Shown: positions 1-56,618 of the stretch, piece after piece
How the letters are laid out: each line of letters begins with the position of its first letter
Numbering within the stretch: position 1 is the first letter of the stretch
From: Flavobacteriales bacterium
GTDB lineage: Bacteria; Bacteroidota; Bacteroidia; Flavobacteriales; ECT2AJA-044
Assembly: GCA_021296215.1 (NCBI GenBank)
Contig: JAGWBA010000005.1
Span: 1 to 56,618 of the forward strand
DNA length: 56,618 nt
Direction of reading: 5' to 3'
Notes under the pieces: generated by a model
Told to the model about the DNA's origin: nothing
Seen by the model: only the letters and a program-made list of their open reading frames with translations
Database searches by the model: none
Made by a program: the position numbers and the translations under genes

Positions 1-22
1 CCCTCATAAAAACGAGTTATAT

Positions 23-352
23 ATGGCTTTTTCAGACAGACTGAGCTTCGCGCGTAAACAGAAAAAAATAAGACAAGCTGACTTAGGAAAGTTGGTTGGA
101 ACGTCTGGAGATATTATCGGGAAGTATGAAAGAGGAGAAAACACGCCCTCGATTGAAGTTGCTGCAAAGATTGCCGAAGCTCTCGGAGTTACGCTTGATT
201 ACTTGGTTAAGGACGGAGAGTATGAGCAAGTAGATAAAGACACCCTCAAAAGACTAAAGGAGATTCAAACGCTTTCCCCTGAAAATAAAAATCATGTATT
301 CGCCCTCTTGAACGCTTTCATTAAGCAAACCAAACTACAGGGTATTATGTAA
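23..352 (+). CDS. XRE-family HTH transcriptional regulator
   Basis: A 109-residue protein with a Cro/C1-type helix-turn-helix at about residues 6-62: RLSFARKQKKIRQADLGKLV, then an IIGKYERGENTPS recognition helix and ALGVTLDYLV. It should bind DNA as a dimer and repress a nearby promoter; the target cannot be read from sequence. The short C-terminal tail (about residues 70-109) is helical and probably dimerises. It points toward the lipoprotein/RHS-tip pair on the other strand and is separated from it by a shared hairpin. It could be a regulator of a prophage, toxin module or stress response. The upstream promoter lies outside the window. The family call is firm; the role is unknown. Confidence 0.85.
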   Translation: MAFSDRLSFARKQKKIRQADLGKLVGTSGDIIGKYERGENTPSIEVAAKIAEALGVTLDYLVKDGEYEQVDKDTLKRLKEIQTLSPENKNHVFALLNAFIKQTKLQGIM

Positions 353-353
353 C

Positions 354-379
354 AAAAAAGCCACTCAATGAGTGGCTTT
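354..379 (-). terminator. Rho-independent terminator of the lipoprotein/RHS-tip pair
   Basis: AAAGCCACT and AGTGGCTTT form a 9-bp stem around a 5-base loop. On the minus strand the stem is followed by a T-run (TTTTTTGTT). It overlaps the stop codon of the minus-strand lipoprotein. It could also weakly terminate the XRE gene from the other side, but the plus-strand flank is less T-rich. Confidence 0.75.
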
Positions 380-742
380 GGATTCCTTACCTAATTGAAT
401 TAATGAGTCTAAAGGTTGTATCTTTTTAGGGTAATAAAGATTAAAAGTTGACGCATCATAATATTGACCAACAAAGCTTTGATAGTAAATGTACGTTTCA
501 CTTTCATAGTCATATGAGGTTTGAAAAACAACCGAGTCTTCACGTTTATTAAACGTATCCGTAACTTCCACTTGGTTCTCTATACCTTTATTATTTGGAA
601 CAGAATCACCCACTAAAGGTTGTTCCCTCGCATCGCCTTTTTTTGTAGTGGATTTTCTTTGAGCATTATCATCACATGAAAAAGTCAGGCCCATTAAAAG
701 CAGTGCCACTACAAAAATTTTAGTTCCCGCCTTCAATGCCAT
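365..742 (-). CDS. Small exported lipoprotein, candidate immunity protein
   Basis: A 125-residue protein with a lysine-bearing N-terminus, a hydrophobic segment and a lipobox (LTFSC, Cys about residue 23), so it should be a lipid-anchored periplasmic or outer-membrane protein. The mature part is hydrophilic and Thr/Lys/Asp-rich, with an aromatic patch (YDYESETYIYYQ). I recognise no family. Its start overlaps the end of the RHS-tip gene by 10 bp, so the two are probably co-translated. A small lipoprotein directly after an RHS toxin-like tip is the expected position for an immunity protein. That role is inference from position only. Confidence 0.6.
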   Translation of the reverse strand: MALKAGTKIFVVALLLMGLTFSCDDNAQRKSTTKKGDAREQPLVGDSVPNNKGIENQVEVTDTFNKREDSVVFQTSYDYESETYIYYQSFVGQYYDASTFNLYYPKKIQPLDSLIQLGKESKATH

Positions 743-1572
743 TCAATGCAATTTCTATTTCTTTCGATTTGTTCGATAATCAAGTTACTATACTGTGAAG
801 CTTGCTCAGGGTTGTTTGTTTTAAAGTCTTCCCATGCTTGAGTTCGCCTTAAGCCATACCATGACATAGCTTGATACCAAACATCAGTATGATAATCAGG
901 GACAGTGCCTCCGCTTTGAATAATTTGATTATCAAACTCCATCATTGCATCCACTAGCATGGTCCTATTATACGATCCCATTTGACTATGGTGTCCTTCT
1001 CCTCCCGATCTATCTAGAATAAAATCTTTATGCCCGGGGTAACCCGTAAAAGTTCCGTTGGTCTGTTTATATCTTTCAAACATTCTGGCATGGTCACCTT
1101 CATGCACCAATGCCATTAACAAAAAAGTCTGATCTATACCAATATCACCTGAAGAGTTTAAGATATCTGAATTTATTACAATTCTATGCATCCCGTACTG
1201 TGATACAGGATTACTTGAAGACAAATGCGATTCAGTTCTTGCCACATTTGTAAAGCCCGAAGGTGAACCACTACTATTTTTTAATTGCCCTAAATGAACG
1301 TAAACGTTATTCTGATTCGCATAAAAGCTTTTCATAACATTTTTCCAAACACTGTTTGAACTTGCTAACTGGGAAAAAGAATTCACTGAAGAATTTGCTT
1401 TTAATTTATTAGTAGGAACTACTTCTCTCCCGTCAGGGTCGACATAAAATATGGGATTATTCATGAAAGCAACATAAGGACTCCATGAAGGGAACTTAGC
1501 TGCTAACGGGCCCACAAGCCAAGACCAAAGATTAAACCTATGATCGAAGTAGCCGATCGACTCATGAATCAC
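733..1572 (-). CDS. Truncated RHS-core protein with HExxH metallopeptidase-like tip
   Basis: This 279-residue protein starts at a GTG directly after an in-frame TGA. Residues about 20-50 (PLAAKFPSWSPYVAFMNNP, then FYVDPDGRE) match the end of the RHS repeat-associated core. The region before it (GYFDHRFNLWSW) is a corrupted version of the usual core sequence. The hundreds to thousands of residues that normally form the RHS shell are absent, so this is the tip of a larger gene. After DPDGRE comes a variable domain with HEGDH at residues 157-161, an HExxH zinc-peptidase signature, and GGEGHHSQM near residues 190-198 as possible further ligands. In RHS proteins this position holds the toxin. No signal peptide is present. 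It overlaps the upstream gene by 11 bp and the downstream lipoprotein by 10 bp. It may be a dead remnant or an orphan toxin. Confidence 0.65.
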   Translation of the reverse strand: MIHESIGYFDHRFNLWSWLVGPLAAKFPSWSPYVAFMNNPIFYVDPDGREVVPTNKLKANSSVNSFSQLASSNSVWKNVMKSFYANQNNVYVHLGQLKNSSGSPSGFTNVARTESHLSSSNPVSQYGMHRIVINSDILNSSGDIGIDQTFLLMALVHEGDHARMFERYKQTNGTFTGYPGHKDFILDRSGGEGHHSQMGSYNRTMLVDAMMEFDNQIIQSGGTVPDYHTDVWYQAMSWYGLRRTQAWEDFKTNNPEQASQYSNLIIEQIERNRNCIEWH

Positions 1573-2353
1573 TCATTGTACGCAGGTATTGAAACAACTG
1601 CGAAAAGGGAATCTCGAAATAGAAGTAATCCATCAGCTCCGCCTTACCATATATGCGCTCACCGCGAATCTGCTGAACATTGCGAACTCCGTCGATATCC
1701 TTGAAAACGCGATGCATCGCGTACAACTGAAAACGAGCGACATTTTGTTCGCCGAAAAGTGAAACGTGGAATTGAAGTTCCCATGGGTAGTTTTCGTGAG
1801 GAACGGCTTTTTTAAGGATTTCTTGAACCCATTGGTCGCGTTTTTTCAGCTTCACGTTTTGTACGAATCCGTGATCGACCAAATGAAGTGAATAAACGAA
1901 GGTGCCAATACTGTCTTGAGCGTGGATCTTGTCGACTTCGCGCTCTTCCATGACGAAATAGTTGAGCTTTGGTTTAACTTCCCACCCGCGCTGCCTTTGA
2001 GGGTAAGCATAAGAATCGTCTTCGGTGGCTTTAACAACGACCAAGTACGGCTTGGTCCCATAGTAAATGCGGAAGATCTCGATAAACGAAATGTTGTCCT
2101 CGCCCAGAGCATGCGTGAGGTCTTCCTTCTTCTTCCCCCATTCGAAGCTCGTGGCACGCAGCGGAAGCGCTCCTGCCATACTATACCACCGAGGGTCCTC
2201 ACCGTAGGTCCAGCCCGTGATATCCTCACCCTCGATACGCGAAAGTACCGTGTCTTCGGCCACCGGGCAGGGTAGACTCTGACGACCTTGAGCCATAAGC
2301 CCTACTGGAGCAATGATCAAAGTCAAAATGATCGTTCGAAAAATCTTCGCCAT
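1562..2353 (-). CDS. Exported protein of unknown function
   Basis: A protein of about 263 residues with an N-terminal signal peptide (MAKIFRTIILTLIIAPVG, cleavage near LMAQG). The ATG at 2353 is preferred over a TTG two codons upstream. The mature part has about equal acidic and basic residues and many aromatics (GWTYGEDPRWY, IYYGTKPYLVVVKA). There is no lipobox, further TM helix or recognised catalytic motif. It should be periplasmic or outer-membrane-associated. It is divergent from the glycosyltransferase operon, with only about 20 bp between the start regions. Its stop codon lies just inside the truncated RHS gene, so a recombination junction may sit at or near its 3' end. Confidence 0.6.
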   Translation of the reverse strand: MAKIFRTIILTLIIAPVGLMAQGRQSLPCPVAEDTVLSRIEGEDITGWTYGEDPRWYSMAGALPLRATSFEWGKKKEDLTHALGEDNISFIEIFRIYYGTKPYLVVVKATEDDSYAYPQRQRGWEVKPKLNYFVMEEREVDKIHAQDSIGTFVYSLHLVDHGFVQNVKLKKRDQWVQEILKKAVPHENYPWELQFHVSLFGEQNVARFQLYAMHRVFKDIDGVRNVQQIRGERIYGKAELMDYFYFEIPFSQLFQYLRTMSDS

Positions 2354-2371
2354 GCTCAAAAATTAGTAAAC

Positions 2372-3280
2372 TTGACGAAAAGTAAAGCAGTTTTGCCCAC
2401 TACACCGCCTAAGGTCGCTATTATAACGGTTAATTTCAACCAAACCCAAGCTACAAAAGAGCTTCTGAACAGTTTGCGACGACATCCGTAAGCGAATATG
2501 GAAGTCTGGGTGGTCGATAATGGCTCTGATCCGGAACCTTCGGACTTAAAGGACGAGTATTCCGAAGTGATGTATCTGCGGACCGATGAAAATCTAGGCT
2601 TCGCCGGAGGTAACCATCTTGCCGTTAGGCAATCAAAAGCCGACTATCTTTTTTTCGTCAACTACGATACAGAAGTCACCGACGGGTTGATCGACCGACT
2701 TGTCCGCGATTTAGAGGAAAATCCCGATTGGGCGGGAGTGAGCCCACGTATTCTGTACCACCATACTCCCGATACATTGCAGTACGCGGGCGCAACGGCG
2801 ATGCACCCGATGAAGATCGGAAACGAATCGATCGGATTTAAGGAAAGGGACCGCGCCGAGTTTCAGGTGGTTCGCAAGACCGAGTTCTTGCATGGAGCCG
2901 CTATGATGATCCGCCAATCGGTGGTCGACGAGGTGGGGCGGATGAACGACGATTACTTTTTGTATTATGAGGAGCACGATTGGTGCGAGCGGATGAAATG
3001 CGCCGGATACCAACTGTTTGTCGATGGTCGTGTGGCCATTTTTCACAAGGAGTCGCTGAGCACGGGAATGGCCAGTCCGCTCAAAACGTATTACCTCACG
3101 CGGAACCGCCGCTTGTGGGCTCGCCGAAACCAACGCGGCTTGATGAAAATCATGTCCGGAGCGTACTTTTATTTTGTGGTCGTTCCAAAGAATTTGCTGA
3201 AATTCACGGTATCGGGCAAGTTGCAGCACATAGTAGCCACTTGGCGCGCCATCGTTTGGAATTTAAGCCATAGAGCATGA
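2372..3280 (+). pseudogene. GT2-family glycosyltransferase interrupted by an in-frame TAA
   Basis: Read through, this is a WbbL-type GT2 transferase of about 300 residues: a nucleotide-sugar-binding start (KVAIITVNFNQTQATKELL), a VVDNGSDPEP loop, an NLGFAGGNH motif, a DxD-type NYDTEV, and a C-terminal FLYYEEHDWCERM acceptor region. A TAA at 2489-2491 splits it between LRRHP and ANMEVWVVDN with no change of frame. A Tyr codon (TAT/TAC) would fit there, so one base change explains it. The downstream part alone lacks the first beta strand and should be inactive. The start is uncertain: TTG at 2372 or 2393 avoids overlap with the divergent gene. It is the first gene of the glycosyltransferase operon and overlaps the next by ATGA. 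Confidence 0.75.
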
Positions 3281-4455
3281 TCATCGTTTATTTTATACTT
3301 ACTGCGCTGTTCATCTACTTGGCCCTCAGTGTATTGTATTTCCATTTCTTTTCGTGGGGCGCCCTTTTCCCACTGCGCGATCGCAAGGTCGCTGAAAAAC
3401 TGTCACGCAAATACGCCGTCCTCATTCCCGGTTATAAAGAAGACGCCGTCATCGTTTCTGTAGCGGAGGCTGCCTTGCGGCAGGATGCGTCCCGCGAGAT
3501 GTTCGACGTGGTGGTGATCGCCGATAGCTTCCAACCCGAAACCCTCGAACGCCTGCGCGAACTCCATGTAAAGGTCGTCGAGGTCTCCTTTGATGTGAGT
3601 ACCAAGTCCAAGGCTCTGAATAAAGCTATGGCTGAACTGGGCGATGACTGCGATGTAGCCGTTGTTCTCGACACCGACAACATCATGGCCGAAGACTTTT
3701 TACTCCGCATGGAACCGCATTTCGATCGCGGCTTTCAGGTGGTTCAAGGGCATCGGGTCGCTAAGAATACCGGCACTCCCATGGCGCAGCTCGATGCTAT
3801 TTCAGAAGAAGTGAACAACAGCGTTTTCCGTAAGGGCCATCGCGTTTTTGGGTTGAGCTCGGTGCTGATCGGATCGGGCATGGCGTTTGACTATGCCTTT
3901 TTCAAAGAGATCATTGGCCGAATCAAGGTTATTGGTGGATTCGATAAAGAACTGGAACTCGAAATGCTGCGCGACCGAATTCAGATCTCCTACGCCATCG
4001 ATGCCTACGTATACGACGAAAAGGTGAGTCGGGCCAAGAGCTTTCAAAACCAGCACCGACATTGGCTTTCTGCTCAATTCATTTACTTTCGACGCTATTT
4101 TGGGTCGGCGGTGCTGCACTTGTTTACGAAAGGGAACCTCGATTTCTTCGATAAAGCCATTCAGATGGCCTTGGTTCCACGTGCCTTGCTGATCGGATTC
4201 GTTGGCCTGTTCGGCGTTTTGGCCTATTTCTTTGAAATCCCGCCCGGATCTGAATGGTGGATATGGCTCCCGGGTATTCTGGTGATTTCGTTCTTGTTTT
4301 CGATTCCCGGAGAATTCTACAATGCCAAAACCCTCAGGGCACTAATATACCTTCCCGTGGGCATACTGAATGTGCTACTTTCGCTGCTCAAGATCCGCGG
4401 AGCCAATAAAAGATTCATTCACACGCCACACGGCGAAGATTCATCCTCGTCATGA
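3277..4455 (+). CDS. Membrane GT2 glycosyltransferase
   Basis: A 392-residue transferase with an N-terminal membrane helix (about residues 2-27), a GT-A core (YAVLIPGYKEDAVI; DVVVIADSF; a DTDN metal-binding motif near residue 140) and two or three hydrophobic segments near residues 300-375. The QNQHRHWLSAQ segment near residue 253 corresponds to the Q/RxxRW-type motif of processive or membrane-bound GT2 enzymes. It should transfer a sugar on the cytoplasmic face during exopolysaccharide, O-antigen or glycolipid synthesis. The donor is not predictable. It overlaps both neighbours by 4 bp (ATGA), so expression is coupled across the operon. Confidence 0.85.
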   Translation: MIIVYFILTALFIYLALSVLYFHFFSWGALFPLRDRKVAEKLSRKYAVLIPGYKEDAVIVSVAEAALRQDASREMFDVVVIADSFQPETLERLRELHVKVVEVSFDVSTKSKALNKAMAELGDDCDVAVVLDTDNIMAEDFLLRMEPHFDRGFQVVQGHRVAKNTGTPMAQLDAISEEVNNSVFRKGHRVFGLSSVLIGSGMAFDYAFFKEIIGRIKVIGGFDKELELEMLRDRIQISYAIDAYVYDEKVSRAKSFQNQHRHWLSAQFIYFRRYFGSAVLHLFTKGNLDFFDKAIQMALVPRALLIGFVGLFGVLAYFFEIPPGSEWWIWLPGILVISFLFSIPGEFYNAKTLRALIYLPVGILNVLLSLLKIRGANKRFIHTPHGEDSSSS

Positions 4456-5579
4456 GAATCGGTATCGAAGCACAGCGCATTTTTAGACCCAAGAAACACG
4501 GGATGGACATGGTGGCGCTTGAGATGATCCGCCAGTTGCAGGTAATCGATAAAGAGAACGAATACTACATTTTCGTGAAGCCCGACGCGGATCGCTGTTG
4601 GGAGCCCAAAGATAATTTTCACCTTGTTGAACTCACGGGTTCATACCCCGTGTGGGAACAGATAAAGCTACCCAAAAGAGCCGCTGAGTTACAGCTCGAT
4701 GTATTGTACTGTACCTCTAACACGGCTCCGGTGCGCTGTAAAGTGCCACTGGTCGTAACTCTACACGATATCATCTACCTCGAAAAGAACAATCTGCTCA
4801 CCAAGGGATTCACCTGGTACCAAAAGCTTGGCAACGTATATCGCAGATGGGTGGTGCCGTCTATCCTGCCGAAGGCAGCAAAGGTCATAACCGTTAGCAA
4901 TTTCGAAAAGCATCGAATTGGGGAGCGGCTGAGGTTGCCTGACGATAAGCTCGTGGCGGTGTACAACGGGGTCGGTGAGCACTTTATGCCGGTACGCGAT
5001 CCGGATGAGCAAGCAAGAGTGCGCGGAAAATATGGTTTGCCCGAGCAATACTTGTTCTTCTTCGGCAATACCGACCCTAAAAAGAATACGCCACGCACGC
5101 TGAGGGCCTATATCGATTACTGTCGACAAACGGAAGATGCCTTGCCCTTGGTAATAGGTGATTACGCGCCTGAGCTGGTGAGATCGCTGCTCAATGAATC
5201 GGGTGCCTCGGACCTCATGAGTAGTTTCGTTTTTCCGGGATATATCCTGAACACCGATATGCCGGCGATTTTGACCATGGCTGAAGTGTTGCTGTATCCG
5301 AGTCTTCGCGAGAGTTTCGGAATTCCGATCCTCGAAGGAATGGCCTGTGAAACGCCGGTGCTGACTTCCAAGGCCGCCAGTATGCCCGAAGTGGCGGGAG
5401 AGGCAGCGCTGCTGGTTGATCCATCGAACCAAGGGGAGATAGCGGAAGGGTTAATGAGGTTGTTGAATGATGGGGCCCTACGTGCCGATTTGGTTGCGAG
5501 GGGAATCGATAGAGCCAAGGAGTTTTTTTGGCGCAATACGGCTCGTTCGGTCCTCGAAATTTACAATGAATTGCGATGA
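4452..5579 (+). CDS. GT4-family glycosyltransferase
   Basis: A 375-residue GT-B enzyme. The N-terminal acceptor domain begins MRIGIEAQRIFRPKKHGMDM. The C-terminal domain has the retaining GT4 signature: FFGNTDPKKNTPRTL near residue 200 and the E-x7-E motif in SLRESFGIPILEGMACETPV. It is cytoplasmic with no TM helix and probably adds a hexose or mannose-like residue to a growing polysaccharide repeat unit. It overlaps both neighbours by 4 bp. It sits between two membrane GT2 enzymes, as expected in a surface-glycan assembly operon. Confidence 0.88.
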   Translation: MRIGIEAQRIFRPKKHGMDMVALEMIRQLQVIDKENEYYIFVKPDADRCWEPKDNFHLVELTGSYPVWEQIKLPKRAAELQLDVLYCTSNTAPVRCKVPLVVTLHDIIYLEKNNLLTKGFTWYQKLGNVYRRWVVPSILPKAAKVITVSNFEKHRIGERLRLPDDKLVAVYNGVGEHFMPVRDPDEQARVRGKYGLPEQYLFFFGNTDPKKNTPRTLRAYIDYCRQTEDALPLVIGDYAPELVRSLLNESGASDLMSSFVFPGYILNTDMPAILTMAEVLLYPSLRESFGIPILEGMACETPVLTSKAASMPEVAGEAALLVDPSNQGEIAEGLMRLLNDGALRADLVARGIDRAKEFFWRNTARSVLEIYNELR

Positions 5580-6748
5580 ATATGTGGGTCACCCTTTTTT
5601 GGATATTGCTGTTTTTAGTATTCTACTCGTATGTGGGATATGCTTTGTTGTTGGGCGTACTCATCAGGCTGGGGTTCAAGCAAAAGGACGATCTCAACGA
5701 TCCCGAAGAGTGGCCTCCGGTAGCCCTTATTGTGCCGTGTTTTAATGAGGCGGGATACATTGAAGAGAAAATCGAGAACTCTTTGGCCTTGGACTACCCC
5801 GGTGATAAGATCGAGTACATTTTCATTTCGGACGGAAGTTCCGATGAAACCCCGGCCATTGTTAAGCGATACGAGGGTAAGGCTGCAGCTATGCACGAAG
5901 ACGCGCGACGTGGTAAAGCGGCAGCTATGAATCGCGCCGTAGGCGCTACAACAGCGGAAATTCTGATCTTTTGCGATGCCAATACAGAGCTCAATGCCGA
6001 AGCGGTGAAAAAGATCGCACGTCACTACAAGAGCCCCAAGATCGGAGGTGTTGCCGGCGTTAAGATCATTAAGCAAAACGAGGCCGAAAGCGCCAGTGGG
6101 GCCGGTGAGGGCATTTATTGGAAGTACGAGTCGACCCTTAAGAAGTGGGATAGTCGTTTTTATACCGTAGTTGGAGCGGCCGGGGAGCTAATGAGCTATC
6201 GCAGGGCGCTCTACGAAGAGCTACCGCAAGACACGATCCTGGATGATTTTATGCAGAGTATGCGGGTATGTGAAAAAGGCTATCGCGTGGTTTACGAGCC
6301 CGAAGCACGTGCGGCGGAATGGGCCTCTGCAAACGTAGAGGAGGAGCTCAAGCGGAAGATCCGAATCGCGGCGGGTGGTTGGCAGAGCGTATTTCGGTTG
6401 AAGCGAGCGGGAAACCCCTTCTTCGATTTTAAACTGTGGTTTCAGTATGTTTCGCACCGAGTGATGCGATGGAGCATTGGGCCGGTGAGCTTTTTCCTGC
6501 TGGTACCCCTGGCGAGTTTTCTTTATTTCTCTGGAACACCGGGATTTAGTTTCTTTTTTTGGGCCATGGTTGGGGTGTATATCGCGATCGCGATCGGACG
6601 TATATTGAACGATCGTAAGACCGAGATCAAGATCTTCTGGGTGCCATATTACTTCTTTGTGATGAACTATGCCGTGGTGATGGGACTGTTCCGCTTTCTT
6701 AAAGGAAACCAATCGAGCCTCTGGGAACGCGCTCAGCGAGCTCGGTAA
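5576..6748 (+). CDS. Membrane GT2 glycosyltransferase, PgaC/cellulose-synthase-like
   Basis: A 390-residue enzyme with an N-terminal TM helix (about residues 3-28), a GT-A domain (PVALIVPCFNEAGYIEEKI; ISDGSSDET; FCDANTE metal site), a TILDDFMQSMRV catalytic-base region, a QxxxxR-like RKIRIAAGGWQSVFRLKR segment and three C-terminal TM helices. This layout is that of processive beta-glycosyltransferases such as poly-GlcNAc or hyaluronan synthases, so it may polymerise as well as transfer. It is the last gene of the four-gene operon. Weak dyad symmetry follows it (TCTC-ATTGC-GAGA near 6773-6785). Confidence 0.87.
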   Translation: MNMWVTLFWILLFLVFYSYVGYALLLGVLIRLGFKQKDDLNDPEEWPPVALIVPCFNEAGYIEEKIENSLALDYPGDKIEYIFISDGSSDETPAIVKRYEGKAAAMHEDARRGKAAAMNRAVGATTAEILIFCDANTELNAEAVKKIARHYKSPKIGGVAGVKIIKQNEAESASGAGEGIYWKYESTLKKWDSRFYTVVGAAGELMSYRRALYEELPQDTILDDFMQSMRVCEKGYRVVYEPEARAAEWASANVEEELKRKIRIAAGGWQSVFRLKRAGNPFFDFKLWFQYVSHRVMRWSIGPVSFFLLVPLASFLYFSGTPGFSFFFWAMVGVYIAIAIGRILNDRKTEIKIFWVPYYFFVMNYAVVMGLFRFLKGNQSSLWERAQRAR

Positions 6749-6805
6749 TGTTTCTAAATCACGACCCGTATTTCTCATTGCGAGAATAAATACACTTAGG
6801 CACCG

Positions 6806-6821
6806 TTTCCAACTTGTTGGA
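6806..6821. promoter_or_regulatory. 16-bp palindrome overlapping a -33 element (possible operator)
   Basis: TTCCAACTTGTTGGAA has two 7-bp arms around TT. Its TTG at 6816-6818 is the upstream element of the promoter at 6836-6843, so a protein bound here would block that promoter. No regulator gene is adjacent. The palindrome alone could arise by chance. Confidence 0.35.
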
Positions 6822-6843
6822 ATACAGTAAAAAACGTACTTTA
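6816..6843 (+). promoter_or_regulatory. Bacteroidota-type promoter TTG-N17-TACTTTAG
   Basis: TTG (6816-6818) is followed after 17 bases by TACTTTAG (6836-6843). This is close to the Flavobacterium TTG-N17-23-TAnnTTTG consensus and has the same TAnTTTAG form as elements upstream of the genes at 40832 and 46042. Transcription would start near 6850, and no coding sequence follows before the terminator at 6894. Confidence 0.45.
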
Positions 6844-6849
6844 GTGAAG

Positions 6850-6942
6850 TGGCATAGACCTTGAAAAGAAATTAAAAGTTGTTTTTAGGTGGGGAAAGCC
6901 CTTTGACGAATCGCAATGATTTCGAAAAGGGTTTTCTTTTTT
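6850..6942 (+). ncRNA. Candidate small RNA (about 90 nt)
   Basis: A promoter-like pair (6816-6843) and a strong terminator hairpin (6894-6942) enclose about 90 bases that are A-rich and hold no start codon with a plausible frame. The 3' end is complementary to the end of the minus-strand gene finishing at 6941. It could be a small RNA, an antisense regulator of that gene, or just a terminator with a chance promoter. I recognise no RNA family. Confidence 0.3.
6894..6942 (+). terminator. Rho-independent terminator
   Basis: GAAAGCCCTTT pairs with AAAGGGTTTTC (one G-U pair) around a loop of about 20 bases that contains a second short pairing, and is followed by TTTTTT. It ends transcription from the glycosyltransferase operon or from the local promoter. 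It abuts the stop codon of the convergent gene. Confidence 0.7.
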
Positions 6943-8506
6943 ATGCGCCTTGGTCCCGACTCAACGTTACTCCGTGCTTTTCACGGACCAAATCTCCGAA
7001 GGGGCGATTCAGAATCTTGCTATCACACCAAGAGATAAAATCGAAATATTCGAAAGGAGCTTTCTCCAATGGCTCTTCGATAAGCTTACAGAGCTCTTCT
7101 TTTAATTCTCTGAATGGCTCCACTGCATTCGGGTCGTACTGATGGAGCCTTTTGAAGAATCGAATCAAGGCTTGTTCGGTCTTGAAGACTCGATTTCTCT
7201 TCTTGAGGTATCGGTAGGTGCTTTCGCTTTGGTAAACTACCAATTCAAGATGCCCCAGCTCATAGTGTAGCACTAGACTCATGAATTTGGAGAAGCTGAA
7301 TAAATCCTCATTCTCATCGATCCGCGTTTCATTGAGGATCTTATTAACGTTCTTGAGGCTGTCGGAGTACTGTTCGAGGCCAAAGTACACCGTAGCGATA
7401 TTGAAAAGGAAATCGGCCTTGCGGAGCGGACTGAGCTTGGTGTCGAATTTCTTTAATCCCCCTTCAACCTCCGGAAGTATTTCCAAAGCTCTGTTGTATT
7501 CTCCTTTTTGTCCGTGAATGGTCAACTCCAGTGATTTAAGGATACTGAAGACACGCATTTGTAGATCTACGTTGTCTTTTTGATCGAGCCGTTCAACAAA
7601 CTTGTTCAATTTCTCGAAATGATCGAGGATCTCCTGATGCTTCTTTAACAGATTACCGATGTAGATTACGTTCGAAAGAATGCTGAAATAGGTATTCGGC
7701 TCTTCTTTGAAAAGAATGAAGTTGTCTTCGATCAATCGAAGATTCAAGATCATGTGTTGATAGCTCTTCTCGTAATCTCCGGTAGAGAAATTGTGCGCGG
7801 AATAGATGTGGTGATACAAGTATTTAGCCTCAACTGTGAGTGCCATATCCTCGTCCTGTAGATGCGGATCTTTGAGGATCTTGTTGAATTTCTCTTTCTC
7901 CTCGAGGTTACGCACCTTACCGCCCTTGTAAAGTGGCAAAAAGAAACGCGATTTCAAGTTCCAGAAAGTGTAGTAATTCTTGATCAGTTCGATGGTATGT
8001 AGATCCTCTTCGAGAATGTCTTTGATGGCCTGGTCGTCCTGCCCCGAGTAGTTGTCCTTTTCGAGTATGCGCTTCTCCCACAAGCGAATCTCGAGAAGGG
8101 TAGTGTGCTTATCGTGGACAAGTGCGAGCTTCTTGGCTTTTTTTAGCAGCTTATCACACTGGCGGTAAAGGGTCTTCTTATAAAGGATCTCCGCCATGTG
8201 GAGCATCTTTTTAAGTTCTGCGTCTACCGAGCTGGAAGCGTGATAAGCGTGAAGGCTTTTAAGGATGAGCTCATAGAGTCGTGATTTGGTCACCGCGAAC
8301 CGTTTGATGAATTTCTCTCCTTTGAACTGTTTCAGGATAGCCGGCTCATCGTACTTTTCCTGTTGATCCACGGCATCGAATACGACGATGTGTACGTTGT
8401 TCTTCTCCATCACATGACGTGTAGCATAAATCTTGAAATACCGCTTCTCGTGCGGGGTCAAGCTATGAATCAGCGCGTGCAGATGTTCGCTCGTCTTTTT
8501 TGACAT
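6941..8506 (-). CDS. Large helical (TPR-like) protein of unknown function
   Basis: A 521-residue soluble protein without signal peptide or TM helix. The ATG at 8506 (MSKKTSEHLHALIHSL) is preferred to one eight codons upstream. It begins with a conserved-looking LTPHEKRYFKIYA segment and is then almost all alpha-helical. Repeated helix pairs with small residues (LYKKTLYRQCDKLLKKAKKL; LFNIATVYFGLEQYSDSLKN) resemble degenerate tetratricopeptide repeats. I know of similar unnamed proteins in other Bacteroidota but no function. A scaffold or regulatory protein is possible. It is transcribed alone, with about 220 bp upstream to the next gene and a terminator at its 3' edge. Confidence 0.7.
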   Translation of the reverse strand: MSKKTSEHLHALIHSLTPHEKRYFKIYATRHVMEKNNVHIVVFDAVDQQEKYDEPAILKQFKGEKFIKRFAVTKSRLYELILKSLHAYHASSSVDAELKKMLHMAEILYKKTLYRQCDKLLKKAKKLALVHDKHTTLLEIRLWEKRILEKDNYSGQDDQAIKDILEEDLHTIELIKNYYTFWNLKSRFFLPLYKGGKVRNLEEKEKFNKILKDPHLQDEDMALTVEAKYLYHHIYSAHNFSTGDYEKSYQHMILNLRLIEDNFILFKEEPNTYFSILSNVIYIGNLLKKHQEILDHFEKLNKFVERLDQKDNVDLQMRVFSILKSLELTIHGQKGEYNRALEILPEVEGGLKKFDTKLSPLRKADFLFNIATVYFGLEQYSDSLKNVNKILNETRIDENEDLFSFSKFMSLVLHYELGHLELVVYQSESTYRYLKKRNRVFKTEQALIRFFKRLHQYDPNAVEPFRELKEELCKLIEEPLEKAPFEYFDFISWCDSKILNRPFGDLVREKHGVTLSRDQGA

Positions 8507-8728
8507 GTGATTGAGTTTGGGTGTTCGCAATGAACTGAGAACAATATAGGGTATTCAATTGCACGAATGACGTACGCTTGAGCAAGGTAAAAAACCGGAA
8601 ATGTGATTTTTGTTGAAATCGATGCATAAATTGGAGTCGTGATTTATGCAAAAAGGGGCACTCTCGGCTCTTTCAGCTTTGAGGTGTGATTTTTTATCTT
8701 TATTCGGAATTGTGATTTTAGAAAAAAA

Positions 8729-9631
8729 TCACCGCCGATCCACAGTGCATATCATGCACCGTACCGATCCACCCCCGAAATGCTCAATGTTCGGAATCCC
8801 CGTTATAACAGGAGTGTAAAGGCCCTCAATCACGCGCTGTTGCTCGCTAGACAAGGTGTTCCAGGCCGTACGACTTGCCGTGAACAAGGGGCCATTTGAG
8901 CCTTCAAGCTCTATCCAATTGCCTGCAAAAGCATTCATCTGATCTTGGGTGAGATGAAGAATTGGGCGTTGGTTCGCGGTCAGACTCGTAATAATTACCT
9001 CCCTCTCCTTATTATTCAAAATTGAAGACCAGCATCCCAAGGCCATTTGTCGGCCAATGCCCATAATGACATTGGTGTGGTAGATCTCGCGACCTTGGTC
9101 ATCTGCCGCATTAAAAATGCGGAGATCAACATTCAGTAAATCAACTACTCGCTGTGCTAAAAAGTCATTAGATCTAGGTGATCGGGCCATATAGGCACTG
9201 CCGTCAACAGGATCGAATACCAGTGCCCCTGTTCCTTCTAAATATCGGCCGCTGAGCTCTTCATCGGTCAAATCAGTGATTTTTACTCGTGCCCAACGCT
9301 TGGTAAGCGAATGAACCCAATCTGGGCGTCGTTCATCGCGCCGTTTAGGCGCCAACATAGGATAGAGGAATACGCGATCAACTTCAGGGTGAAAGCTCAC
9401 CCAGTTATTGGGGAATACGGCATCCGAGTTGGCGGATTCTTTCGGTTCATCAAAGACCTCAACGAGTACTCCTTTAGCTCGAAGGTTTTCGGTCAAGCGG
9501 CCAAACTCCATACGAGCCAACTCGTGCAAATTGTGAGGGGGAACTTCGCGGCTCTGAAAGGCGTTACTGTCCGCTGTCTGCGAGTTGGGGCCGAAAGCGG
9601 CCGGGCGCACCATGAAGACGCGCGAAACCAT
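8729..9631 (-). CDS. ctlX: CtlX/arginine deiminase-related amidinohydrolase
   Basis: A 300-residue protein of the guanidino-group-modifying superfamily (arginine deiminase, DDAH, amidinotransferase). It begins MVSRVFMVRPAAFGPN. Visible motifs are SANSDAVFPNNWVSFH (substrate loop), LEGTGALVFD, YHTNVIMGIG (catalytic His region) and GGGSVRCMIC, which carries the nucleophilic Cys near the C-terminus. The best family match is the citrulline-utilisation hydrolase CtlX, though the substrate could be another guanidino or ureido compound. The start at 9631 shares one base with the stop of the LOG gene (TGATG). It is the last gene of the rfbC-uvrA operon. Confidence 0.8.
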   Translation of the reverse strand: MVSRVFMVRPAAFGPNSQTADSNAFQSREVPPHNLHELARMEFGRLTENLRAKGVLVEVFDEPKESANSDAVFPNNWVSFHPEVDRVFLYPMLAPKRRDERRPDWVHSLTKRWARVKITDLTDEELSGRYLEGTGALVFDPVDGSAYMARSPRSNDFLAQRVVDLLNVDLRIFNAADDQGREIYHTNVIMGIGRQMALGCWSSILNNKEREVIITSLTANQRPILHLTQDQMNAFAGNWIELEGSNGPLFTASRTAWNTLSSEQQRVIEGLYTPVITGIPNIEHFGGGSVRCMICTVDRR

Positions 9632-10329
9632 CAGAAGTTCGGACGTAGGAGGTACTTCATGTAAAAATCGTCGACGGCTTTCACCACGCTTTCCGGGTCG
9701 TCGCAAATCGCAATGAGGTCCAGGTCGCCTTCGCTGATATTGCCAAAACCGTCTTGTACGGTTTGCTTGATCCAATCGAGTAGGGGGCCCCAGAACTCCT
9801 TACCATAAAGTATGATCGGAAAACGCTCTATTTTATTGGTTTGGATCAAGGTTAGCGACTCAAAGAATTCGTCGAGTGTTCCGAATCCACCCGGCATGGC
9901 AATAAAGGCCTGTGAGTACTTCACGAACATCACTTTACGGACGAAGAAGTAGTCGAATTCAATGAGTTTGTCCTGATCGATGTAGGGGTTCGACCCCTGC
10001 TCATGAGGCAGTTCGATGTTGAGTCCGACCGAATTTCCTCCGGCTCTGTTAGCACCCTTATTTGCCGCCTCCATGATACCTGGTCCACCGCCGCTAATGA
10101 TTCCATACCCGCGCTGACAAAGCCTAAAAGCGATGTCCTCGGCGAGTTGGTAGTAGCGATCTTCGGGCTGAGTGCGAGCCGATCCGAAGATGCTCACGCA
10201 AGGACCGATCTTTGAAAGCTTTTCAAAGCCCTCAACGAATTCGGCCATGATCTTGAAAATGGCCCAACTGTCGTTGGCCTTGATCTCATTCCAGTCGCGC
10301 TGTAGGGTGTTCTTAAGTCGTTGGCTCAT
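9631..10329 (-). CDS. LOG-family nucleotide-binding protein (first copy)
   Basis: A 232-residue Rossmann-fold protein with the family signatures SGGGPGIMEAANKGA and MPGGFGTLDEFFE, once called lysine-decarboxylase-like and now known as LOG phosphoribohydrolases acting on nucleoside monophosphates. The start MSQRLKN at 10329 is preferred. A start nine codons earlier would lie deeper in the end of uvrA. Compared with the copy at 20411-20953 it has a longer N-terminal helical extension. It overlaps uvrA by 17 bp and ctlX by 1 bp. A housekeeping role in nucleotide salvage is likely. Confidence 0.85.
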   Translation of the reverse strand: MSQRLKNTLQRDWNEIKANDSWAIFKIMAEFVEGFEKLSKIGPCVSIFGSARTQPEDRYYQLAEDIAFRLCQRGYGIISGGGPGIMEAANKGANRAGGNSVGLNIELPHEQGSNPYIDQDKLIEFDYFFVRKVMFVKYSQAFIAMPGGFGTLDEFFESLTLIQTNKIERFPIILYGKEFWGPLLDWIKQTVQDGFGNISEGDLDLIAICDDPESVVKAVDDFYMKYLLRPNF

Positions 10330-13186
10330 AGCTGTTCGTTTTTTCGGCCGCGGCACGGGTCCATTCGAGCTCCTTTTTAAGGAATTGCCCCGTATAGCTG
10401 TGCTCCATTTCGGCGATCTCTTCCGGAGTTCCTACGCCTAGGATATTTCCACCTTCGGCGCCACCTTCGGGTCCTAGGTCTATGAGGTGATCGGCGACCT
10501 TGATAACATTGAGGTTATGCTCGATCACCAAAACCGTGTTGCCTCTATTCACCAAACGCTGCAATACCTCGAGCAGTACGCGAATATCTTCGAAATGCAA
10601 TCCGGTCGTCGGTTCGTCAAGGATATACAACGTTTGTCCCGTATCGCGCTTACTCAATTCGGTCGCGAGCTTCACGCGCTGTGCCTCACCACCGCTCAAG
10701 GTCGTGCTTTGCTGTCCGAGTTTAACGTAACCTAACCCCACATCGTTCAGGGTCTTGATCTTGTTGTATATCTTCGGAATATTCTTGAAGAACTCGCTCC
10801 CGTCTTCCACGGTCATGTCGAGCACCTCGGCAATGCTTTTTCCCTTGTATCGAACTTCAAGTGTCTCGCGATTGAATCGCTTGCCGTTGCACGTAGGGCA
10901 GGGGACTTGCACATCGGGCAAGAAATTCATTTCGATCACCTGAACTCCGGCACCCCGGCATGTTTCGCAGCGGCCGCCCTTTACATTAAAGCTGAAGCGC
11001 CCCGGCTTGTATCCGCGGATCTTGGCCTCGGGCAAATTGGCGAACAGTGATCGAATATCGCCCCATACATTCGTGTAGGTGGCCGGATTCGAGCGCGGAG
11101 TGCGCCCGATCGGACTTTGGTCTATGTCGATCACCTTATCTATGAGGTCGAGCCCTTCAATGCGCTCGTACTTCATCGGCTTGCTCACAGCGTAGTAGTA
11201 ATGCGCGCTCAGAATGCGGTACAGCGTTTCGTTCACTAGGGTAGACTTCCCACTACCACTTACCCCGGTCACGCAGGTCAATGTGCCAATCGGCAGTTCC
11301 ATATCCACGTTCTTGAGGTTGTTTCCTTTAGCCCCAAAGAGTTTAATCGAAGAGCCATTTCCTTTCCGCCTCTCGGCGGGAAGCGCGATTAGCCGTTGGC
11401 CGTTCAAGTATTCTGCAGTTAGCGTGGGGAGTTTCAGTACTTCAGAAGGAGTGCCCTCGGCAACGATGTGTCCTCCATGTACACCTGCACCCGGACCAAT
11501 ATCGATCACGTGGTCCGCGTGTTCGATCATGTCGCGGTCGTGTTCGGCCACGATGATGCTGTTACCTACGTCGCGCAGATCCTTCAGCGATTTAATCAAC
11601 TTCGCATTATCGCGCTGATGCAGCCCAATACTCGGCTCGTCGAGGATGTACAGAACGCCCACCAATTGTGATCCGATCTGTGTAGCCAAACGAATTCGCT
11701 GAGCTTCACCACCCGACAAGCTTTTACTTCCGCGGTTCAAACTCAAGTAATTCAGTCCTACATCGATTAAAAACCCGAGTCTAGAACGAATCTCTTTCAG
11801 TATTTCTACGGCGATCACGCGCTGGCGTTCGCTAATGCGATCTTCGACTCCTTTGAGCCACACGCCGAGATCACCAATACTCATATTGGCCAATTCGAAG
11901 ATGTTGTGGTGGTCTATGCGGAAGTGCAAGCTCTCCTTGCGAAGTCGAGCCCCTCGACATTCAGGACAGTTCTTCTTCACCATGTAGTCGCCTGCCCAAC
12001 GTCGGAGACTTCTGCTCTTGGCGTTGTTGTGTTGTTGCTCCAGAAAGGGAATGAGGCCGTCGAAATTGATCGAGTAGTTCTTCGTTACTCCAAGAGTTTT
12101 GCTTTTTACTTCAAAGGTTTCTTTGGTGCCATGTAAAATGGCGTTCCAACCATCTTCCGGAATTTCAACCACCGGAGAATTGAGGTCGAAATCGTATCGC
12201 TCACCGATCATTTTGATCTCTCCAAAGATCCAGTTGTTCTTCATTTCGCCAAGTGGGGCAATACCTCCGTTCTTGATCGATTTCTTTGGGTTCGGAGCTA
12301 TCTTATCGCGATCGACCACCGATACTTTTCCGATACCATTGCAGCTCGGGCAAGCACCTTTGGGCGAGTTGAACGAGAAAGTATTGGGTTCCGGGTGGTC
12401 GTAGGCGATGCCGCTGGTCGGGCACATCAACTGTCGCGAGAAATAGCGGATCTGGTCCGTGTTGTGCCGTTGAACCATGAGCATTCCCTTACCCTGCGTC
12501 ATGGCCGTTTCGATGCTCTGCTTGAGGCGCTGGTCACTATCGGCATCAACCTTCAATCGATCGATCACGATCTCGATGTCGTGCGTTTTGTAGCGATCGA
12601 GCTTCATACCCCGCGTTACTTCAACGATCTCACCATCGACTCGAGCTCTAACGAAGCCCTGCTTCAAGATGGTTTCAAAAAGATCGCGGTAATGTCCTTT
12701 CCGCGAGCGAATCACTGGTGAAAGCAGTAGTATTCGTTCGCCGTCGAAATCCTCTTTGATCAGTTGGCGAATTTGCTCGTCGGTATAGCTGACCATTTTT
12801 TCGCCGGAAACGTAACTGTATGCGTCCGCAGCACGGGCATAGAGTAGACGTAAAAAGTCGTATACCTCGGTGATGGTTCCGACGGTTGAGCGAGGATTTT
12901 TACTCGTGGTCTTTTGTTCGATGCTGATCACCGGACTCAAGCCATTTATTTTATCGACATCGGGGCGTTCTAATCCGCCCAGGAATTGTCGTGCATAGGC
13001 AGAGAAGGTTTCGATATAACGACGCTGTCCTTCGGCGTAAATGGTGTCGAAGGCCAGGGAGCTTTTTCCGCTACCACTCAGTCCGGTGATCACCACGAGT
13101 TGGTCGCGCGGGATCGATATATCTATGTTTTTGAGGTTGTGGACGCGGGCGCCCAGCACCTCGAGCTGTTCGTCGTAATTCGTCAT
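10313..13186 (-). CDS. uvrA: Excinuclease ABC subunit UvrA
   Basis: A 957-residue full-length UvrA, the damage-recognising ATPase of nucleotide excision repair. Both ABC modules are complete: Walker [15 protein letters not shown] and [14 protein letters not shown], signatures [12 protein letters not shown] and [12 protein letters not shown], and Walker [12 protein letters not shown] and [11 protein letters not shown]. Zinc-module motifs include CPECRGARL and the CETCRGAG...CPTCNGKRF finger. The first finger reads CPTSG...CPSCNG, so one usual Cys is Ser; I believe this is common in Bacteroidota. It overlaps the MltD-like gene by 4 bp and LOG by 17 bp. This is one of the longest intact genes here and a control for sequence quality. 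Confidence 0.97.
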
Positions 13187-14130
13187 TCCGACTCCTCCTG
13201 TCTGAAGTATAGGCTCGTGTCGACCGGCAATTCGATCGCGTAGGTCAAACCTTCGCGATTAAGCAAAAAACTCTCCCGGAGCCACGGGTTAAAATATTTA
13301 AAAGTCTTGTACGATATGCCCTTTTGCGCAGCGAAGTCGGCCCAGTGCTCAACAGCCGTGTCTACTTCAACGATATAGGTTTCCGGATAGGCGTAGAGGT
13401 CTTTGTCGCGGTAGTGAAAGCCATAGCCTTCGGCATTCTCAAGTACTTCCTTGATGGCCATGATGCGGAACACGTATCGGCTCGCTTCGGGGTTTAAAAG
13501 TAAATTCCAATACGAGTCGACCTTTTGACGTTCGAGCTGGCGCTCCAAGCCATTTTGCCCCATGTTGTAAGATGCAGCAGCCAAAGACCACGTTCCAAAA
13601 CGCTCTTTTGCTTCGAGCAGATACTCGCAGGCTACGCGGGTCGATTTCTCTAGGTTGTAACGCTCGTCGACCTCCCCGTTGATGAGCAGTCCGTGTTCCT
13701 TACCCGTACTTTCGAGTATTTGCCAAAAACCAGTGGCTCCGGCGGGGGAAACGACATTTTGTAATCCACTTTCAGCTACGGCCAAATATTTAAAGTCATC
13801 CGGGACGCCCTTTTCGGCGAGAATTGGTTCGATGATCGGAAAGTACTTATTCGCTCTTTTGATCAACAAAAGGCCATTCGACTGCCAATACGTATTCACC
13901 AATAATTCTCGATCGAGACGTTCGTAGATGTCGGGATCCTCGATCGGTACACGCTCGCCCATAAAGATAGGCGCTTCGGGTAGGCTCAGCGCATATACGT
14001 TGTAGTTCCGATTGAAGTGTTCTTTGAATGTACCATCGTCCGTTTCGATATCACTGCTCGAAAAAATGAACAGCTGAGTCAAAACAAAGGCAATACACAA
14101 TACTCCGGTCGCTTGAAGGATCTTTTTCAT
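13183..14130 (-). CDS. Lytic transglycosylase, MltD-like SLT domain
   Basis: A 315-residue envelope protein with an N-terminal signal or anchor helix (ATGVLCIAFVLTQLFIFSS). The SLT domain is at about residues 105-235: VPDDFKYLAVAESGLQN holds the catalytic Glu, followed by SPAGATGFWQI, ACEYLLEAKERFGTWSLA and AASYNMGQNGL. It should cleave peptidoglycan glycan strands to 1,6-anhydro ends. No LysM repeats are visible, so it is shorter than E. coli MltD. The gene overlaps rfbC and uvrA by 4 bp each. Confidence 0.87.
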   Translation of the reverse strand: MKKILQATGVLCIAFVLTQLFIFSSSDIETDDGTFKEHFNRNYNVYALSLPEAPIFMGERVPIEDPDIYERLDRELLVNTYWQSNGLLLIKRANKYFPIIEPILAEKGVPDDFKYLAVAESGLQNVVSPAGATGFWQILESTGKEHGLLINGEVDERYNLEKSTRVACEYLLEAKERFGTWSLAAASYNMGQNGLERQLERQKVDSYWNLLLNPEASRYVFRIMAIKEVLENAEGYGFHYRDKDLYAYPETYIVEVDTAVEHWADFAAQKGISYKTFKYFNPWLRESFLLNREGLTYAIELPVDTSLYFRQEESE

Positions 14131-14675
14131 ATGCTGAACGGGCTGTCGAAGTCTTTTAAAAAGGAGGCGATTTCGTCTTTTTCACTCAGAACAGGATTCT
14201 CAATATCCCAGTTGATGTGAATATCTGGATCGCTCCAACGGATAGCGTCCTCACTTTGTTTGTTGTAATAGTCCGTGCACTTGTAGGAGAAGATGGTATT
14301 GTCTTCCAGGGTGAGGAATCCATGTGCAAAACCAGGTGGAATCCAAAACTGATTTTGAAGTTCTTCATCGAGGATCTCAGCGTGGTATTGGCCGTAGGTC
14401 GGAGAGCCTTTGCGTATATCTACCGCGACGTCGAGTACTGAACCTTTGATCACGCGAACGAGTTTTCCTTGAGCGTGAGGTGGTTTTTGAAAATGCAGGC
14501 CGCGCAGTACCCCTCTTTGCGAGAGGCTTTGGTTATCTTGCACGAAAGGGCCTTCAATACCGGCCTCTTTATAGCGTTCTTCAGAAAAACTTTCCAGGAA
14601 ATAGCCGCGTTCATCGCGGAAAACTCGGGGGGTAATGACCAACAGGCCATCTATATGGGAGGGCGCGATTTTCAT
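14127..14675 (-). CDS. rfbC: dTDP-4-dehydrorhamnose 3,5-epimerase
   Basis: A 182-residue cupin-fold epimerase of the dTDP-L-rhamnose pathway. Motifs are FRDERGYFLESFSE, VQDNQSLSQRGVLRGLHFQ (catalytic His), KGSVLDVAVDIRKGSPTYG, PPGFAHGFLTLED and YKCTDYYN. The start MKIAPSHIDG at 14675 gives the normal family length; an upstream in-frame start adds 15 residues with no family similarity. No rfbA, rfbB or rfbD is in the window, so the rest of the pathway must be elsewhere. It appears to lead the five-gene operon. Confidence 0.93.
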   Translation of the reverse strand: MKIAPSHIDGLLVITPRVFRDERGYFLESFSEERYKEAGIEGPFVQDNQSLSQRGVLRGLHFQKPPHAQGKLVRVIKGSVLDVAVDIRKGSPTYGQYHAEILDEELQNQFWIPPGFAHGFLTLEDNTIFSYKCTDYYNKQSEDAIRWSDPDIHINWDIENPVLSEKDEIASFLKDFDSPFSI

Positions 14676-14746
14676 AAGACGCGAAGGTACGAATATTCTT
14701 GGCCAATTTAATGAAAACAATACCTCCGCTCGCTTGTAATTAGAGT

Positions 14747-15418
14747 ATGGTTCAAGTCAGTGTTTTGGGTGCCACAGGGCTCGTTGGTCGTCATTTAATG
14801 AACGAACTAGTCGCAAATCCGGCCATAGGCCGAATTCAAGTTTGGTCGCGCCGTCCGGTTCATTTCGATAGCGACAAGGTCGAGGTCGTGGTAGCCGATT
14901 TGTATGAAATTCAGCAGCACGACACCTCGTTTTTACCCGATGGTGTTTTCTGCTGTATTGGAACTACCAATGCCAAGGCACCTGACGAGGAAACCTACAG
15001 GGCCATCGATTACGGTATTCCCGTTTCGGCGGCCTGTAAGGCACGGCGAGAAGGGGTAGAGGCCTTTGCCGTGATTTCGAGTATTGGCGCTAATGCCACT
15101 GCGCAGCCCTTTTATTTGCGCACGAAGGGGCAGATGGAGCTTGACGTGCTCAAGCACGGTCCAAGGCGCAAATGGGCTTTGAGACCGAGTTTTTTATTGG
15201 GCGAGCGGAGTGAAAAACGCCTAGGAGAAAGCATCGGTAAGTTCTTTATCCGGCTCTTTGGGCCGCTGCTCTTCGGTTCTTGGAAGAAATATCGAGGAAT
15301 CCATGCCCGTGAAGTGGCCAAGGCCATGATCACCTTGGTCATGGATCCGCGCGATCAATACGTATGGGAGAGCAACGAGATCAAAGACCTCGCAGCACTT
15401 TATCCTTCGGATAACTGA
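14747..15418 (+). CDS. NAD(P)H-binding SDR-like protein
   Basis: A 223-residue atypical short-chain dehydrogenase. The N-terminus has the Rossmann glycine motif VSVLGATGLVGRHL and WSRRPV, which suggests NADP. FCCIGTTNAKAPDEETYRAI and VISSIGANATAQPFYLRTKG resemble the HTATIP2/YwnB-type family, with Ser in SSIGAN and Tyr in FYLRTKG in catalytic-like positions. The substrate is unknown. It is transcribed divergently from rfbC, and its last 38 bp overlap the end of the convergent MuiA-like gene. Confidence 0.8.
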   Translation: MVQVSVLGATGLVGRHLMNELVANPAIGRIQVWSRRPVHFDSDKVEVVVADLYEIQQHDTSFLPDGVFCCIGTTNAKAPDEETYRAIDYGIPVSAACKARREGVEAFAVISSIGANATAQPFYLRTKGQMELDVLKHGPRRKWALRPSFLLGERSEKRLGESIGKFFIRLFGPLLFGSWKKYRGIHAREVAKAMITLVMDPRDQYVWESNEIKDLAALYPSDN

Positions 15419-17042
15419 CCTCGAAACCGCACTCAAACTCCTCTTTGGCTCTCGGTCCCAAGTCAAACTTCCATTCGATCATTCCATCCGTTTCGGTATA
15501 ACTACCGTCTCGACATTCTAACCGCTCGACCTCGAGTCCGTCTTGAAGCGACAAGGGCATGTGGTCTTGTATATAGAGTTCGACAGCAGTGCTTTTGAAG
15601 TTTTCGACAATGTAGCGGTATACGCGCTCTTGTTTTACTCGCTTACCGATGATGGAGTTTTTTGACTTGGTCAAAACGAGCTCTCGCGTTACACTGAGGC
15701 CTTCGTCAATTCCCATGCTGAGCTCCAAGGTATCGGCAAACATGTTCTTGTTCATCTGCAATTGACCTAAGAACGTGTTTTGGTAGTATAGTTTAGCTTT
15801 AGCGTTGGGCAGCATATACTCTTGCCAGTCGGCAAATCGAGCTTGTACGAAAACCGCATTATAGAGCTTAGGTACTGCTACTAATCTATAGTCACAATCG
15901 AGCTCAGCCCTTTCGAGTTTCACACGAAGGGGGTAGGCCGATCCGCTTTTGATCGAGAATTTACGATCGAACGAAAAGAGCTTGAAGGCAAGTTGCTCTA
16001 CCCGGGTAACTTGAGCTACGTCATACGACGCTACGGTTAGTTCTTTGGGCGCTTCTTCAACGGAATCGATCCCGGCTTCGGCTTTGTACACTTGTACAGA
16101 TTCAAGAACACCGGCATTTCTGGTTTGTGCACGCTCGACCAAGCTCAGGATCCAAGGTTGCAGATAAGGCTTGTTTCGATGACTCGTCGGATTGCTCGTC
16201 GAAACGAGTAAGTCGACGTTGTCCCAATTTTTACCCGTGTTTTGATATACCTGTGCTCTCTGTTGTATCTCCATGGGTTCTCCATATCCATTCGAGCGGA
16301 ATTCGATCTCTGGTGTCCAACCGGCTGAGTTTACGAGGTAGGTAAATTCAATATTTCCAGAACCTGCCCGGTCTGCTTCCACGGCCAAAACGAGTCGGTA
16401 ATCGTAGTACGCACTCTTGACCGGATACCGGTCTTGAAAATCCTGCCGCAAGGCAGCGATCCTTTGCTGAAGGTGTTGGCGTGTTTCGTTGTAGCCCTCT
16501 TGTTCGCGACTGTGATCGACCAGAGCATCGTTCACTTCGTTGAGGCGTTGACGGAGGTAGGCGACTGCATCTTGCAACAATTGCAGCGAGTCGGCGATGG
16601 CGGTTCCCTGATTGATGGGATTGTTTAAGAGTAGGCGCTTTTCATTGTTGAGTACTTCGAGACGGAAGGCGAGGTTCTTGGACCAGTATTGCATGTCGCT
16701 TAAACTGTCTTCGGCCGCTTTTATTTTGCGTTGGAGCGCACGTGCCGTTGCATCGTTAGGCTCTTCGTTTTTCGGTTGTTTGGTGCGCGTTTCGTAGCGA
16801 TAGCTCAGCAGTGTAAAGTCGCCGGTTCCGGTGAGCACGATACTTCCGGCATTGATACCCGGTTCGAGATCGTGGAGAATGATCTCTTGAATCCCGGAAT
16901 TATAGTTGATATCGGCCGAGCGATTTACTTGTGCGCCGCTCAGAAAAAAGGTGACTTCCTCGACCTTGGAGCTGACTTCACCTTCGGCGAAGGCAGTAAT
17001 AGAAAACAGCGCCGCGAGTACCAATACGAATAGCTTTTTCAT
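15381..17042 (-). CDS. MuiA-family protein (DUF4140-DUF4139)
   Basis: A 553-residue exported protein with a cleavable signal peptide (MKKLFVLVLAALFSITAFAE). Next come a DUF4140-like N-terminal domain (VEEVTFFLSGAQVNRSADI), a long helical coiled-coil stretch at about residues 100-205, and a DUF4139 beta-rich domain to the end (AGWTPEIEFRSNGYGEPMEI; YRYIVENFKSTAVELYIQDH). The family is called mucoidy inhibitor A for historical reasons and its biochemical role is not settled. It follows the alpha/beta hydrolase by 35 bp and is last in its operon. Confidence 0.85.
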   Translation of the reverse strand: MKKLFVLVLAALFSITAFAEGEVSSKVEEVTFFLSGAQVNRSADINYNSGIQEIILHDLEPGINAGSIVLTGTGDFTLLSYRYETRTKQPKNEEPNDATARALQRKIKAAEDSLSDMQYWSKNLAFRLEVLNNEKRLLLNNPINQGTAIADSLQLLQDAVAYLRQRLNEVNDALVDHSREQEGYNETRQHLQQRIAALRQDFQDRYPVKSAYYDYRLVLAVEADRAGSGNIEFTYLVNSAGWTPEIEFRSNGYGEPMEIQQRAQVYQNTGKNWDNVDLLVSTSNPTSHRNKPYLQPWILSLVERAQTRNAGVLESVQVYKAEAGIDSVEEAPKELTVASYDVAQVTRVEQLAFKLFSFDRKFSIKSGSAYPLRVKLERAELDCDYRLVAVPKLYNAVFVQARFADWQEYMLPNAKAKLYYQNTFLGQLQMNKNMFADTLELSMGIDEGLSVTRELVLTKSKNSIIGKRVKQERVYRYIVENFKSTAVELYIQDHMPLSLQDGLEVERLECRDGSYTETDGMIEWKFDLGPRAKEEFECGFEVSYPKDKVLRGL

Positions 17043-17077
17043 GACTGAAGGAGTTGATTTACGATAAGAAGTAGCAA

Positions 17078-17734
17078 TTACGATGCCAGTATTCGTATGA
17101 ACGAATCTACTTTTTCGCTTATTGCCAATCGGCCCGCTGCGGTAGTAAGTAGAAAATGATTCCCCTCGATGAATTCTACCCCGGGTGTTTCCGAGTTAAT
17201 CGGTAGAATTTTGTCCTCGGTTCCGTGAATGCGAAGTAAAACACCACAGGCCTCGGTTCCGGGCCACTTGCCTAAGGCGTCTATGATCCATCGGTAGAAC
17301 TCGGGGTTCGTACGTCGTTCTATAGCTTCAATGGCCACATTATTTCCCTTGCCCAGAATGGCATTTCGACAAGCCCATCGCTTGCCCAGCCACCAACCTA
17401 GGCGATAGGGGATCCACCTGTGTAGCCCCCAATTTAAGGCACGTCTGTGAATGGCGGGTAATTCTTGAGGTGTGGTGAAGGTCGAGATCAAGATGCAGCC
17501 ACGTAGGTTGTAGAGCTTGGCCATTTCCATGGCTATGGGGCCGGCAAAGCTCATGCCCATGATCAGGTCGTCGTGTCCGAGCTGCAGGTGGTGCGCCCAT
17601 CGATGAGCGTATTCGGATATGCTTTCACCACGTAGGTGAGGGATCTGGTGATGAACCTCGACGGGCACCAGGGGACTGATGCGTCGCACGGCTCGCGGAT
17701 CCATTCCCAATCCGATTAGGGCGACCACGCGCAT
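17078..17734 (-). CDS. Alpha/beta hydrolase
   Basis: A 218-residue alpha/beta hydrolase fold protein. The nucleophile elbow is GMSFAG (Ser about residue 62), the acid is probably in RIHGTEDKILP, and the His is in EGNHFLLT. No signal peptide or TM helix is visible, so it is cytoplasmic. The substrate is unknown; a small ester or thioester is likely. Its ATG shares one base with the stop of the inositol phosphatase gene (TAATG), so the two are translationally coupled. Confidence 0.75.
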   Translation of the reverse strand: MRVVALIGLGMDPRAVRRISPLVPVEVHHQIPHLRGESISEYAHRWAHHLQLGHDDLIMGMSFAGPIAMEMAKLYNLRGCILISTFTTPQELPAIHRRALNWGLHRWIPYRLGWWLGKRWACRNAILGKGNNVAIEAIERRTNPEFYRWIIDALGKWPGTEACGVLLRIHGTEDKILPINSETPGVEFIEGNHFLLTTAAGRLAISEKVDSFIRILAS

Positions 17735-18540
17735 TACAAGTATTTTTGAATGGCCTTGGTGAGTTCTTCGGCGGTATGTCGATTCACCGAAATGATCTCA
17801 CGACCGTAAATGAAGGCCTCACCCCCGTTGAAATCCGCAACTACACCACCTGCTTCTTTTACGAGCAAAGCCCCTCCGGCAACGTCCCATGGACTTAATC
17901 CGTATTCATAGAAACCTTCGAAACGTCCGCACGCGACGTAGGCCAGATCAGTAGCGGCCGATCCGAGACGACGAACCCCGCGGGAGTGTTGCATCATATG
18001 CGCTAGAAGGTCGAGGTACCCCCGCATGAAGTCAAAATCGCAGTAGGGAAAACCAGTAGCGTACAGACTCGCGGCAAAAGCCGTTTGTGGACTCACTTGG
18101 ATGCGGTCGCTATTGAGATAGGCACCTCCTCTTTTCCAAGCGTAAAAATTCTCAGCCTTTGTGATTTCATAGACCACACCGACCATGAGCTCGTGCTTGT
18201 AAGTCAAGGCTACGCTCACCGCATAGCACGGAATTCCGTGAATGTAATTGGTGGTTCCATCGAGTGGGTCGATGATCCACAAAATGTCTTGCCCTTCTTC
18301 GCCTGCCGTGCCCTCTTCTGTAACGAATCCTGCCTGCGGCACGATTTGCAACAGTCCGTTTACGAGCTGCTCTTCGGCGGTTTTGTCGACATAACTAACC
18401 AGCGAATTGAAGCTCTTACGCTCGACGTGCTGGAAAGCGTTGAAGTTATTTCTTTCGTTCTCAATGTATCGCCCGACTTGTTCGGCTAGTTTTGCTACCC
18501 TTAGCGTAATCTCCTTGAGTTCGCGGTCGTTCATTTCCAT
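17734..18540 (-). CDS. suhB: Inositol monophosphatase family protein
   Basis: A 268-residue Mg-dependent phosphatase of the IMPase/SuhB/CysQ superfamily. The metal-binding motifs are complete: FVTEEGT (motif Glu), WIIDPLDGTTNYIHG (DPxDGT) and LSPWDVAGGALLVKEAGG (WDxAAG-like). Likely substrates are inositol-1-phosphate or a related sugar phosphate; CysQ-type activity on PAP cannot be excluded. It overlaps the upstream gene by 10 bp and the downstream hydrolase by 1 bp. Confidence 0.88.
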   Translation of the reverse strand: MEMNDRELKEITLRVAKLAEQVGRYIENERNNFNAFQHVERKSFNSLVSYVDKTAEEQLVNGLLQIVPQAGFVTEEGTAGEEGQDILWIIDPLDGTTNYIHGIPCYAVSVALTYKHELMVGVVYEITKAENFYAWKRGGAYLNSDRIQVSPQTAFAASLYATGFPYCDFDFMRGYLDLLAHMMQHSRGVRRLGSAATDLAYVACGRFEGFYEYGLSPWDVAGGALLVKEAGGVVADFNGGEAFIYGREIISVNRHTAEELTKAIQKYL

Positions 18541-18842
18541 AGGTTGGTTCGATCTTCAAGTTCGCGCTTTTCGACCAAGGTATAGCCCGTGTCGGTCATA
18601 GCTTTCCCCCACTTGTCGAGCTCAGGATTGTTGGCCGGAATATGATCCTCGCGGGTGTCGTAGGCCTCTCTTGATGACCAAAGTGCCAAGGCAATGTACA
18701 GGCCTTTTTCCCGATCGAACCACAAACGGCTTCCGCCACTGTTCGAATAGTGAAGGTAGATCTCCGTCACTCTAGACCAGGCTTCTTCAAAAGCATCGCG
18801 CTGATTTGCGGGCACGGCAAAGACATATTGCATGGTGATCAT
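18531..18842 (-). CDS. ABM-like ferredoxin-fold protein
   Basis: A 103-residue protein resembling the antibiotic-biosynthesis-monooxygenase (ABM) dimeric alpha/beta barrel fold: MQYVFAVPANQRDAFEEAWS, then GGSRLWFDREKGLYIALALW and a C-terminal helix. The start MITMQYVF at 18842 is chosen because a -7-like element lies about 24 bp upstream; MQYVF at 18833 is also possible. Such proteins are often small oxygenases or stress proteins, and no substrate can be read. It is the first gene of a four-gene operon. Confidence 0.6.
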   Translation of the reverse strand: MITMQYVFAVPANQRDAFEEAWSRVTEIYLHYSNSGGSRLWFDREKGLYIALALWSSREAYDTREDHIPANNPELDKWGKAMTDTGYTLVEKRELEDRTNLWK

Positions 18843-18865
18843 AACGCGAAATATTCGATTTACCT

Positions 18866-18873
18866 CAAAGGTA
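18866..18873 (-). promoter_or_regulatory. -7 promoter element TACCTTTG
   Basis: On the minus strand TACCTTTG matches the Bacteroidota consensus TAnnTTTG exactly and lies 23 bases before the ATG of the ABM-like gene. No well-spaced TTG is seen upstream, so support is the -7 match and its position. Confidence 0.45.
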
Positions 18874-19010
18874 GTCAATAGGGTTCAAGCGACGTAAAGG
18901 CAGTATGAACTTTAATATGGAAAGAAAACGGCCCTCTAACATTTGCATAAATAATTAAAAATCAATATGTTATATATGAACTGAAACTCAAAAACACGAA
19001 AAACTACATT

Positions 19011-19253
19011 ATGTCTACAGCAGCTACTAAAAAAATGTCGAAAACCAGCTATCTAGAGCTATTGCATAGCACTATAGAAAGCAAACAATTCGAGCAATTG
19101 TCGGCCCAAGAAATTGCAGAGATCGAATTGAAGTTCATGTCGCGAATCAGCGATATTGCAGAAGACCGAGGTGAGGAGAAATTCACTGAATTCAGGAATA
19201 CCTTGGAAGAAGCGACCAAAGAGATCCGACACAAACTTTCAGAGATCTTCTAA
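19011..19253 (+). CDS. Small helical protein of unknown function
   Basis: An 80-residue, highly charged, all-helical protein (IESKQFEQLSAQEIAEIELK; EFRNTLEEATKEIRHKLSEI) with no signal peptide, TM helix or Cys. It is a single-gene unit with an AT-rich leader of about 130 bp and a strong terminator 35 bp after the stop, which suggests a distinct, possibly abundant transcript. I do not recognise the family. A small regulatory or oligomerising protein is possible. Confidence 0.65.
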   Translation: MSTAATKKMSKTSYLELLHSTIESKQFEQLSAQEIAEIELKFMSRISDIAEDRGEEKFTEFRNTLEEATKEIRHKLSEIF

Positions 19254-19287
19254 TTCTCCCGATACAACTTAATCAATTTCTGTACTG

Positions 19288-19321
19288 AGCCCGAAGGAAG
19301 CAATTCTTCGGGCTTTTTTTA
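19288..19321 (+). terminator. Rho-independent terminator
   Basis: AGCCCGAAG and CTTCGGGCT form a perfect 9-bp stem around a 9-base loop, followed by eight T. It ends the 80-residue protein's transcript. Confidence 0.9.
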
Positions 19322-19436
19322 TTCAATCTCGGGATCGAGTCTTATTGCAAGCTCTATTCACTCTATTGACATTCGAAGGTTCAAAGGTTAATCTGCTACT
19401 TTTAGAATCTTCAACATTCACCCTACGACCTACAGA

Positions 19437-20405
19437 TTGATCGCAGCAGTTCTTCTGATTATTTCAAGCTCTTTGAATGGCATAGCTCAAGACGCTCCAA
19501 TGATTATTGAAGAACGATCAATAGTTGATTTGTCCGAGTATCCCGTTTACTCGTATTTGGTCGACACTGTGGAAGGAGATGCCCAATGGAAGCCCGAATT
19601 CGAATATCTCGAAGAGGTGAACATGTTTGCCCTTACGTACTTGAGCGATGGGCTCAAGGTTCGGGGGTTCGTTGTAGAACCAACAGGGGACGGCCCTTTT
19701 CCCTGTATCATCCTTAACCGAGGCGGAAACAAGGAGCTTGGAGCTTGGAACGTCGGTGGAATCGCCATGTTCGTGGCGAAATTCGCCGCCGCCGGTTACG
19801 TGGTCGTGGCCCCTCAGTACCGAGGTAATGGTGGAGGGGAAGGAATTGAAGAGTTCGGCGATAGCGATGTAAACGATGTTGTGGTTCTTCCGAAGGTACT
19901 GGCCGAGCTTCCAAAGGCCGATACGAGTAGAATAGGCATGTTTGGTTGGAGTAGAGGAGGAATGATGAGTTATATCGCGCTTAGGCAAATAAATGGCATA
20001 AAGGCCGCGGTGGTGGGAGGTGCTGTTTCAGACCTGGGCACCATGGTCGACGATCGACCGGAAATGGAAGAGGTCTGTATGGAACTTATTCCCGGTTTCA
20101 CTGAAGCGAAGCCTCAAAAACTCGAAGAGTGATCCGCGGTGTATTGGGCCCACGAACTGCCCGGGAGTGTTCCTCTGTTAATTCTTCATGGGGCATCCGA
20201 TTGGCGCGTAAAGCCCGAACAGTCGATGCGTATGACTCTTGAATGCGATAAGTACCGCATACCATACCGATTGGTCATTTACGAAGGAGGAGATCACGGC
20301 ATCAGTGAGCGCAAAGAAGAGGTCATGGAGCAATCAATTGCCTGGTTCGATCGATTCGTGAAGAACGGAGAAGAACTACCCAATATGGAGTTTCATGGGC
20401 GTTGA
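19437..20405 (+). pseudogene. Prolyl-oligopeptidase-like serine hydrolase interrupted by an in-frame TGA
   Basis: Read through, this is an exported S9-like alpha/beta hydrolase of about 320 residues. All catalytic residues are visible: Ser in FGWSRGGMMSY, Asp in HGASDWRVKPEQ and His in YEGGDHGISE. A TGA at 20130-20132 separates the Ser-bearing part from the part with Asp and His. The context KLEE-stop-SAVYWAHEL suggests a former CGA Arg codon changed by one C-to-T transition. No ATG begins the gene: the signal-peptide-like start (IAAVLLIISSSLNGIAQD) is reached only by TTG at 19437, so the start may also be damaged. Neither half could be active alone. Confidence 0.75.
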
Positions 20406-20410
20406 CCCTT

Positions 20411-20953
20411 TCACTGGACCGATTTCATTTGATCGATTAGGTCCACAACGGAACCGGAAGTTAAGAGCTCCTCTGGTTTCAACGCATGAAGAAAGCCTTG
20501 TTTCGCAATATGGTCGACCATATCCAATAATGGGTCGTAATAGCCATCTACATTGAGGAGTCCGACCGGTTTATTGATGATCCCGAGTTGATTCCGGGTC
20601 AGGATCTCGAAGAGTTCGTCCAGAGTTCCCAATCCGCCCGGGAGGGCGACAAAACCATCGGCAAGCTGTGCCATGAGCGATTTGCGCGCGTGCATGCTTT
20701 CGACGACGTAGAGTTTGGTGATACCGCGGTGGGCCCTTTCAGCCTGAACCACTCGGTCGGGAATGACGCCGTAAACGTTGCCGCCCCCATCGAGTACCGC
20801 GTCGGCCACAGTGCCCATGAGTCCGGCCTTGCCCCCGCCATAGACCAGGCCAATGCCCTGACGGGCCATTTCTGCGCCCATTTCTTGAGCTGCTTGGATG
20901 TACTTAGGATCGCTCCCCGTAGAGGAGCCGCAGAATACCGCTATGTTTTCCAT
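20411..20953 (-). CDS. LOG-family phosphoribohydrolase (second copy)
   Basis: A 180-residue compact LOG protein with IAVFCGSSTGSDPKYI at the N-terminus, VYGGGKAGLMG and the family motif LPGGLGTLDELFEILT. It is shorter than the copy at 9631-10329 and closer to plant LOG and bacterial YvdD-type enzymes. The start MENIAVFCGS at 20953 falls 4 bp after the mtaB stop; a longer in-frame version would overlap mtaB. It probably hydrolyses nucleoside 5'-monophosphates to base and ribose 5-phosphate. Confidence 0.88.
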   Translation of the reverse strand: MENIAVFCGSSTGSDPKYIQAAQEMGAEMARQGIGLVYGGGKAGLMGTVADAVLDGGGNVYGVIPDRVVQAERAHRGITKLYVVESMHARKSLMAQLADGFVALPGGLGTLDELFEILTRNQLGIINKPVGLLNVDGYYDPLLDMVDHIAKQGFLHALKPEELLTSGSVVDLIDQMKSVQ

Positions 20954-20957
20954 GGAC

Positions 20958-22292
20958 TTAGGCGTGAATTTCCGCCTCAAGGTACTCAAACCGCACAATT
21001 CCGTCCTCGTCGATGTAGGTCAACTTCACCTGCGCGCGGGTGTTGACCAAGGCTGGATCCCAGGGTGTTTTGACCTTGACGTAGTTTTCGGTAAATCCGT
21101 GAATGTAGCCTTCTTTGTTTTCGCCTTCGAACAGTACATCGAAGGTGCCGCCCAGTTGCGACTCGTAGAACTGGCGCCGCTTTTTAGCGCTCAATACCCG
21201 CAACATCTTGGAGCGTTTGTGACGTACTTTTTTGGGAACAACGCCTTCCATATCCGCCGCTTCGGTATTCGGACGTTCACTGTAGGTAAATACGTGCAAG
21301 TATTTGATTTCGAGATCATTGAGAAAGTTATAAGTCTCAAGGAAATGATCGTCGGTTTCGCCGGGAAAGCCTACGATCACATCGACCCCGATACAGGCGT
21401 TGGGCATAGTCTCGCGAATGCGGGCGACGCGGTCGGCATACAGCTCGTGCAGGTAGCGCCGCTTCATTTTCTTGAGGATGGCGTTGCTTCCGCTTTGCAA
21501 GGGCACGTGGAAGTGGGGGACAAAGCGCTCGCTGGTCGATACGAAATCGATGATCTCGTTCCGCAATAAGTTCGGTTCGATGCTCGAGATGCGGAAGCGG
21601 TCGATGGGTTCTACTTGATCCAGCGCTTGAACGAGCTCCAAGAACGTGTGCTCGTGTTTTTTGTTCCCAAACTCTCCTTTTCCATAGTCACCGATGTTGA
21701 TGCCGGTGAGCACCACCTCTTTGCGTCCTTCGTCGGCAATGGCGTAGGCCGATTTCACCACGTCGTCGAGTTTTGCCGAGCGCGAGATACCGCGCGCGAG
21801 TGGAATAGTGCAGTAGGTGCATTTGTAGTCACATCCGTCTTGCACCTTCAGGAATCCACGCGTGCGGTCTCCGGCCGAGTAGGCGGGGACGTAAAAGTCA
21901 GCCTCGTCGATCTCGCAACTGTGCACCTCGCCCAAATCGTTCTTGCTGAGGTCGTTGATGTAGTCGGTAACCTTGAACTTCTCGGTAGCTCCGAGCACGA
22001 GATCCACACCCTCGATATCGGCGATCTCCTCGGGTTTTAGTTGGGCATAACAGCCCACCACCACAATAAAGGCCTTCTCGTTCTGGCGCAGCGCCGAACG
22101 CACAATGTGGCGACAGCGCTTATCGGCATTGTCGGTCACCGAGCATGTATTGATCACGTATACGTCGGCCTTTTCCTCGAATTCCACGCGGTCGTACCCC
22201 ATCTGTTCGAAGTCCCGCGCAATGGTCGAGGTCTCGCTGAAATTGAGCTTACAGCCCAGTGTATAAAATGCTACTTTTGGCGTATGCGTCAT
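20958..22292 (-). CDS. mtaB: tRNA t6A methylthiotransferase MtaB
   Basis: A 444-residue radical-SAM enzyme that makes ms2t6A37 in tRNA. It has an N-terminal UPF0004-type domain with its cluster cysteines (TLGCKLNFSET, NTCSVT, VVVGCYAQ), a radical-SAM motif CDYKCTYCTIPLARG and a C-terminal TRAM-like domain (NKEGYIHGFTENYVKVKTP). The start MTHTPKVAFYTLGCK at 22292 fits the family. It overlaps the divergent peptide-binding gene by 9 bp head to head. LOG follows after 4 bp. Confidence 0.93.
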   Translation of the reverse strand: MTHTPKVAFYTLGCKLNFSETSTIARDFEQMGYDRVEFEEKADVYVINTCSVTDNADKRCRHIVRSALRQNEKAFIVVVGCYAQLKPEEIADIEGVDLVLGATEKFKVTDYINDLSKNDLGEVHSCEIDEADFYVPAYSAGDRTRGFLKVQDGCDYKCTYCTIPLARGISRSAKLDDVVKSAYAIADEGRKEVVLTGINIGDYGKGEFGNKKHEHTFLELVQALDQVEPIDRFRISSIEPNLLRNEIIDFVSTSERFVPHFHVPLQSGSNAILKKMKRRYLHELYADRVARIRETMPNACIGVDVIVGFPGETDDHFLETYNFLNDLEIKYLHVFTYSERPNTEAADMEGVVPKKVRHKRSKMLRVLSAKKRRQFYESQLGGTFDVLFEGENKEGYIHGFTENYVKVKTPWDPALVNTRAQVKLTYIDEDGIVRFEYLEAEIHA

Positions 22293-23909
22293 GGGCCGGC
22301 AAAGATACTGCTTTTTGTGCTGTTTTTCAGCATCTTCACGGGTTGCGGACCCGATCGTCGCGAGTGCCCGGGCATGGTGTTTCGCTACAACGAGTCGGCC
22401 AACATCACCACCTTGGATCCGGCCTTTTCGCGCAATCAAGCCCTGATCTGGGCCACGCACCAGCTGTACAACGGACTGGTGCAGCTCGACTCCAACCTTC
22501 GTCCGCAGCCGTGTATTGCCAAGTCCTGGACCATTGACAGCACCCGAAAGGTCTATGATTTCTGCCTGCGGCACGATGTATATTTCCACGCGCACCCGGT
22601 CTTTGGGGACGACTTTGACGACCCTTCTGCGGAGCGGGGTAGACCCGTGACCGCCCAAGATTTCGTTTACAGTTTTGACCGTTTGACCTCGCCCGAACTA
22701 GCGGCTCCGGGGGCTTGGGTCATGGAAAATGCGAAAAGTTATGCGGCGCTGAACGACACTCTTTTGAGGATCGAGCTCCACGAGCCGTTCCCCCCATTTT
22801 TAGGCCTGCTGTCCATGAAGTACTGTTCGGTAGTTCCGCGCGAGCTCGATGAGCACCCGGAGTACGACCTGCGCGATGAGCCGATAGGTACCGGACCGTT
22901 CTATTTCAAGCTCTGGGCACAGAACGAAAAACTCGTTTTCAGGCGGAATCCCTTCTATTTCGAGTCTGACGACACGGGCCGTGTGCTCCCATACCTGGAG
23001 GCCGTGGCGGTAACTTTTGTTCCCGATAAACAAGCCGCGTTCCTCGAGTTGGTGAAAGGGAATCTCGACTTCCTCAGCGGGCTCGATGCGAGCTACAAAG
23101 ACGAGTTGCTCACCTATGATGGCGAATTGCGAGAGAAATACCGCGATCGCTTTTGCCTCACCACGTTGCCTTATTTGAACACGGAATATTTGGGCATCGT
23201 GGTCGATTCGAACCAGCGCATCGAGCCGCTCAAAGAGCGTGCCTTGCGGCAGGCCATGAACTACGGATTCGACCGGGCCGAGATGATGCGTTATCTGCGC
23301 AACAACATCGGCGAGCCCGCCACGGCCGGATTTATACCCCGGGGCCTCCCCAGCTTTGATGAGGTGGTGAAAGGCTACCGCTATGATGTGGATACGGCCA
23401 AAGCCCTCCTTCGGGCCGTAGGCCCAGAACTACCCGAAATAACGCTGCAAACCAATGCGAGTTACCTCGATCTGTGCGAGTATATGCAGGCGCAGTGGAA
23501 CGACCTTGGGATTCCGGTGAAGGTGGAGTTGTTGCCGCCGTCGACCTTGCGGCAGATGATGGCCACCAGTAAATCGCCGTTTTTTAGGGGGAGTTGGATC
23601 GCCGATTACGCCGATGCCGAGAATTACTTGAGTCTGTTTTACAGCGCCAATGCCGCGCCGAATGGGCCCAATTACACGCATTTTAGTCATCCGCAGTTCG
23701 ATGCGTGGTACGAAGAAGCGCGCACCGAAACGAATGACTCGGCCCGATATGCGCTATATCGACGAATGGATTCGCTGCTGCTTTACGAAGCCCCGGTGGT
23801 GCCGCTGTTCTATGACGAGGTGCTTCGCTTTACGCGTAAGGAGGTGCGTGGGCTCACTCCAAATGCGCTGAATTTGCTCGAGTTGAAGCGGGTTGAGGTG
23901 GCAGATTAG
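22284..23909 (+). CDS. Peptide ABC transporter substrate-binding lipoprotein
   Basis: A 541-residue SBP family 5 (DppA/OppA-like) protein. The start at 22284 gives a lipoprotein signal (LLFVLFFSIFTGC). Family motifs follow: RYNESANITTLDPAFSRNQA, QLYNGLVQLDSNL, AKSWTIDSTRKVYDFCLR, VTAQDFVYSFDRL and ALRQAMNYGFDRAEM. It should bind oligopeptides or related solutes. No permease or ATPase gene is adjacent, which is common for such orphans in Bacteroidota. The first 9 bp overlap the start of mtaB head to head. Confidence 0.9.
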   Translation: MRHGPAKILLFVLFFSIFTGCGPDRRECPGMVFRYNESANITTLDPAFSRNQALIWATHQLYNGLVQLDSNLRPQPCIAKSWTIDSTRKVYDFCLRHDVYFHAHPVFGDDFDDPSAERGRPVTAQDFVYSFDRLTSPELAAPGAWVMENAKSYAALNDTLLRIELHEPFPPFLGLLSMKYCSVVPRELDEHPEYDLRDEPIGTGPFYFKLWAQNEKLVFRRNPFYFESDDTGRVLPYLEAVAVTFVPDKQAAFLELVKGNLDFLSGLDASYKDELLTYDGELREKYRDRFCLTTLPYLNTEYLGIVVDSNQRIEPLKERALRQAMNYGFDRAEMMRYLRNNIGEPATAGFIPRGLPSFDEVVKGYRYDVDTAKALLRAVGPELPEITLQTNASYLDLCEYMQAQWNDLGIPVKVELLPPSTLRQMMATSKSPFFRGSWIADYADAENYLSLFYSANAAPNGPNYTHFSHPQFDAWYEEARTETNDSARYALYRRMDSLLLYEAPVVPLFYDEVLRFTRKEVRGLTPNALNLLELKRVEVAD

Positions 23910-23983
23910 ACCGGGCTCAAATAATCGAAGTGAGTCAGTAATTCAACGAAGCAAGCACCTTCGATGAATACGCCATGGCCAAC

Positions 23984-24511
23984 TCATTCAACCGGGTTAC
24001 CTCGATCGTCGTAATTTTCGAATGGGAAGTAATCCAAAACGTCGTACTCCCAAACATTCGTCGGGAATATTACTACCGGGTTTGCCGTTTCATCTCCTAT
24101 GTTCTTAAAGGCGTGCGGAACCATGGGAGGAATATTTACAATGTACGGAGCCGAAATCGTGAAAATGGTGTCACCCAAAGCGTATAGAATTTCCCCTTCG
24201 AGCAATACATGAGCCTCCTCTCCTTTGTGGGTGTGCATGGGCGGAGCTCCACAGGGAAAAGTCTCCGTAATGCCAATCACGAGATTTTGATATGCGTTTT
24301 TATAGCCCTCCATTACATGCACATATTCTCCGGGCCCGGGATTGATGGTCGGCAATTCCTCCACATTGGCAGCGTAGTTTCTCCAGTGGGTCAAATTCTT
24401 GGTCTCGTACCCGGCCGGAACCGTTCTTCGTTCCAAAACCTTACGTTGATGATGCTGTGCGTGCAAATAGTCAATGATCGAATCCGGAACCGTCTTTATT
24501 TCATCGACCAA
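23984..24511 (-). CDS. Cupin-domain protein
   Basis: A 175-residue protein with one conserved cupin barrel. Motif 1 is in PPMHTHKGEEAHVLLEGEIL (His, His, Glu ligands) and motif 2 in IPPMVPHAFKNIGDET. It should bind a metal and may be a dioxygenase, isomerase or sensor. The start is uncertain: there is no ATG, and TTG at 24511 is the only reasonable choice in an open frame beginning after a TAG. The N-terminus abuts the fdhD fragment head to head, so a rearrangement here may have cost this gene its original start. Confidence 0.72.
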   Translation of the reverse strand: MVDEIKTVPDSIIDYLHAQHHQRKVLERRTVPAGYETKNLTHWRNYAANVEELPTINPGPGEYVHVMEGYKNAYQNLVIGITETFPCGAPPMHTHKGEEAHVLLEGEILYALGDTIFTISAPYIVNIPPMVPHAFKNIGDETANPVVIFPTNVWEYDVLDYFPFENYDDRGNPVE

Positions 24512-25060
24512 CGTTTCTATCGAAAAGGCCTCGTGAGCCGCAGCCTACTTTCCGTTTCGTCGTGCGGCATCTGTGGGAAAACCGAACTCAGCTACCTCGA
24601 GTTTTCCGGCGAACGATTTTCGGACCCTCAACGGGTCGATGTGGAACTCATCCCGAGCTTGTTCGATAAAATGGAAACGACTCAACATGGGTTTTCAGCA
24701 TCGGGAGGCAGCCACGCTGCTTCGGCCTTCACGCTCGATGGCGAACTCCTGTGTACCATGGAGGACATCGGTCGACATAATGCCGTGGATAAGGTGGTTG
24801 GCGATCTCATCCTATCCGATCGGTTCCATAAGGCCAAGATCATGACCGTTTCGGGCCGGCTCTCCTACGAGATCGCAATTAAGTGCTTCAAAGCACAGAT
24901 CCCTTTTCTGGCAGCGGTTTCCGCACCGTCGTCACTGGCGGTCGATTATGCAAAAGAACTTGGCATCACGCTATTTGCGTTTTGTCGCAAGAACCGAATC
25001 ACGTGCTACGCACACCCGGAACGCGTTCCGGGCGCGGTGGCTGTGCACCAAAGTACCTGA
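24512..25060 (+). pseudogene. fdhD: fdhD, 5'-truncated
   Basis: This encodes the C-terminal two thirds of FdhD, the sulfurtransferase that activates the molybdenum cofactor of formate dehydrogenase. It retains the CxxC motif (SVSSCGICGK), GSHAASAFTLDGEL, MEDIGRHNAVDKVVGDLIL, SGRLSYEIAIKC and IPFLAAVSAPSSLAV. The first roughly 110 residues, including the usual ALGFLxTEGII region, are missing; upstream sequence is antisense to the cupin gene. No start codon is convincing. Without its N-terminal half the protein should be inactive. It lies directly upstream of the FDH subunit genes, its expected partners. Confidence 0.75.
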
Positions 25061-25061
25061 T

Positions 25062-26715
25062 ATGTCCAACAACCTCAGCGAATTACTGGGCCGTAAAGGC
25101 GTCGACGAAAACCTGTTCGATAAACTAGGTCGCTCCGCTCAACCTCAGGGTACGCCCGACGAAGAAACGCTGGCGCAACTCGCCAATGAATTCCTCATCG
25201 GCAAAGCAAATACCTACGGCACGGCGACCTTTTACGACTTTCTAAAACCCGAAAACAAAGGCAAAAAGGCCTACGTATGTAACGGAACGGCCTGCCTTTG
25301 CGCAGGCACACAAGAGGAGGTGGCCAAACGACTGATCGATGTATATGGGGAAGCCGCGGTCGGACACATGACCTGCTTGGGGCGATGCCACGAAAACAAC
25401 GCGTTCCACATCGATGGCACCAACTACTCGGTAAAGGCTATCGAAGACCTGGTAAACATTTCCAAGGGCGACTCGTGCAGTGGCTCCGATGAATACAATA
25501 CGGGCGCCTACGGCGCGAAAGTGCTGCCGGAACCCTTTACCGATCTCGATACACACTACCGACCTTTCCTCGATGCACTGAACCGAGACTCCGTTCAAGT
25601 TCTAGAAGAAATCAAAAACATCCAACGTCCTAGGTAGGGGCGGGGCGGGGTTCCCGATGGGACTCAAGCTCGAATTCTGCCGCAACGAACAGAATCCCGT
25701 AAAATTCATCATCTGCAACGCTGATGATGGAGATTCCGGGGCATACTCGGACCGATACCTCTTAGAACAACGACCACATTCTGTACTCTTCGGAATGCTC
25801 ATCGCCGGATACGTAACCCATGCCTCGCATGGCATACCGTACATTAGAGCTGAGTACCCCGAATCGGTGAGCATCGTTCAAGAGGCGATCGATACGCTTC
25901 GCGAGGTAGGACTCATCGGGAAAAACATCAATGGTAGTACCTTCAGTTTCGATTTCAAGATCATTCAAGCACAGGGATTCTATATCTGTGGTGAAGAGAC
26001 TGCACTCATTAGTTCCATTGAATGCCAACGGCCCGAGGTTCGTGTACGTCTGCCATTTCCTGCTCAAAAGGGGCTGTTCAACAAACCTACTACGGTCAAC
26101 AATGTGGAAATATTGGCCGCACTACACTACATCATTAGCAACGGTGGATCGGCATATAAAGCCTTGGGAACCGAACGCTCGTCAGGAACCAAGCTGGTTT
26201 CCCTCGACAGTTTCTTTGTCCATCCGGGAATCTACGAAGTCGAGATGGGCACGCCACTTTCGATCGTGGTAAATGAACTTGGAGGCGGATTCAAAAAGCC
26301 TGTAAAGGCGATGCAAATCGGTGGTTCCTTGGGTGGAGTTGAGCCGGTATCTAAAATCAATGACCTGACCATTGACTTTGAGAGCTTCGGATCGAATGGA
26401 TTCTTACTGGGTAATGCCTCAGTAGTGTGTATACCTGAGCCTTTCTCCATGATGGAGTTTATAGAGCACCTATTCGATTTTGCCGCATACGAGAGCTGTG
26501 GCAAGCGCTTCCCATGTCGCCTCGGTACCAAGCGAGGTCACGAAATGGCACAAAAAGCGTTGAACGACGACTACCAGATCGATCGAAAGCTATTCGACGA
26601 TCTGCTCTCCACCTTGCAAAAAGGATCCCTGTGCGCCCACGGCGGTGGTATTCCGTTACCGATCCGGAATGTCTTGCAGTATTTTGACGAAGAGCTCAAA
26701 ACTTATTTCAATTAA
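25062..26715 (+). pseudogene. fdhB: NAD-linked formate dehydrogenase NuoE/NuoF-like subunit, frameshifted
   Basis: A fused NuoE-NuoF-like diaphorase subunit. The NuoE-type [2Fe-2S] domain has NGTACLCAGT and CLGRCHENNAF. The NuoF part holds FMN and NAD motifs (GRGGAGFP; CNADDGDSGAYSDRY). The frame breaks at 25614-25618: an A5 run has one A too many, and removing it restores IKTSNVLGRGGAGFPMGLK. The C-terminal cluster motif reads ESCGKRFPCR, so the middle Cys of the usual CGxCxPCR is Arg (CGC at 26506-26508). Both changes point to loss of electron transfer to NAD. The start MSNNLSELL at 25062 directly follows fdhD, and fdhA follows after 4 bp. Confidence 0.8.
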
Positions 26716-26719
26716 GGCC

Positions 26720-29494
26720 ATGCCACATTTTGCATATATCGATAACGAGGCCTTCGAGATACAACAAGGCGAAACCATGCTTCAATTCATCCGCCGGTAT
26801 AAGGAAAAGAACCTTGTACCCACATTATGCGATGTGCCAAACCTCGATCCATTCGGATCGTGTCGCGTATGCAGTTTGGAGGTTTCACTGGAGGCGGGTG
26901 GACCAACAAAGACCATGGCTTCGTGCCATACACCCGTTGCGCACAACCAATATATTTACACGAGTACTGAGTCGATCAAACAGCTTCGCAAGAACATCGT
27001 GGAGTTGGTGCTGACGGATCATCCGCTCGATTGCCTCACTTGTGAGGTCAACGGAAACTGTGAATTGCAATCGGTTGCAGCCCAAGTGGGTATTCGCCAG
27101 GTGCGTTATCCCGAAGGCGAGACTCACCTCGATCGGCAAAAAGACTTCAGTCATCCCTACATGACCTCCGACCTCAGCAAATGCATCAACTGCTATCGCT
27201 GTGTGAGAGCTTGTGATGAGGTTCAAGGGGAATTCGTCCTAAGTATGGCCGGACGCGGGTTCGATTCACACATTGTCAAAGGTTTTGATCAGTCGTTCAG
27301 TGACTCGGACTGTGTAAGTTGCGGGGCTTGCTCTCAAGCCTGTCCGACATCGGCCATTTCCGATGTGTTTCAATCGAAAGCTATCAGCGCACCTCAAAAA
27401 ACCCGTACGATCTGTACGTATTGCGGTGTGGGTTGTAACCTCGAAGTTTCTTCATCAAATGGCGAGATAGTGAGTATCAGGGCGCCGTACGATGCCGAGG
27501 TAAATCAAGGGCATACCTGCCTAAAAGGTCGTTTTGCCTTTGGATTCTACAACCATCCCGATCGGCTCGATTCGCCCATGATCAAGGGCAATGGCGAATT
27601 CGAAAAGGTGAGTTGGGATGAGGCTTACGACTATATTGCCGAAAAGCTGAACTACTACAAAAAAGAATTCGGACCCGATTCCATCGCCGGAATCTCTTCG
27701 TCGCGCTGCACCAATGAGGAGAACTACCTCATGCAGAAGTTTTTTAGAGCAGTGATCCAAACGAATAACATAGACGGTTGCGCTCGCGTGTGTCACTCTC
27801 CAACCGCGTTGGGCATGCAACGCACTTTTGGAACGGGCGCAGCGACCAATTCCATTGAAGATCTCAAACATACCGACTGTATTCTGGTCATTGGTGCGAA
27901 TCCGACCGACGCCCACCCGGTCACCGGAGCCAAGATGAAGCAGTTCGCGATGAAATCGGACCACGTAACCATAGTAATTGACCCGCGTAAAACCGAGATC
28001 GCCCGCTATGCCACACACCACCTGGCCTTGCGACCCGGAACCAATGTGGACGTACTCAATATGATGATGTACTACATCATTTCGGAAGGTCTGGTAGACG
28101 AAGATTTTGTTTCGAATCGAACCGAGGGTTATGAAGCCTTCAAAGAGCAGATCCTGGCGCTCAACCTTGACTGGATGGAAAAGGTGTCGGGAGTGCCTAG
28201 AGAGCAAGTAAGGGCTGCAGCTATCGCTTACGCTACCGCTCCGAACGCCATGTCGTTCCACGGACCGGGTGTAACTGAGCATTCTCAAGGCACCTTTACC
28301 GTGATGCAAATCGCCGATTTGGCCTTATTGACCGGAAACATCGGACGCAAAGGAGTAGGGGTAAACCCACTGCGCGGGCAAAACAACGTACAAGGCGCGG
28401 CGGACATGGGTGTGCAGCCTCATCAAGGAGCGGGGTATCTGGATGTCAATAAGGACGACGTAAAGGATAAGTACAGCGCATTTTACGGGGTTGATGTGCC
28501 TAAACACATCGGATACAAGATCCCGGAAATGTTCGAAGCCGCGCTCGAAGGTAAGCTCAAAGCCTTATGGGTCATTGGTGAAGACGTGGTTCAGACCGAC
28601 CCGAACACGCAAAAAGTTATCCGAGCTTTGAATGCTACGGATCTGGTCATTTGCCGGGAACTCTTTATGACCGAAACGGCTAAGCAGGCCGATGTGATCC
28701 TTCCGGGAGCTTCGTTCCTCGAAAAGAGTGGAACCTTTACGAATGGCGAACGTAGGGTTCAGGCCGTTAACCAAGTGGTGGAGCCTTATCCTGGCTCTAA
28801 ACCCGATGGACAGATCACAGTGGAACTCATGAACCGCATGGGATATCCACAGTCCGATTATTCGCCTGACGGTATGTTGGATGAGATCAATCAGATCGTA
28901 CCCTTCTTTGCGGGAATCACATGGGACCGTCTTGGTATCAATGGGCTTCAGTGGCCGGTGACTCGGGACGGACAAGACACCAAGATCTTACATGCTACTG
29001 AGTTTAAGCGAGGAAAAGGGTATTCCGAATTCAACGCCTGGCGCGAATCCGAGGAGCTGCTTTCTCACGCCGAAAAGTTCCCATACATACTAACGACAAA
29101 CCGAGAGCTCGAGCACTACAATTGTGGGGCTATGACGAGGAGGACCATGAATGAGAAGCTCCTGACCGATGATTATCTCATGATCCACCCCGATGATGCG
29201 GCCAAGCATTTCATTAGCGAGGGTGACTATGTGTGTATCGAATCGAGTCGTGGCAAGGTCGATGTGAAGGCGCGAATCACAGAGGATGTCAATCCCGGCA
29301 TCGTGAGCACTACATTCCATTTTCCGGAGATCATGATCAACAAAATCACCAGCGATGTTCACGACACCGAAGCCAAGTGCCCGGAGTACAAAGTTGTCGC
29401 CGTTCGAATTAGAAAGTCAAAGGGCAAATTCAAGAATGGCGGAAAACCGAAGGCGGCCGCGGTTGAGTGGTTGAGTGGTTCTTACGAAAGTTAA
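26720..29494 (+). CDS. fdhA: Molybdopterin-dependent formate dehydrogenase catalytic subunit
   Basis: A 924-residue NuoG/FdhF-like enzyme starting at MPHFAYIDN. Domains in order: [2Fe-2S] ferredoxin (GSCRVCSLEV, SCHTPVA), NuoG-type His-Cys cluster (DHPLDCLTCEVNGNCELQ), two [4Fe-4S] motifs (CINCYRCVRACDE; CVSCGACSQACPTSA), Mo/4Fe-4S module (CTYCGVGCNLEV...HTCLKGR) and the molybdopterin oxidoreductase domains. The active-site residue is Cys358 followed by His359 (CARVCHSP), so it is the Cys form, not the selenocysteine form. It oxidises formate to CO2 or runs in reverse. All visible cluster ligands are intact although its partner genes fdhD and fdhB are broken. Confidence 0.92.
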   Translation: MPHFAYIDNEAFEIQQGETMLQFIRRYKEKNLVPTLCDVPNLDPFGSCRVCSLEVSLEAGGPTKTMASCHTPVAHNQYIYTSTESIKQLRKNIVELVLTDHPLDCLTCEVNGNCELQSVAAQVGIRQVRYPEGETHLDRQKDFSHPYMTSDLSKCINCYRCVRACDEVQGEFVLSMAGRGFDSHIVKGFDQSFSDSDCVSCGACSQACPTSAISDVFQSKAISAPQKTRTICTYCGVGCNLEVSSSNGEIVSIRAPYDAEVNQGHTCLKGRFAFGFYNHPDRLDSPMIKGNGEFEKVSWDEAYDYIAEKLNYYKKEFGPDSIAGISSSRCTNEENYLMQKFFRAVIQTNNIDGCARVCHSPTALGMQRTFGTGAATNSIEDLKHTDCILVIGANPTDAHPVTGAKMKQFAMKSDHVTIVIDPRKTEIARYATHHLALRPGTNVDVLNMMMYYIISEGLVDEDFVSNRTEGYEAFKEQILALNLDWMEKVSGVPREQVRAAAIAYATAPNAMSFHGPGVTEHSQGTFTVMQIADLALLTGNIGRKGVGVNPLRGQNNVQGAADMGVQPHQGAGYLDVNKDDVKDKYSAFYGVDVPKHIGYKIPEMFEAALEGKLKALWVIGEDVVQTDPNTQKVIRALNATDLVICRELFMTETAKQADVILPGASFLEKSGTFTNGERRVQAVNQVVEPYPGSKPDGQITVELMNRMGYPQSDYSPDGMLDEINQIVPFFAGITWDRLGINGLQWPVTRDGQDTKILHATEFKRGKGYSEFNAWRESEELLSHAEKFPYILTTNRELEHYNCGAMTRRTMNEKLLTDDYLMIHPDDAAKHFISEGDYVCIESSRGKVDVKARITEDVNPGIVSTTFHFPEIMINKITSDVHDTEAKCPEYKVVAVRIRKSKGKFKNGGKPKAAAVEWLSGSYES

Positions 29495-29530
29495 TGGTTA
29501 TTGGTTAATGGGATCGAATAATTAATGGAA

Positions 29531-29716
29531 GATCCTTGGCCCCGTGTTTCAACCCGGGGATTTAGTTTAGTTGATCCCACCCCTTCATTTCATAATGAAA
29601 ATGTATGTGATACAGCCCCGGCCTTTAGCCCGGGGATCTTGTTGGTCGGTTAATCCCTACAGAACAATTCGTTTATGGAATGAGCACCCTTGGCCCCGAG
29701 CTTTAGCCTGGGGATG
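29531..29716. repeat. Three GC-rich palindromic (REP-like) elements
   Basis: Three imperfect inverted repeats of the form GGCCCCGG-N-TTTAGCCCGGGGAT lie at 29531-29561, 29613-29638 and 29684-29716, about 80 bp apart in an otherwise AT-rich spacer. Each can fold to a stem with CCCCGG/CCGGGG arms. Related copies lie at the right end of the window. No REP-associated transposase gene is in the window. Confidence 0.7.
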
Positions 29717-29739
29717 AAGCACTTTCAGCGCTAAATCAA

Positions 29740-29769
29740 ATGAGCCATAGCCTACGGCCTATGGCTCAT
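29740..29769 (-). terminator. Strong hairpin at the 3' end of mobA
   Basis: ATGAGCCATAG and CTATGGCTCAT form a perfect 11-bp stem around CCTACGGC. It spans the mobA stop codon. The minus-strand flank (TTGATTTAG) is only weakly T-rich, so termination is likely but not certain. It lies between two convergent operons and could serve both. Confidence 0.5.
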
Positions 29770-30319
29770 TGCCTCGAAGGTCCTCCGACCTGTTCAGGTT
29801 CCGCACGGCGCGTTCAAGCTCCTCCGGCACTTCCACCGTCTTTACCTGAACCGTCGCCAAGGCTTTCATTACACGTAACCTTCCTTTTTCGAGCTGCTTT
29901 TTGAAGGGCTCCAAACACGTTTTTCGGTACAAACCGATCAACGGAATATCTCTTCCGCCCGATATGAAATGAATGATGTCGAAAGCATCAATGTCCTCAA
30001 CATACAGAAGCTGAAGAAGCTCTGTTTTAATGAATGGAACGTCACAACTCAAGAGTAAATTCCATTCCGTTTTACCGGCCTGTAACCCGCCGCATATTCC
30101 CGATACAGGACCCGAGTTGGGGATGAGATCCGGTACACGCTCGTACCCGAATACGTCGTGATCTGGATCATCGCTTACGATCAAAAAATCTGAAGCGATC
30201 GGATCTGCCGCAGAAATCACATGTTCCACGAATGACTTACCCTGCCAAAGCATTGTGGCTTTATCTCGCCCCATGCGTCGGCTTGTACCGCCGGATAAGA
30301 CAATGCAGGTGAGCTTCAT
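29759..30319 (-). CDS. mobA: Molybdenum cofactor guanylyltransferase
   Basis: A 186-residue enzyme that joins GMP to molybdopterin to give MGD, the cofactor used by formate dehydrogenases. Motifs are CIVLSGGTSRRMGRDKATML (nucleotide-binding loop), FLIVSDDPD, PDLIPNSGPVSGICGGL and LLLSCDVPFI (metal-binding Asp). The start at 30319 gives a normal family length. It converges with fdhA across the palindrome spacer, so the two are functionally linked but on different transcripts. Confidence 0.9.
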   Translation of the reverse strand: MKLTCIVLSGGTSRRMGRDKATMLWQGKSFVEHVISAADPIASDFLIVSDDPDHDVFGYERVPDLIPNSGPVSGICGGLQAGKTEWNLLLSCDVPFIKTELLQLLYVEDIDAFDIIHFISGGRDIPLIGLYRKTCLEPFKKQLEKGRLRVMKALATVQVKTVEVPEELERAVRNLNRSEDLRGNEP

Positions 30320-30355
30320 AATTCGTTTTTCTAGATACTTCCCGAATTAACCCCG

Positions 30356-30958
30356 TTAAAGATTCTCCTTGCAACGCTTTACCATATCCTCGCGCGCTTC
30401 TGGCTCTTCGTCGCTGTTCAATTGGTCCTTCAGCATTTGTCCCATCGTTGGGAATTCATTCTTGTCGAGCTGTATCCCGGGATCCCACAACCGAGACCGC
30501 ATGAAGGCCTTTGCGCAATGCAAAAAGAATTCCTCCACCTCGACCACAATGCAAGTCAAAGGAGGCTTGAAATTACCTGTAAATCGCTCTAAGATCGCCT
30601 CGTCGGTCGTCATTACGGCCTTTCCGTTCACCCTCAAGGTTTCATCGATCCCGGGTATAAAGAAAAGCATTCCCACACGGCCCGATTCAACAATGTTTTT
30701 CAGGCTGTCGAGCCGATTATTTCCCCTGTAATCCGGAATCGCCAACCGCCCGTCGATCACCTGAACGAATCCGGCCGCTCCTCCGCGCGGCGATGAATCC
30801 AAGGTCCCATCCGCCCCCGCGGTCGAAATGACCACAAAAGGCGATTTTGAAATAAAATTCAATGCGTGCTTATCGAGCCTCCGCAAGGACTTCTTCACAG
30901 CCCGCTCACTCGGATAACCGTACAACTCCCGCAATTCCGCTTCACTCTTTATTACCAT
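30356..30958 (-). CDS. PNPOx-like flavin-binding protein (MSMEG_1061 type)
   Basis: A 200-residue split-barrel protein of the pyridoxamine-phosphate-oxidase-like superfamily. Family motifs are DSSPRGGAAGFVQVIDGRL, IPDYRGNNRLDSLKNI, VGMLFFIPGIDETLRVNGKA and HCAKAFMRSRLW. FMN or F420 binding is expected; the substrate is unknown. The ATG at 30958 is chosen over a TTG two codons upstream. The DUF1428 gene upstream is separated by 167 bp; mobA follows after 36 bp, so these two are probably co-transcribed. Confidence 0.82.
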   Translation of the reverse strand: MVIKSEAELRELYGYPSERAVKKSLRRLDKHALNFISKSPFVVISTAGADGTLDSSPRGGAAGFVQVIDGRLAIPDYRGNNRLDSLKNIVESGRVGMLFFIPGIDETLRVNGKAVMTTDEAILERFTGNFKPPLTCIVVEVEEFFLHCAKAFMRSRLWDPGIQLDKNEFPTMGQMLKDQLNSDEEPEAREDMVKRCKENL

Positions 30959-31131
30959 CCCCAAGTCTCTTCGTTCACACGTTATAAATTTCTGTTTTCA
31001 ATTCCGATTTTCTGAGCCTACGGCTCGATTAATTTCAGTCGCACACCATTCAACCTTCCTTTGTCGGTTTTTACCAGCACCATTGTAGCCGTTGCTTTCG
31101 CTGTCGCCGTGGCCGTCGTAGAGGCTAAAGT

Positions 31132-31518
31132 TTACCTCTGCACCAGCGGGGTAAATCCCCCATAAATCATCCTACTCGCATCGAAGATCATCCGCTCGGG
31201 ATCTACGAGCGGACCTACAATCCGGGCCATGCGCGGATCTTCCGGTACGCGTTTATTGGCCTCCTCACGCACCCCTTTCGACGGAAAAACCACCCAACCT
31301 ACGACCACCACTTCGTCCGTTTTCAGTTCCACCGCCTCTACATACGATCGGGTACCTTCTAGATGCAGTTCATCGCCCAAATACTCTTGGTAGCTCAATG
31401 CCCCGTATTCTTTCCATACGGCGGCCACCTGTTCGGCTACGTTCCGATACTTGTCGAGGTGAATCCGAAGGATGGGAAAAATGAAGCAGTCGAGGTAGGG
31501 AGGGGCGGAGGTGCTCAT
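31132..31518 (-). CDS. DUF1428-family protein
   Basis: A 128-residue protein with the dimeric ferredoxin-like fold of the DUF1428/YbaA family: YLDCFIFPILRIHLDKYRNV, VWKEYGALSYQEYLGDEL, VELKTDEVVVVGWVVFPSK and MIFDASRMIYGGFTPLV. No function is established for the family. It is cytoplasmic. It follows the EEP gene on the minus strand after about 80 bp. Confidence 0.85.
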   Translation of the reverse strand: MSTSAPPYLDCFIFPILRIHLDKYRNVAEQVAAVWKEYGALSYQEYLGDELHLEGTRSYVEAVELKTDEVVVVGWVVFPSKGVREEANKRVPEDPRMARIVGPLVDPERMIFDASRMIYGGFTPLVQR

Positions 31519-31598
31519 TTATAGTCGGGTTGATTTTATGGGCCACAAAATTCTACCTCAATATACTGGAATCCACATCAAAGCCCTCATATATTGAC

Positions 31599-32657
31599 TT
31601 ACTCCCAAGTATAATGCCCCACTAGCGGATAGTGGTCGCTGATATCGACCTTGCGCACTCCGACGAATTGGGTGCGCAGCATGGGGTCGTGGAAGTGGTA
31701 ATCGATGCGCAAGGGAATGAGGCTTTTACGATACGTTTTTCCCCAGCCGCGGCCGTGTTCACGGTAGCCATCGACCAGCTCTCGAGCCATTTCGCGGTAC
31801 GCCGAACTTAAGGGAGTATCGTTGAAGTCGCCCACTACAAGCACGGGATAGGGCGATCCATCGATGTGGGTTTTAAGTACCTCTATCTGTTTTTCGCGGT
31901 ATAGGAAACCGGTCTTGAGTAGTTTGTACATAGCGCCGAACCGCGTGTTGATCTTTTCGGTGGTGATCTCTTCGACCTTTTCGATAAGCTCTACTTGGCT
32001 ATGCTCGAGCTGATTCGAGCTCACATGGCAATTGTACACCCTCAACGTATCGCCTCCGTAGAGCAGGTCGGCCCATTGAAAACCGTTCGCTCCATAATTA
32101 ATGTGCTTTGGGAATACCTCGGAGTCGGTGCGTACCACTGGTAAATTGGTGAAGAGCGCGAGATTGCTCTTACCGTTCAGACGGGAGTATTCTTGGGAGG
32201 CCAACAGATCCACTTTTCGGCCTTTGTTGAATTCCTGCAGGGCAATGACATGAGCTTGTTCGGCTCTAAAGAAACTGTCGATGGTGCCCAGTAGGTCATA
32301 ATCGGGACCCCAGTAGCTCTGATCGAAGTGACGGCTGTTGAGCGACAACACGCGCAGAGCATCTTTGTTGGCGGTGAGGGCTGTGGCACCTCCCCAGGGG
32401 AAAAATGCCGTGAAATGGCCCCATCCGGCCGCGAGGCCGAGAATCGGAATCAAAAGAATGCGTTTGAAGCGGAACAGCCAGAACAAAAGCCACAGCAACA
32501 GCAGCAGCAACAGTATGGGGTAGGCGAGGGCTGCGAAGCTGGCGAGAATGAATTGCGAGGGGGTGAGGTACCAGGCGAGGTAGCTGACGAGCAGCACTCC
32601 GACACTTAGCCAAGTGAGCGGCAGTAAGAGCTTATCGATAAATCGGTACTTGTTCAC
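31599..32657 (-). CDS. Membrane-anchored endonuclease/exonuclease/phosphatase family protein
   Basis: A 352-residue protein with two or three N-terminal hydrophobic segments (about residues 10-85, including a Leu-rich run) followed by an EEP domain: VLSLNSRHFDQS, ALQEFNKGRK (metal-binding Glu), VLVVGDFNDTPLSS and DISDHYPLVGHYT. The domain should lie outside the cytoplasm and cleave phosphoester bonds in nucleic acids, nucleotides or lipids. The start is a GTG at 32657, 7 bp after the rhomboid gene stop. Confidence 0.85.
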   Translation of the reverse strand: MNKYRFIDKLLLPLTWLSVGVLLVSYLAWYLTPSQFILASFAALAYPILLLLLLLWLLFWLFRFKRILLIPILGLAAGWGHFTAFFPWGGATALTANKDALRVLSLNSRHFDQSYWGPDYDLLGTIDSFFRAEQAHVIALQEFNKGRKVDLLASQEYSRLNGKSNLALFTNLPVVRTDSEVFPKHINYGANGFQWADLLYGGDTLRVYNCHVSSNQLEHSQVELIEKVEEITTEKINTRFGAMYKLLKTGFLYREKQIEVLKTHIDGSPYPVLVVGDFNDTPLSSAYREMARELVDGYREHGRGWGKTYRKSLIPLRIDYHFHDPMLRTQFVGVRKVDISDHYPLVGHYTWE

Positions 32658-32664
32658 GCGGGGT

Positions 32665-33543
32665 TCAGTCCTTGTTCATCTTGAATAAGAAATCCTTTTC
32701 GTCCTTGGTGAGGCTGTCGTAGCCCGACGCGGAAATCTTGTCCAAGATAGCATCCAATTTGGCTTGACGCGAAGCTTTTTGCTCGTGATATTCGAATTCT
32801 GTTCGCGTTTTGGATTTATAAGCCGTGCGCATCTTCGGTTTCGGTTTAAAGAAAGTAAAGAAATTGTCGAGGAATCTTTCGAATCCGGACGCGATGTTGC
32901 TGCCTTTTTGCATTTGACGGGCATAGAGGAATCCGAACAACGCCCCACCGAGGTGAGCTATGTGTCCGCCCGCGTTCCCATTCGGTATACTCAAGAGATC
33001 GAGTAGGAGGTAAAAGATCGCAATGTGCTTCAGTTTCACCGTGCCTATGAACATGAGTCGGACCGTGTAATCCGGCACGAAGGCCGCAATGGCCACGAAG
33101 ATCGCCATCACCGAGGCGCTGGCCCCAAGGGCTTGTGAGTAGGGGAGTTGGTTTGCAAAGACCGGGAACAGGTTATAGCTGAGAATGTACAATGCCGCAC
33201 CTGCGAGTCCGCCCAAGAGATACACACTCAGCAACTTTTTCTCGTTCATGTACTCCAGGAAGATGCGGCCCCCGAAGTACAGCCAGATCATGTTGAATAA
33301 GATGTGTAGAAAGCCTTCGTGCAGGAACATATAGGTGACCGGTCCCCAAGGTTGTAAGAGCAGCGCTCCGGGATCGGCTTTCACCGTGAACCACTGAGCA
33401 ATGGATAAGTCGAAGTTGAAGAAGAAGCCCAGCACCTTGAGGATGTTCACGATCAAGAACACCCCTACATTGATGTAGATCAGGCGGGTCATCATATCGC
33501 CCCGGTTAAAGTTTTCGCGTATTTCGTCCGTTATGCTCGCCAT
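32665..33543 (-). CDS. Rhomboid intramembrane serine protease (second of a pair)
   Basis: A 292-residue rhomboid with six or so TM helices. The catalytic Ser is in LGASASVMAIF (GxSx motif) and His in GGHIAHLGGALFG; FLHEGFLHILFNMIWLYFGG is the L1/TM2 region. A basic cytoplasmic tail of about 80 residues follows the last helix. The start MASITDEIR at 33543 shares one base with the stop of the first rhomboid (TGATG). It cleaves membrane-protein substrates within the bilayer; targets are unknown. Confidence 0.9.
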   Translation of the reverse strand: MASITDEIRENFNRGDMMTRLIYINVGVFLIVNILKVLGFFFNFDLSIAQWFTVKADPGALLLQPWGPVTYMFLHEGFLHILFNMIWLYFGGRIFLEYMNEKKLLSVYLLGGLAGAALYILSYNLFPVFANQLPYSQALGASASVMAIFVAIAAFVPDYTVRLMFIGTVKLKHIAIFYLLLDLLSIPNGNAGGHIAHLGGALFGFLYARQMQKGSNIASGFERFLDNFFTFFKPKPKMRTAYKSKTRTEFEYHEQKASRQAKLDAILDKISASGYDSLTKDEKDFLFKMNKD

Positions 33544-34286
33544 CAGTATCGGTGTCCGTTTTTCCGTTGCCAATATTTGATCAAAATGAACCCAAAGAGC
33601 ATACCGCCTAGGTGGGCAAAGTGCGCCACGTTGCTCGATGGATCGTTCGCGATTCCGTTGAACAACTCAAGTAAACCGTAGCCGATCACAAAGTACTTGG
33701 CCTTTATCGGAAATGCGAAGTACAGGTAAATGCGCGTATTGGGGAATAGCATTCCGAAGGCCAACAGGATACCGAATACGGCTCCCGAGGCTCCAACCGT
33801 TGGGATATTATAGATCAGGTTCAGTTTCGCCAATGCCGGGTCACTATAGTTTTGTCCGCGCATCAAAATGGAGCTTCCTTCTTGGATCACGCGCTGTACC
33901 TGTTCTGCGGATACGCTCTGCGTCACCTGCATCAACTCAAAGTAGTTCCAACCGAGGTGGATCAGTGCTGCTCCGAGTCCGGTCGCCATATAGTAAATTA
34001 AAAAACGGCGTCCGCCCCAAACGTTTTCGAGCATGTTTCCGAACATCCACAGGGCGAACATATTGAAGAAAATGTGCCCGATGTTCCCGTGCATGAACAT
34101 GTGCGTGATCAGCTGTAAAGGCCTAAAATGCTCGGATCCGGGCACGTAGAGCCCCAATATACGGTTCAGGTCCATGCCAAAAGTACTCTGCATCACCAGA
34201 GATCCTACGAAAAAGAGACCGTTGATGATCAGCAAGTTCTTGATTACTTCGGGCAATATGTTGAACCTTGTCGGTTGAAAATTCAT
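33543..34286 (-). CDS. Rhomboid intramembrane serine protease (first of a pair)
   Basis: A 247-residue rhomboid with catalytic Ser in VGASGAVFGILLA and His in VAHFAHLGGMLFG, plus the FMHGNIGHIFFNMFALWMFG signature of TM2. It has a short basic tail and lacks the long C-terminal extension of its neighbour. An insert of about 30 residues between helices (QSVSAEQVQRVIQEGSSILM) precedes TM4. It starts directly after the mutL stop with no gap. Confidence 0.9.
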   Translation of the reverse strand: MNFQPTRFNILPEVIKNLLIINGLFFVGSLVMQSTFGMDLNRILGLYVPGSEHFRPLQLITHMFMHGNIGHIFFNMFALWMFGNMLENVWGGRRFLIYYMATGLGAALIHLGWNYFELMQVTQSVSAEQVQRVIQEGSSILMRGQNYSDPALAKLNLIYNIPTVGASGAVFGILLAFGMLFPNTRIYLYFAFPIKAKYFVIGYGLLELFNGIANDPSSNVAHFAHLGGMLFGFILIKYWQRKNGHRY

Positions 34287-36101
34287 CTACTGAAATCGTT
34301 TATCGAGTTCATCCAAACTCAGGGTGATGAGCACCGATTTACCGTTCGGTGCAACAAAGGGCTGTTCGCAGGCAAAGAGCTCATCGACCAGCTGGTGCAT
34401 CTCTTCTTTTTCGAGTTTGGCCCCGCTCCGAACGGCCAAATTCCGTGCCATGAACCGGGCTAAGTTATCCAAATTGTCTCCGCCCAATTCGTTGCGGTGG
34501 TTCTTGAGGTCATCGAGCATCTTTTCGATCAAGCCCAACACGCCGGTTTCGCGTACTCCGGGCGGAATCCCGCGTACCACGATGGCTTGATGACCAAACC
34601 TTTCGATATCGAATCCCAGTTGCTGTAGCGCTTCTTGCTGCTCTTCAATGAGTGACAAATCGCCAGCCCCGAGCTCCAAGGTTTGTTGAAATAACAGTTG
34701 CCGGGTGGCAGTGTTCTGCCGGCTCAAACTCTTTTGAAACTGCTCGAACAGGATCCGCTGATGCGCGCGATGCTGATCGATGATCATGAATCCCGACTTG
34801 ATGTGCGTCAGAATATACTTGCCCTGCAGCTGATAGGCCAGCACGCTGCGTTCCTCTTCCATAGGCAGGTTGGGCGTGCTCTCTACCTCTTCGGGTTCGC
34901 GGTAAACGCTGGTCCAGTCGAATTGGTTTTGGTGTGTTTTGGGCCTACGGCCCGATGCATCTCCGCCACCCCCGCCCGAACTTCCCGTATCGGCATCGAA
35001 CGGATTGTAGTCCGGGTCGACCTCTATGGTCGGTACCCTGATCGGTCCGTCGGGGTTCAGTGGAATATCGTCGAAACTCGTTTCCCTTTCGAAATCGAGG
35101 CTCGGTGAAATGTTATACTGCCCGAGCGATTTGCGGATCGCGGACCTCAGAATGGCGTATATGGCCTTCTCGTCTTCGAACTTGATCTCGGTCTTGGTGG
35201 GGTGGATATTCACGTCGATGGTCTGCGGATCTACCTCTAGGTACAGAAAATAGGAGGGGTGATGTCCTTCGGGGATCAGCCCTTCAAAGGCTCTGCTCAC
35301 GGCGTGGTGTAGGTAGGAGTTCTTTATGAATCTGCTGTTCACGAAAAAGAACTGTTCGCCCCGCGTTTTCTTGGCGTGTTCGGGCTTTCCCACGAATCCA
35401 CCCACGGTCACCAGATCCGTTTCTTCGGACACCGGTACTAGTCGTTCGTTGAACCGCGGGCCAAAAACGTCGACAATGCGGCGGCGTAACCCATCGCGCC
35501 GTAGGCGGAAAAGCTCATGATCATTGTGATGCAAGCTGAAAGCGATGTCCGGATGTGCTAAGACCACACGTTCAAACTCATCGATGATGTGCTTGAGCTC
35601 GACCTTATCGCTTTTGAGGAAATTGCGACGGGCCGGAACGTTATAGAAGAGGTTCTTGACGGAGATGCTGGTGCCGCCGGGTGCTTGTACGGGCTCTTGT
35701 GCCGTGACCTCGGAACCTTCGATGGTCACCAGCGTACCAAGGTCTTCGCTGTGCTCCTTGGTCCGCAGCTCCACGTGGGCCACGGCCGCGATGGAGGCCA
35801 AGGCCTCGCCGCGGAAGCCTTTGGTGCAGATATGGAAAAGCTCTTCGGCGTTTCGGATCTTGGAAGTGGCGTGGCGCTCGAAGCAGAGGCGCGCATCGGT
35901 ATTGCTCATGCCTTTGCCGTTATCGACCACCTGCACCAAGGTACGACCGGCATCACGAACGATGAGCGAAATGTCGGTTGCGCCGGCGTCGATGCTGTTT
36001 TCTAGGAGTTCTTTAACGAGAGAGGCCGGACGCTGAACTACTTCGCCGGCCGCTATCTGGTTGGCCACCCTATCGGGCAGCACCTGAATGATGTCGTTCA
36101 T
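34287..36101 (-). CDS. mutL: DNA mismatch repair protein MutL
   Basis: A 604-residue MutL. The N-terminal GHKL ATPase is complete: IAAGEVVQRPASLVKELLEN, VQVVDNGKGMSNTDA, RHATSKIRNAEE and TKGFRGEALASIA. After a Gly/Ser-rich linker near residue 375 the C-terminal dimerisation domain follows (LQGKYILTHIKSGFMIIDQH; DQHRAHQRILFEQF). The endonuclease DQHAxxER motif reads DQHRAHQRI, so it is altered at the Ala and Glu positions and nuclease activity is doubtful. It overlaps the small TM protein gene by 4 bp. Confidence 0.94.
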   Translation of the reverse strand: MNDIIQVLPDRVANQIAAGEVVQRPASLVKELLENSIDAGATDISLIVRDAGRTLVQVVDNGKGMSNTDARLCFERHATSKIRNAEELFHICTKGFRGEALASIAAVAHVELRTKEHSEDLGTLVTIEGSEVTAQEPVQAPGGTSISVKNLFYNVPARRNFLKSDKVELKHIIDEFERVVLAHPDIAFSLHHNDHELFRLRRDGLRRRIVDVFGPRFNERLVPVSEETDLVTVGGFVGKPEHAKKTRGEQFFFVNSRFIKNSYLHHAVSRAFEGLIPEGHHPSYFLYLEVDPQTIDVNIHPTKTEIKFEDEKAIYAILRSAIRKSLGQYNISPSLDFERETSFDDIPLNPDGPIRVPTIEVDPDYNPFDADTGSSGGGGGDASGRRPKTHQNQFDWTSVYREPEEVESTPNLPMEEERSVLAYQLQGKYILTHIKSGFMIIDQHRAHQRILFEQFQKSLSRQNTATRQLLFQQTLELGAGDLSLIEEQQEALQQLGFDIERFGHQAIVVRGIPPGVRETGVLGLIEKMLDDLKNHRNELGGDNLDNLARFMARNLAVRSGAKLEKEEMHQLVDELFACEQPFVAPNGKSVLITLSLDELDKRFQ

Positions 36102-36343
36102 CGGAACAATAAGAGGTAGGCGAGGAAAAATAGAAAGGCCATGATCAGCACCAAGCGTCCGAATGGATAGCCCGAAGCTTGCAGCTTGCGGCGATTACTC
36201 CACGATTCTTGCAACCGGTCGCGGAATTCGACCTCTTTTTCACCTTCGTCGTTATACTTCTTTTTTAGATGATCCAAGCGCTCTTTTCGCTCGTCGTAAT
36301 ACCTCGGTTTAAAATCGAACCGACGTATTCTATTGATTTTCAT
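36098..36343 (-). CDS. Small tail-anchored membrane protein
   Basis: An 81-residue protein: a basic, charged N-terminal helix (MKINRIRRFDFKPRYYDERK) and one C-terminal TM helix (LVLIMAFLFFLAYLLLF). I know similar small proteins next to mutL in other Flavobacteriia, sometimes mislabelled riboflavin synthase subunit beta; the true function is unknown. The start at 36343 is preferred over one nine codons upstream. It overlaps mutL by 4 bp and is first in the operon. Confidence 0.7.
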   Translation of the reverse strand: MKINRIRRFDFKPRYYDERKERLDHLKKKYNDEGEKEVEFRDRLQESWSNRRKLQASGYPFGRLVLIMAFLFFLAYLLLFR

Positions 36344-36375
36344 GAAGGAGGGGAGTCTCGGAGCTTCCATGTGTA

Positions 36376-36403
36376 CAAAGCTATCTTTTTTCTCTTAATT
36401 TAG
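36376..36403. promoter_or_regulatory. Divergent promoter region (TAGCTTTG / TAATTTAG)
   Basis: The minus strand has TAGCTTTG (36383-36376), a full TAnnTTTG match, 32 bases before the ATG at 36343. The plus strand has TAATTTAG (36396-36403) followed by GGCC, reading toward the broken histidine kinase. The same pair of sequences occurs at 40772-40811. Confidence 0.5.
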
Positions 36404-36453
36404 GGCCGCCGGGACGAGCCAATGGTCATGAAACAGGCATAAGGAACAGCTGC

Positions 36454-39400
36454 ATGAACGACAATAAAGGAGGGGAGCAAATGGGCGGACTAAAGAATCA
36501 GGCCAATACGACCGGATTCACGTACTACGTGCTTCCCAAATCGCCACTAGAACAAACACTTCGGGCGGTTCTCGAGACCATGAGCCGTGCACTGCATGTT
36601 TGATCTAATAACACTCCTAATTACAACGTTGTTTGGCTCGGTGATTTGCAAGAGGTTCAGGAGCTCTTGATACAGGCCAATCCGGGCGATTTGGTTGTGA
36701 TCACCGCAGAGGATCAAAACGAGGTAGAGGTGGCTTTTGCAGAAGGTGCAGACGAGGTAATTCTATCCCCGCCCGAGGAACGTAATTTTCGCATGTTCGA
36801 AGCCCGATGGTTGCGCCGGAATTCAGGGTACGACCTTACCGCTCAGGTGGTGCTGGATGAGTCGGGCAAAATCGTGCGCTGGAACCGGGAGTTCTTGCTT
36901 CTGTCTGGCTTTCCGCTGAGCGAACTACGCGAGATGTCGTTCTCGGACCTCGCCGATTTGTCGTGCGACGAAATATTATCGGAACAATTGGCATTGGAGG
37001 ATCCTACCTATTCGGGTCGACCCCAGAAATGGGTGATGCACACCTCCTTTCGGAAAGATATTGAAGTCCCGGCGAGCAGTCGATTGCTCAAAAGTGACGA
37101 ACGCAAGGAGCTGGAGATCACCCTGCTTGATCTCAATAACCGCCGTCAATCGAGAACGTACCGCACAACACAACTGCTCAACGATATTGCTCGCAGTTCG
37201 CCGATCATTATTTCGATATACGATCTTCGCTTAAAAAAGGAATACTTACCAAAGCCGGTCGCTCTTCGCCTCGTTGGGCTATTCCAACGAGGATATTCAA
37301 AATGCCTTGAAAGGCAAAGGTGAGCACCAGCAATTCTTTCACGATGAGTATTTGTCGGCCATCGATCAGTACTACAAGGAGATTCTCGATTTACCCGATG
37401 GCGAAAAGAAAGAACTCATATATCGGGTTCGAGATAAAACGGGCAATTGGCAATGGATGCGGAAGATCAGTTCGGTCTTTTATCGCGATGAAAACGGAGC
37501 GCCCACTCAGGTACTCAATAGCTTCGAAAACATTACCGAGCAAAAGGAAAACGAATCCCGCATTTTTGAATCGGAGGCGCGAAACCGGGCCTTGATCGAA
37601 GCGGTTCCCGGTCATATTTTCCGAATCAATAGTGCAGGGGAGTTTATTGACTGCAAGATCGGTCCGACCGAAATCGACATATTCAATCCCAAGACCCGTA
37701 CACGCGGTTCGTTCGACCAGATCACTTCCATGAATCTCGATGAAATGTTGCCGCCCGATTACCTCTCGAGTTTTAAGCATCATCTCAGTAAAGTGCTGGA
37801 AACAGGGCAACACCAATACCTCGAGTTCGACTTTTACATCGACGGGCAATTGCGCAGCTTTGAAATTTCGTTGGTTCGCAGTGGTGTTGATGAGATCACT
37901 ACGGTGATTAACGAAGTCACCGACTCAAAGATCAAGCAACGACTCATAAAGAACCGCCTCAAGTTCGTAGAGCAATTCAACGAAATCAGTTCAAAGCTCA
38001 TTGGGGTTTCCATCGACCGGATCGATGAGAATATCCGCGGGGTACTCGAGTTCGTCGCTGAGTATACGGGAGTCGATCGGGCTTATGTTTTCCAGATCGA
38101 CGAAGAAGGAACGCATGTCGACCTCACCTATGCGTGGAACAGAGATGGAGTGCGTTGGCTCGGAGAGGTTCTTCCAAGAGTGAGTACAGAGCCCTTTGGA
38201 TGGTTCCGTGAGAAAATGGAAGCGGGAGAGAACGTGGTTCGCGCACTCGACCCGGAGCGGGTAAAGACTTACCCAAAACTTATTCAGCAAATCCTCAGCC
38301 AATTGGGGAATAAGAGTTTTGAGAACATTCCACTACAAGAATCTGGGCACGTATACGGTTTCGCAGGTTTTGATTCCGTTTCGAACTTCCGCACGTGGAC
38401 CAAGGAAGAGTTGCGGATTTATTTGTTTACGGCTCGTCTGATCTCTAGTGCCTTGCTGCGAAAAGAGACGGAGTTCAAACTCATTGAGTCTCGCGAGAAG
38501 GCCATAGAGGCCAGCACTGCCAAGGAGAACTTTTTATCGACCATGAGCCACGAGATCCGTACTCCGTTCAATGCTATTGTCGGTATGACCCATCTGCTCG
38601 AGAAGACCGACCTCTCTGAAAAGCAGGTCGAGACGCTGAATGTGGTCAAGTTCAGTTCTGATAACCTACTGAACCTCATCAACGATATCCTCGACTTCAG
38701 CAAGATCCAGTCGGGCCGTATTGAGCTTAAGGTAACCGATTTTTCATTGAACGAGTTAGGGACGAGCCTGCGCAATGCCTTTTTACCCAAAGCGCAGAAA
38801 AAAGGACTCGATTACAACGTCATTTGCGCCGACAAGAGTCCTGAATATTTGCGGGGCGATACAGCTAAGTTGCTTCAAATTCTGGGTACCCTGATCTCCA
38901 ACGCGATTAAGTTTACCAATGAAGGGGAGGAAAAGGCAGAAGCCAAGTTTTTAAGCGAAGAAGACGACCAGATCTTCATTCGCTTTGAGGTAATGGATAC
39001 CGGAATCGGCATTCACCCCGACAAACACTCGGAGGTGTTTGAGTGCTTTGTACAGGAAGACTCAAGCACGACGCGTAACTACGGAGGAACCGGACTCGGA
39101 TTGGCAATTGTGCGGACCCTCCTGTTACACATGGGTAGTGATATTCACCTTGACAGTAACAAGAATGAGGGCTCTCGCTTTAATTCGACCCGAGCTTTGA
39201 ACGAGGTGAGGCCGGTACGCAAACCGGACTGAAAGATACGCAGCAATGGAACGAGGGCGACCTGAACGGGAAGCACATCCTCCTGGTCGAAGACAATGTC
39301 CTGAACCAAAAAGTGGCCGAGCGTTTCTTGATGAATCACGGCATGGTCGTCACCATAGCTGAAAATGGAAGAATGGCCCTGCATGAACTGCAGGACCATT

Positions 39401-39639
39401 CTTTTGACCTTATTCTAATGGATCTTCAAATGCCCGTAATGGATGGGGTAGAAGCTTCACTTCAAATTCGGGCAGCTCAGACCGACTGGAGCTCGACTCC
39501 GATCATCGCATTAACGGCAAATGCGAATCAAAGCGTTGAGGATCAGGTGATCGCGGCCGGAATGAACGATTACATTACCAAGCCTTTCGATCCGGAGATT
39601 CTAAAACGCAAATTGATGCACCGGATCTATCGATCTTAA
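36454..39639 (+). pseudogene. Hybrid sensor histidine kinase with three inactivating lesions
   Basis: When repaired this encodes about 1060 residues: a degenerate receiver-like N-terminus, PAS domains (near 36840-37165, 37180-37550 and 37570-37925), a GAF domain (about 37960-38460), HisKA (MSHEIRTPFNAIVGM, His codon at 38549), HATPase (LISNAIKFT; DTGIGIHPDK; GGTGLGLAIV) and a receiver (phospho-acceptor Asp at 39421 in LILMDLQMP). Lesions: in-frame TGA at 36601-36603, probably a former CGA; one extra A in the A6 run at 37233-37238, whose removal gives LKRNTYQSRSLFASLGYS; and one base lost near 39179-39185, after which the frame gives FDPSFERGE and the receiver. It overlaps the convergent TlpA-like gene by 4 bp. 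Confidence 0.8.
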
Positions 39640-40751
39640 GCTTCTGCGAAGATCTCTTCGAGCTTCTCGCGCAATTCTTCTCCGCGCAAGTTCTTAGCGA
39701 TGATGGTTCCATCAGGATCCAACAACACAGTGTGAGGGATAGAGCGCACACCGTACTGTTTTCCGGCGGCATTGTCCCAACCACCCAAGTCGCTCACTTG
39801 TGGCCACATCAATCCATCTTGCTCAATGGCACCAAGCCATTTCGCGCGATCCTGGTCGAAGCTTACTCCGAGGATCTCGAATCCTTTTTCGTGGAACTCG
39901 TTGTACATAGCCACAACGTTCGGGTTTTCCTGACGGCAAGTAACACACCAGCTAGCCCAGAAATCGATCAATAGGTATTGACCTTTGAACTGATCCGGTG
40001 AAATGGGTTGCCCGGCCGTGTCGTTCTGTGTAAAAACGACGGCTGGTTGCCCAACAGCTACCTTTTCGAGCAAAGCGATTTGATCTTGCAACAAGGTGTA
40101 GTACATGCTCGAACTCAGTGATGAGTCGATCACGGTCAATTCCGCCGATAGCTCCTCGGCTCCTTTACCATACAGATTGCTGAAGATCAAGTAAAGAGCG
40201 ACAGAGCTCGACGCGTGGTCTGCGATGAATTTCTCGCGGAAACCATCCTGCTCTTCCATCAAAGCCTCGTATTCGGCATCGATCGTCGCCATCAAAACAG
40301 TATCGCCTTCCTGCTGAGCTTGCATGTAACGCATATACAAAGAACGATTTTGCTCGTCGAAAGCCTGCATACCTTCAGTGAACGAAGCGTAGGTGTCGTA
40401 AACCTCTGAACCGGTTACGGTCATGGCATCGATTGAATCCATGGATCCGGTCAAGGTTACCTTATCGTCAGCGATGAACAGGTCAACGATGGAACGGCCT
40501 TCACCAATACGCAAGTAGTACAATTGACCGTCTACGCGATCGCCCTTCAGGGTAAAGTGTCCTTCCGAATCGCTGTAGGTGGAGTCGATCACTTCGTACT
40601 CACCATCGACCAACGCCAATTGGCGAATCATGACCGAGTCGGCACCTGCAATGGTTCCGTTGATCGAATAGCCGGCAGTATCCTCGGCCTTTTGGTTGGT
40701 ACATGCACCCAGGGCGGCCAATCCTAGTGCGAATAACATTACTTTCTTCAT
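39636..40751 (-). CDS. TlpA-like thiol-disulfide oxidoreductase lipoprotein with DUF4369
   Basis: A 371-residue lipoprotein (FALGLAALGAC lipobox). The N-terminal DUF4369-like domain (GYSINGTIAGADSVMIRQLA, SEGHFTLKG) is followed by a helical middle and a C-terminal thioredoxin fold with the redox motif WASWCVTCRQENP and the cis-Pro in RSIPHTVLLDPDG. It should reduce or exchange disulfides in the periplasm and may act in envelope stress or cytochrome maturation. It is monocistronic with a -7-like element about 20 bp upstream. Confidence 0.88.
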   Translation of the reverse strand: MKKVMLFALGLAALGACTNQKAEDTAGYSINGTIAGADSVMIRQLALVDGEYEVIDSTYSDSEGHFTLKGDRVDGQLYYLRIGEGRSIVDLFIADDKVTLTGSMDSIDAMTVTGSEVYDTYASFTEGMQAFDEQNRSLYMRYMQAQQEGDTVLMATIDAEYEALMEEQDGFREKFIADHASSSVALYLIFSNLYGKGAEELSAELTVIDSSLSSSMYYTLLQDQIALLEKVAVGQPAVVFTQNDTAGQPISPDQFKGQYLLIDFWASWCVTCRQENPNVVAMYNEFHEKGFEILGVSFDQDRAKWLGAIEQDGLMWPQVSDLGGWDNAAGKQYGVRSIPHTVLLDPDGTIIAKNLRGEELREKLEEIFAEA

Positions 40752-40771
40752 ATACGTTATTTAATGAGTTG

Positions 40772-40811
40772 CAAAGCTATGAATTTGTTCGCAGGGCTTT
40801 TTCTAATTTAG
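40772..40811. promoter_or_regulatory. Divergent promoter region for the TlpA-like and GH3 genes
   Basis: Minus strand: TAGCTTTG (40779-40772), an exact TAnnTTTG match 20 bases from the TlpA-like ATG. Plus strand: TTTG (40784-40787), 16 bases, then TAATTTAG (40804-40811), 20 bases before the GH3 ATG. Confidence 0.5.
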
Positions 40812-40831
40812 GGCCCTCGACAGCAGGTGGT

Positions 40832-43786
40832 ATGAACAGATGGATCGGTTTCTCGTTGGCCCTCCTTTTTGGGGCCCTCTTTTCTTCTTCAACAATTCCG
40901 CAACCCGACCCGCGCTCTGAGTGGGTCGATTCGGTTGTGAATACCCTTTCCCTTGAACGGAAAGTGGCCCAATTAATTATGATCGAAGCGTACAGTAATA
41001 GGGATGGTGCCTATCGGCACGATTTGCATGCGCTCGTTACCAAGTACCAACCGGGTGGGGTGATGTTCCTTCAAGGGGGACCGGTACGCCAGGCGGCCAT
41101 CACAAATGAATTACAAGAGCTTGCCCAAGTACCTATCTTCATCGCCCAAGATGCCGAGTGGGGTTTGGCCATGCGGCTCGATTCGGTCCGACCCTTTCCC
41201 TGGCCATTGACCGTTGGCGCCACCCGGAACGATTCACTCGCGTACCACATGGGCGCGCAAATAGCACAGCAATGTAAGTGCATCGGGGTTCACATAAATT
41301 TTGGCCCGGTAGCGGACGTGAATGTGAATCCGGACAATCCCATTATCGGCAATCGCTCCTTCGGGGAATCGCCCGAGCGAGTAGCTCGTTTGGCGGTGCT
41401 TTATTCTCGCGGACAACAAGATAATGGTGTAATGGCCTGTGCCAAGCACTTTCCCGGACATGGAGATACCGATCAAGATTCACACAAGACTTTGCCTACG
41501 GTCGCTCATTCGTCAAAAGAATTGAAGGAGATAGACCTGAAACCCTTTAAGGCACTATTCGATGACGGTGTAGGTTCTATCATGGCGGCGCATTTGAATG
41601 TTCCGGCTCTCGACCCTTCTGGTACTCCGACCTCACTAAGCAGTAAGGTGCTCACGGACCTCGTTCGAAACGAAATGGGGTATAAGGGCCTCATATTTAC
41701 CGACGCCTTGAACATGAAAGGGGTTAGCGATCGCTACAAAACCGGAGAACTCGAAGTAAAGGCCTTGAGATCAGGAGCAGATGTACTCCTTATGCCGGGC
41801 GACATCGGCAAGGTGATAGAGGCCGTCGTAGAGGCGGTGAACAAAGGAAGCTTGAGTACGCAACTGATCGATGAAAAGGTACGACGTGTACTCGAAGCAA
41901 AATACGACTACCATTTGCACGAGTTGTCCCCGGTCAACGTGGACCAGATCTATACAGACATCAACAATGCTGAAGGAGCTTTATTGACCAGGCAGATCGC
42001 TCGCGAGTCGATCACCATAGTATTGAACGATGGTAACTTATTGCCCATCAAGGACCTTCCGAAGTTACGTCCCGCCTATGTGGCTCTAGGTGACGGGGTA
42101 TACGAGTCGTTCGGCGAACGACTCAACAGCTATGTCGAAATGCCAGTTTTTCGCTTGGACAAAGACGCGACCGAGCAAGACCGAAACATAGTGTTGGAGC
42201 AGCTCAAGGAGTTCGACCCCATCATTATTGGTGTACATAAGAACACCGATAAGTTCTGGTCGAGCCCCAAAGTTTCATCATCGGACCGAAGCTTCTTTGA
42301 GCTTGTGGCACGGGACCACACTACGGTGCTCGATATCTTCGCCAATCCGTATGCCCTGAAAACATTTGGAGAAGCGCTCATGGCTGATGCGTTGATCGTG
42401 AGTTACCAGAATACGGCTGAGTCGCGTGATCTATCGGCCCAAGTGATCTTCGGGGCCGAAAAGGCGCGAGGCCGGCTACCGGTGAGCCCTTCTGCGGCAT
42501 TCCCCGTGAATACCGGTCTCCAAACCGACGCTCTGGGTCGATTGAAGTACGGAATACCCGAAGAAGAGGGTATTGACGTGCGTAAATTGGGACGGGTCGA
42601 CCGGATTATGCAGAATGCCATTGAAAAAGGAGGTACTCCCGGCGGGCAAATACTCATCGCCAAGAACGGCAAGGTCGTTTATGATAAATCTTTCGGCTAC
42701 CAAACCTATGCGAAGTTGAGACCCGTTGATGAGTCTACCGTTTACGACTTGGCCTCGACCACTAAGATCTCCGCTTCGGTTCCGGCCATAATGAAGCTTT
42801 ACGAGCTAGGGCGTTTGGATATTGATGAAGAGTTGGGCACCTACTTGCCCGAAGCTCGGGGCACCAACAAAGAGCACATGCGGTTCAGGGAGATCCTGGC
42901 TCACCAAGCCGGTTTAAAATCGTGGATTCCTTTTTATACAAACACCATCATCGAAGGAGGCATTCGGAGGCCCGAGTTGTTTCGAGATCAAATTTCGGAT
43001 GAGTACCCTTGGCAGGTGGCAGATGATCTGTACCTGCGGTACGATTATCCCGATACCGTCTACAAACAAATCTACGCGTCTGAATTGCTCACCCGTAAGG
43101 AATACCGCTACTCCGACCTTGGTTATTATATGTTAAAGAAAGTGATCGAGGGTCAAATGACCATGCCCATAGACGAGTGGGTGCGGGACTCCCTCTTCGC
43201 GCCGCTAGGCGCATACACTCTTGGATACAAGCCTCTTGAACGGATGAACGCCGAACGTATTGCGCCAACGGCCGACGATCAATTTTTTCGCGGACAGTTG
43301 CTGCGCGGACATGTACACGATCCGGGTGCTGCCCTTACCGATGGAGTGAATGGCCATGCGGGGATCTTTGGCAATTCGACGGATGTAGCGAAGTTAATGC
43401 AAATGTACCTTCAAATGGGGCGTTACGGCGGGTGCCATTATTTCGACAGTACCACAGTGGTGCTCTTTACATCGTGCCAATACTGCGAAGACGACAACCG
43501 CAGGGGAATTGGGTTCGACAAGCCCGTGATTGACGGAAAGGGCGGCCCTACATGTAATTGCGTATCCCTGCTGAGCTTTGGCCATAGCGGATTTACGGGT
43601 ACCCTGGCCTGGGCCGATCCGGCAGAACAAATCATCTATGTATTTTTGAGCAATCGGGTGAATCCGGACGACAGCAACCGAAAGCTCATTCAAATGGATG
43701 TACGCACCGACATTCAGGAAATCATTTACGAATCACTATATACCTATCCAATAATCGATGAAAACTATGAAAACTATGAAAACTAA
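40832..43786 (+). CDS. GH3 beta-N-acetylhexosaminidase fused to a beta-lactamase-like serine hydrolase
   Basis: A 984-residue exported protein starting MNRWIGFSLALLFGALFSSS. Residues about 30-390 form a GH3 barrel: GPVADVNVNPDNPIIGNRSF, CAKHFPGHGDTDQDSHKTLP (NagZ-type His/Asp dyad) and IFTDALNMKGV (Asp nucleophile). A GH3 C-terminal sandwich follows. About residues 610-980 form a beta-lactamase/penicillin-binding fold with SxxK in LASTTKISAS and a YSDLGYY motif. It should remove GlcNAc from peptidoglycan or chitin fragments and hydrolyse an amide or ester. Such fusions are known in Bacteroidota. The 3' end holds a 9-bp tandem repeat. Confidence 0.9.
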   Translation: MNRWIGFSLALLFGALFSSSTIPQPDPRSEWVDSVVNTLSLERKVAQLIMIEAYSNRDGAYRHDLHALVTKYQPGGVMFLQGGPVRQAAITNELQELAQVPIFIAQDAEWGLAMRLDSVRPFPWPLTVGATRNDSLAYHMGAQIAQQCKCIGVHINFGPVADVNVNPDNPIIGNRSFGESPERVARLAVLYSRGQQDNGVMACAKHFPGHGDTDQDSHKTLPTVAHSSKELKEIDLKPFKALFDDGVGSIMAAHLNVPALDPSGTPTSLSSKVLTDLVRNEMGYKGLIFTDALNMKGVSDRYKTGELEVKALRSGADVLLMPGDIGKVIEAVVEAVNKGSLSTQLIDEKVRRVLEAKYDYHLHELSPVNVDQIYTDINNAEGALLTRQIARESITIVLNDGNLLPIKDLPKLRPAYVALGDGVYESFGERLNSYVEMPVFRLDKDATEQDRNIVLEQLKEFDPIIIGVHKNTDKFWSSPKVSSSDRSFFELVARDHTTVLDIFANPYALKTFGEALMADALIVSYQNTAESRDLSAQVIFGAEKARGRLPVSPSAAFPVNTGLQTDALGRLKYGIPEEEGIDVRKLGRVDRIMQNAIEKGGTPGGQILIAKNGKVVYDKSFGYQTYAKLRPVDESTVYDLASTTKISASVPAIMKLYELGRLDIDEELGTYLPEARGTNKEHMRFREILAHQAGLKSWIPFYTNTIIEGGIRRPELFRDQISDEYPWQVADDLYLRYDYPDTVYKQIYASELLTRKEYRYSDLGYYMLKKVIEGQMTMPIDEWVRDSLFAPLGAYTLGYKPLERMNAERIAPTADDQFFRGQLLRGHVHDPGAALTDGVNGHAGIFGNSTDVAKLMQMYLQMGRYGGCHYFDSTTVVLFTSCQYCEDDNRRGIGFDKPVIDGKGGPTCNCVSLLSFGHSGFTGTLAWADPAEQIIYVFLSNRVNPDDSNRKLIQMDVRTDIQEIIYESLYTYPIIDENYENYEN
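43758..43784 (+). repeat. Tandem repeat, 3 x ATGAAAACT
   Basis: Three perfect copies of ATGAAAACT cross the junction of two overlapping genes. In one frame they give the ENYENYEN tail of the GH3 fusion; in another, the MKTMKTMKT start of the YwqK-like protein. Copy-number change would be in-frame for both genes. Confidence 0.9.
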
Positions 43787-44510
43787 ACATTGGATCATCG
43801 CATTGTCCATATTTATTACGAGTACGGCCGCTGCTCAACAGGATAGCACTGTTCTCGACGGTCCCTTTTTACAATATTTTCCGGACAGCAGTGTCCATAT
43901 CTCCGGTCAATACGAACAAGGCAAGAAGGTGGGCGATTGGCTCAGCTTTCACAAAAACGGTCTGCTCGAATCGATGCAGCAGTGGCGCTATGGTGTTTTG
44001 AACGGGATATCGATTCAAGTGAGTGATCGCGGTAATGTCAGAAGCCAATTGAACTACGTAAATGGCGAATTGCATGGAGAGCAGCGCTATTACTTTGACT
44101 ATGGGAGGCTCGAGCGACTAGAGCACTACGATATGGGCGTACTCGATGGCGAATTCGTCAAGTTCTATAACCATGGTAAAAAACAAGAAGAGGCCTTTTA
44201 TGTGGACGGTAAAAAAACGGGTAAAGCTACTTGGTACTTCGACAAAGGCGAGCCCAGTATTGAATACGACTACGTCAACGGACTCATTGAGGGTAAAATG
44301 ACCTCTTATTACAAGCAAGGGGGCATAAAAACCATCGGGGAGTTCGCCAACAATGAACTAAATGGCGCATATCGTATTTTCTTCGAAGACGGAAGCATCA
44401 AGCAGGAAGGGGAGTACAAGAATGGCAAAAAGGATGGCCTCTGGAAGACCTACGACGAATCGGGTGAGGTCATTGAAGAAGTGAAATACAAAAACGGCGA
44501 AGTCAAATGA
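43776..44510 (+). CDS. YwqK-like MORN-repeat exported protein
   Basis: A protein of about 244 residues with a signal peptide (KHWIIALSIFITSTAAAQQ) and six or so MORN_2-type repeats at 23-24-residue spacing (GQYEQGKKVGDWLSFHKNGL; YVNGELHGEQRYYFDYGRLE; EYKNGKKDGLWKTYDESGEV). The family is often labelled toxin-antitoxin YwqK antitoxin, but in Bacteroidota these are usually stand-alone exported proteins of unknown role. Three ATGs (43758, 43767, 43776) are in frame because of the tandem repeat; the last leaves the least overlap with the GH3 gene. It overlaps bshA by 4 bp. Confidence 0.8.
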   Translation: MKTKHWIIALSIFITSTAAAQQDSTVLDGPFLQYFPDSSVHISGQYEQGKKVGDWLSFHKNGLLESMQQWRYGVLNGISIQVSDRGNVRSQLNYVNGELHGEQRYYFDYGRLERLEHYDMGVLDGEFVKFYNHGKKQEEAFYVDGKKTGKATWYFDKGEPSIEYDYVNGLIEGKMTSYYKQGGIKTIGEFANNELNGAYRIFFEDGSIKQEGEYKNGKKDGLWKTYDESGEVIEEVKYKNGEVK

Positions 44511-45640
44511 GGATCGGGATGGTCTTATACCCCACGTTTGGGGGTAGTGGTGTAGTGGCCACTGAATTGGGCAAGGCATTGGCACAGAAGGGTAATCAAG
44601 TGCACTTCATTACCTACAGCATGCCCGTGCGGCTCGATATTTTGGCTGAAAACGTTCATTACCACGAAGTCAAGGTATACGAGTATCCCCTTTTCGAGTA
44701 TGCTCCTTATGAGCTGGCCTTGGCGAGTAAGCTCGTCGATGTGGTTAAGAAAGAGCAGCTCGACGTTTTGCATGTTCATTACGCTATTCCGCATGCCTAC
44801 ACGGCCTTTATGGCCAAGCAGATCTTGGCGGCCGACGGCGTTTCGGTAAAAGTGATCACGACCCTCCACGGAACCGACGTGACCCTCGTGGGGCGAAACC
44901 CGAGTTACAAATCGGCGGTCACCTTCAGTATCAATCAGAGTGATATCGCGACGTGCGTGTCGGAGAATCTTAAGGTAGAGACTCTCGACAACTTTGATGT
45001 TTACAAGGACATCGAGGTGGTGCCCAACTTTATCGACATCAATCATTACGTCGATGAAAAGCCATGCGTTCGCTCGGCCATAGCTCCGAACGACGAGGCG
45101 ATCTTGACCCATGTTTCGAATTTCCGTCGATTGAAACGCACCGATGATGTGGTGCGGGTATTGGCTCGGATCTTGGAACAAAAACCGGCTCGACTCTTAT
45201 TCGTTGGTGATGGGCCTGCCCGCCTCGATACTCAGAAACTGGTCAAGGAAATGGGATTGCAGGATCACGTGGTTTTTATGGGTAACAGTAATGACGTGAT
45301 CCGCGTTTTGTGCATGTCCGATCTCTTCTTCTTGCTTTCTGAGCACGAGAGTTTCGGATTGGCGGCTTTGGAAGCCATGGCGGCCAAGACACCTGTCATC
45401 AGCTCCAATGCCGGGGGTATTCCAGAAGTGGTGGAGCATGGTTTCAACGGCTTCGTAAGCAACATCGGGGATGTTGACGATATGGCCAAGAACGCCCTAA
45501 CGCTCTTGAACGACCCGCAGTTATTGGAACGATTCAAGGTTCAGGCCTTTGAAAGTGCTCAGAAGTTCGACATACATAAAATATTGCCGCTGTACGAGTC
45601 TCTGTACGAGCGCGTAATGCTCAGCCCCCAGCCTTCTTAA
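44507..45640 (+). CDS. bshA: N-acetyl-alpha-D-glucosaminyl L-malate synthase
   Basis: A 377-residue GT4 enzyme that makes GlcNAc-malate, the first step of bacillithiol synthesis. BshA-type motifs are IGMVLYPTFGGSGVVATELG, VHYHEVKVYEYPLFEYAPYE, LHVHYAIPHAYTAFMAKQIL, TTLHGTDVTLVG and the C-terminal E-x7-E in SEHESFGLAALEAMAAKTPV. bshB and bshC are not in the window. It overlaps the YwqK-like gene by 4 bp and the convergent SUI1-like gene by 20 bp. Confidence 0.94.
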   Translation: MRIGMVLYPTFGGSGVVATELGKALAQKGNQVHFITYSMPVRLDILAENVHYHEVKVYEYPLFEYAPYELALASKLVDVVKKEQLDVLHVHYAIPHAYTAFMAKQILAADGVSVKVITTLHGTDVTLVGRNPSYKSAVTFSINQSDIATCVSENLKVETLDNFDVYKDIEVVPNFIDINHYVDEKPCVRSAIAPNDEAILTHVSNFRRLKRTDDVVRVLARILEQKPARLLFVGDGPARLDTQKLVKEMGLQDHVVFMGNSNDVIRVLCMSDLFFLLSEHESFGLAALEAMAAKTPVISSNAGGIPEVVEHGFNGFVSNIGDVDDMAKNALTLLNDPQLLERFKVQAFESAQKFDIHKILPLYESLYERVMLSPQPS

Positions 45641-45974
45641 CGCCGTATCCTTTCTTTTGTAGGAAGGCGATCGCTTTGTCGCGGACATCGCCCTGTAGAA
45701 TGATGTCGCCGTCCTTTACTGATCCACCTACGCTGCATGTGGTCTTGAGTGCCTTACCCAGGTCTTTCAAGTCATTTTCGGTACCAACGAAGCCCTTGAC
45801 CACAGAGGTCGTTTTACCACCGCGACCTTTTCGATCGATCCAAATACGCAGGTCCTGGTCTTCCGGAGCCAGGGTTTCTATATCTTCTTCGTCTTCATAC
45901 GCATCGAAGTCGAAATCATCGTCGGTAGAGTAGATGAATCCACCCGAATCGCGCTTGTTTTTTCGCTTGCTCAC
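45621..45974 (-). CDS. SUI1/eIF1-like translation factor (YciH type)
   Basis: A 117-residue protein with an acidic N-terminal half (DDDFDFDAYEDEEDIETL) and a SUI1 domain: DLRIWIDRKGRGGKTTSVVK, GFVGTENDLKDLGKALKTTC, SVGGSVKDGDIILQGDVRD. Bacterial members affect translation initiation fidelity or stress. The start is a GTG at 45974. The acidic extension is the distinctive part. It overlaps bshA tail to tail. Confidence 0.9.
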   Translation of the reverse strand: MSKRKNKRDSGGFIYSTDDDFDFDAYEDEEDIETLAPEDQDLRIWIDRKGRGGKTTSVVKGFVGTENDLKDLGKALKTTCSVGGSVKDGDIILQGDVRDKAIAFLQKKGYGVKKAGG

Positions 45975-45992
45975 AGCCTTCGTTTTGCCTCG

Positions 45993-46021
45993 GCAAGGTA
46001 CCGAAATAATAACTACTTTAG
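45993..46021. promoter_or_regulatory. Divergent promoter region for the SUI1-like and E1 genes
   Basis: Plus strand TACTTTAG (46014-46021) lies 20 bases before the E1 ATG, the same spacing as at 40804. Minus strand TACCTTGC (46000-45993) is an imperfect TAnnTTTG, 18 bases before the GTG at 45974. No well-spaced TTG is seen for either. Confidence 0.4.
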
Positions 46022-46041
46022 GCGGCCAAACGACCCTACCG

Positions 46042-48024
46042 ATGGAGATCCGCTATCGACGAAATGACTTAACGACCGACGAGTTGGTCGAGCTGTACAA
46101 AGCCATGTTGCTGCCTCGCATGATCGAGGAAAAAATGCTCATTCTGCTGCGTCAAGGGCGCACCTCGAAGTGGTTCTCGGGCATTGGTCAGGAGGCCATC
46201 GCAGCTTCTGTTGCTTTCGCCCTACGGGCGGATGAATATATTTTGCCTATGCACCGAAATCTAGGGGTCTTCACCGGGCGTAACGTCCCCTTAGAGAGAC
46301 TCTTTGCCCAGTTTCAAGGAAAGATGAGCGGTTTTACGAAAGGGCGCGATCGAAGTTTTCACTTCGGCACGAATGAACACCACATCGTGGGTATGATCTC
46401 GCACTTGGGTCCGCAGTTGGCCGTAGCCGACGGAATTGCCTTGGCCCAGAAAGTGAGAGAGACCGGTAAGGTCACGGCGGTATTCACCGGAGAGGGCGGA
46501 ACCAGCGAGGGTGATTTTCACGAAGCCTTGAACGTGGCGAGTGTGTGGGATCTTCCGGTGCTGTTCATCATAGAGAATAATGGTTACGGTTTGTCCACGT
46601 CTACGGCGGAGCAATACAGAGCGGAGCGATTGAGCGATCGGGCCAAGGGCTATGGTATGGAGGGTTATACCATAGACGGTAATAATGTATTAGAAGTCTA
46701 TTCAACTATAAAGAGACTCACCGCCGAGATGCGGGAAAATCCCAAGCCGGTTTTGTTGGAGTGCATGACCTTTAGGAGGAGGGGGCACGAAGAGGCTTCG
46801 GGTACCAAGTATGTTCCCGATGAGCTTATGGAGTATTGGGAGCGTTTGGATCCCGTGGATAACTACCGCGATTACTTACTAACAGAGGGTATCATTACTG
46901 AGGAGGACCGCGAACGGTTCAGAGATCAATACCGCGAGCGCATCAACGAAGCATTGGAGATCGCCTTTGGCGAGGATGAGGTGATCAGTGACGAAGAGCG
47001 GGAGATGGGCGATGTATATCGCCCGTACGCGGAGTCGTTAATCGCGCCGCAAGGCGCCAAGAAAGAAATGCGCTTGGTCGATGCAGTGCGCGAAGGGTTG
47101 CTCGAGGGAATGCGAAAATTTCCGGAGCTCATTATCATGGGACAGGATATTGCAGAGTACGGAGGGGTATTTAAGGCCACGGCTGGTTTTGTTAAAGAAT
47201 TCGGGCGCGTCCGCGTTCGGAATACCCCAATTTGTGAATCGGCCATACTAGCGGCCGGACTAGGCCTTTCGGTGGCTGGAATGAAGTCCGTTATCGAGAT
47301 GCAATTCGCCGATTTCGTGAGTTCGGGATTCAACAATATTGTGAATAACCTGGCCAAGGTGCACTATCGCTGGGGGCAGAATGCCGATGTGATGGTGCGT
47401 ATGCCTACGGGTGCCGGAGTAGGGGCAGGGCCGTTCCATAGTCAGAGTAACGAAGCTTGGTTTACGCACACGCCGGGCCTTAAGGTCGTGTATCCGGCAT
47501 TTCCTGATGCGGCTAAGGGGTTGTTGTTGCGGAGCATCGAGGATCCGAATCCGGTGATGTTCTTTGAGCACAAGGCCTTGTACCGATCTTTGTATGGCAA
47601 TGTGCCTACGGGATATTATACCCACGAGATCGGCAAGGCGGCATTGCGAGCAGAGGGTGATGAGTTGGTCATCATTACTTATGGTATGGGTGTACATTGG
47701 GCGCTGAAGGTGGCGCAGGAGGTTGGTGATGACAGAGTGGCCGTACTTGATCTCCAGACGCTTGTGCCGTTGGATTGGGAGTCGGTGTTCCAGAGTGTGC
47801 GAAATACGGGCAAGGTGTTGGTGCTGCACGAGGATACCTTGTTTGGTGGGATCGGAGGCGAGATCGCTGCGCGGGTGTCTGATGAGTGTTTTATGGAATT
47901 GGATGCCCCGGTGAAAAGGCTTGGAAGTATGGATACGCCCGTTCCGTTCGCCAAAGCACTGGAGGAGCAGTTCTTGCCGCTAGGCAAACTTCAAAAATCT
48001 GTAGAGGAGCTATTGGCCTATTGA
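46042..48024 (+). CDS. Branched-chain 2-oxoacid dehydrogenase E1, alpha-beta fusion
   Basis: A 660-residue fused E1. The alpha part (about residues 1-330) has the ThDP motif in FTGEGGTSEGDFHEALN...IENNGYG and RRRGHEEASGTKY. The beta part (about 340-660) has TPICESAILAAGLGLSVAGM, EMQFADFVSSGFNNIVNNLA, MPTGAGVGAGPFHSQSNEAW and VPLDWESV. It decarboxylates branched-chain 2-oxo acids and passes the acyl group to E2; E2 and E3 are not in the window. The start MEIRYRRNDL fits the domain edge and the promoter at 46014. Pyruvate is a less likely substrate. Confidence 0.9.
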   Translation: MEIRYRRNDLTTDELVELYKAMLLPRMIEEKMLILLRQGRTSKWFSGIGQEAIAASVAFALRADEYILPMHRNLGVFTGRNVPLERLFAQFQGKMSGFTKGRDRSFHFGTNEHHIVGMISHLGPQLAVADGIALAQKVRETGKVTAVFTGEGGTSEGDFHEALNVASVWDLPVLFIIENNGYGLSTSTAEQYRAERLSDRAKGYGMEGYTIDGNNVLEVYSTIKRLTAEMRENPKPVLLECMTFRRRGHEEASGTKYVPDELMEYWERLDPVDNYRDYLLTEGIITEEDRERFRDQYRERINEALEIAFGEDEVISDEEREMGDVYRPYAESLIAPQGAKKEMRLVDAVREGLLEGMRKFPELIIMGQDIAEYGGVFKATAGFVKEFGRVRVRNTPICESAILAAGLGLSVAGMKSVIEMQFADFVSSGFNNIVNNLAKVHYRWGQNADVMVRMPTGAGVGAGPFHSQSNEAWFTHTPGLKVVYPAFPDAAKGLLLRSIEDPNPVMFFEHKALYRSLYGNVPTGYYTHEIGKAALRAEGDELVIITYGMGVHWALKVAQEVGDDRVAVLDLQTLVPLDWESVFQSVRNTGKVLVLHEDTLFGGIGGEIAARVSDECFMELDAPVKRLGSMDTPVPFAKALEEQFLPLGKLQKSVEELLAY

Positions 48025-48094
48025 TCAGGGCTTTTGCATATTTTATCCACAATTTTATTCACACCGTTTCAATAATTGTTTATAACTTACGCAT

Positions 48095-48158
48095 CCCGTA
48101 ATTGTATAGGGGTTTGAAGCGTCGCATTATTACGGGTGGTTCTCTGTGCCGGGGAACC
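48095..48158 (+). promoter_or_regulatory. Inverted repeats in the leader of the giant adhesin
   Basis: CCCGTAAT (48095-48102) pairs with ATTACGGG (48129-48136), and GGTTC (48138-48142) with GAACC (48154-48158). Two successive hairpins would form about 65 bases before the ATG. They could be regulatory structure in the 5' untranslated region or an operator. The 198-bp spacer holds no gene. Confidence 0.35.
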
Positions 48159-48222
48159 GTTGTTACGTGGTGCTCATTACGCTACGAATCATGAACATGG
48201 ATTAACCTAAACTAAATCTACC

Positions 48223-51200
48223 ATGAAGAAGATTTATTCCGGGATCTTGACATTCTTGCTCGTTTCCGTTTCGCTTATGGCATTTGGGCAGACTGTGGTA
48301 AACGTATACCCACAAAACGTAAACCGTTGGACGGGTTCATCTGATGGTGTAACGATTGAAAATAGTTTGATCGATGCGCAAGATGGCTCCGAGGGCTGGG
48401 CAATGTTCGACATCTCGTCCATTCCCGATGGTGCGACCATCAATTCCGTGAATTTCCATTTCTATGTGAATAATACGTATTATCCATACTGGTATATAGG
48501 TCCTATCTCCTCTGATCCATTAACCGCATCTGCCTCGGTATTGCATTTAGAGATCGATGGAATCAACGGGTCTACCAATTATGTGTACCGACAAGAGTCT
48601 TCGAGTTATGCCACGGGTCAAAAACGTCTCGATTTAGGAACCTTGGCAGCTAGTGATATGGAAGCAGCACTGTCTACGGGTAAGTTCGTGATCGGAATAA
48701 ATAGTGAAGATGATAGTCCGACTTTTTACATTACAATTGATGGATGGAATGAATCGAATCCGCCATATCTTGAAGTTGATTATTTTCCCCCATCATGTTT
48801 TCCATCTGCAAATGTGACTGTTGCAAACATCACGTCTTCAAGTGCTAATGTTTCATGGACATCACCAGGTAATTCAGTTTCAACTACACTCGAATATGGA
48901 CCTATCGGATTTAATTCGGGAAATGGTACCACAGTAAGCGTTTCAGGTACGAGCTATTCTCTTAATGGACTTGCAGCCGGAACCACCTACGATGTTCGTC
49001 TCATTGAAGATTGTGGTAATGTTGATGGTCTTTCAACAGAAACCTCTGTATCATTCAGCACACCTTGTCCGTCTAGCTTTGTGGCTCCTTATTCTACTAG
49101 TTTTGAGGTTCCCGGAGTTGGAGATCTATGTTGGAATCAAGACTCTAACGACGACTTTGACTGGACTGTTCAAACCGGAGCAACTCCAGATGTCAATACT
49201 GGACCCGATAGCGCTGCAAATGGTAACTATTATCTCTACACCGAAGGAGATGGCCCCGGCGCGGGAGACGTAGCCATTTTTGCCAGTCCAGATATCGACC
49301 TTTCAAGTTTGAACAATCCAACCGTACGCTTTCAGTATCACATGCGCGGAACTTCTGTAGGTTCGTTGGATTTAGAGGTTGAAAATCCAGCCGGTTCAGG
49401 TAACTGGACGTTGGTTTGGTCGGAGATTGGATCTCAGAGTTCTAGTACTACCGATTGGCTTGAGGCGGTTGTTCCCTTAACCCCTTTTGCCGGCCAAAAT
49501 GTTGCGTTCCGCTTCTATGGAACCCGGGGCTCCTCTTCGAGTACTGATATTGCTGTTGATGACTTCTCAGTTGAGGAGGAATTCTGCATCACGCCCTATG
49601 ATGTGGTCGTTGATCCACAAGGTTTGTTTGCCGATGTTTCATGGACGACTTTGAATGCGGATAGTGTTTCGATTGCTTACAGAGAAGTGGGAGCTTCTTC
49701 TTGGGATACAATCAGTGGACTTACAAGCTCGAACTTTACCATCTTTGGATTGGATGAGCAGACCGGTTACGAACTTACGATAACGGCCTTTTGCAGTAGC
49801 ATTGGAGGTACGGCGACTACGCAGGTGATTCCTTTCACTACCTCTATCGCTTGTCCCGATCCTTTTGGAGGGGCTACCTCCGGCGTAACTACCAATTCTG
49901 CTGATTTAAGTTGGAATACGGGAGGTAGTTCAACTTGGGATATTCAATACGGTTCCTCTGGTTTTATTTTTGGGCAGGGAACGAATACCGCCGGAGTTAC
50001 GTCAAACCCATATACCTTAGGCAACTTGACGCCCGGTACGACCTACGACTGGTACGTTCGTGATGATTGTGGTGCGAATGGAACCAGTGATTGGGTTGGA
50101 CCTTATTCTTTTTTGACCTTACCAGTATGTGCTCCGGGAACAAGAAAAGTGATTATTGATATCAACACTTCAAGTTACGGTAATGAAGTTTCGTGGGACA
50201 TTCGCAGTTCTACGGGCGTTGTCATGGCAAGCGGATCAGGGTATGCAGATTCTTCAAGCTATCAAAGCGAAGCGTGCCTTGCAGATGGCGAGGTCTATAC
50301 ATTCTTCGCATATGACTCTTGGGGTGATGGTTGGAACGGAGGAACTTATACAGTTTCTTGCGAGTCATCAGGAACAGTTTTAGCGAATAATGGTGGTGCA
50401 ACGCCCAATAATGGTATCGGCGGATCTAACCCGAATGACACAGAGTCAACAGAGGATTTTACTACGGACCTCTGCTATTGCACCAATGCTAGTGGAATGA
50501 CTGTTAGCTCAGCTTCTGCAACGGATGTTTCAGTTTCATGGACAGCTGGAGGAAATCTTAGTGGTCCTTGGGATTTAGTAATCGTAAGTGCAGGAAGTGA
50601 CCCCAATTCGGATACACTAATAGCTGCGGCAACGGGTCTTACCAGTACGTCTTACACCTTCACCGGATTAAGCCTGAGTAACAACACCACTTATGATGTT
50701 TACGTCGCTGAATTCTGTACAGGGCCAGGCTTAATGCAACCGTTCAGCTCCAATGCATCGTTCCATGTCTTTAGTTGTAGCAGTACAGTAGTGGCGCCTT
50801 CAACTGAAGGATTTGAGGGGCAAAATACTTGTTCAACTATTTGTATGGCATCTTGTACGATTGCGGGAAACTGGATGAATGTTTCCTTCGATGATATAGA
50901 TTGGGCAAAAGATCAGTTTGGTACTGGTTCAGGTGGAACAGGACCACCTAGCGGAGCCAATGGGTCTTCTACCTATATATACACAGAGGCCTCATCAACA
51001 TGTAGTTCAGGTAACCCTAAAGCTGTTTTAGAAAGTACCTGTTTTGACTTGAGTTCATTGAACGCTCCCGCATTGAGTTTCTGGGGACATTTTCGGGGTC
51101 AAAGTATTGGAAGAATCGATGTGGAAGTTTCAAGTGCATCGAGTAACTGGACAGTGATTTGGTCCCGTACGGGTGCTCAAGGTGACTCTTGGTTAAAGTA

Positions 51201-54200
51201 CTCAATTGATTTAGGAGCTTATGCAGGACAGACTGTTAAATTCAGGATTTCGCATCAAATTGGCTCCGGCTTTTCTGGAGATGCTGCCTTAGATGATATT
51301 ACCGTCGGAGAAGTGCCATGTACGGCACCGGCAGGAATTGCGGTCGATGCCGTTTCGGGAACGGGAGTAACATTAAGCTGGTCCGCATCACCACCAGCAT
51401 TAACCTATGATATTGGTGTATGGAACGCCGGCGATGATCCCTTGGTTGATGCTCCGGTAGCTAGTGCTACAGGAGTTACTGGAACCTCAGCTTCGCTTTC
51501 TGGGCTTACTCTTCAGTCTAACTATGACGTTTATGTTCAGTCTAATTGTTCCGGTGGAGCCGTTGGCCAAGTTCAAGGACCTTCGTTTCAAACGGCATGT
51601 GCATCACTTGTTGCACCATATATGGAGAATTTTGACGGTTCGTCATGGGGCAATCTCAATACTTACGACCCTTGTTGGAATGTAGAGAGCACCACGGCTC
51701 CCAACTGGGAAGTGGATAATGATTTTACGGGCTCTTCCAATACAGGTCCTAGTGGGGATGTAAGTGGCTCCGGCAGATATATTTTCTTAGAAACGTCACC
51801 CCCTGCGTTATTTGGCGAGAGTGGATATATTGAGACACCTTTCCTTGATATCTCAGGACTCACAAATCCCGGTTTTACTTTTTACTACCATATGTATGGA
51901 AGCGCAATAGGTACGCTTGAGATTCAAGCACGTAGTTCTGGATCTTTCCAAACTATTTGGAGCTTGTCGGGTCAGCAACAGACGGATGAATTAGATCCTT
52001 GGCTTCCGGCATTTGTGGATTTATCCGGTTTTAGCAGCCCTGTTCAGTTCAGAATTGTTGGAACCATAGGTCACACAGGGAACGTCGCTCGCCTAAGTGA
52101 TATGGCTGTTGATGAGTTTTTCGTTGGCAACGTTTGTCAACCGACCTCGAGCAACTTGACCGTATCAAATGTTTTGGATGCCTCAGCTGATGTGTCATGG
52201 ACGGGATCCTCAAGTTCGTACATCGTCGAAGTAGTTCCTGCAGGCCAGTCGCCGACAGGGTCTGGAACTTCGGTTAGTGGTACTTCGACTTCTTTGACTG
52301 GTTTGACTGCTGAGTCTGACTATGTGGTTTACGTCTACGGAGATTGCGGCTTTGGACTTAGCTCGCCTGTACAACAATCATTCTCAACAGGCTATTGTCC
52401 GGCGCAATCACTAATTCCTTTCAGTGCATTACCATACACAGAAGGATTTGATGTATTACCCGCGCCAAAAGTCCCTTGTGGGTGGCTGGTTGATGACCGG
52501 AATGCGGATAATATCGTTTGGGAGACACAGGATCGTTCATCCTTATCTCAATCAAATCCGAATGCGCTGGAGATTATTCGCAATACGTCGGATGATATGG
52601 ATGACTGGATCTTCTCTCCTGAATTTGAAGTTCCGGCCAACACATCGTTGGATATTATATTCAGTTATCGTGTTCGTACGAATCAATATGTTGAGAAGCT
52701 CGAGGTATTTGTAGGATCGGGTCAAAACCCGGCCGACATGAACTTGAAGTTATTCGACGTGTCTAACTTGCAGAATAGCTTCTACAAGTCCGTAACCGTT
52801 TCATATACGGCTACCGCTGCGGAAAACATCTTCATCGGTTTACACGGCTATTCAGACGCTGATCAGTTCGCACTTTACATCGATGACTTCGAAGTAAAAG
52901 AAGCTGATTGTCCTACACCATTCCTCCTGAGCGGTATGGGAACGGGACAAACAACAGCTCAGTTAGCGTGGGACGGTCCCGGTGATGTATTCATAGTTGA
53001 ATATGGTCCAGCCGGATTCGCACCGGGTACCGGTACAACCGTTCTTGCTTCGAGCAGTTCTTTGACGCTCACCGGATTGGAAGTTGGTTCCGATTATGAG
53101 TTCTATGTACAAAATGACTGTAATGGAACAGGAGATGGTTTATCCCAAAATGCCGGACCTGCTAGTTTCTCTACCGATTGCCCTTCAATTACGGCAAGTT
53201 CAGTTAGTTCTTGTCCCGATGGCAGTATGATCACATTGACAGGTACACCTGCGGGTGGAACATTTTCAGGTCCTGGCGTAAGTGGTGGCAAGTTTGATCC
53301 AACCGCTGTGCAACCCGGAACATATACCATCAGCTATCGCGTACCTACAGCTTTAGGTAACTCATGTGCGGGTACCATTGACATTAGTGTGAACCCATTC
53401 CCGAATGTAACCTTTGGTGATCTTGGATCATACTGTGATGGACAGAACGGATTTACCATTACTACGGCGAGTCCAACGGGTGGAGTCTTCTCCGGTCCCG
53501 GAATAGTGGGTGGCGATTTCGTACCTGCACAGATCGGTGTTCCTGGAACCTACACCTTGTACTATACGTATACGGATGTCAATGGATGTACGGCCATGGA
53601 TTCGGCTTCAGTAACCTTGATTCCAACCCCGAATGTGAATCTGAATGCTTCACAGACTTTGTTCTGTGGTGTTAATGATTCAACGGTGACCTTGAACGGT
53701 ACACCAGCGGGTGGAGTATTTAGTGGACCTGGGGTGGTTAATGGAGTTTTTGACCCATCCATTGCCGGTTTAGGAACACACACTATTCGTTATACGGTTA
53801 GTTCGGGTAGTTGCTCTACTCAAGATCAATTGGTTATGACCGTAAATCAAGTTCCATCTGTAATTGCATCACCCGATGCCGTCGTACTCTACGGACAAGG
53901 AATTCAACTTAGTGCCGTGGCTACGGGTGGTAGTGGAAATTACACGTATCAATGGTCTCCCGCCGACAGTATCTTGGGTACCACCGGTCAGGGTAATCAA
54001 GTAACTACGCCTCCGCTTTCTGTTAACCAACAGTTCGTAGTGCGTGTAACCGACAATGTTACCGGATGCCGCGGATTCGATACAGTGAATGTGACGATCT
54101 TTGGTGGACCGATTAGTATTACGCTATCGTCGAACAAGGATACGATCTGCGTTGGAGAAACAGTTGAATTGTATGCCGAAGTTGACGGTGGTAGTGATAC

Positions 54201-56199
54201 GACTTACAGCTTCCTTTGGACTCCGAGTTCATATATGACGGATCTGCACGACGATACAACTTCATCGTCACCGATCGTAACCACCACGTATGCATTCTAT
54301 GTGGACGATTCGTTCAGTCAAAAAGTAGAGCACATCACTATTTATGTGAATCCTCTGCCGAATGTGACGTTCTCTCCTATACCAAATCCGTGCGTGGATG
54401 GTGCTGCAATGATGATGTCACAGGGTAGCCCAGCCGGTGGTACGTATTCTGGTCCAGGTGTTGCGGCTGGAATGTTCGATCCGGCCGCGGCTGGAGTTGG
54501 AACGCATACCCTGACGTATACTTATGTAAACGCTAATGGTTGTGAGAACTCTGCAACACGCGATGTGATCGTAGCTCCTAAACCTACGGTGACCATGTCT
54601 GCATTGGCCGACGTGTGTACTGCGGATGCGCCATTCGCTCTAACTGTAGGTGCACCAACAGGGGGTACATATAGCGGACCAGGAGTAAGTAATGGTATGT
54701 TCGATCCTGCTGCTGCAGGTGATGGTACCTTTACGATCAACTATACGTACACTAATGCGAATGGTTGTACTGAGTCTGCATCAACGACCATCGTCGTGAA
54801 CCCTGCGGCAATTGGATTCCACTTACCTATTCCAGATGTGTGTACGAACCAAGGACCAGTGACCTTGACTGGAGCTATTCCTCCGGGAGGTACGTATACT
54901 GGACCAGGTGTAAATGGTGGAACATTCTATCCTTCTCAGGTAGGTCTTGGAACGTATACCTTGGATTACACCACGGTTAGTGTTACCGGCTGTCCAATTG
55001 AATTCCAAGCTACCATCGTAGTGAACGCTGTTCCGAGTGTGAGTACTTCGAATTTTGCAAACACTTGTGCAAGTGCAGTGCCGATCGCGCTCACTGGAGC
55101 AAGTCCGGCAGGTGGAACATGGAGTGGATCCGGTGTAAGTGGAGGTAACTTTGACCCTTCAGTAGCCGGAGCTGGTACACACGTGCTGACTTATTCTTAC
55201 TCTGACGGTTCAGGTTGCGTTGGAACAAGTACTTCAACTATCGTTGTTGAGCCTGCTCCAAATGTTAGCTTGTATACTGTTGCGAGTGCATGTGTGTCGG
55301 GAGGAACAGTGCCATTGATCAGCGGAAGCCCGGCGGGCGGAACCCACAGTGGTCCTGGTGTTACAGGAACTACTTTCGATCCGGCTGCTGCTGGTGTCGG
55401 AACGCACACCATTACGTATTCATACACGAATGCTCAAGGCTGTGCTGGTACAGCGACTTCTACGATTAACGTAACCGCAAGTCCTTCTGTATCACTTACA
55501 TCACCAGGAAACTTCTGTAAGAATGGTGCGCCAGGTACACTGTCCGGAACACCTGGTGGAGGAGTATTCTCAGGTCCAGGCGTAAGCGGTGGCTCATTCA
55601 ATCCGGCATTAGTAGCGCCAGGAACATATACCATCGTTTACACTTATACGGATGCAAATGGATGTAGTGGTACCGATTCTCAATCGGTTACCGTGGATCC
55701 ATTGCCAGCTGCTCCGACCATCGTTCAAAATGGTTGTGACCTTACAGCTCAGTCAAGTGCGACCAACCCGACTTATACTTGGTTGGATGCACAAGGCAAT
55801 ACAGTTGGAACTGGAGCTACCATTACTACACCTTGTACCGGATTAAATATCTATTACTTGGTTGTTGAAGATGGAAGTACTGGATGTTCTGCAACGAGTT
55901 CGCAGTTCATCGCTGACTACGTGAGCCTCGAAGACGAGTTGACCGACGAAACCATCGAGGTGTTCCCGAACCCGAATCGCGGTTCATTCTCTGTATCGAT
56001 CGCACAATTGAGTGCAGATAATGTTGAAGTGGTTATCACCGATGCACGTGGTCGTGTAGTAATGGAAGAGCAAGTAGACCATGTAAATGGTTCCGGCTTC
56101 GACCGAGACTACAACTTGTCAGAAGTAGAAAATGGAGTGTACTTCATCCGCGTTTCCGCAGATGGTCACAGCAGCGTGAAACGCATTGTGATCGAGTAG
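48223..56199 (+). CDS. Giant T9SS-exported multidomain adhesin-like protein
   Basis: A 2658-residue secreted protein. A signal peptide (KKIYSGILTFLLVSVSLMAF) is followed by a DNRLRE/CBM96-like domain (25-190). Seven FN3-like domains then alternate with three MAM/jelly-roll domains (DIAVDDFSVEEEFC type, near 284-458, 853-1034 and 1128-1306), one choice-of-anchor-J-like domain (1393-1564) and one sandwich with YDSWGDGWNGGTY near 700. From residue 1654 come nine repeats with SPAGGTYSGPGV and GTHTITYTYTNANGC cores, broken by two PKD-like domains (1878-2045). A T9SS type A sorting tail (FPNPNRGSFSVSI; ENGVYFIRVSADG) ends it at about 2570-2658. It should cross the outer membrane by T9SS and be fixed to the surface. 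Adhesion is inferred from architecture. The reading frame is intact over 8 kb. Confidence 0.9.
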   Translation: MKKIYSGILTFLLVSVSLMAFGQTVVNVYPQNVNRWTGSSDGVTIENSLIDAQDGSEGWAMFDISSIPDGATINSVNFHFYVNNTYYPYWYIGPISSDPLTASASVLHLEIDGINGSTNYVYRQESSSYATGQKRLDLGTLAASDMEAALSTGKFVIGINSEDDSPTFYITIDGWNESNPPYLEVDYFPPSCFPSANVTVANITSSSANVSWTSPGNSVSTTLEYGPIGFNSGNGTTVSVSGTSYSLNGLAAGTTYDVRLIEDCGNVDGLSTETSVSFSTPCPSSFVAPYSTSFEVPGVGDLCWNQDSNDDFDWTVQTGATPDVNTGPDSAANGNYYLYTEGDGPGAGDVAIFASPDIDLSSLNNPTVRFQYHMRGTSVGSLDLEVENPAGSGNWTLVWSEIGSQSSSTTDWLEAVVPLTPFAGQNVAFRFYGTRGSSSSTDIAVDDFSVEEEFCITPYDVVVDPQGLFADVSWTTLNADSVSIAYREVGASSWDTISGLTSSNFTIFGLDEQTGYELTITAFCSSIGGTATTQVIPFTTSIACPDPFGGATSGVTTNSADLSWNTGGSSTWDIQYGSSGFIFGQGTNTAGVTSNPYTLGNLTPGTTYDWYVRDDCGANGTSDWVGPYSFLTLPVCAPGTRKVIIDINTSSYGNEVSWDIRSSTGVVMASGSGYADSSSYQSEACLADGEVYTFFAYDSWGDGWNGGTYTVSCESSGTVLANNGGATPNNGIGGSNPNDTESTEDFTTDLCYCTNASGMTVSSASATDVSVSWTAGGNLSGPWDLVIVSAGSDPNSDTLIAAATGLTSTSYTFTGLSLSNNTTYDVYVAEFCTGPGLMQPFSSNASFHVFSCSSTVVAPSTEGFEGQNTCSTICMASCTIAGNWMNVSFDDIDWAKDQFGTGSGGTGPPSGANGSSTYIYTEASSTCSSGNPKAVLESTCFDLSSLNAPALSFWGHFRGQSIGRIDVEVSSASSNWTVIWSRTGAQGDSWLKYSIDLGAYAGQTVKFRISHQIGSGFSGDAALDDITVGEVPCTAPAGIAVDAVSGTGVTLSWSASPPALTYDIGVWNAGDDPLVDAPVASATGVTGTSASLSGLTLQSNYDVYVQSNCSGGAVGQVQGPSFQTACASLVAPYMENFDGSSWGNLNTYDPCWNVESTTAPNWEVDNDFTGSSNTGPSGDVSGSGRYIFLETSPPALFGESGYIETPFLDISGLTNPGFTFYYHMYGSAIGTLEIQARSSGSFQTIWSLSGQQQTDELDPWLPAFVDLSGFSSPVQFRIVGTIGHTGNVARLSDMAVDEFFVGNVCQPTSSNLTVSNVLDASADVSWTGSSSSYIVEVVPAGQSPTGSGTSVSGTSTSLTGLTAESDYVVYVYGDCGFGLSSPVQQSFSTGYCPAQSLIPFSALPYTEGFDVLPAPKVPCGWLVDDRNADNIVWETQDRSSLSQSNPNALEIIRNTSDDMDDWIFSPEFEVPANTSLDIIFSYRVRTNQYVEKLEVFVGSGQNPADMNLKLFDVSNLQNSFYKSVTVSYTATAAENIFIGLHGYSDADQFALYIDDFEVKEADCPTPFLLSGMGTGQTTAQLAWDGPGDVFIVEYGPAGFAPGTGTTVLASSSSLTLTGLEVGSDYEFYVQNDCNGTGDGLSQNAGPASFSTDCPSITASSVSSCPDGSMITLTGTPAGGTFSGPGVSGGKFDPTAVQPGTYTISYRVPTALGNSCAGTIDISVNPFPNVTFGDLGSYCDGQNGFTITTASPTGGVFSGPGIVGGDFVPAQIGVPGTYTLYYTYTDVNGCTAMDSASVTLIPTPNVNLNASQTLFCGVNDSTVTLNGTPAGGVFSGPGVVNGVFDPSIAGLGTHTIRYTVSSGSCSTQDQLVMTVNQVPSVIASPDAVVLYGQGIQLSAVATGGSGNYTYQWSPADSILGTTGQGNQVTTPPLSVNQQFVVRVTDNVTGCRGFDTVNVTIFGGPISITLSSNKDTICVGETVELYAEVDGGSDTTYSFLWTPSSYMTDLHDDTTSSSPIVTTTYAFYVDDSFSQKVEHITIYVNPLPNVTFSPIPNPCVDGAAMMMSQGSPAGGTYSGPGVAAGMFDPAAAGVGTHTLTYTYVNANGCENSATRDVIVAPKPTVTMSALADVCTADAPFALTVGAPTGGTYSGPGVSNGMFDPAAAGDGTFTINYTYTNANGCTESASTTIVVNPAAIGFHLPIPDVCTNQGPVTLTGAIPPGGTYTGPGVNGGTFYPSQVGLGTYTLDYTTVSVTGCPIEFQATIVVNAVPSVSTSNFANTCASAVPIALTGASPAGGTWSGSGVSGGNFDPSVAGAGTHVLTYSYSDGSGCVGTSTSTIVVEPAPNVSLYTVASACVSGGTVPLISGSPAGGTHSGPGVTGTTFDPAAAGVGTHTITYSYTNAQGCAGTATSTINVTASPSVSLTSPGNFCKNGAPGTLSGTPGGGVFSGPGVSGGSFNPALVAPGTYTIVYTYTDANGCSGTDSQSVTVDPLPAAPTIVQNGCDLTAQSSATNPTYTWLDAQGNTVGTGATITTPCTGLNIYYLVVEDGSTGCSATSSQFIADYVSLEDELTDETIEVFPNPNRGSFSVSIAQLSADNVEVVITDARGRVVMEEQVDHVNGSGFDRDYNLSEVENGVYFIRVSADGHSSVKRIVIE
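53182..55704 (+). repeat. Nine 75-residue repeats (period 225 bp) inside the adhesin gene
   Basis: Repeats start at 53182, 53401, 53629, then, after two PKD-like domains, at 54358, 54583, 54808, 55033, 55258 and 55483. The last six are spaced at exactly 225 bp. Each has a Cys near residue 12, a PxGGxxSGPGV core, an FDPxxxGxGTxTxxYxY strand and an NGC or similar Cys. The DNA copies have diverged, so this is an old expansion. Confidence 0.88.
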
Positions 56200-56225
56200 T
56201 AATAGCTTCAAAATATAATTGTATA

Positions 56226-56257
56226 AACCGCCTCGGTCATAAGATCGGGGCGGTTTT
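56226..56257 (+). terminator. Rho-independent terminator of the adhesin gene
   Basis: AACCGCCTCGGTC and GATCGGGGCGGTT form a 13-bp stem with two G-U pairs around ATAA, followed by TTTTG. It lies 26 bases after the stop. Confidence 0.85.
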
Positions 56258-56526
56258 GTTGTTTAGCAGTGAGCAGTGGGCGTTTAGCTTGATACCAAAA
56301 CCGTGGATGACACGAGATTCCGACTACCGATTTTTTCTGCTCCTAGGGGTGAGATCCGTGTTGGCAATTAGCTTGAAGATGCCAGCCATTAGTCATTAGC
56401 AATTCCAATTAGCCATTAATCTTTGGCTGTTGGTGGCATGGGCTAACTCCTGCATTTCATTGTGCTTTTTTGGGTCCGAGACCCATATATGGTCCGGTAT
56501 TCCGTTTTAAGAATTAGCCATTACAT
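56258..56526. other. Gene-free spacer with short direct repeats
   Basis: I see no coding sequence here. AATTAGCCATTA occurs twice (56407-56418 and about 56512-56523), with partial forms near 56363 and 56393. The same CCATTAA-like words occur inverted in the spacer at 29490-29530, which also holds the GC palindromes. Confidence 0.5.
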
Positions 56527-56618
56527 CCCCGGGTTAAAACCCGGGGCCTAGGGATTGTGCATGGGAACATTGTGTATGGACAATGAAGACTGAATATCCA
56601 CGGGTTAAAACCCGGGGC
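56527..56618. repeat. Two GC-rich palindromes, the last cut by the window end
   Basis: CCCCGGGTTAAAACCCGGGG (56527-56546) is a perfect inverted repeat with 9-bp arms. A second copy, CCACGGGTTAAAACCCGGGG, begins at 56598, and the window ends one base after it. They resemble the three elements at 29531-29716 and have a similar spacing (about 70 bp). Confidence 0.75.

What the first reader, a model, noticed from the sequence alone, without database searches (positions are those of the whole stretch)
365..1572. Orphan RHS tip with an HExxH peptidase motif and an overlapping lipoprotein
The RHS core end (PLAAKFPSW...DPDGRE) leads into a variable domain with HEGDH and GGEGHH, the place where RHS proteins carry toxins. 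The shell-forming part is gone and the core remnant is corrupted. A lipoprotein overlaps by 10 bp in the position of an immunity gene, which would suit a periplasm-acting peptidase. Either this is a remnant kept for its immunity gene, or the tip has become an independent protein.
Basis: partly seen in the sequence, partly recalled or inferred. Interest (0 to 1): 0.55.

Follow-up and report, generated by a model that had tools for sequence, protein, structure and literature searches.

The report
Orphan RHS peptidase toxin with immunity
A detached tip of a bacterial competition toxin, very probably a zinc peptidase, sits with its likely exported protector protein at the start of a broken gene, and it belongs to a toxin family that recurs across Bacteroidota.

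Summary
In detail: ORF 733-1572(-) with HEGDH at residues 157-161, and a lipoprotein ORF 365-742(-) overlapping it by 10 bp. One close relative was found (Bacteroidales UBA6192, 73% identity), with the same tip joined to a longer RHS core and followed by the same lipoprotein. One correction: the "corrupted core" is not RHS. The first ~20 residues are the first 18 codons of another gene, read out of frame; in the sister genome that gene follows the upstream neighbour. RHS sequence starts at residue ~22. The tip belongs to a family found in 28 of 395 Bacteroidota genomes, with HExxH and a third His invariant in 22 of 22 aligned members. Its profile matches human Spartan's SprT domain (E 4.4e-5). 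In 23 of 23 family ORFs tested the next ORF has a signal-peptide-like start. Best reading: an orphan RHS toxin-immunity cassette with an envelope-acting SprT-like peptidase, probably a silent reservoir or kept for immunity. Orphan cassettes are known; members of this tip family match no curated model above cut-off. Both structure models were poor.

The parts
365..742 (-). Putative immunity lipoprotein, 125 aa, lipobox-like LTFSC; overlaps the tip stop by 10 bp
   Evidence: same protein (46% identity) follows the same tip in L005; signal-peptide score 3.11 by my hydropathy rule
733..1422 (-). Toxin tip domain, residues 51-279: HExxH metallopeptidase-like, SprT-like family
1090..1104 (-). HEGDH motif (residues 157-161), predicted zinc-binding and catalytic
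   Evidence: H, E, H invariant in 22 of 22 aligned family members; role inferred
988..990 (-). His195 (second His of GGEGHH), predicted third zinc ligand
   Evidence: invariant in 22 of 22 aligned members (position 146); ligand role inferred
1423..1509 (-). End of the RHS core (PLAAKFPSW...DPDGRE), 29 codons
   Evidence: aligns to RHS-type cores of Bacteroidota
1503..1565 (-). First 18 codons (to about 1512) of a gene that in G001 encodes a 482-aa protein (O-antigen-ligase-like by recall), cut at the junction and then stopped by TAG
   Evidence: no match for that protein in this genome
1562..2359 (-). Upstream gene, whole frame, counterpart in G001 (64% identity)
23..352 (+). HTH regulator of RstR family, convergent to the cassette, next to the contig end
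   Evidence: NF041951, 93.5 bits, cut-off 80

Best explanation
An orphan RHS toxin-immunity cassette. A fragment with the last ~29 codons of an RHS core, a zinc-peptidase tip of the SprT/Wss1-like kind and its lipoprotein immunity gene was placed at codon ~18 of another gene (probably a polysaccharide gene). When carried by a complete RHS protein (or, in relatives, by a surface lipoprotein), the tip would be delivered into a rival's envelope and cleave proteins there; the lipoprotein, exported to the periplasm side, would bind and block it in kin cells. Here the tip has no shell, no export signal and no evident start of its own, and is out of frame with the interrupted gene, so it is most likely not made or made poorly. 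The immunity gene has its own start codon and probably gives protection, and the tip is a reservoir for recombination into a full RHS gene. Shown: the pairing, the family, the junction in this assembly, the conserved residues. Inferred: peptidase activity, envelope target, silence of the tip, expression of the lipoprotein.
For: Same tip-lipoprotein pair behind an RHS core in L005. pN/pS against L005 is 0.16 for the tip and 0.55 for the lipoprotein, both frames open. HE..H, a third H, Y, W, L invariant in 22 of 22. Profile hits Spartan structures 6mdw (4.4e-5) and 6mdx (1.1e-4), the only two distinct sequences at E <= 0.01. SprT-like hits in 11 of 22 members at E <= 0.05. Next ORF with signal-peptide-like start in 23 of 23, against 41 of 115 size-matched and 19 of 59 longer other ORFs, many of which may not be genes. 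No YD-repeat match in this genome; RHS core matches only on contigs C103 and C84. Four further tip-type ORFs in the same genome, each followed by an ORF with a signal peptide by eye. Precedents: orphan cdiA-CT modules mostly lack translation starts while their immunity genes can be expressed, and rhs loci hold like modules (PMC3150448, passages); recombination of an orphan tip into the main rhs gene (PMC3967940, abstract); a periplasmic HExxH toxin with a signal-peptide immunity protein, VgrG2b/PA0261 (PMC6899460, passages).
Against: Structure models failed (pLDDT 51 and 43) and Foldseek on the first found nothing at E <= 0.001, so the zinc site is not seen in three dimensions. The window tip alone hits no Pfam or NCBIfam model. 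The family profile against E. coli SprT is weak (E 0.0031, probability 10%; controls BepA 0.054, HtpX 0.098, EndA 0.8), and the two-sequence profile A3 misses the motif. Single members also hit other models weakly: Peptidase_M91 0.0015 (one), flagellinolysin 0.02 (three). SprT's third His (recalled) lies nearer to HExxH than the family's. The genome is a draft: the RHS piece of C103 and a tip ORF of C84 run to contig ends, so a full shell gene may be unassembled. In-frame GTG codons exist upstream of the tip, so translation is not excluded. Activity, binding and expression are untested.
Confidence: 0.7

Rival explanations
1. The tip has become an independent gene, translated by coupling to the upstream gene or to the short interrupted ORF (GTG at 1572 or 1515), and works as a cytoplasmic or released protein.
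For: The ORF is open from 1572 and overlaps the upstream stop; the interrupted ORF stops at 1503, close to an in-frame GTG (sequence); tip conserved.
Against: The first ~20 residues are out-of-frame sequence of another gene; no export signal; the partner looks like an exported lipoprotein, which would not protect a cytoplasmic site.
Confidence: 0.13
2. A recent, decaying leftover without function for either gene.
For: No shell and no evident start; low G+C (0.35-0.37 against 0.496 for the window), which suggests recent arrival.
Against: No stop or frameshift in either gene; predicted active-site residues intact; low pN/pS, though most of that divergence may predate the detachment.
Confidence: 0.15
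3. The junction at 1512 is an assembly or binning error and the cassette belongs to another genome or place.
For: MAG-like draft contig; cassette lies at the contig end; G+C differs; two proteins that lie beyond the junction in the sister genome have no match here (no positive control in those calls).
Against: Shared bases at the junction are about 4 (read from the sequence), too few for a usual k-mer join; RHS tips of the same style lie on two other contigs.
Confidence: 0.08
4. The HExxH is not catalytic; the tip is a binding or pore domain.
For: No reliable fold; the window sequence has a 5-residue shift just before the motif in the alignment.
Against: HE..H plus a third His invariant in 22 of 22 members, 20 of them at 12-26% identity to the window tip.
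Confidence: 0.06

Closest known systems
Orphan rhs-CT/rhsI and cdiA-CT/cdiI modules of enterobacteria (PMC3150448, passages seen)
   Same: Detached tip with the end of the core, followed by an immunity gene with its own start; arrays occur (C84 here)
   Different: Found in a Bacteroidota draft genome; no main rhs gene seen beside it; the tip interrupts an unrelated gene; the immunity gene looks like an exported lipoprotein
Tox-MPTase1-5 toxin domains (PMC3482391, passages seen)
   Same: HExxH toxin tips of RHS proteins, described there as distantly related to Wss1-like peptidases
   Different: No Tox-MPTase model appears among the families hit by the 22 members at E <= 0.05; which of the five have a model there was not checked; that paper's table gives no immunity protein for them
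SprT-like family, Pfam PF10263, with human Spartan 6mdw and E. coli SprT (annotated YggI; equation recalled)
   Same: Profile similarity over the strand and the HExxHA helix
   Different: Toxin context; third conserved His further away (SprT's recalled); extra C-terminal Y..AW.GL part; hits below the cut-off
VgrG2b C-terminal domain with PA0261 (PMC6899460, passages seen)
   Same: HExxH toxin acting in the periplasm, countered by a signal-peptide immunity protein
   Different: That one is a thermolysin-like gluzincin with a Glu third ligand on a VgrG; no sequence relation was tested

Membership tests
RHS polymorphic toxin | RHS-associated core at the tip boundary (TIGR03696, DPxG) | tested here: met
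   Window core end aligns to Bacteroidota RHS-type cores, YVDPDGRE present; the model itself is hit in relative L005 (2.2e-22), not in the window ORF, which holds only 29 core codons
RHS polymorphic toxin | YD-repeat shell and N-terminal delivery part | tested here: not met
   absent from the ORF; no YD-repeat match in the genome at E <= 0.001. Hence 'orphan tip', not a complete RHS protein
Orphan rhs-CT/rhsI module | Tip detached from the shell, with an adjacent immunity-type gene | tested here: met
Orphan rhs-CT/rhsI module | No translation start for the tip | tested here: inconclusive
   the apparent start lies in another gene's sequence, but in-frame GTG codons at 1572 and 1515 could serve
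Orphan rhs-CT/rhsI module | Specific neutralisation of the tip by the immunity protein | not testable with these tools
   needs expression tests
SprT-like (PF10263) | Score at or above the gathering cut-off | tested here: not met
   window tip no hit; best member 25.2 bits against 25.6
SprT-like (PF10263) | HExxH with a third His ligand | tested here: inconclusive
   three His and the Glu invariant in 22 of 22; geometry not modelled
Tox-MPTase1-5 | Match to the family models | tested here: inconclusive
   no Tox-MPTase among the families listed for 22 members at E <= 0.05 in Pfam-A (10 families) or NCBIfam (4); it was not checked which of the five have a model there

The most novel reading that the evidence does not exclude
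An uncatalogued family of SprT/Spartan-like peptidase toxins of Bacteroidota that moves between three kinds of carrier (RHS proteins, surface lipoproteins with interchangeable tips, prophage-borne lipoproteins), each time with an exported immunity protein, so that the fold of a DNA-protein crosslink protease serves as an envelope weapon.
Probability: 0.5. Interest if true: 0.55.

Novelty: new member of a known kind. Interest (0 to 1): 0.42.

Why it matters
It ties an unnamed RHS tip to a toxin family in 28 of 395 sampled Bacteroidota genomes whose exported-looking partners (23 of 23) point to the envelope as the site of action. It also points to a class of lipoprotein-borne polymorphic toxins in this phylum: in one genome five related lipoprotein N-termini bear C-termini that BLASTP does not relate to each other. 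And it shows how an orphan cassette can interrupt an unrelated gene.

Tried and rejected
Plasmid and phage collections with the window tip: no match. With lipoprotein carriers, L074's in plasmids and L067's in phages: no match. Viral contigs: none with the tip, A1 (30), A6 (93), A7 (94), L065 (95); one contig with A4 (57), found again. PDB by sequence with the tip alone: none; with A1: two hits at E 0.75 and 0.98, not used. Two AlphaFold jobs, with 2 and 3 sequences, were too poor; Foldseek on the first gave no hit at E <= 0.001, so the second was not searched. Bacteroidota-type promoter patterns (recalled) in 1-2400: two hits, both on the plus strand, none for the two minus-strand genes.

'Corrupted core remnant' rejected. 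DNA alone was weak for this: 30 of 54 bases match, and one other place reaches 29; the protein comparison (52 against 30) and the expected position decide it. Biopython's dN/dS gave a saturated dS or math errors for the tip and the upstream gene, and dN 0.445, dS 1.693 for the lipoprotein; pN/pS was then computed by a script of mine.

Rows dropped: A2 holds 22 of 26 family members; L076, L066:1817, L075:5250 and L066:7521 were left out as short or partial. Of the 28 genomes, 19 were looked at locus by locus (own genome, 16, G086 and G195); nine weaker ones (G055, G167, G197, G227, G302, G306, G392, G418, G422) were not. The 23 ORFs include four from L066 and three from L075, so they are not all independent; the window, L019, L027 and L080 partners were outside that count.

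Full report
What is there. The window is the whole of contig C5 of a draft genome of 2.53 Mb in 135 contigs, 97% complete. On the minus strand, ORF 733-1572 (279 aa) carries HEGDH at residues 157-161 and GGEGHH at 190-195. ORF 365-742 (125 aa) starts inside its end, with a 10-bp overlap and a lipobox-like start. Neither the tip nor the upstream ORF hits Pfam at E <= 5; the lipoprotein has only hits below the cut-off.

The pair recurs. The scan of genome contigs found one relative: L005, a contig of Bacteroidales bacterium UBA6192, 73% identical over residues 8-277. There the tip follows 149 residues that include an RHS core (TIGR03696, E 2.2e-22), and the next ORF is the same lipoprotein, 46% identical. 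A second cassette with the same core and another tip lies just downstream. Between the two genomes pN/pS is 0.16 for the tip and 0.55 for the lipoprotein, and tip and lipoprotein are poor in G+C in both (0.33-0.37).

The N-terminus is not a corrupted core. In the sister genome G001 (same genus, one contig) the gene upstream has a counterpart at 64% identity, and the next gene overlaps its stop by ATGA and encodes a 482-aa protein starting MSRTISTSVGILFGLVVW. I call it O-antigen-ligase-like from recall; no family search was made. In the window, ATG at 1565 overlaps the upstream stop in the same way and reads MSRSATSIIGLIFGLGLWAR*. Of 113,130 positions in six frames this is the best match to the 18 residues (score 52, next 30). 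The 482-aa protein and a 658-aa Wzc-like one (label also from recall) that lies further on in G001 gave no match in this genome (those calls had no positive control), so the end of that gene cluster is missing, replaced or unassembled. No YD-repeat match was found in this genome or in G001; in the L005 genome there were two. RHS core matches in this genome lie on contigs C103 and C84, both with tips at contig ends; G001 has none.

The tip family. The tip alone finds matches in 4 of 395 genomes, its own included. An alignment with those and L005 (A1) finds 28 of 395 genomes at E <= 0.001; four of the 28 supplied rows of the model. A profile of 24 members without the window and L005 copies finds the window tip at 1.5e-16, with 2000 shuffles at 0.065 or worse; part of the 24 came from the search with the window in the profile. 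In 22 aligned members H, E, H of HExxH, one later His, a Tyr, a Trp and a Leu are invariant. The 22-member profile hits two distinct sequences of the PDB at E <= 0.01, both Spartan (4.4e-5, 1.1e-4), and 11 of 22 members hit Pfam SprT-like at E <= 0.05, best 1.6e-5 and just under the cut-off; single members also hit Peptidase_M91 (0.0015) and other models weakly. Against E. coli proteins the profile gives SprT/YggI 0.0031 (probability only 10%), BepA 0.054, HtpX 0.098, EndA 0.8: a preference, not proof. AlphaFold with 2 or 3 sequences failed (mean pLDDT 51 and 43). So 'zinc peptidase' rests on conserved residues and profile similarity, not on a model.

Carriers and partners. Among the family ORFs read here, I saw an RHS core only at the window and L005 copies; the others were not scanned for it one by one. 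Several others are C-terminal parts of proteins with a signal-peptide-like start by the rule, followed by a Cys by eye (L067, L069, L070, L071, L074, L079; L066:5131 also passes the rule but its stretch starts at residue 24 and I leave it out); L027 and L080 look the same by eye. Some are short orphan frames. A search with the N-terminus of the L069 carrier matched 2 of 14 genomes; in one of them, G259, five proteins share this N-terminus (all 10 pairs E 1e-19 or better), while none of the 10 pairs of C-termini gives a BLASTP match below E 0.1. Two of the five look JAB-like by eye and may be distant kin. This is the mark of polymorphic toxins. One copy lies on viral contig IMGVR_UViG_3300030393_000017, next to a 1436-aa ORF that I take for a tape measure protein (label from recall). 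In 23 of 23 family ORFs the next ORF has a signal-peptide-like start by a simple hydropathy rule of mine; the same rule passes 41 of 115 other ORFs of 100-210 aa and 19 of 59 longer ones in those loci, many of which may not be genes. This points to action in the envelope. A Cys near the C-terminus is nearly invariant (C226), and many members have a second Cys near the start of the domain, which would suit an oxidising place; the window tip keeps the last one and L005 neither.

How it would work. Delivered by a full RHS protein or a lipoprotein carrier, the tip would cut envelope proteins of a neighbour, and the exported lipoprotein would block it in kin. The known case that works alike is VgrG2b/PA0261, where an HExxH domain is toxic in the periplasm and not in the cytoplasm of E. 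coli, and the immunity protein needs its signal peptide (PMC6899460, passages). In the window the tip lacks carrier and evident start, as most orphan cdiA-CT modules of enterobacteria lack starts, while immunity genes there can be expressed (PMC3150448, passages), and an orphan Rhs tip can be recombined into a main rhs gene (PMC3967940, abstract). I think reservoir and immunity the likeliest role, at 0.7; an independent protein 0.13; a dead leftover 0.15; an assembly error 0.08; a non-peptidase 0.06 (these overlap).

Known or new. Orphan RHS cassettes are known, and HExxH RHS tips are known as Tox-MPTase1-5 (PMC3482391, passages). No Tox-MPTase model is among the families hit by this family, and no listed title or abstract-start names it in three searches of the held library (listings only). 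I therefore file the locus as an orphan rhs-CT/immunity module with a tip of a new family of a known kind, SprT-like in resemblance but below that family's cut-off.

Noticed in passing
L062 (G000 C84) 11215-15463: Array of three tip-type ORFs, each followed by an ORF with a signal peptide by eye: one with HEARH at the contig end (14987-15463), one with an RHS core end (13644-14366) and a lipase-like one (11868-12452, SA1320 family E 2e-14). The A1 profile does not hit the HEARH tip.
   Followed up: partly
L061 (G000 C103) 1-6507: RHS tip and lipoprotein at the contig start, followed by an HTH regulator (30% identical to the window's 23-352), a DnaG-like primase and XerC/D-type recombinase ORFs: looks like a mobile element with a tip cassette.
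   Followed up: partly
L005 2072-5303: Two RHS core-tip cassettes in tandem, 85% identical in the core, with repeated upstream sequence and a repeated gene fragment nearby, as if one segment was duplicated and then got another tip.
   Followed up: no
L099, L101, L102, L104, L105 (G259): One kind of surface-lipoprotein N-terminus with five C-termini not related by BLASTP (two look JAB-like by eye). Downstream ORFs were listed for three of the five, two of them with signal-peptide-like starts by eye.
   Followed up: partly
L080 4116-6175: Lipoprotein toxin of this family plus partner ORF on a viral contig, on the strand opposite to neighbouring ORFs that look like phage structural genes (labels from recall).
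   Followed up: partly
L066 (G287 C45): Four members of the family, each with a following exported-type ORF (two of these partners are alike), on one 8.5-kb contig; one member (1817-2218) lacks the HExxH part.
   Followed up: no
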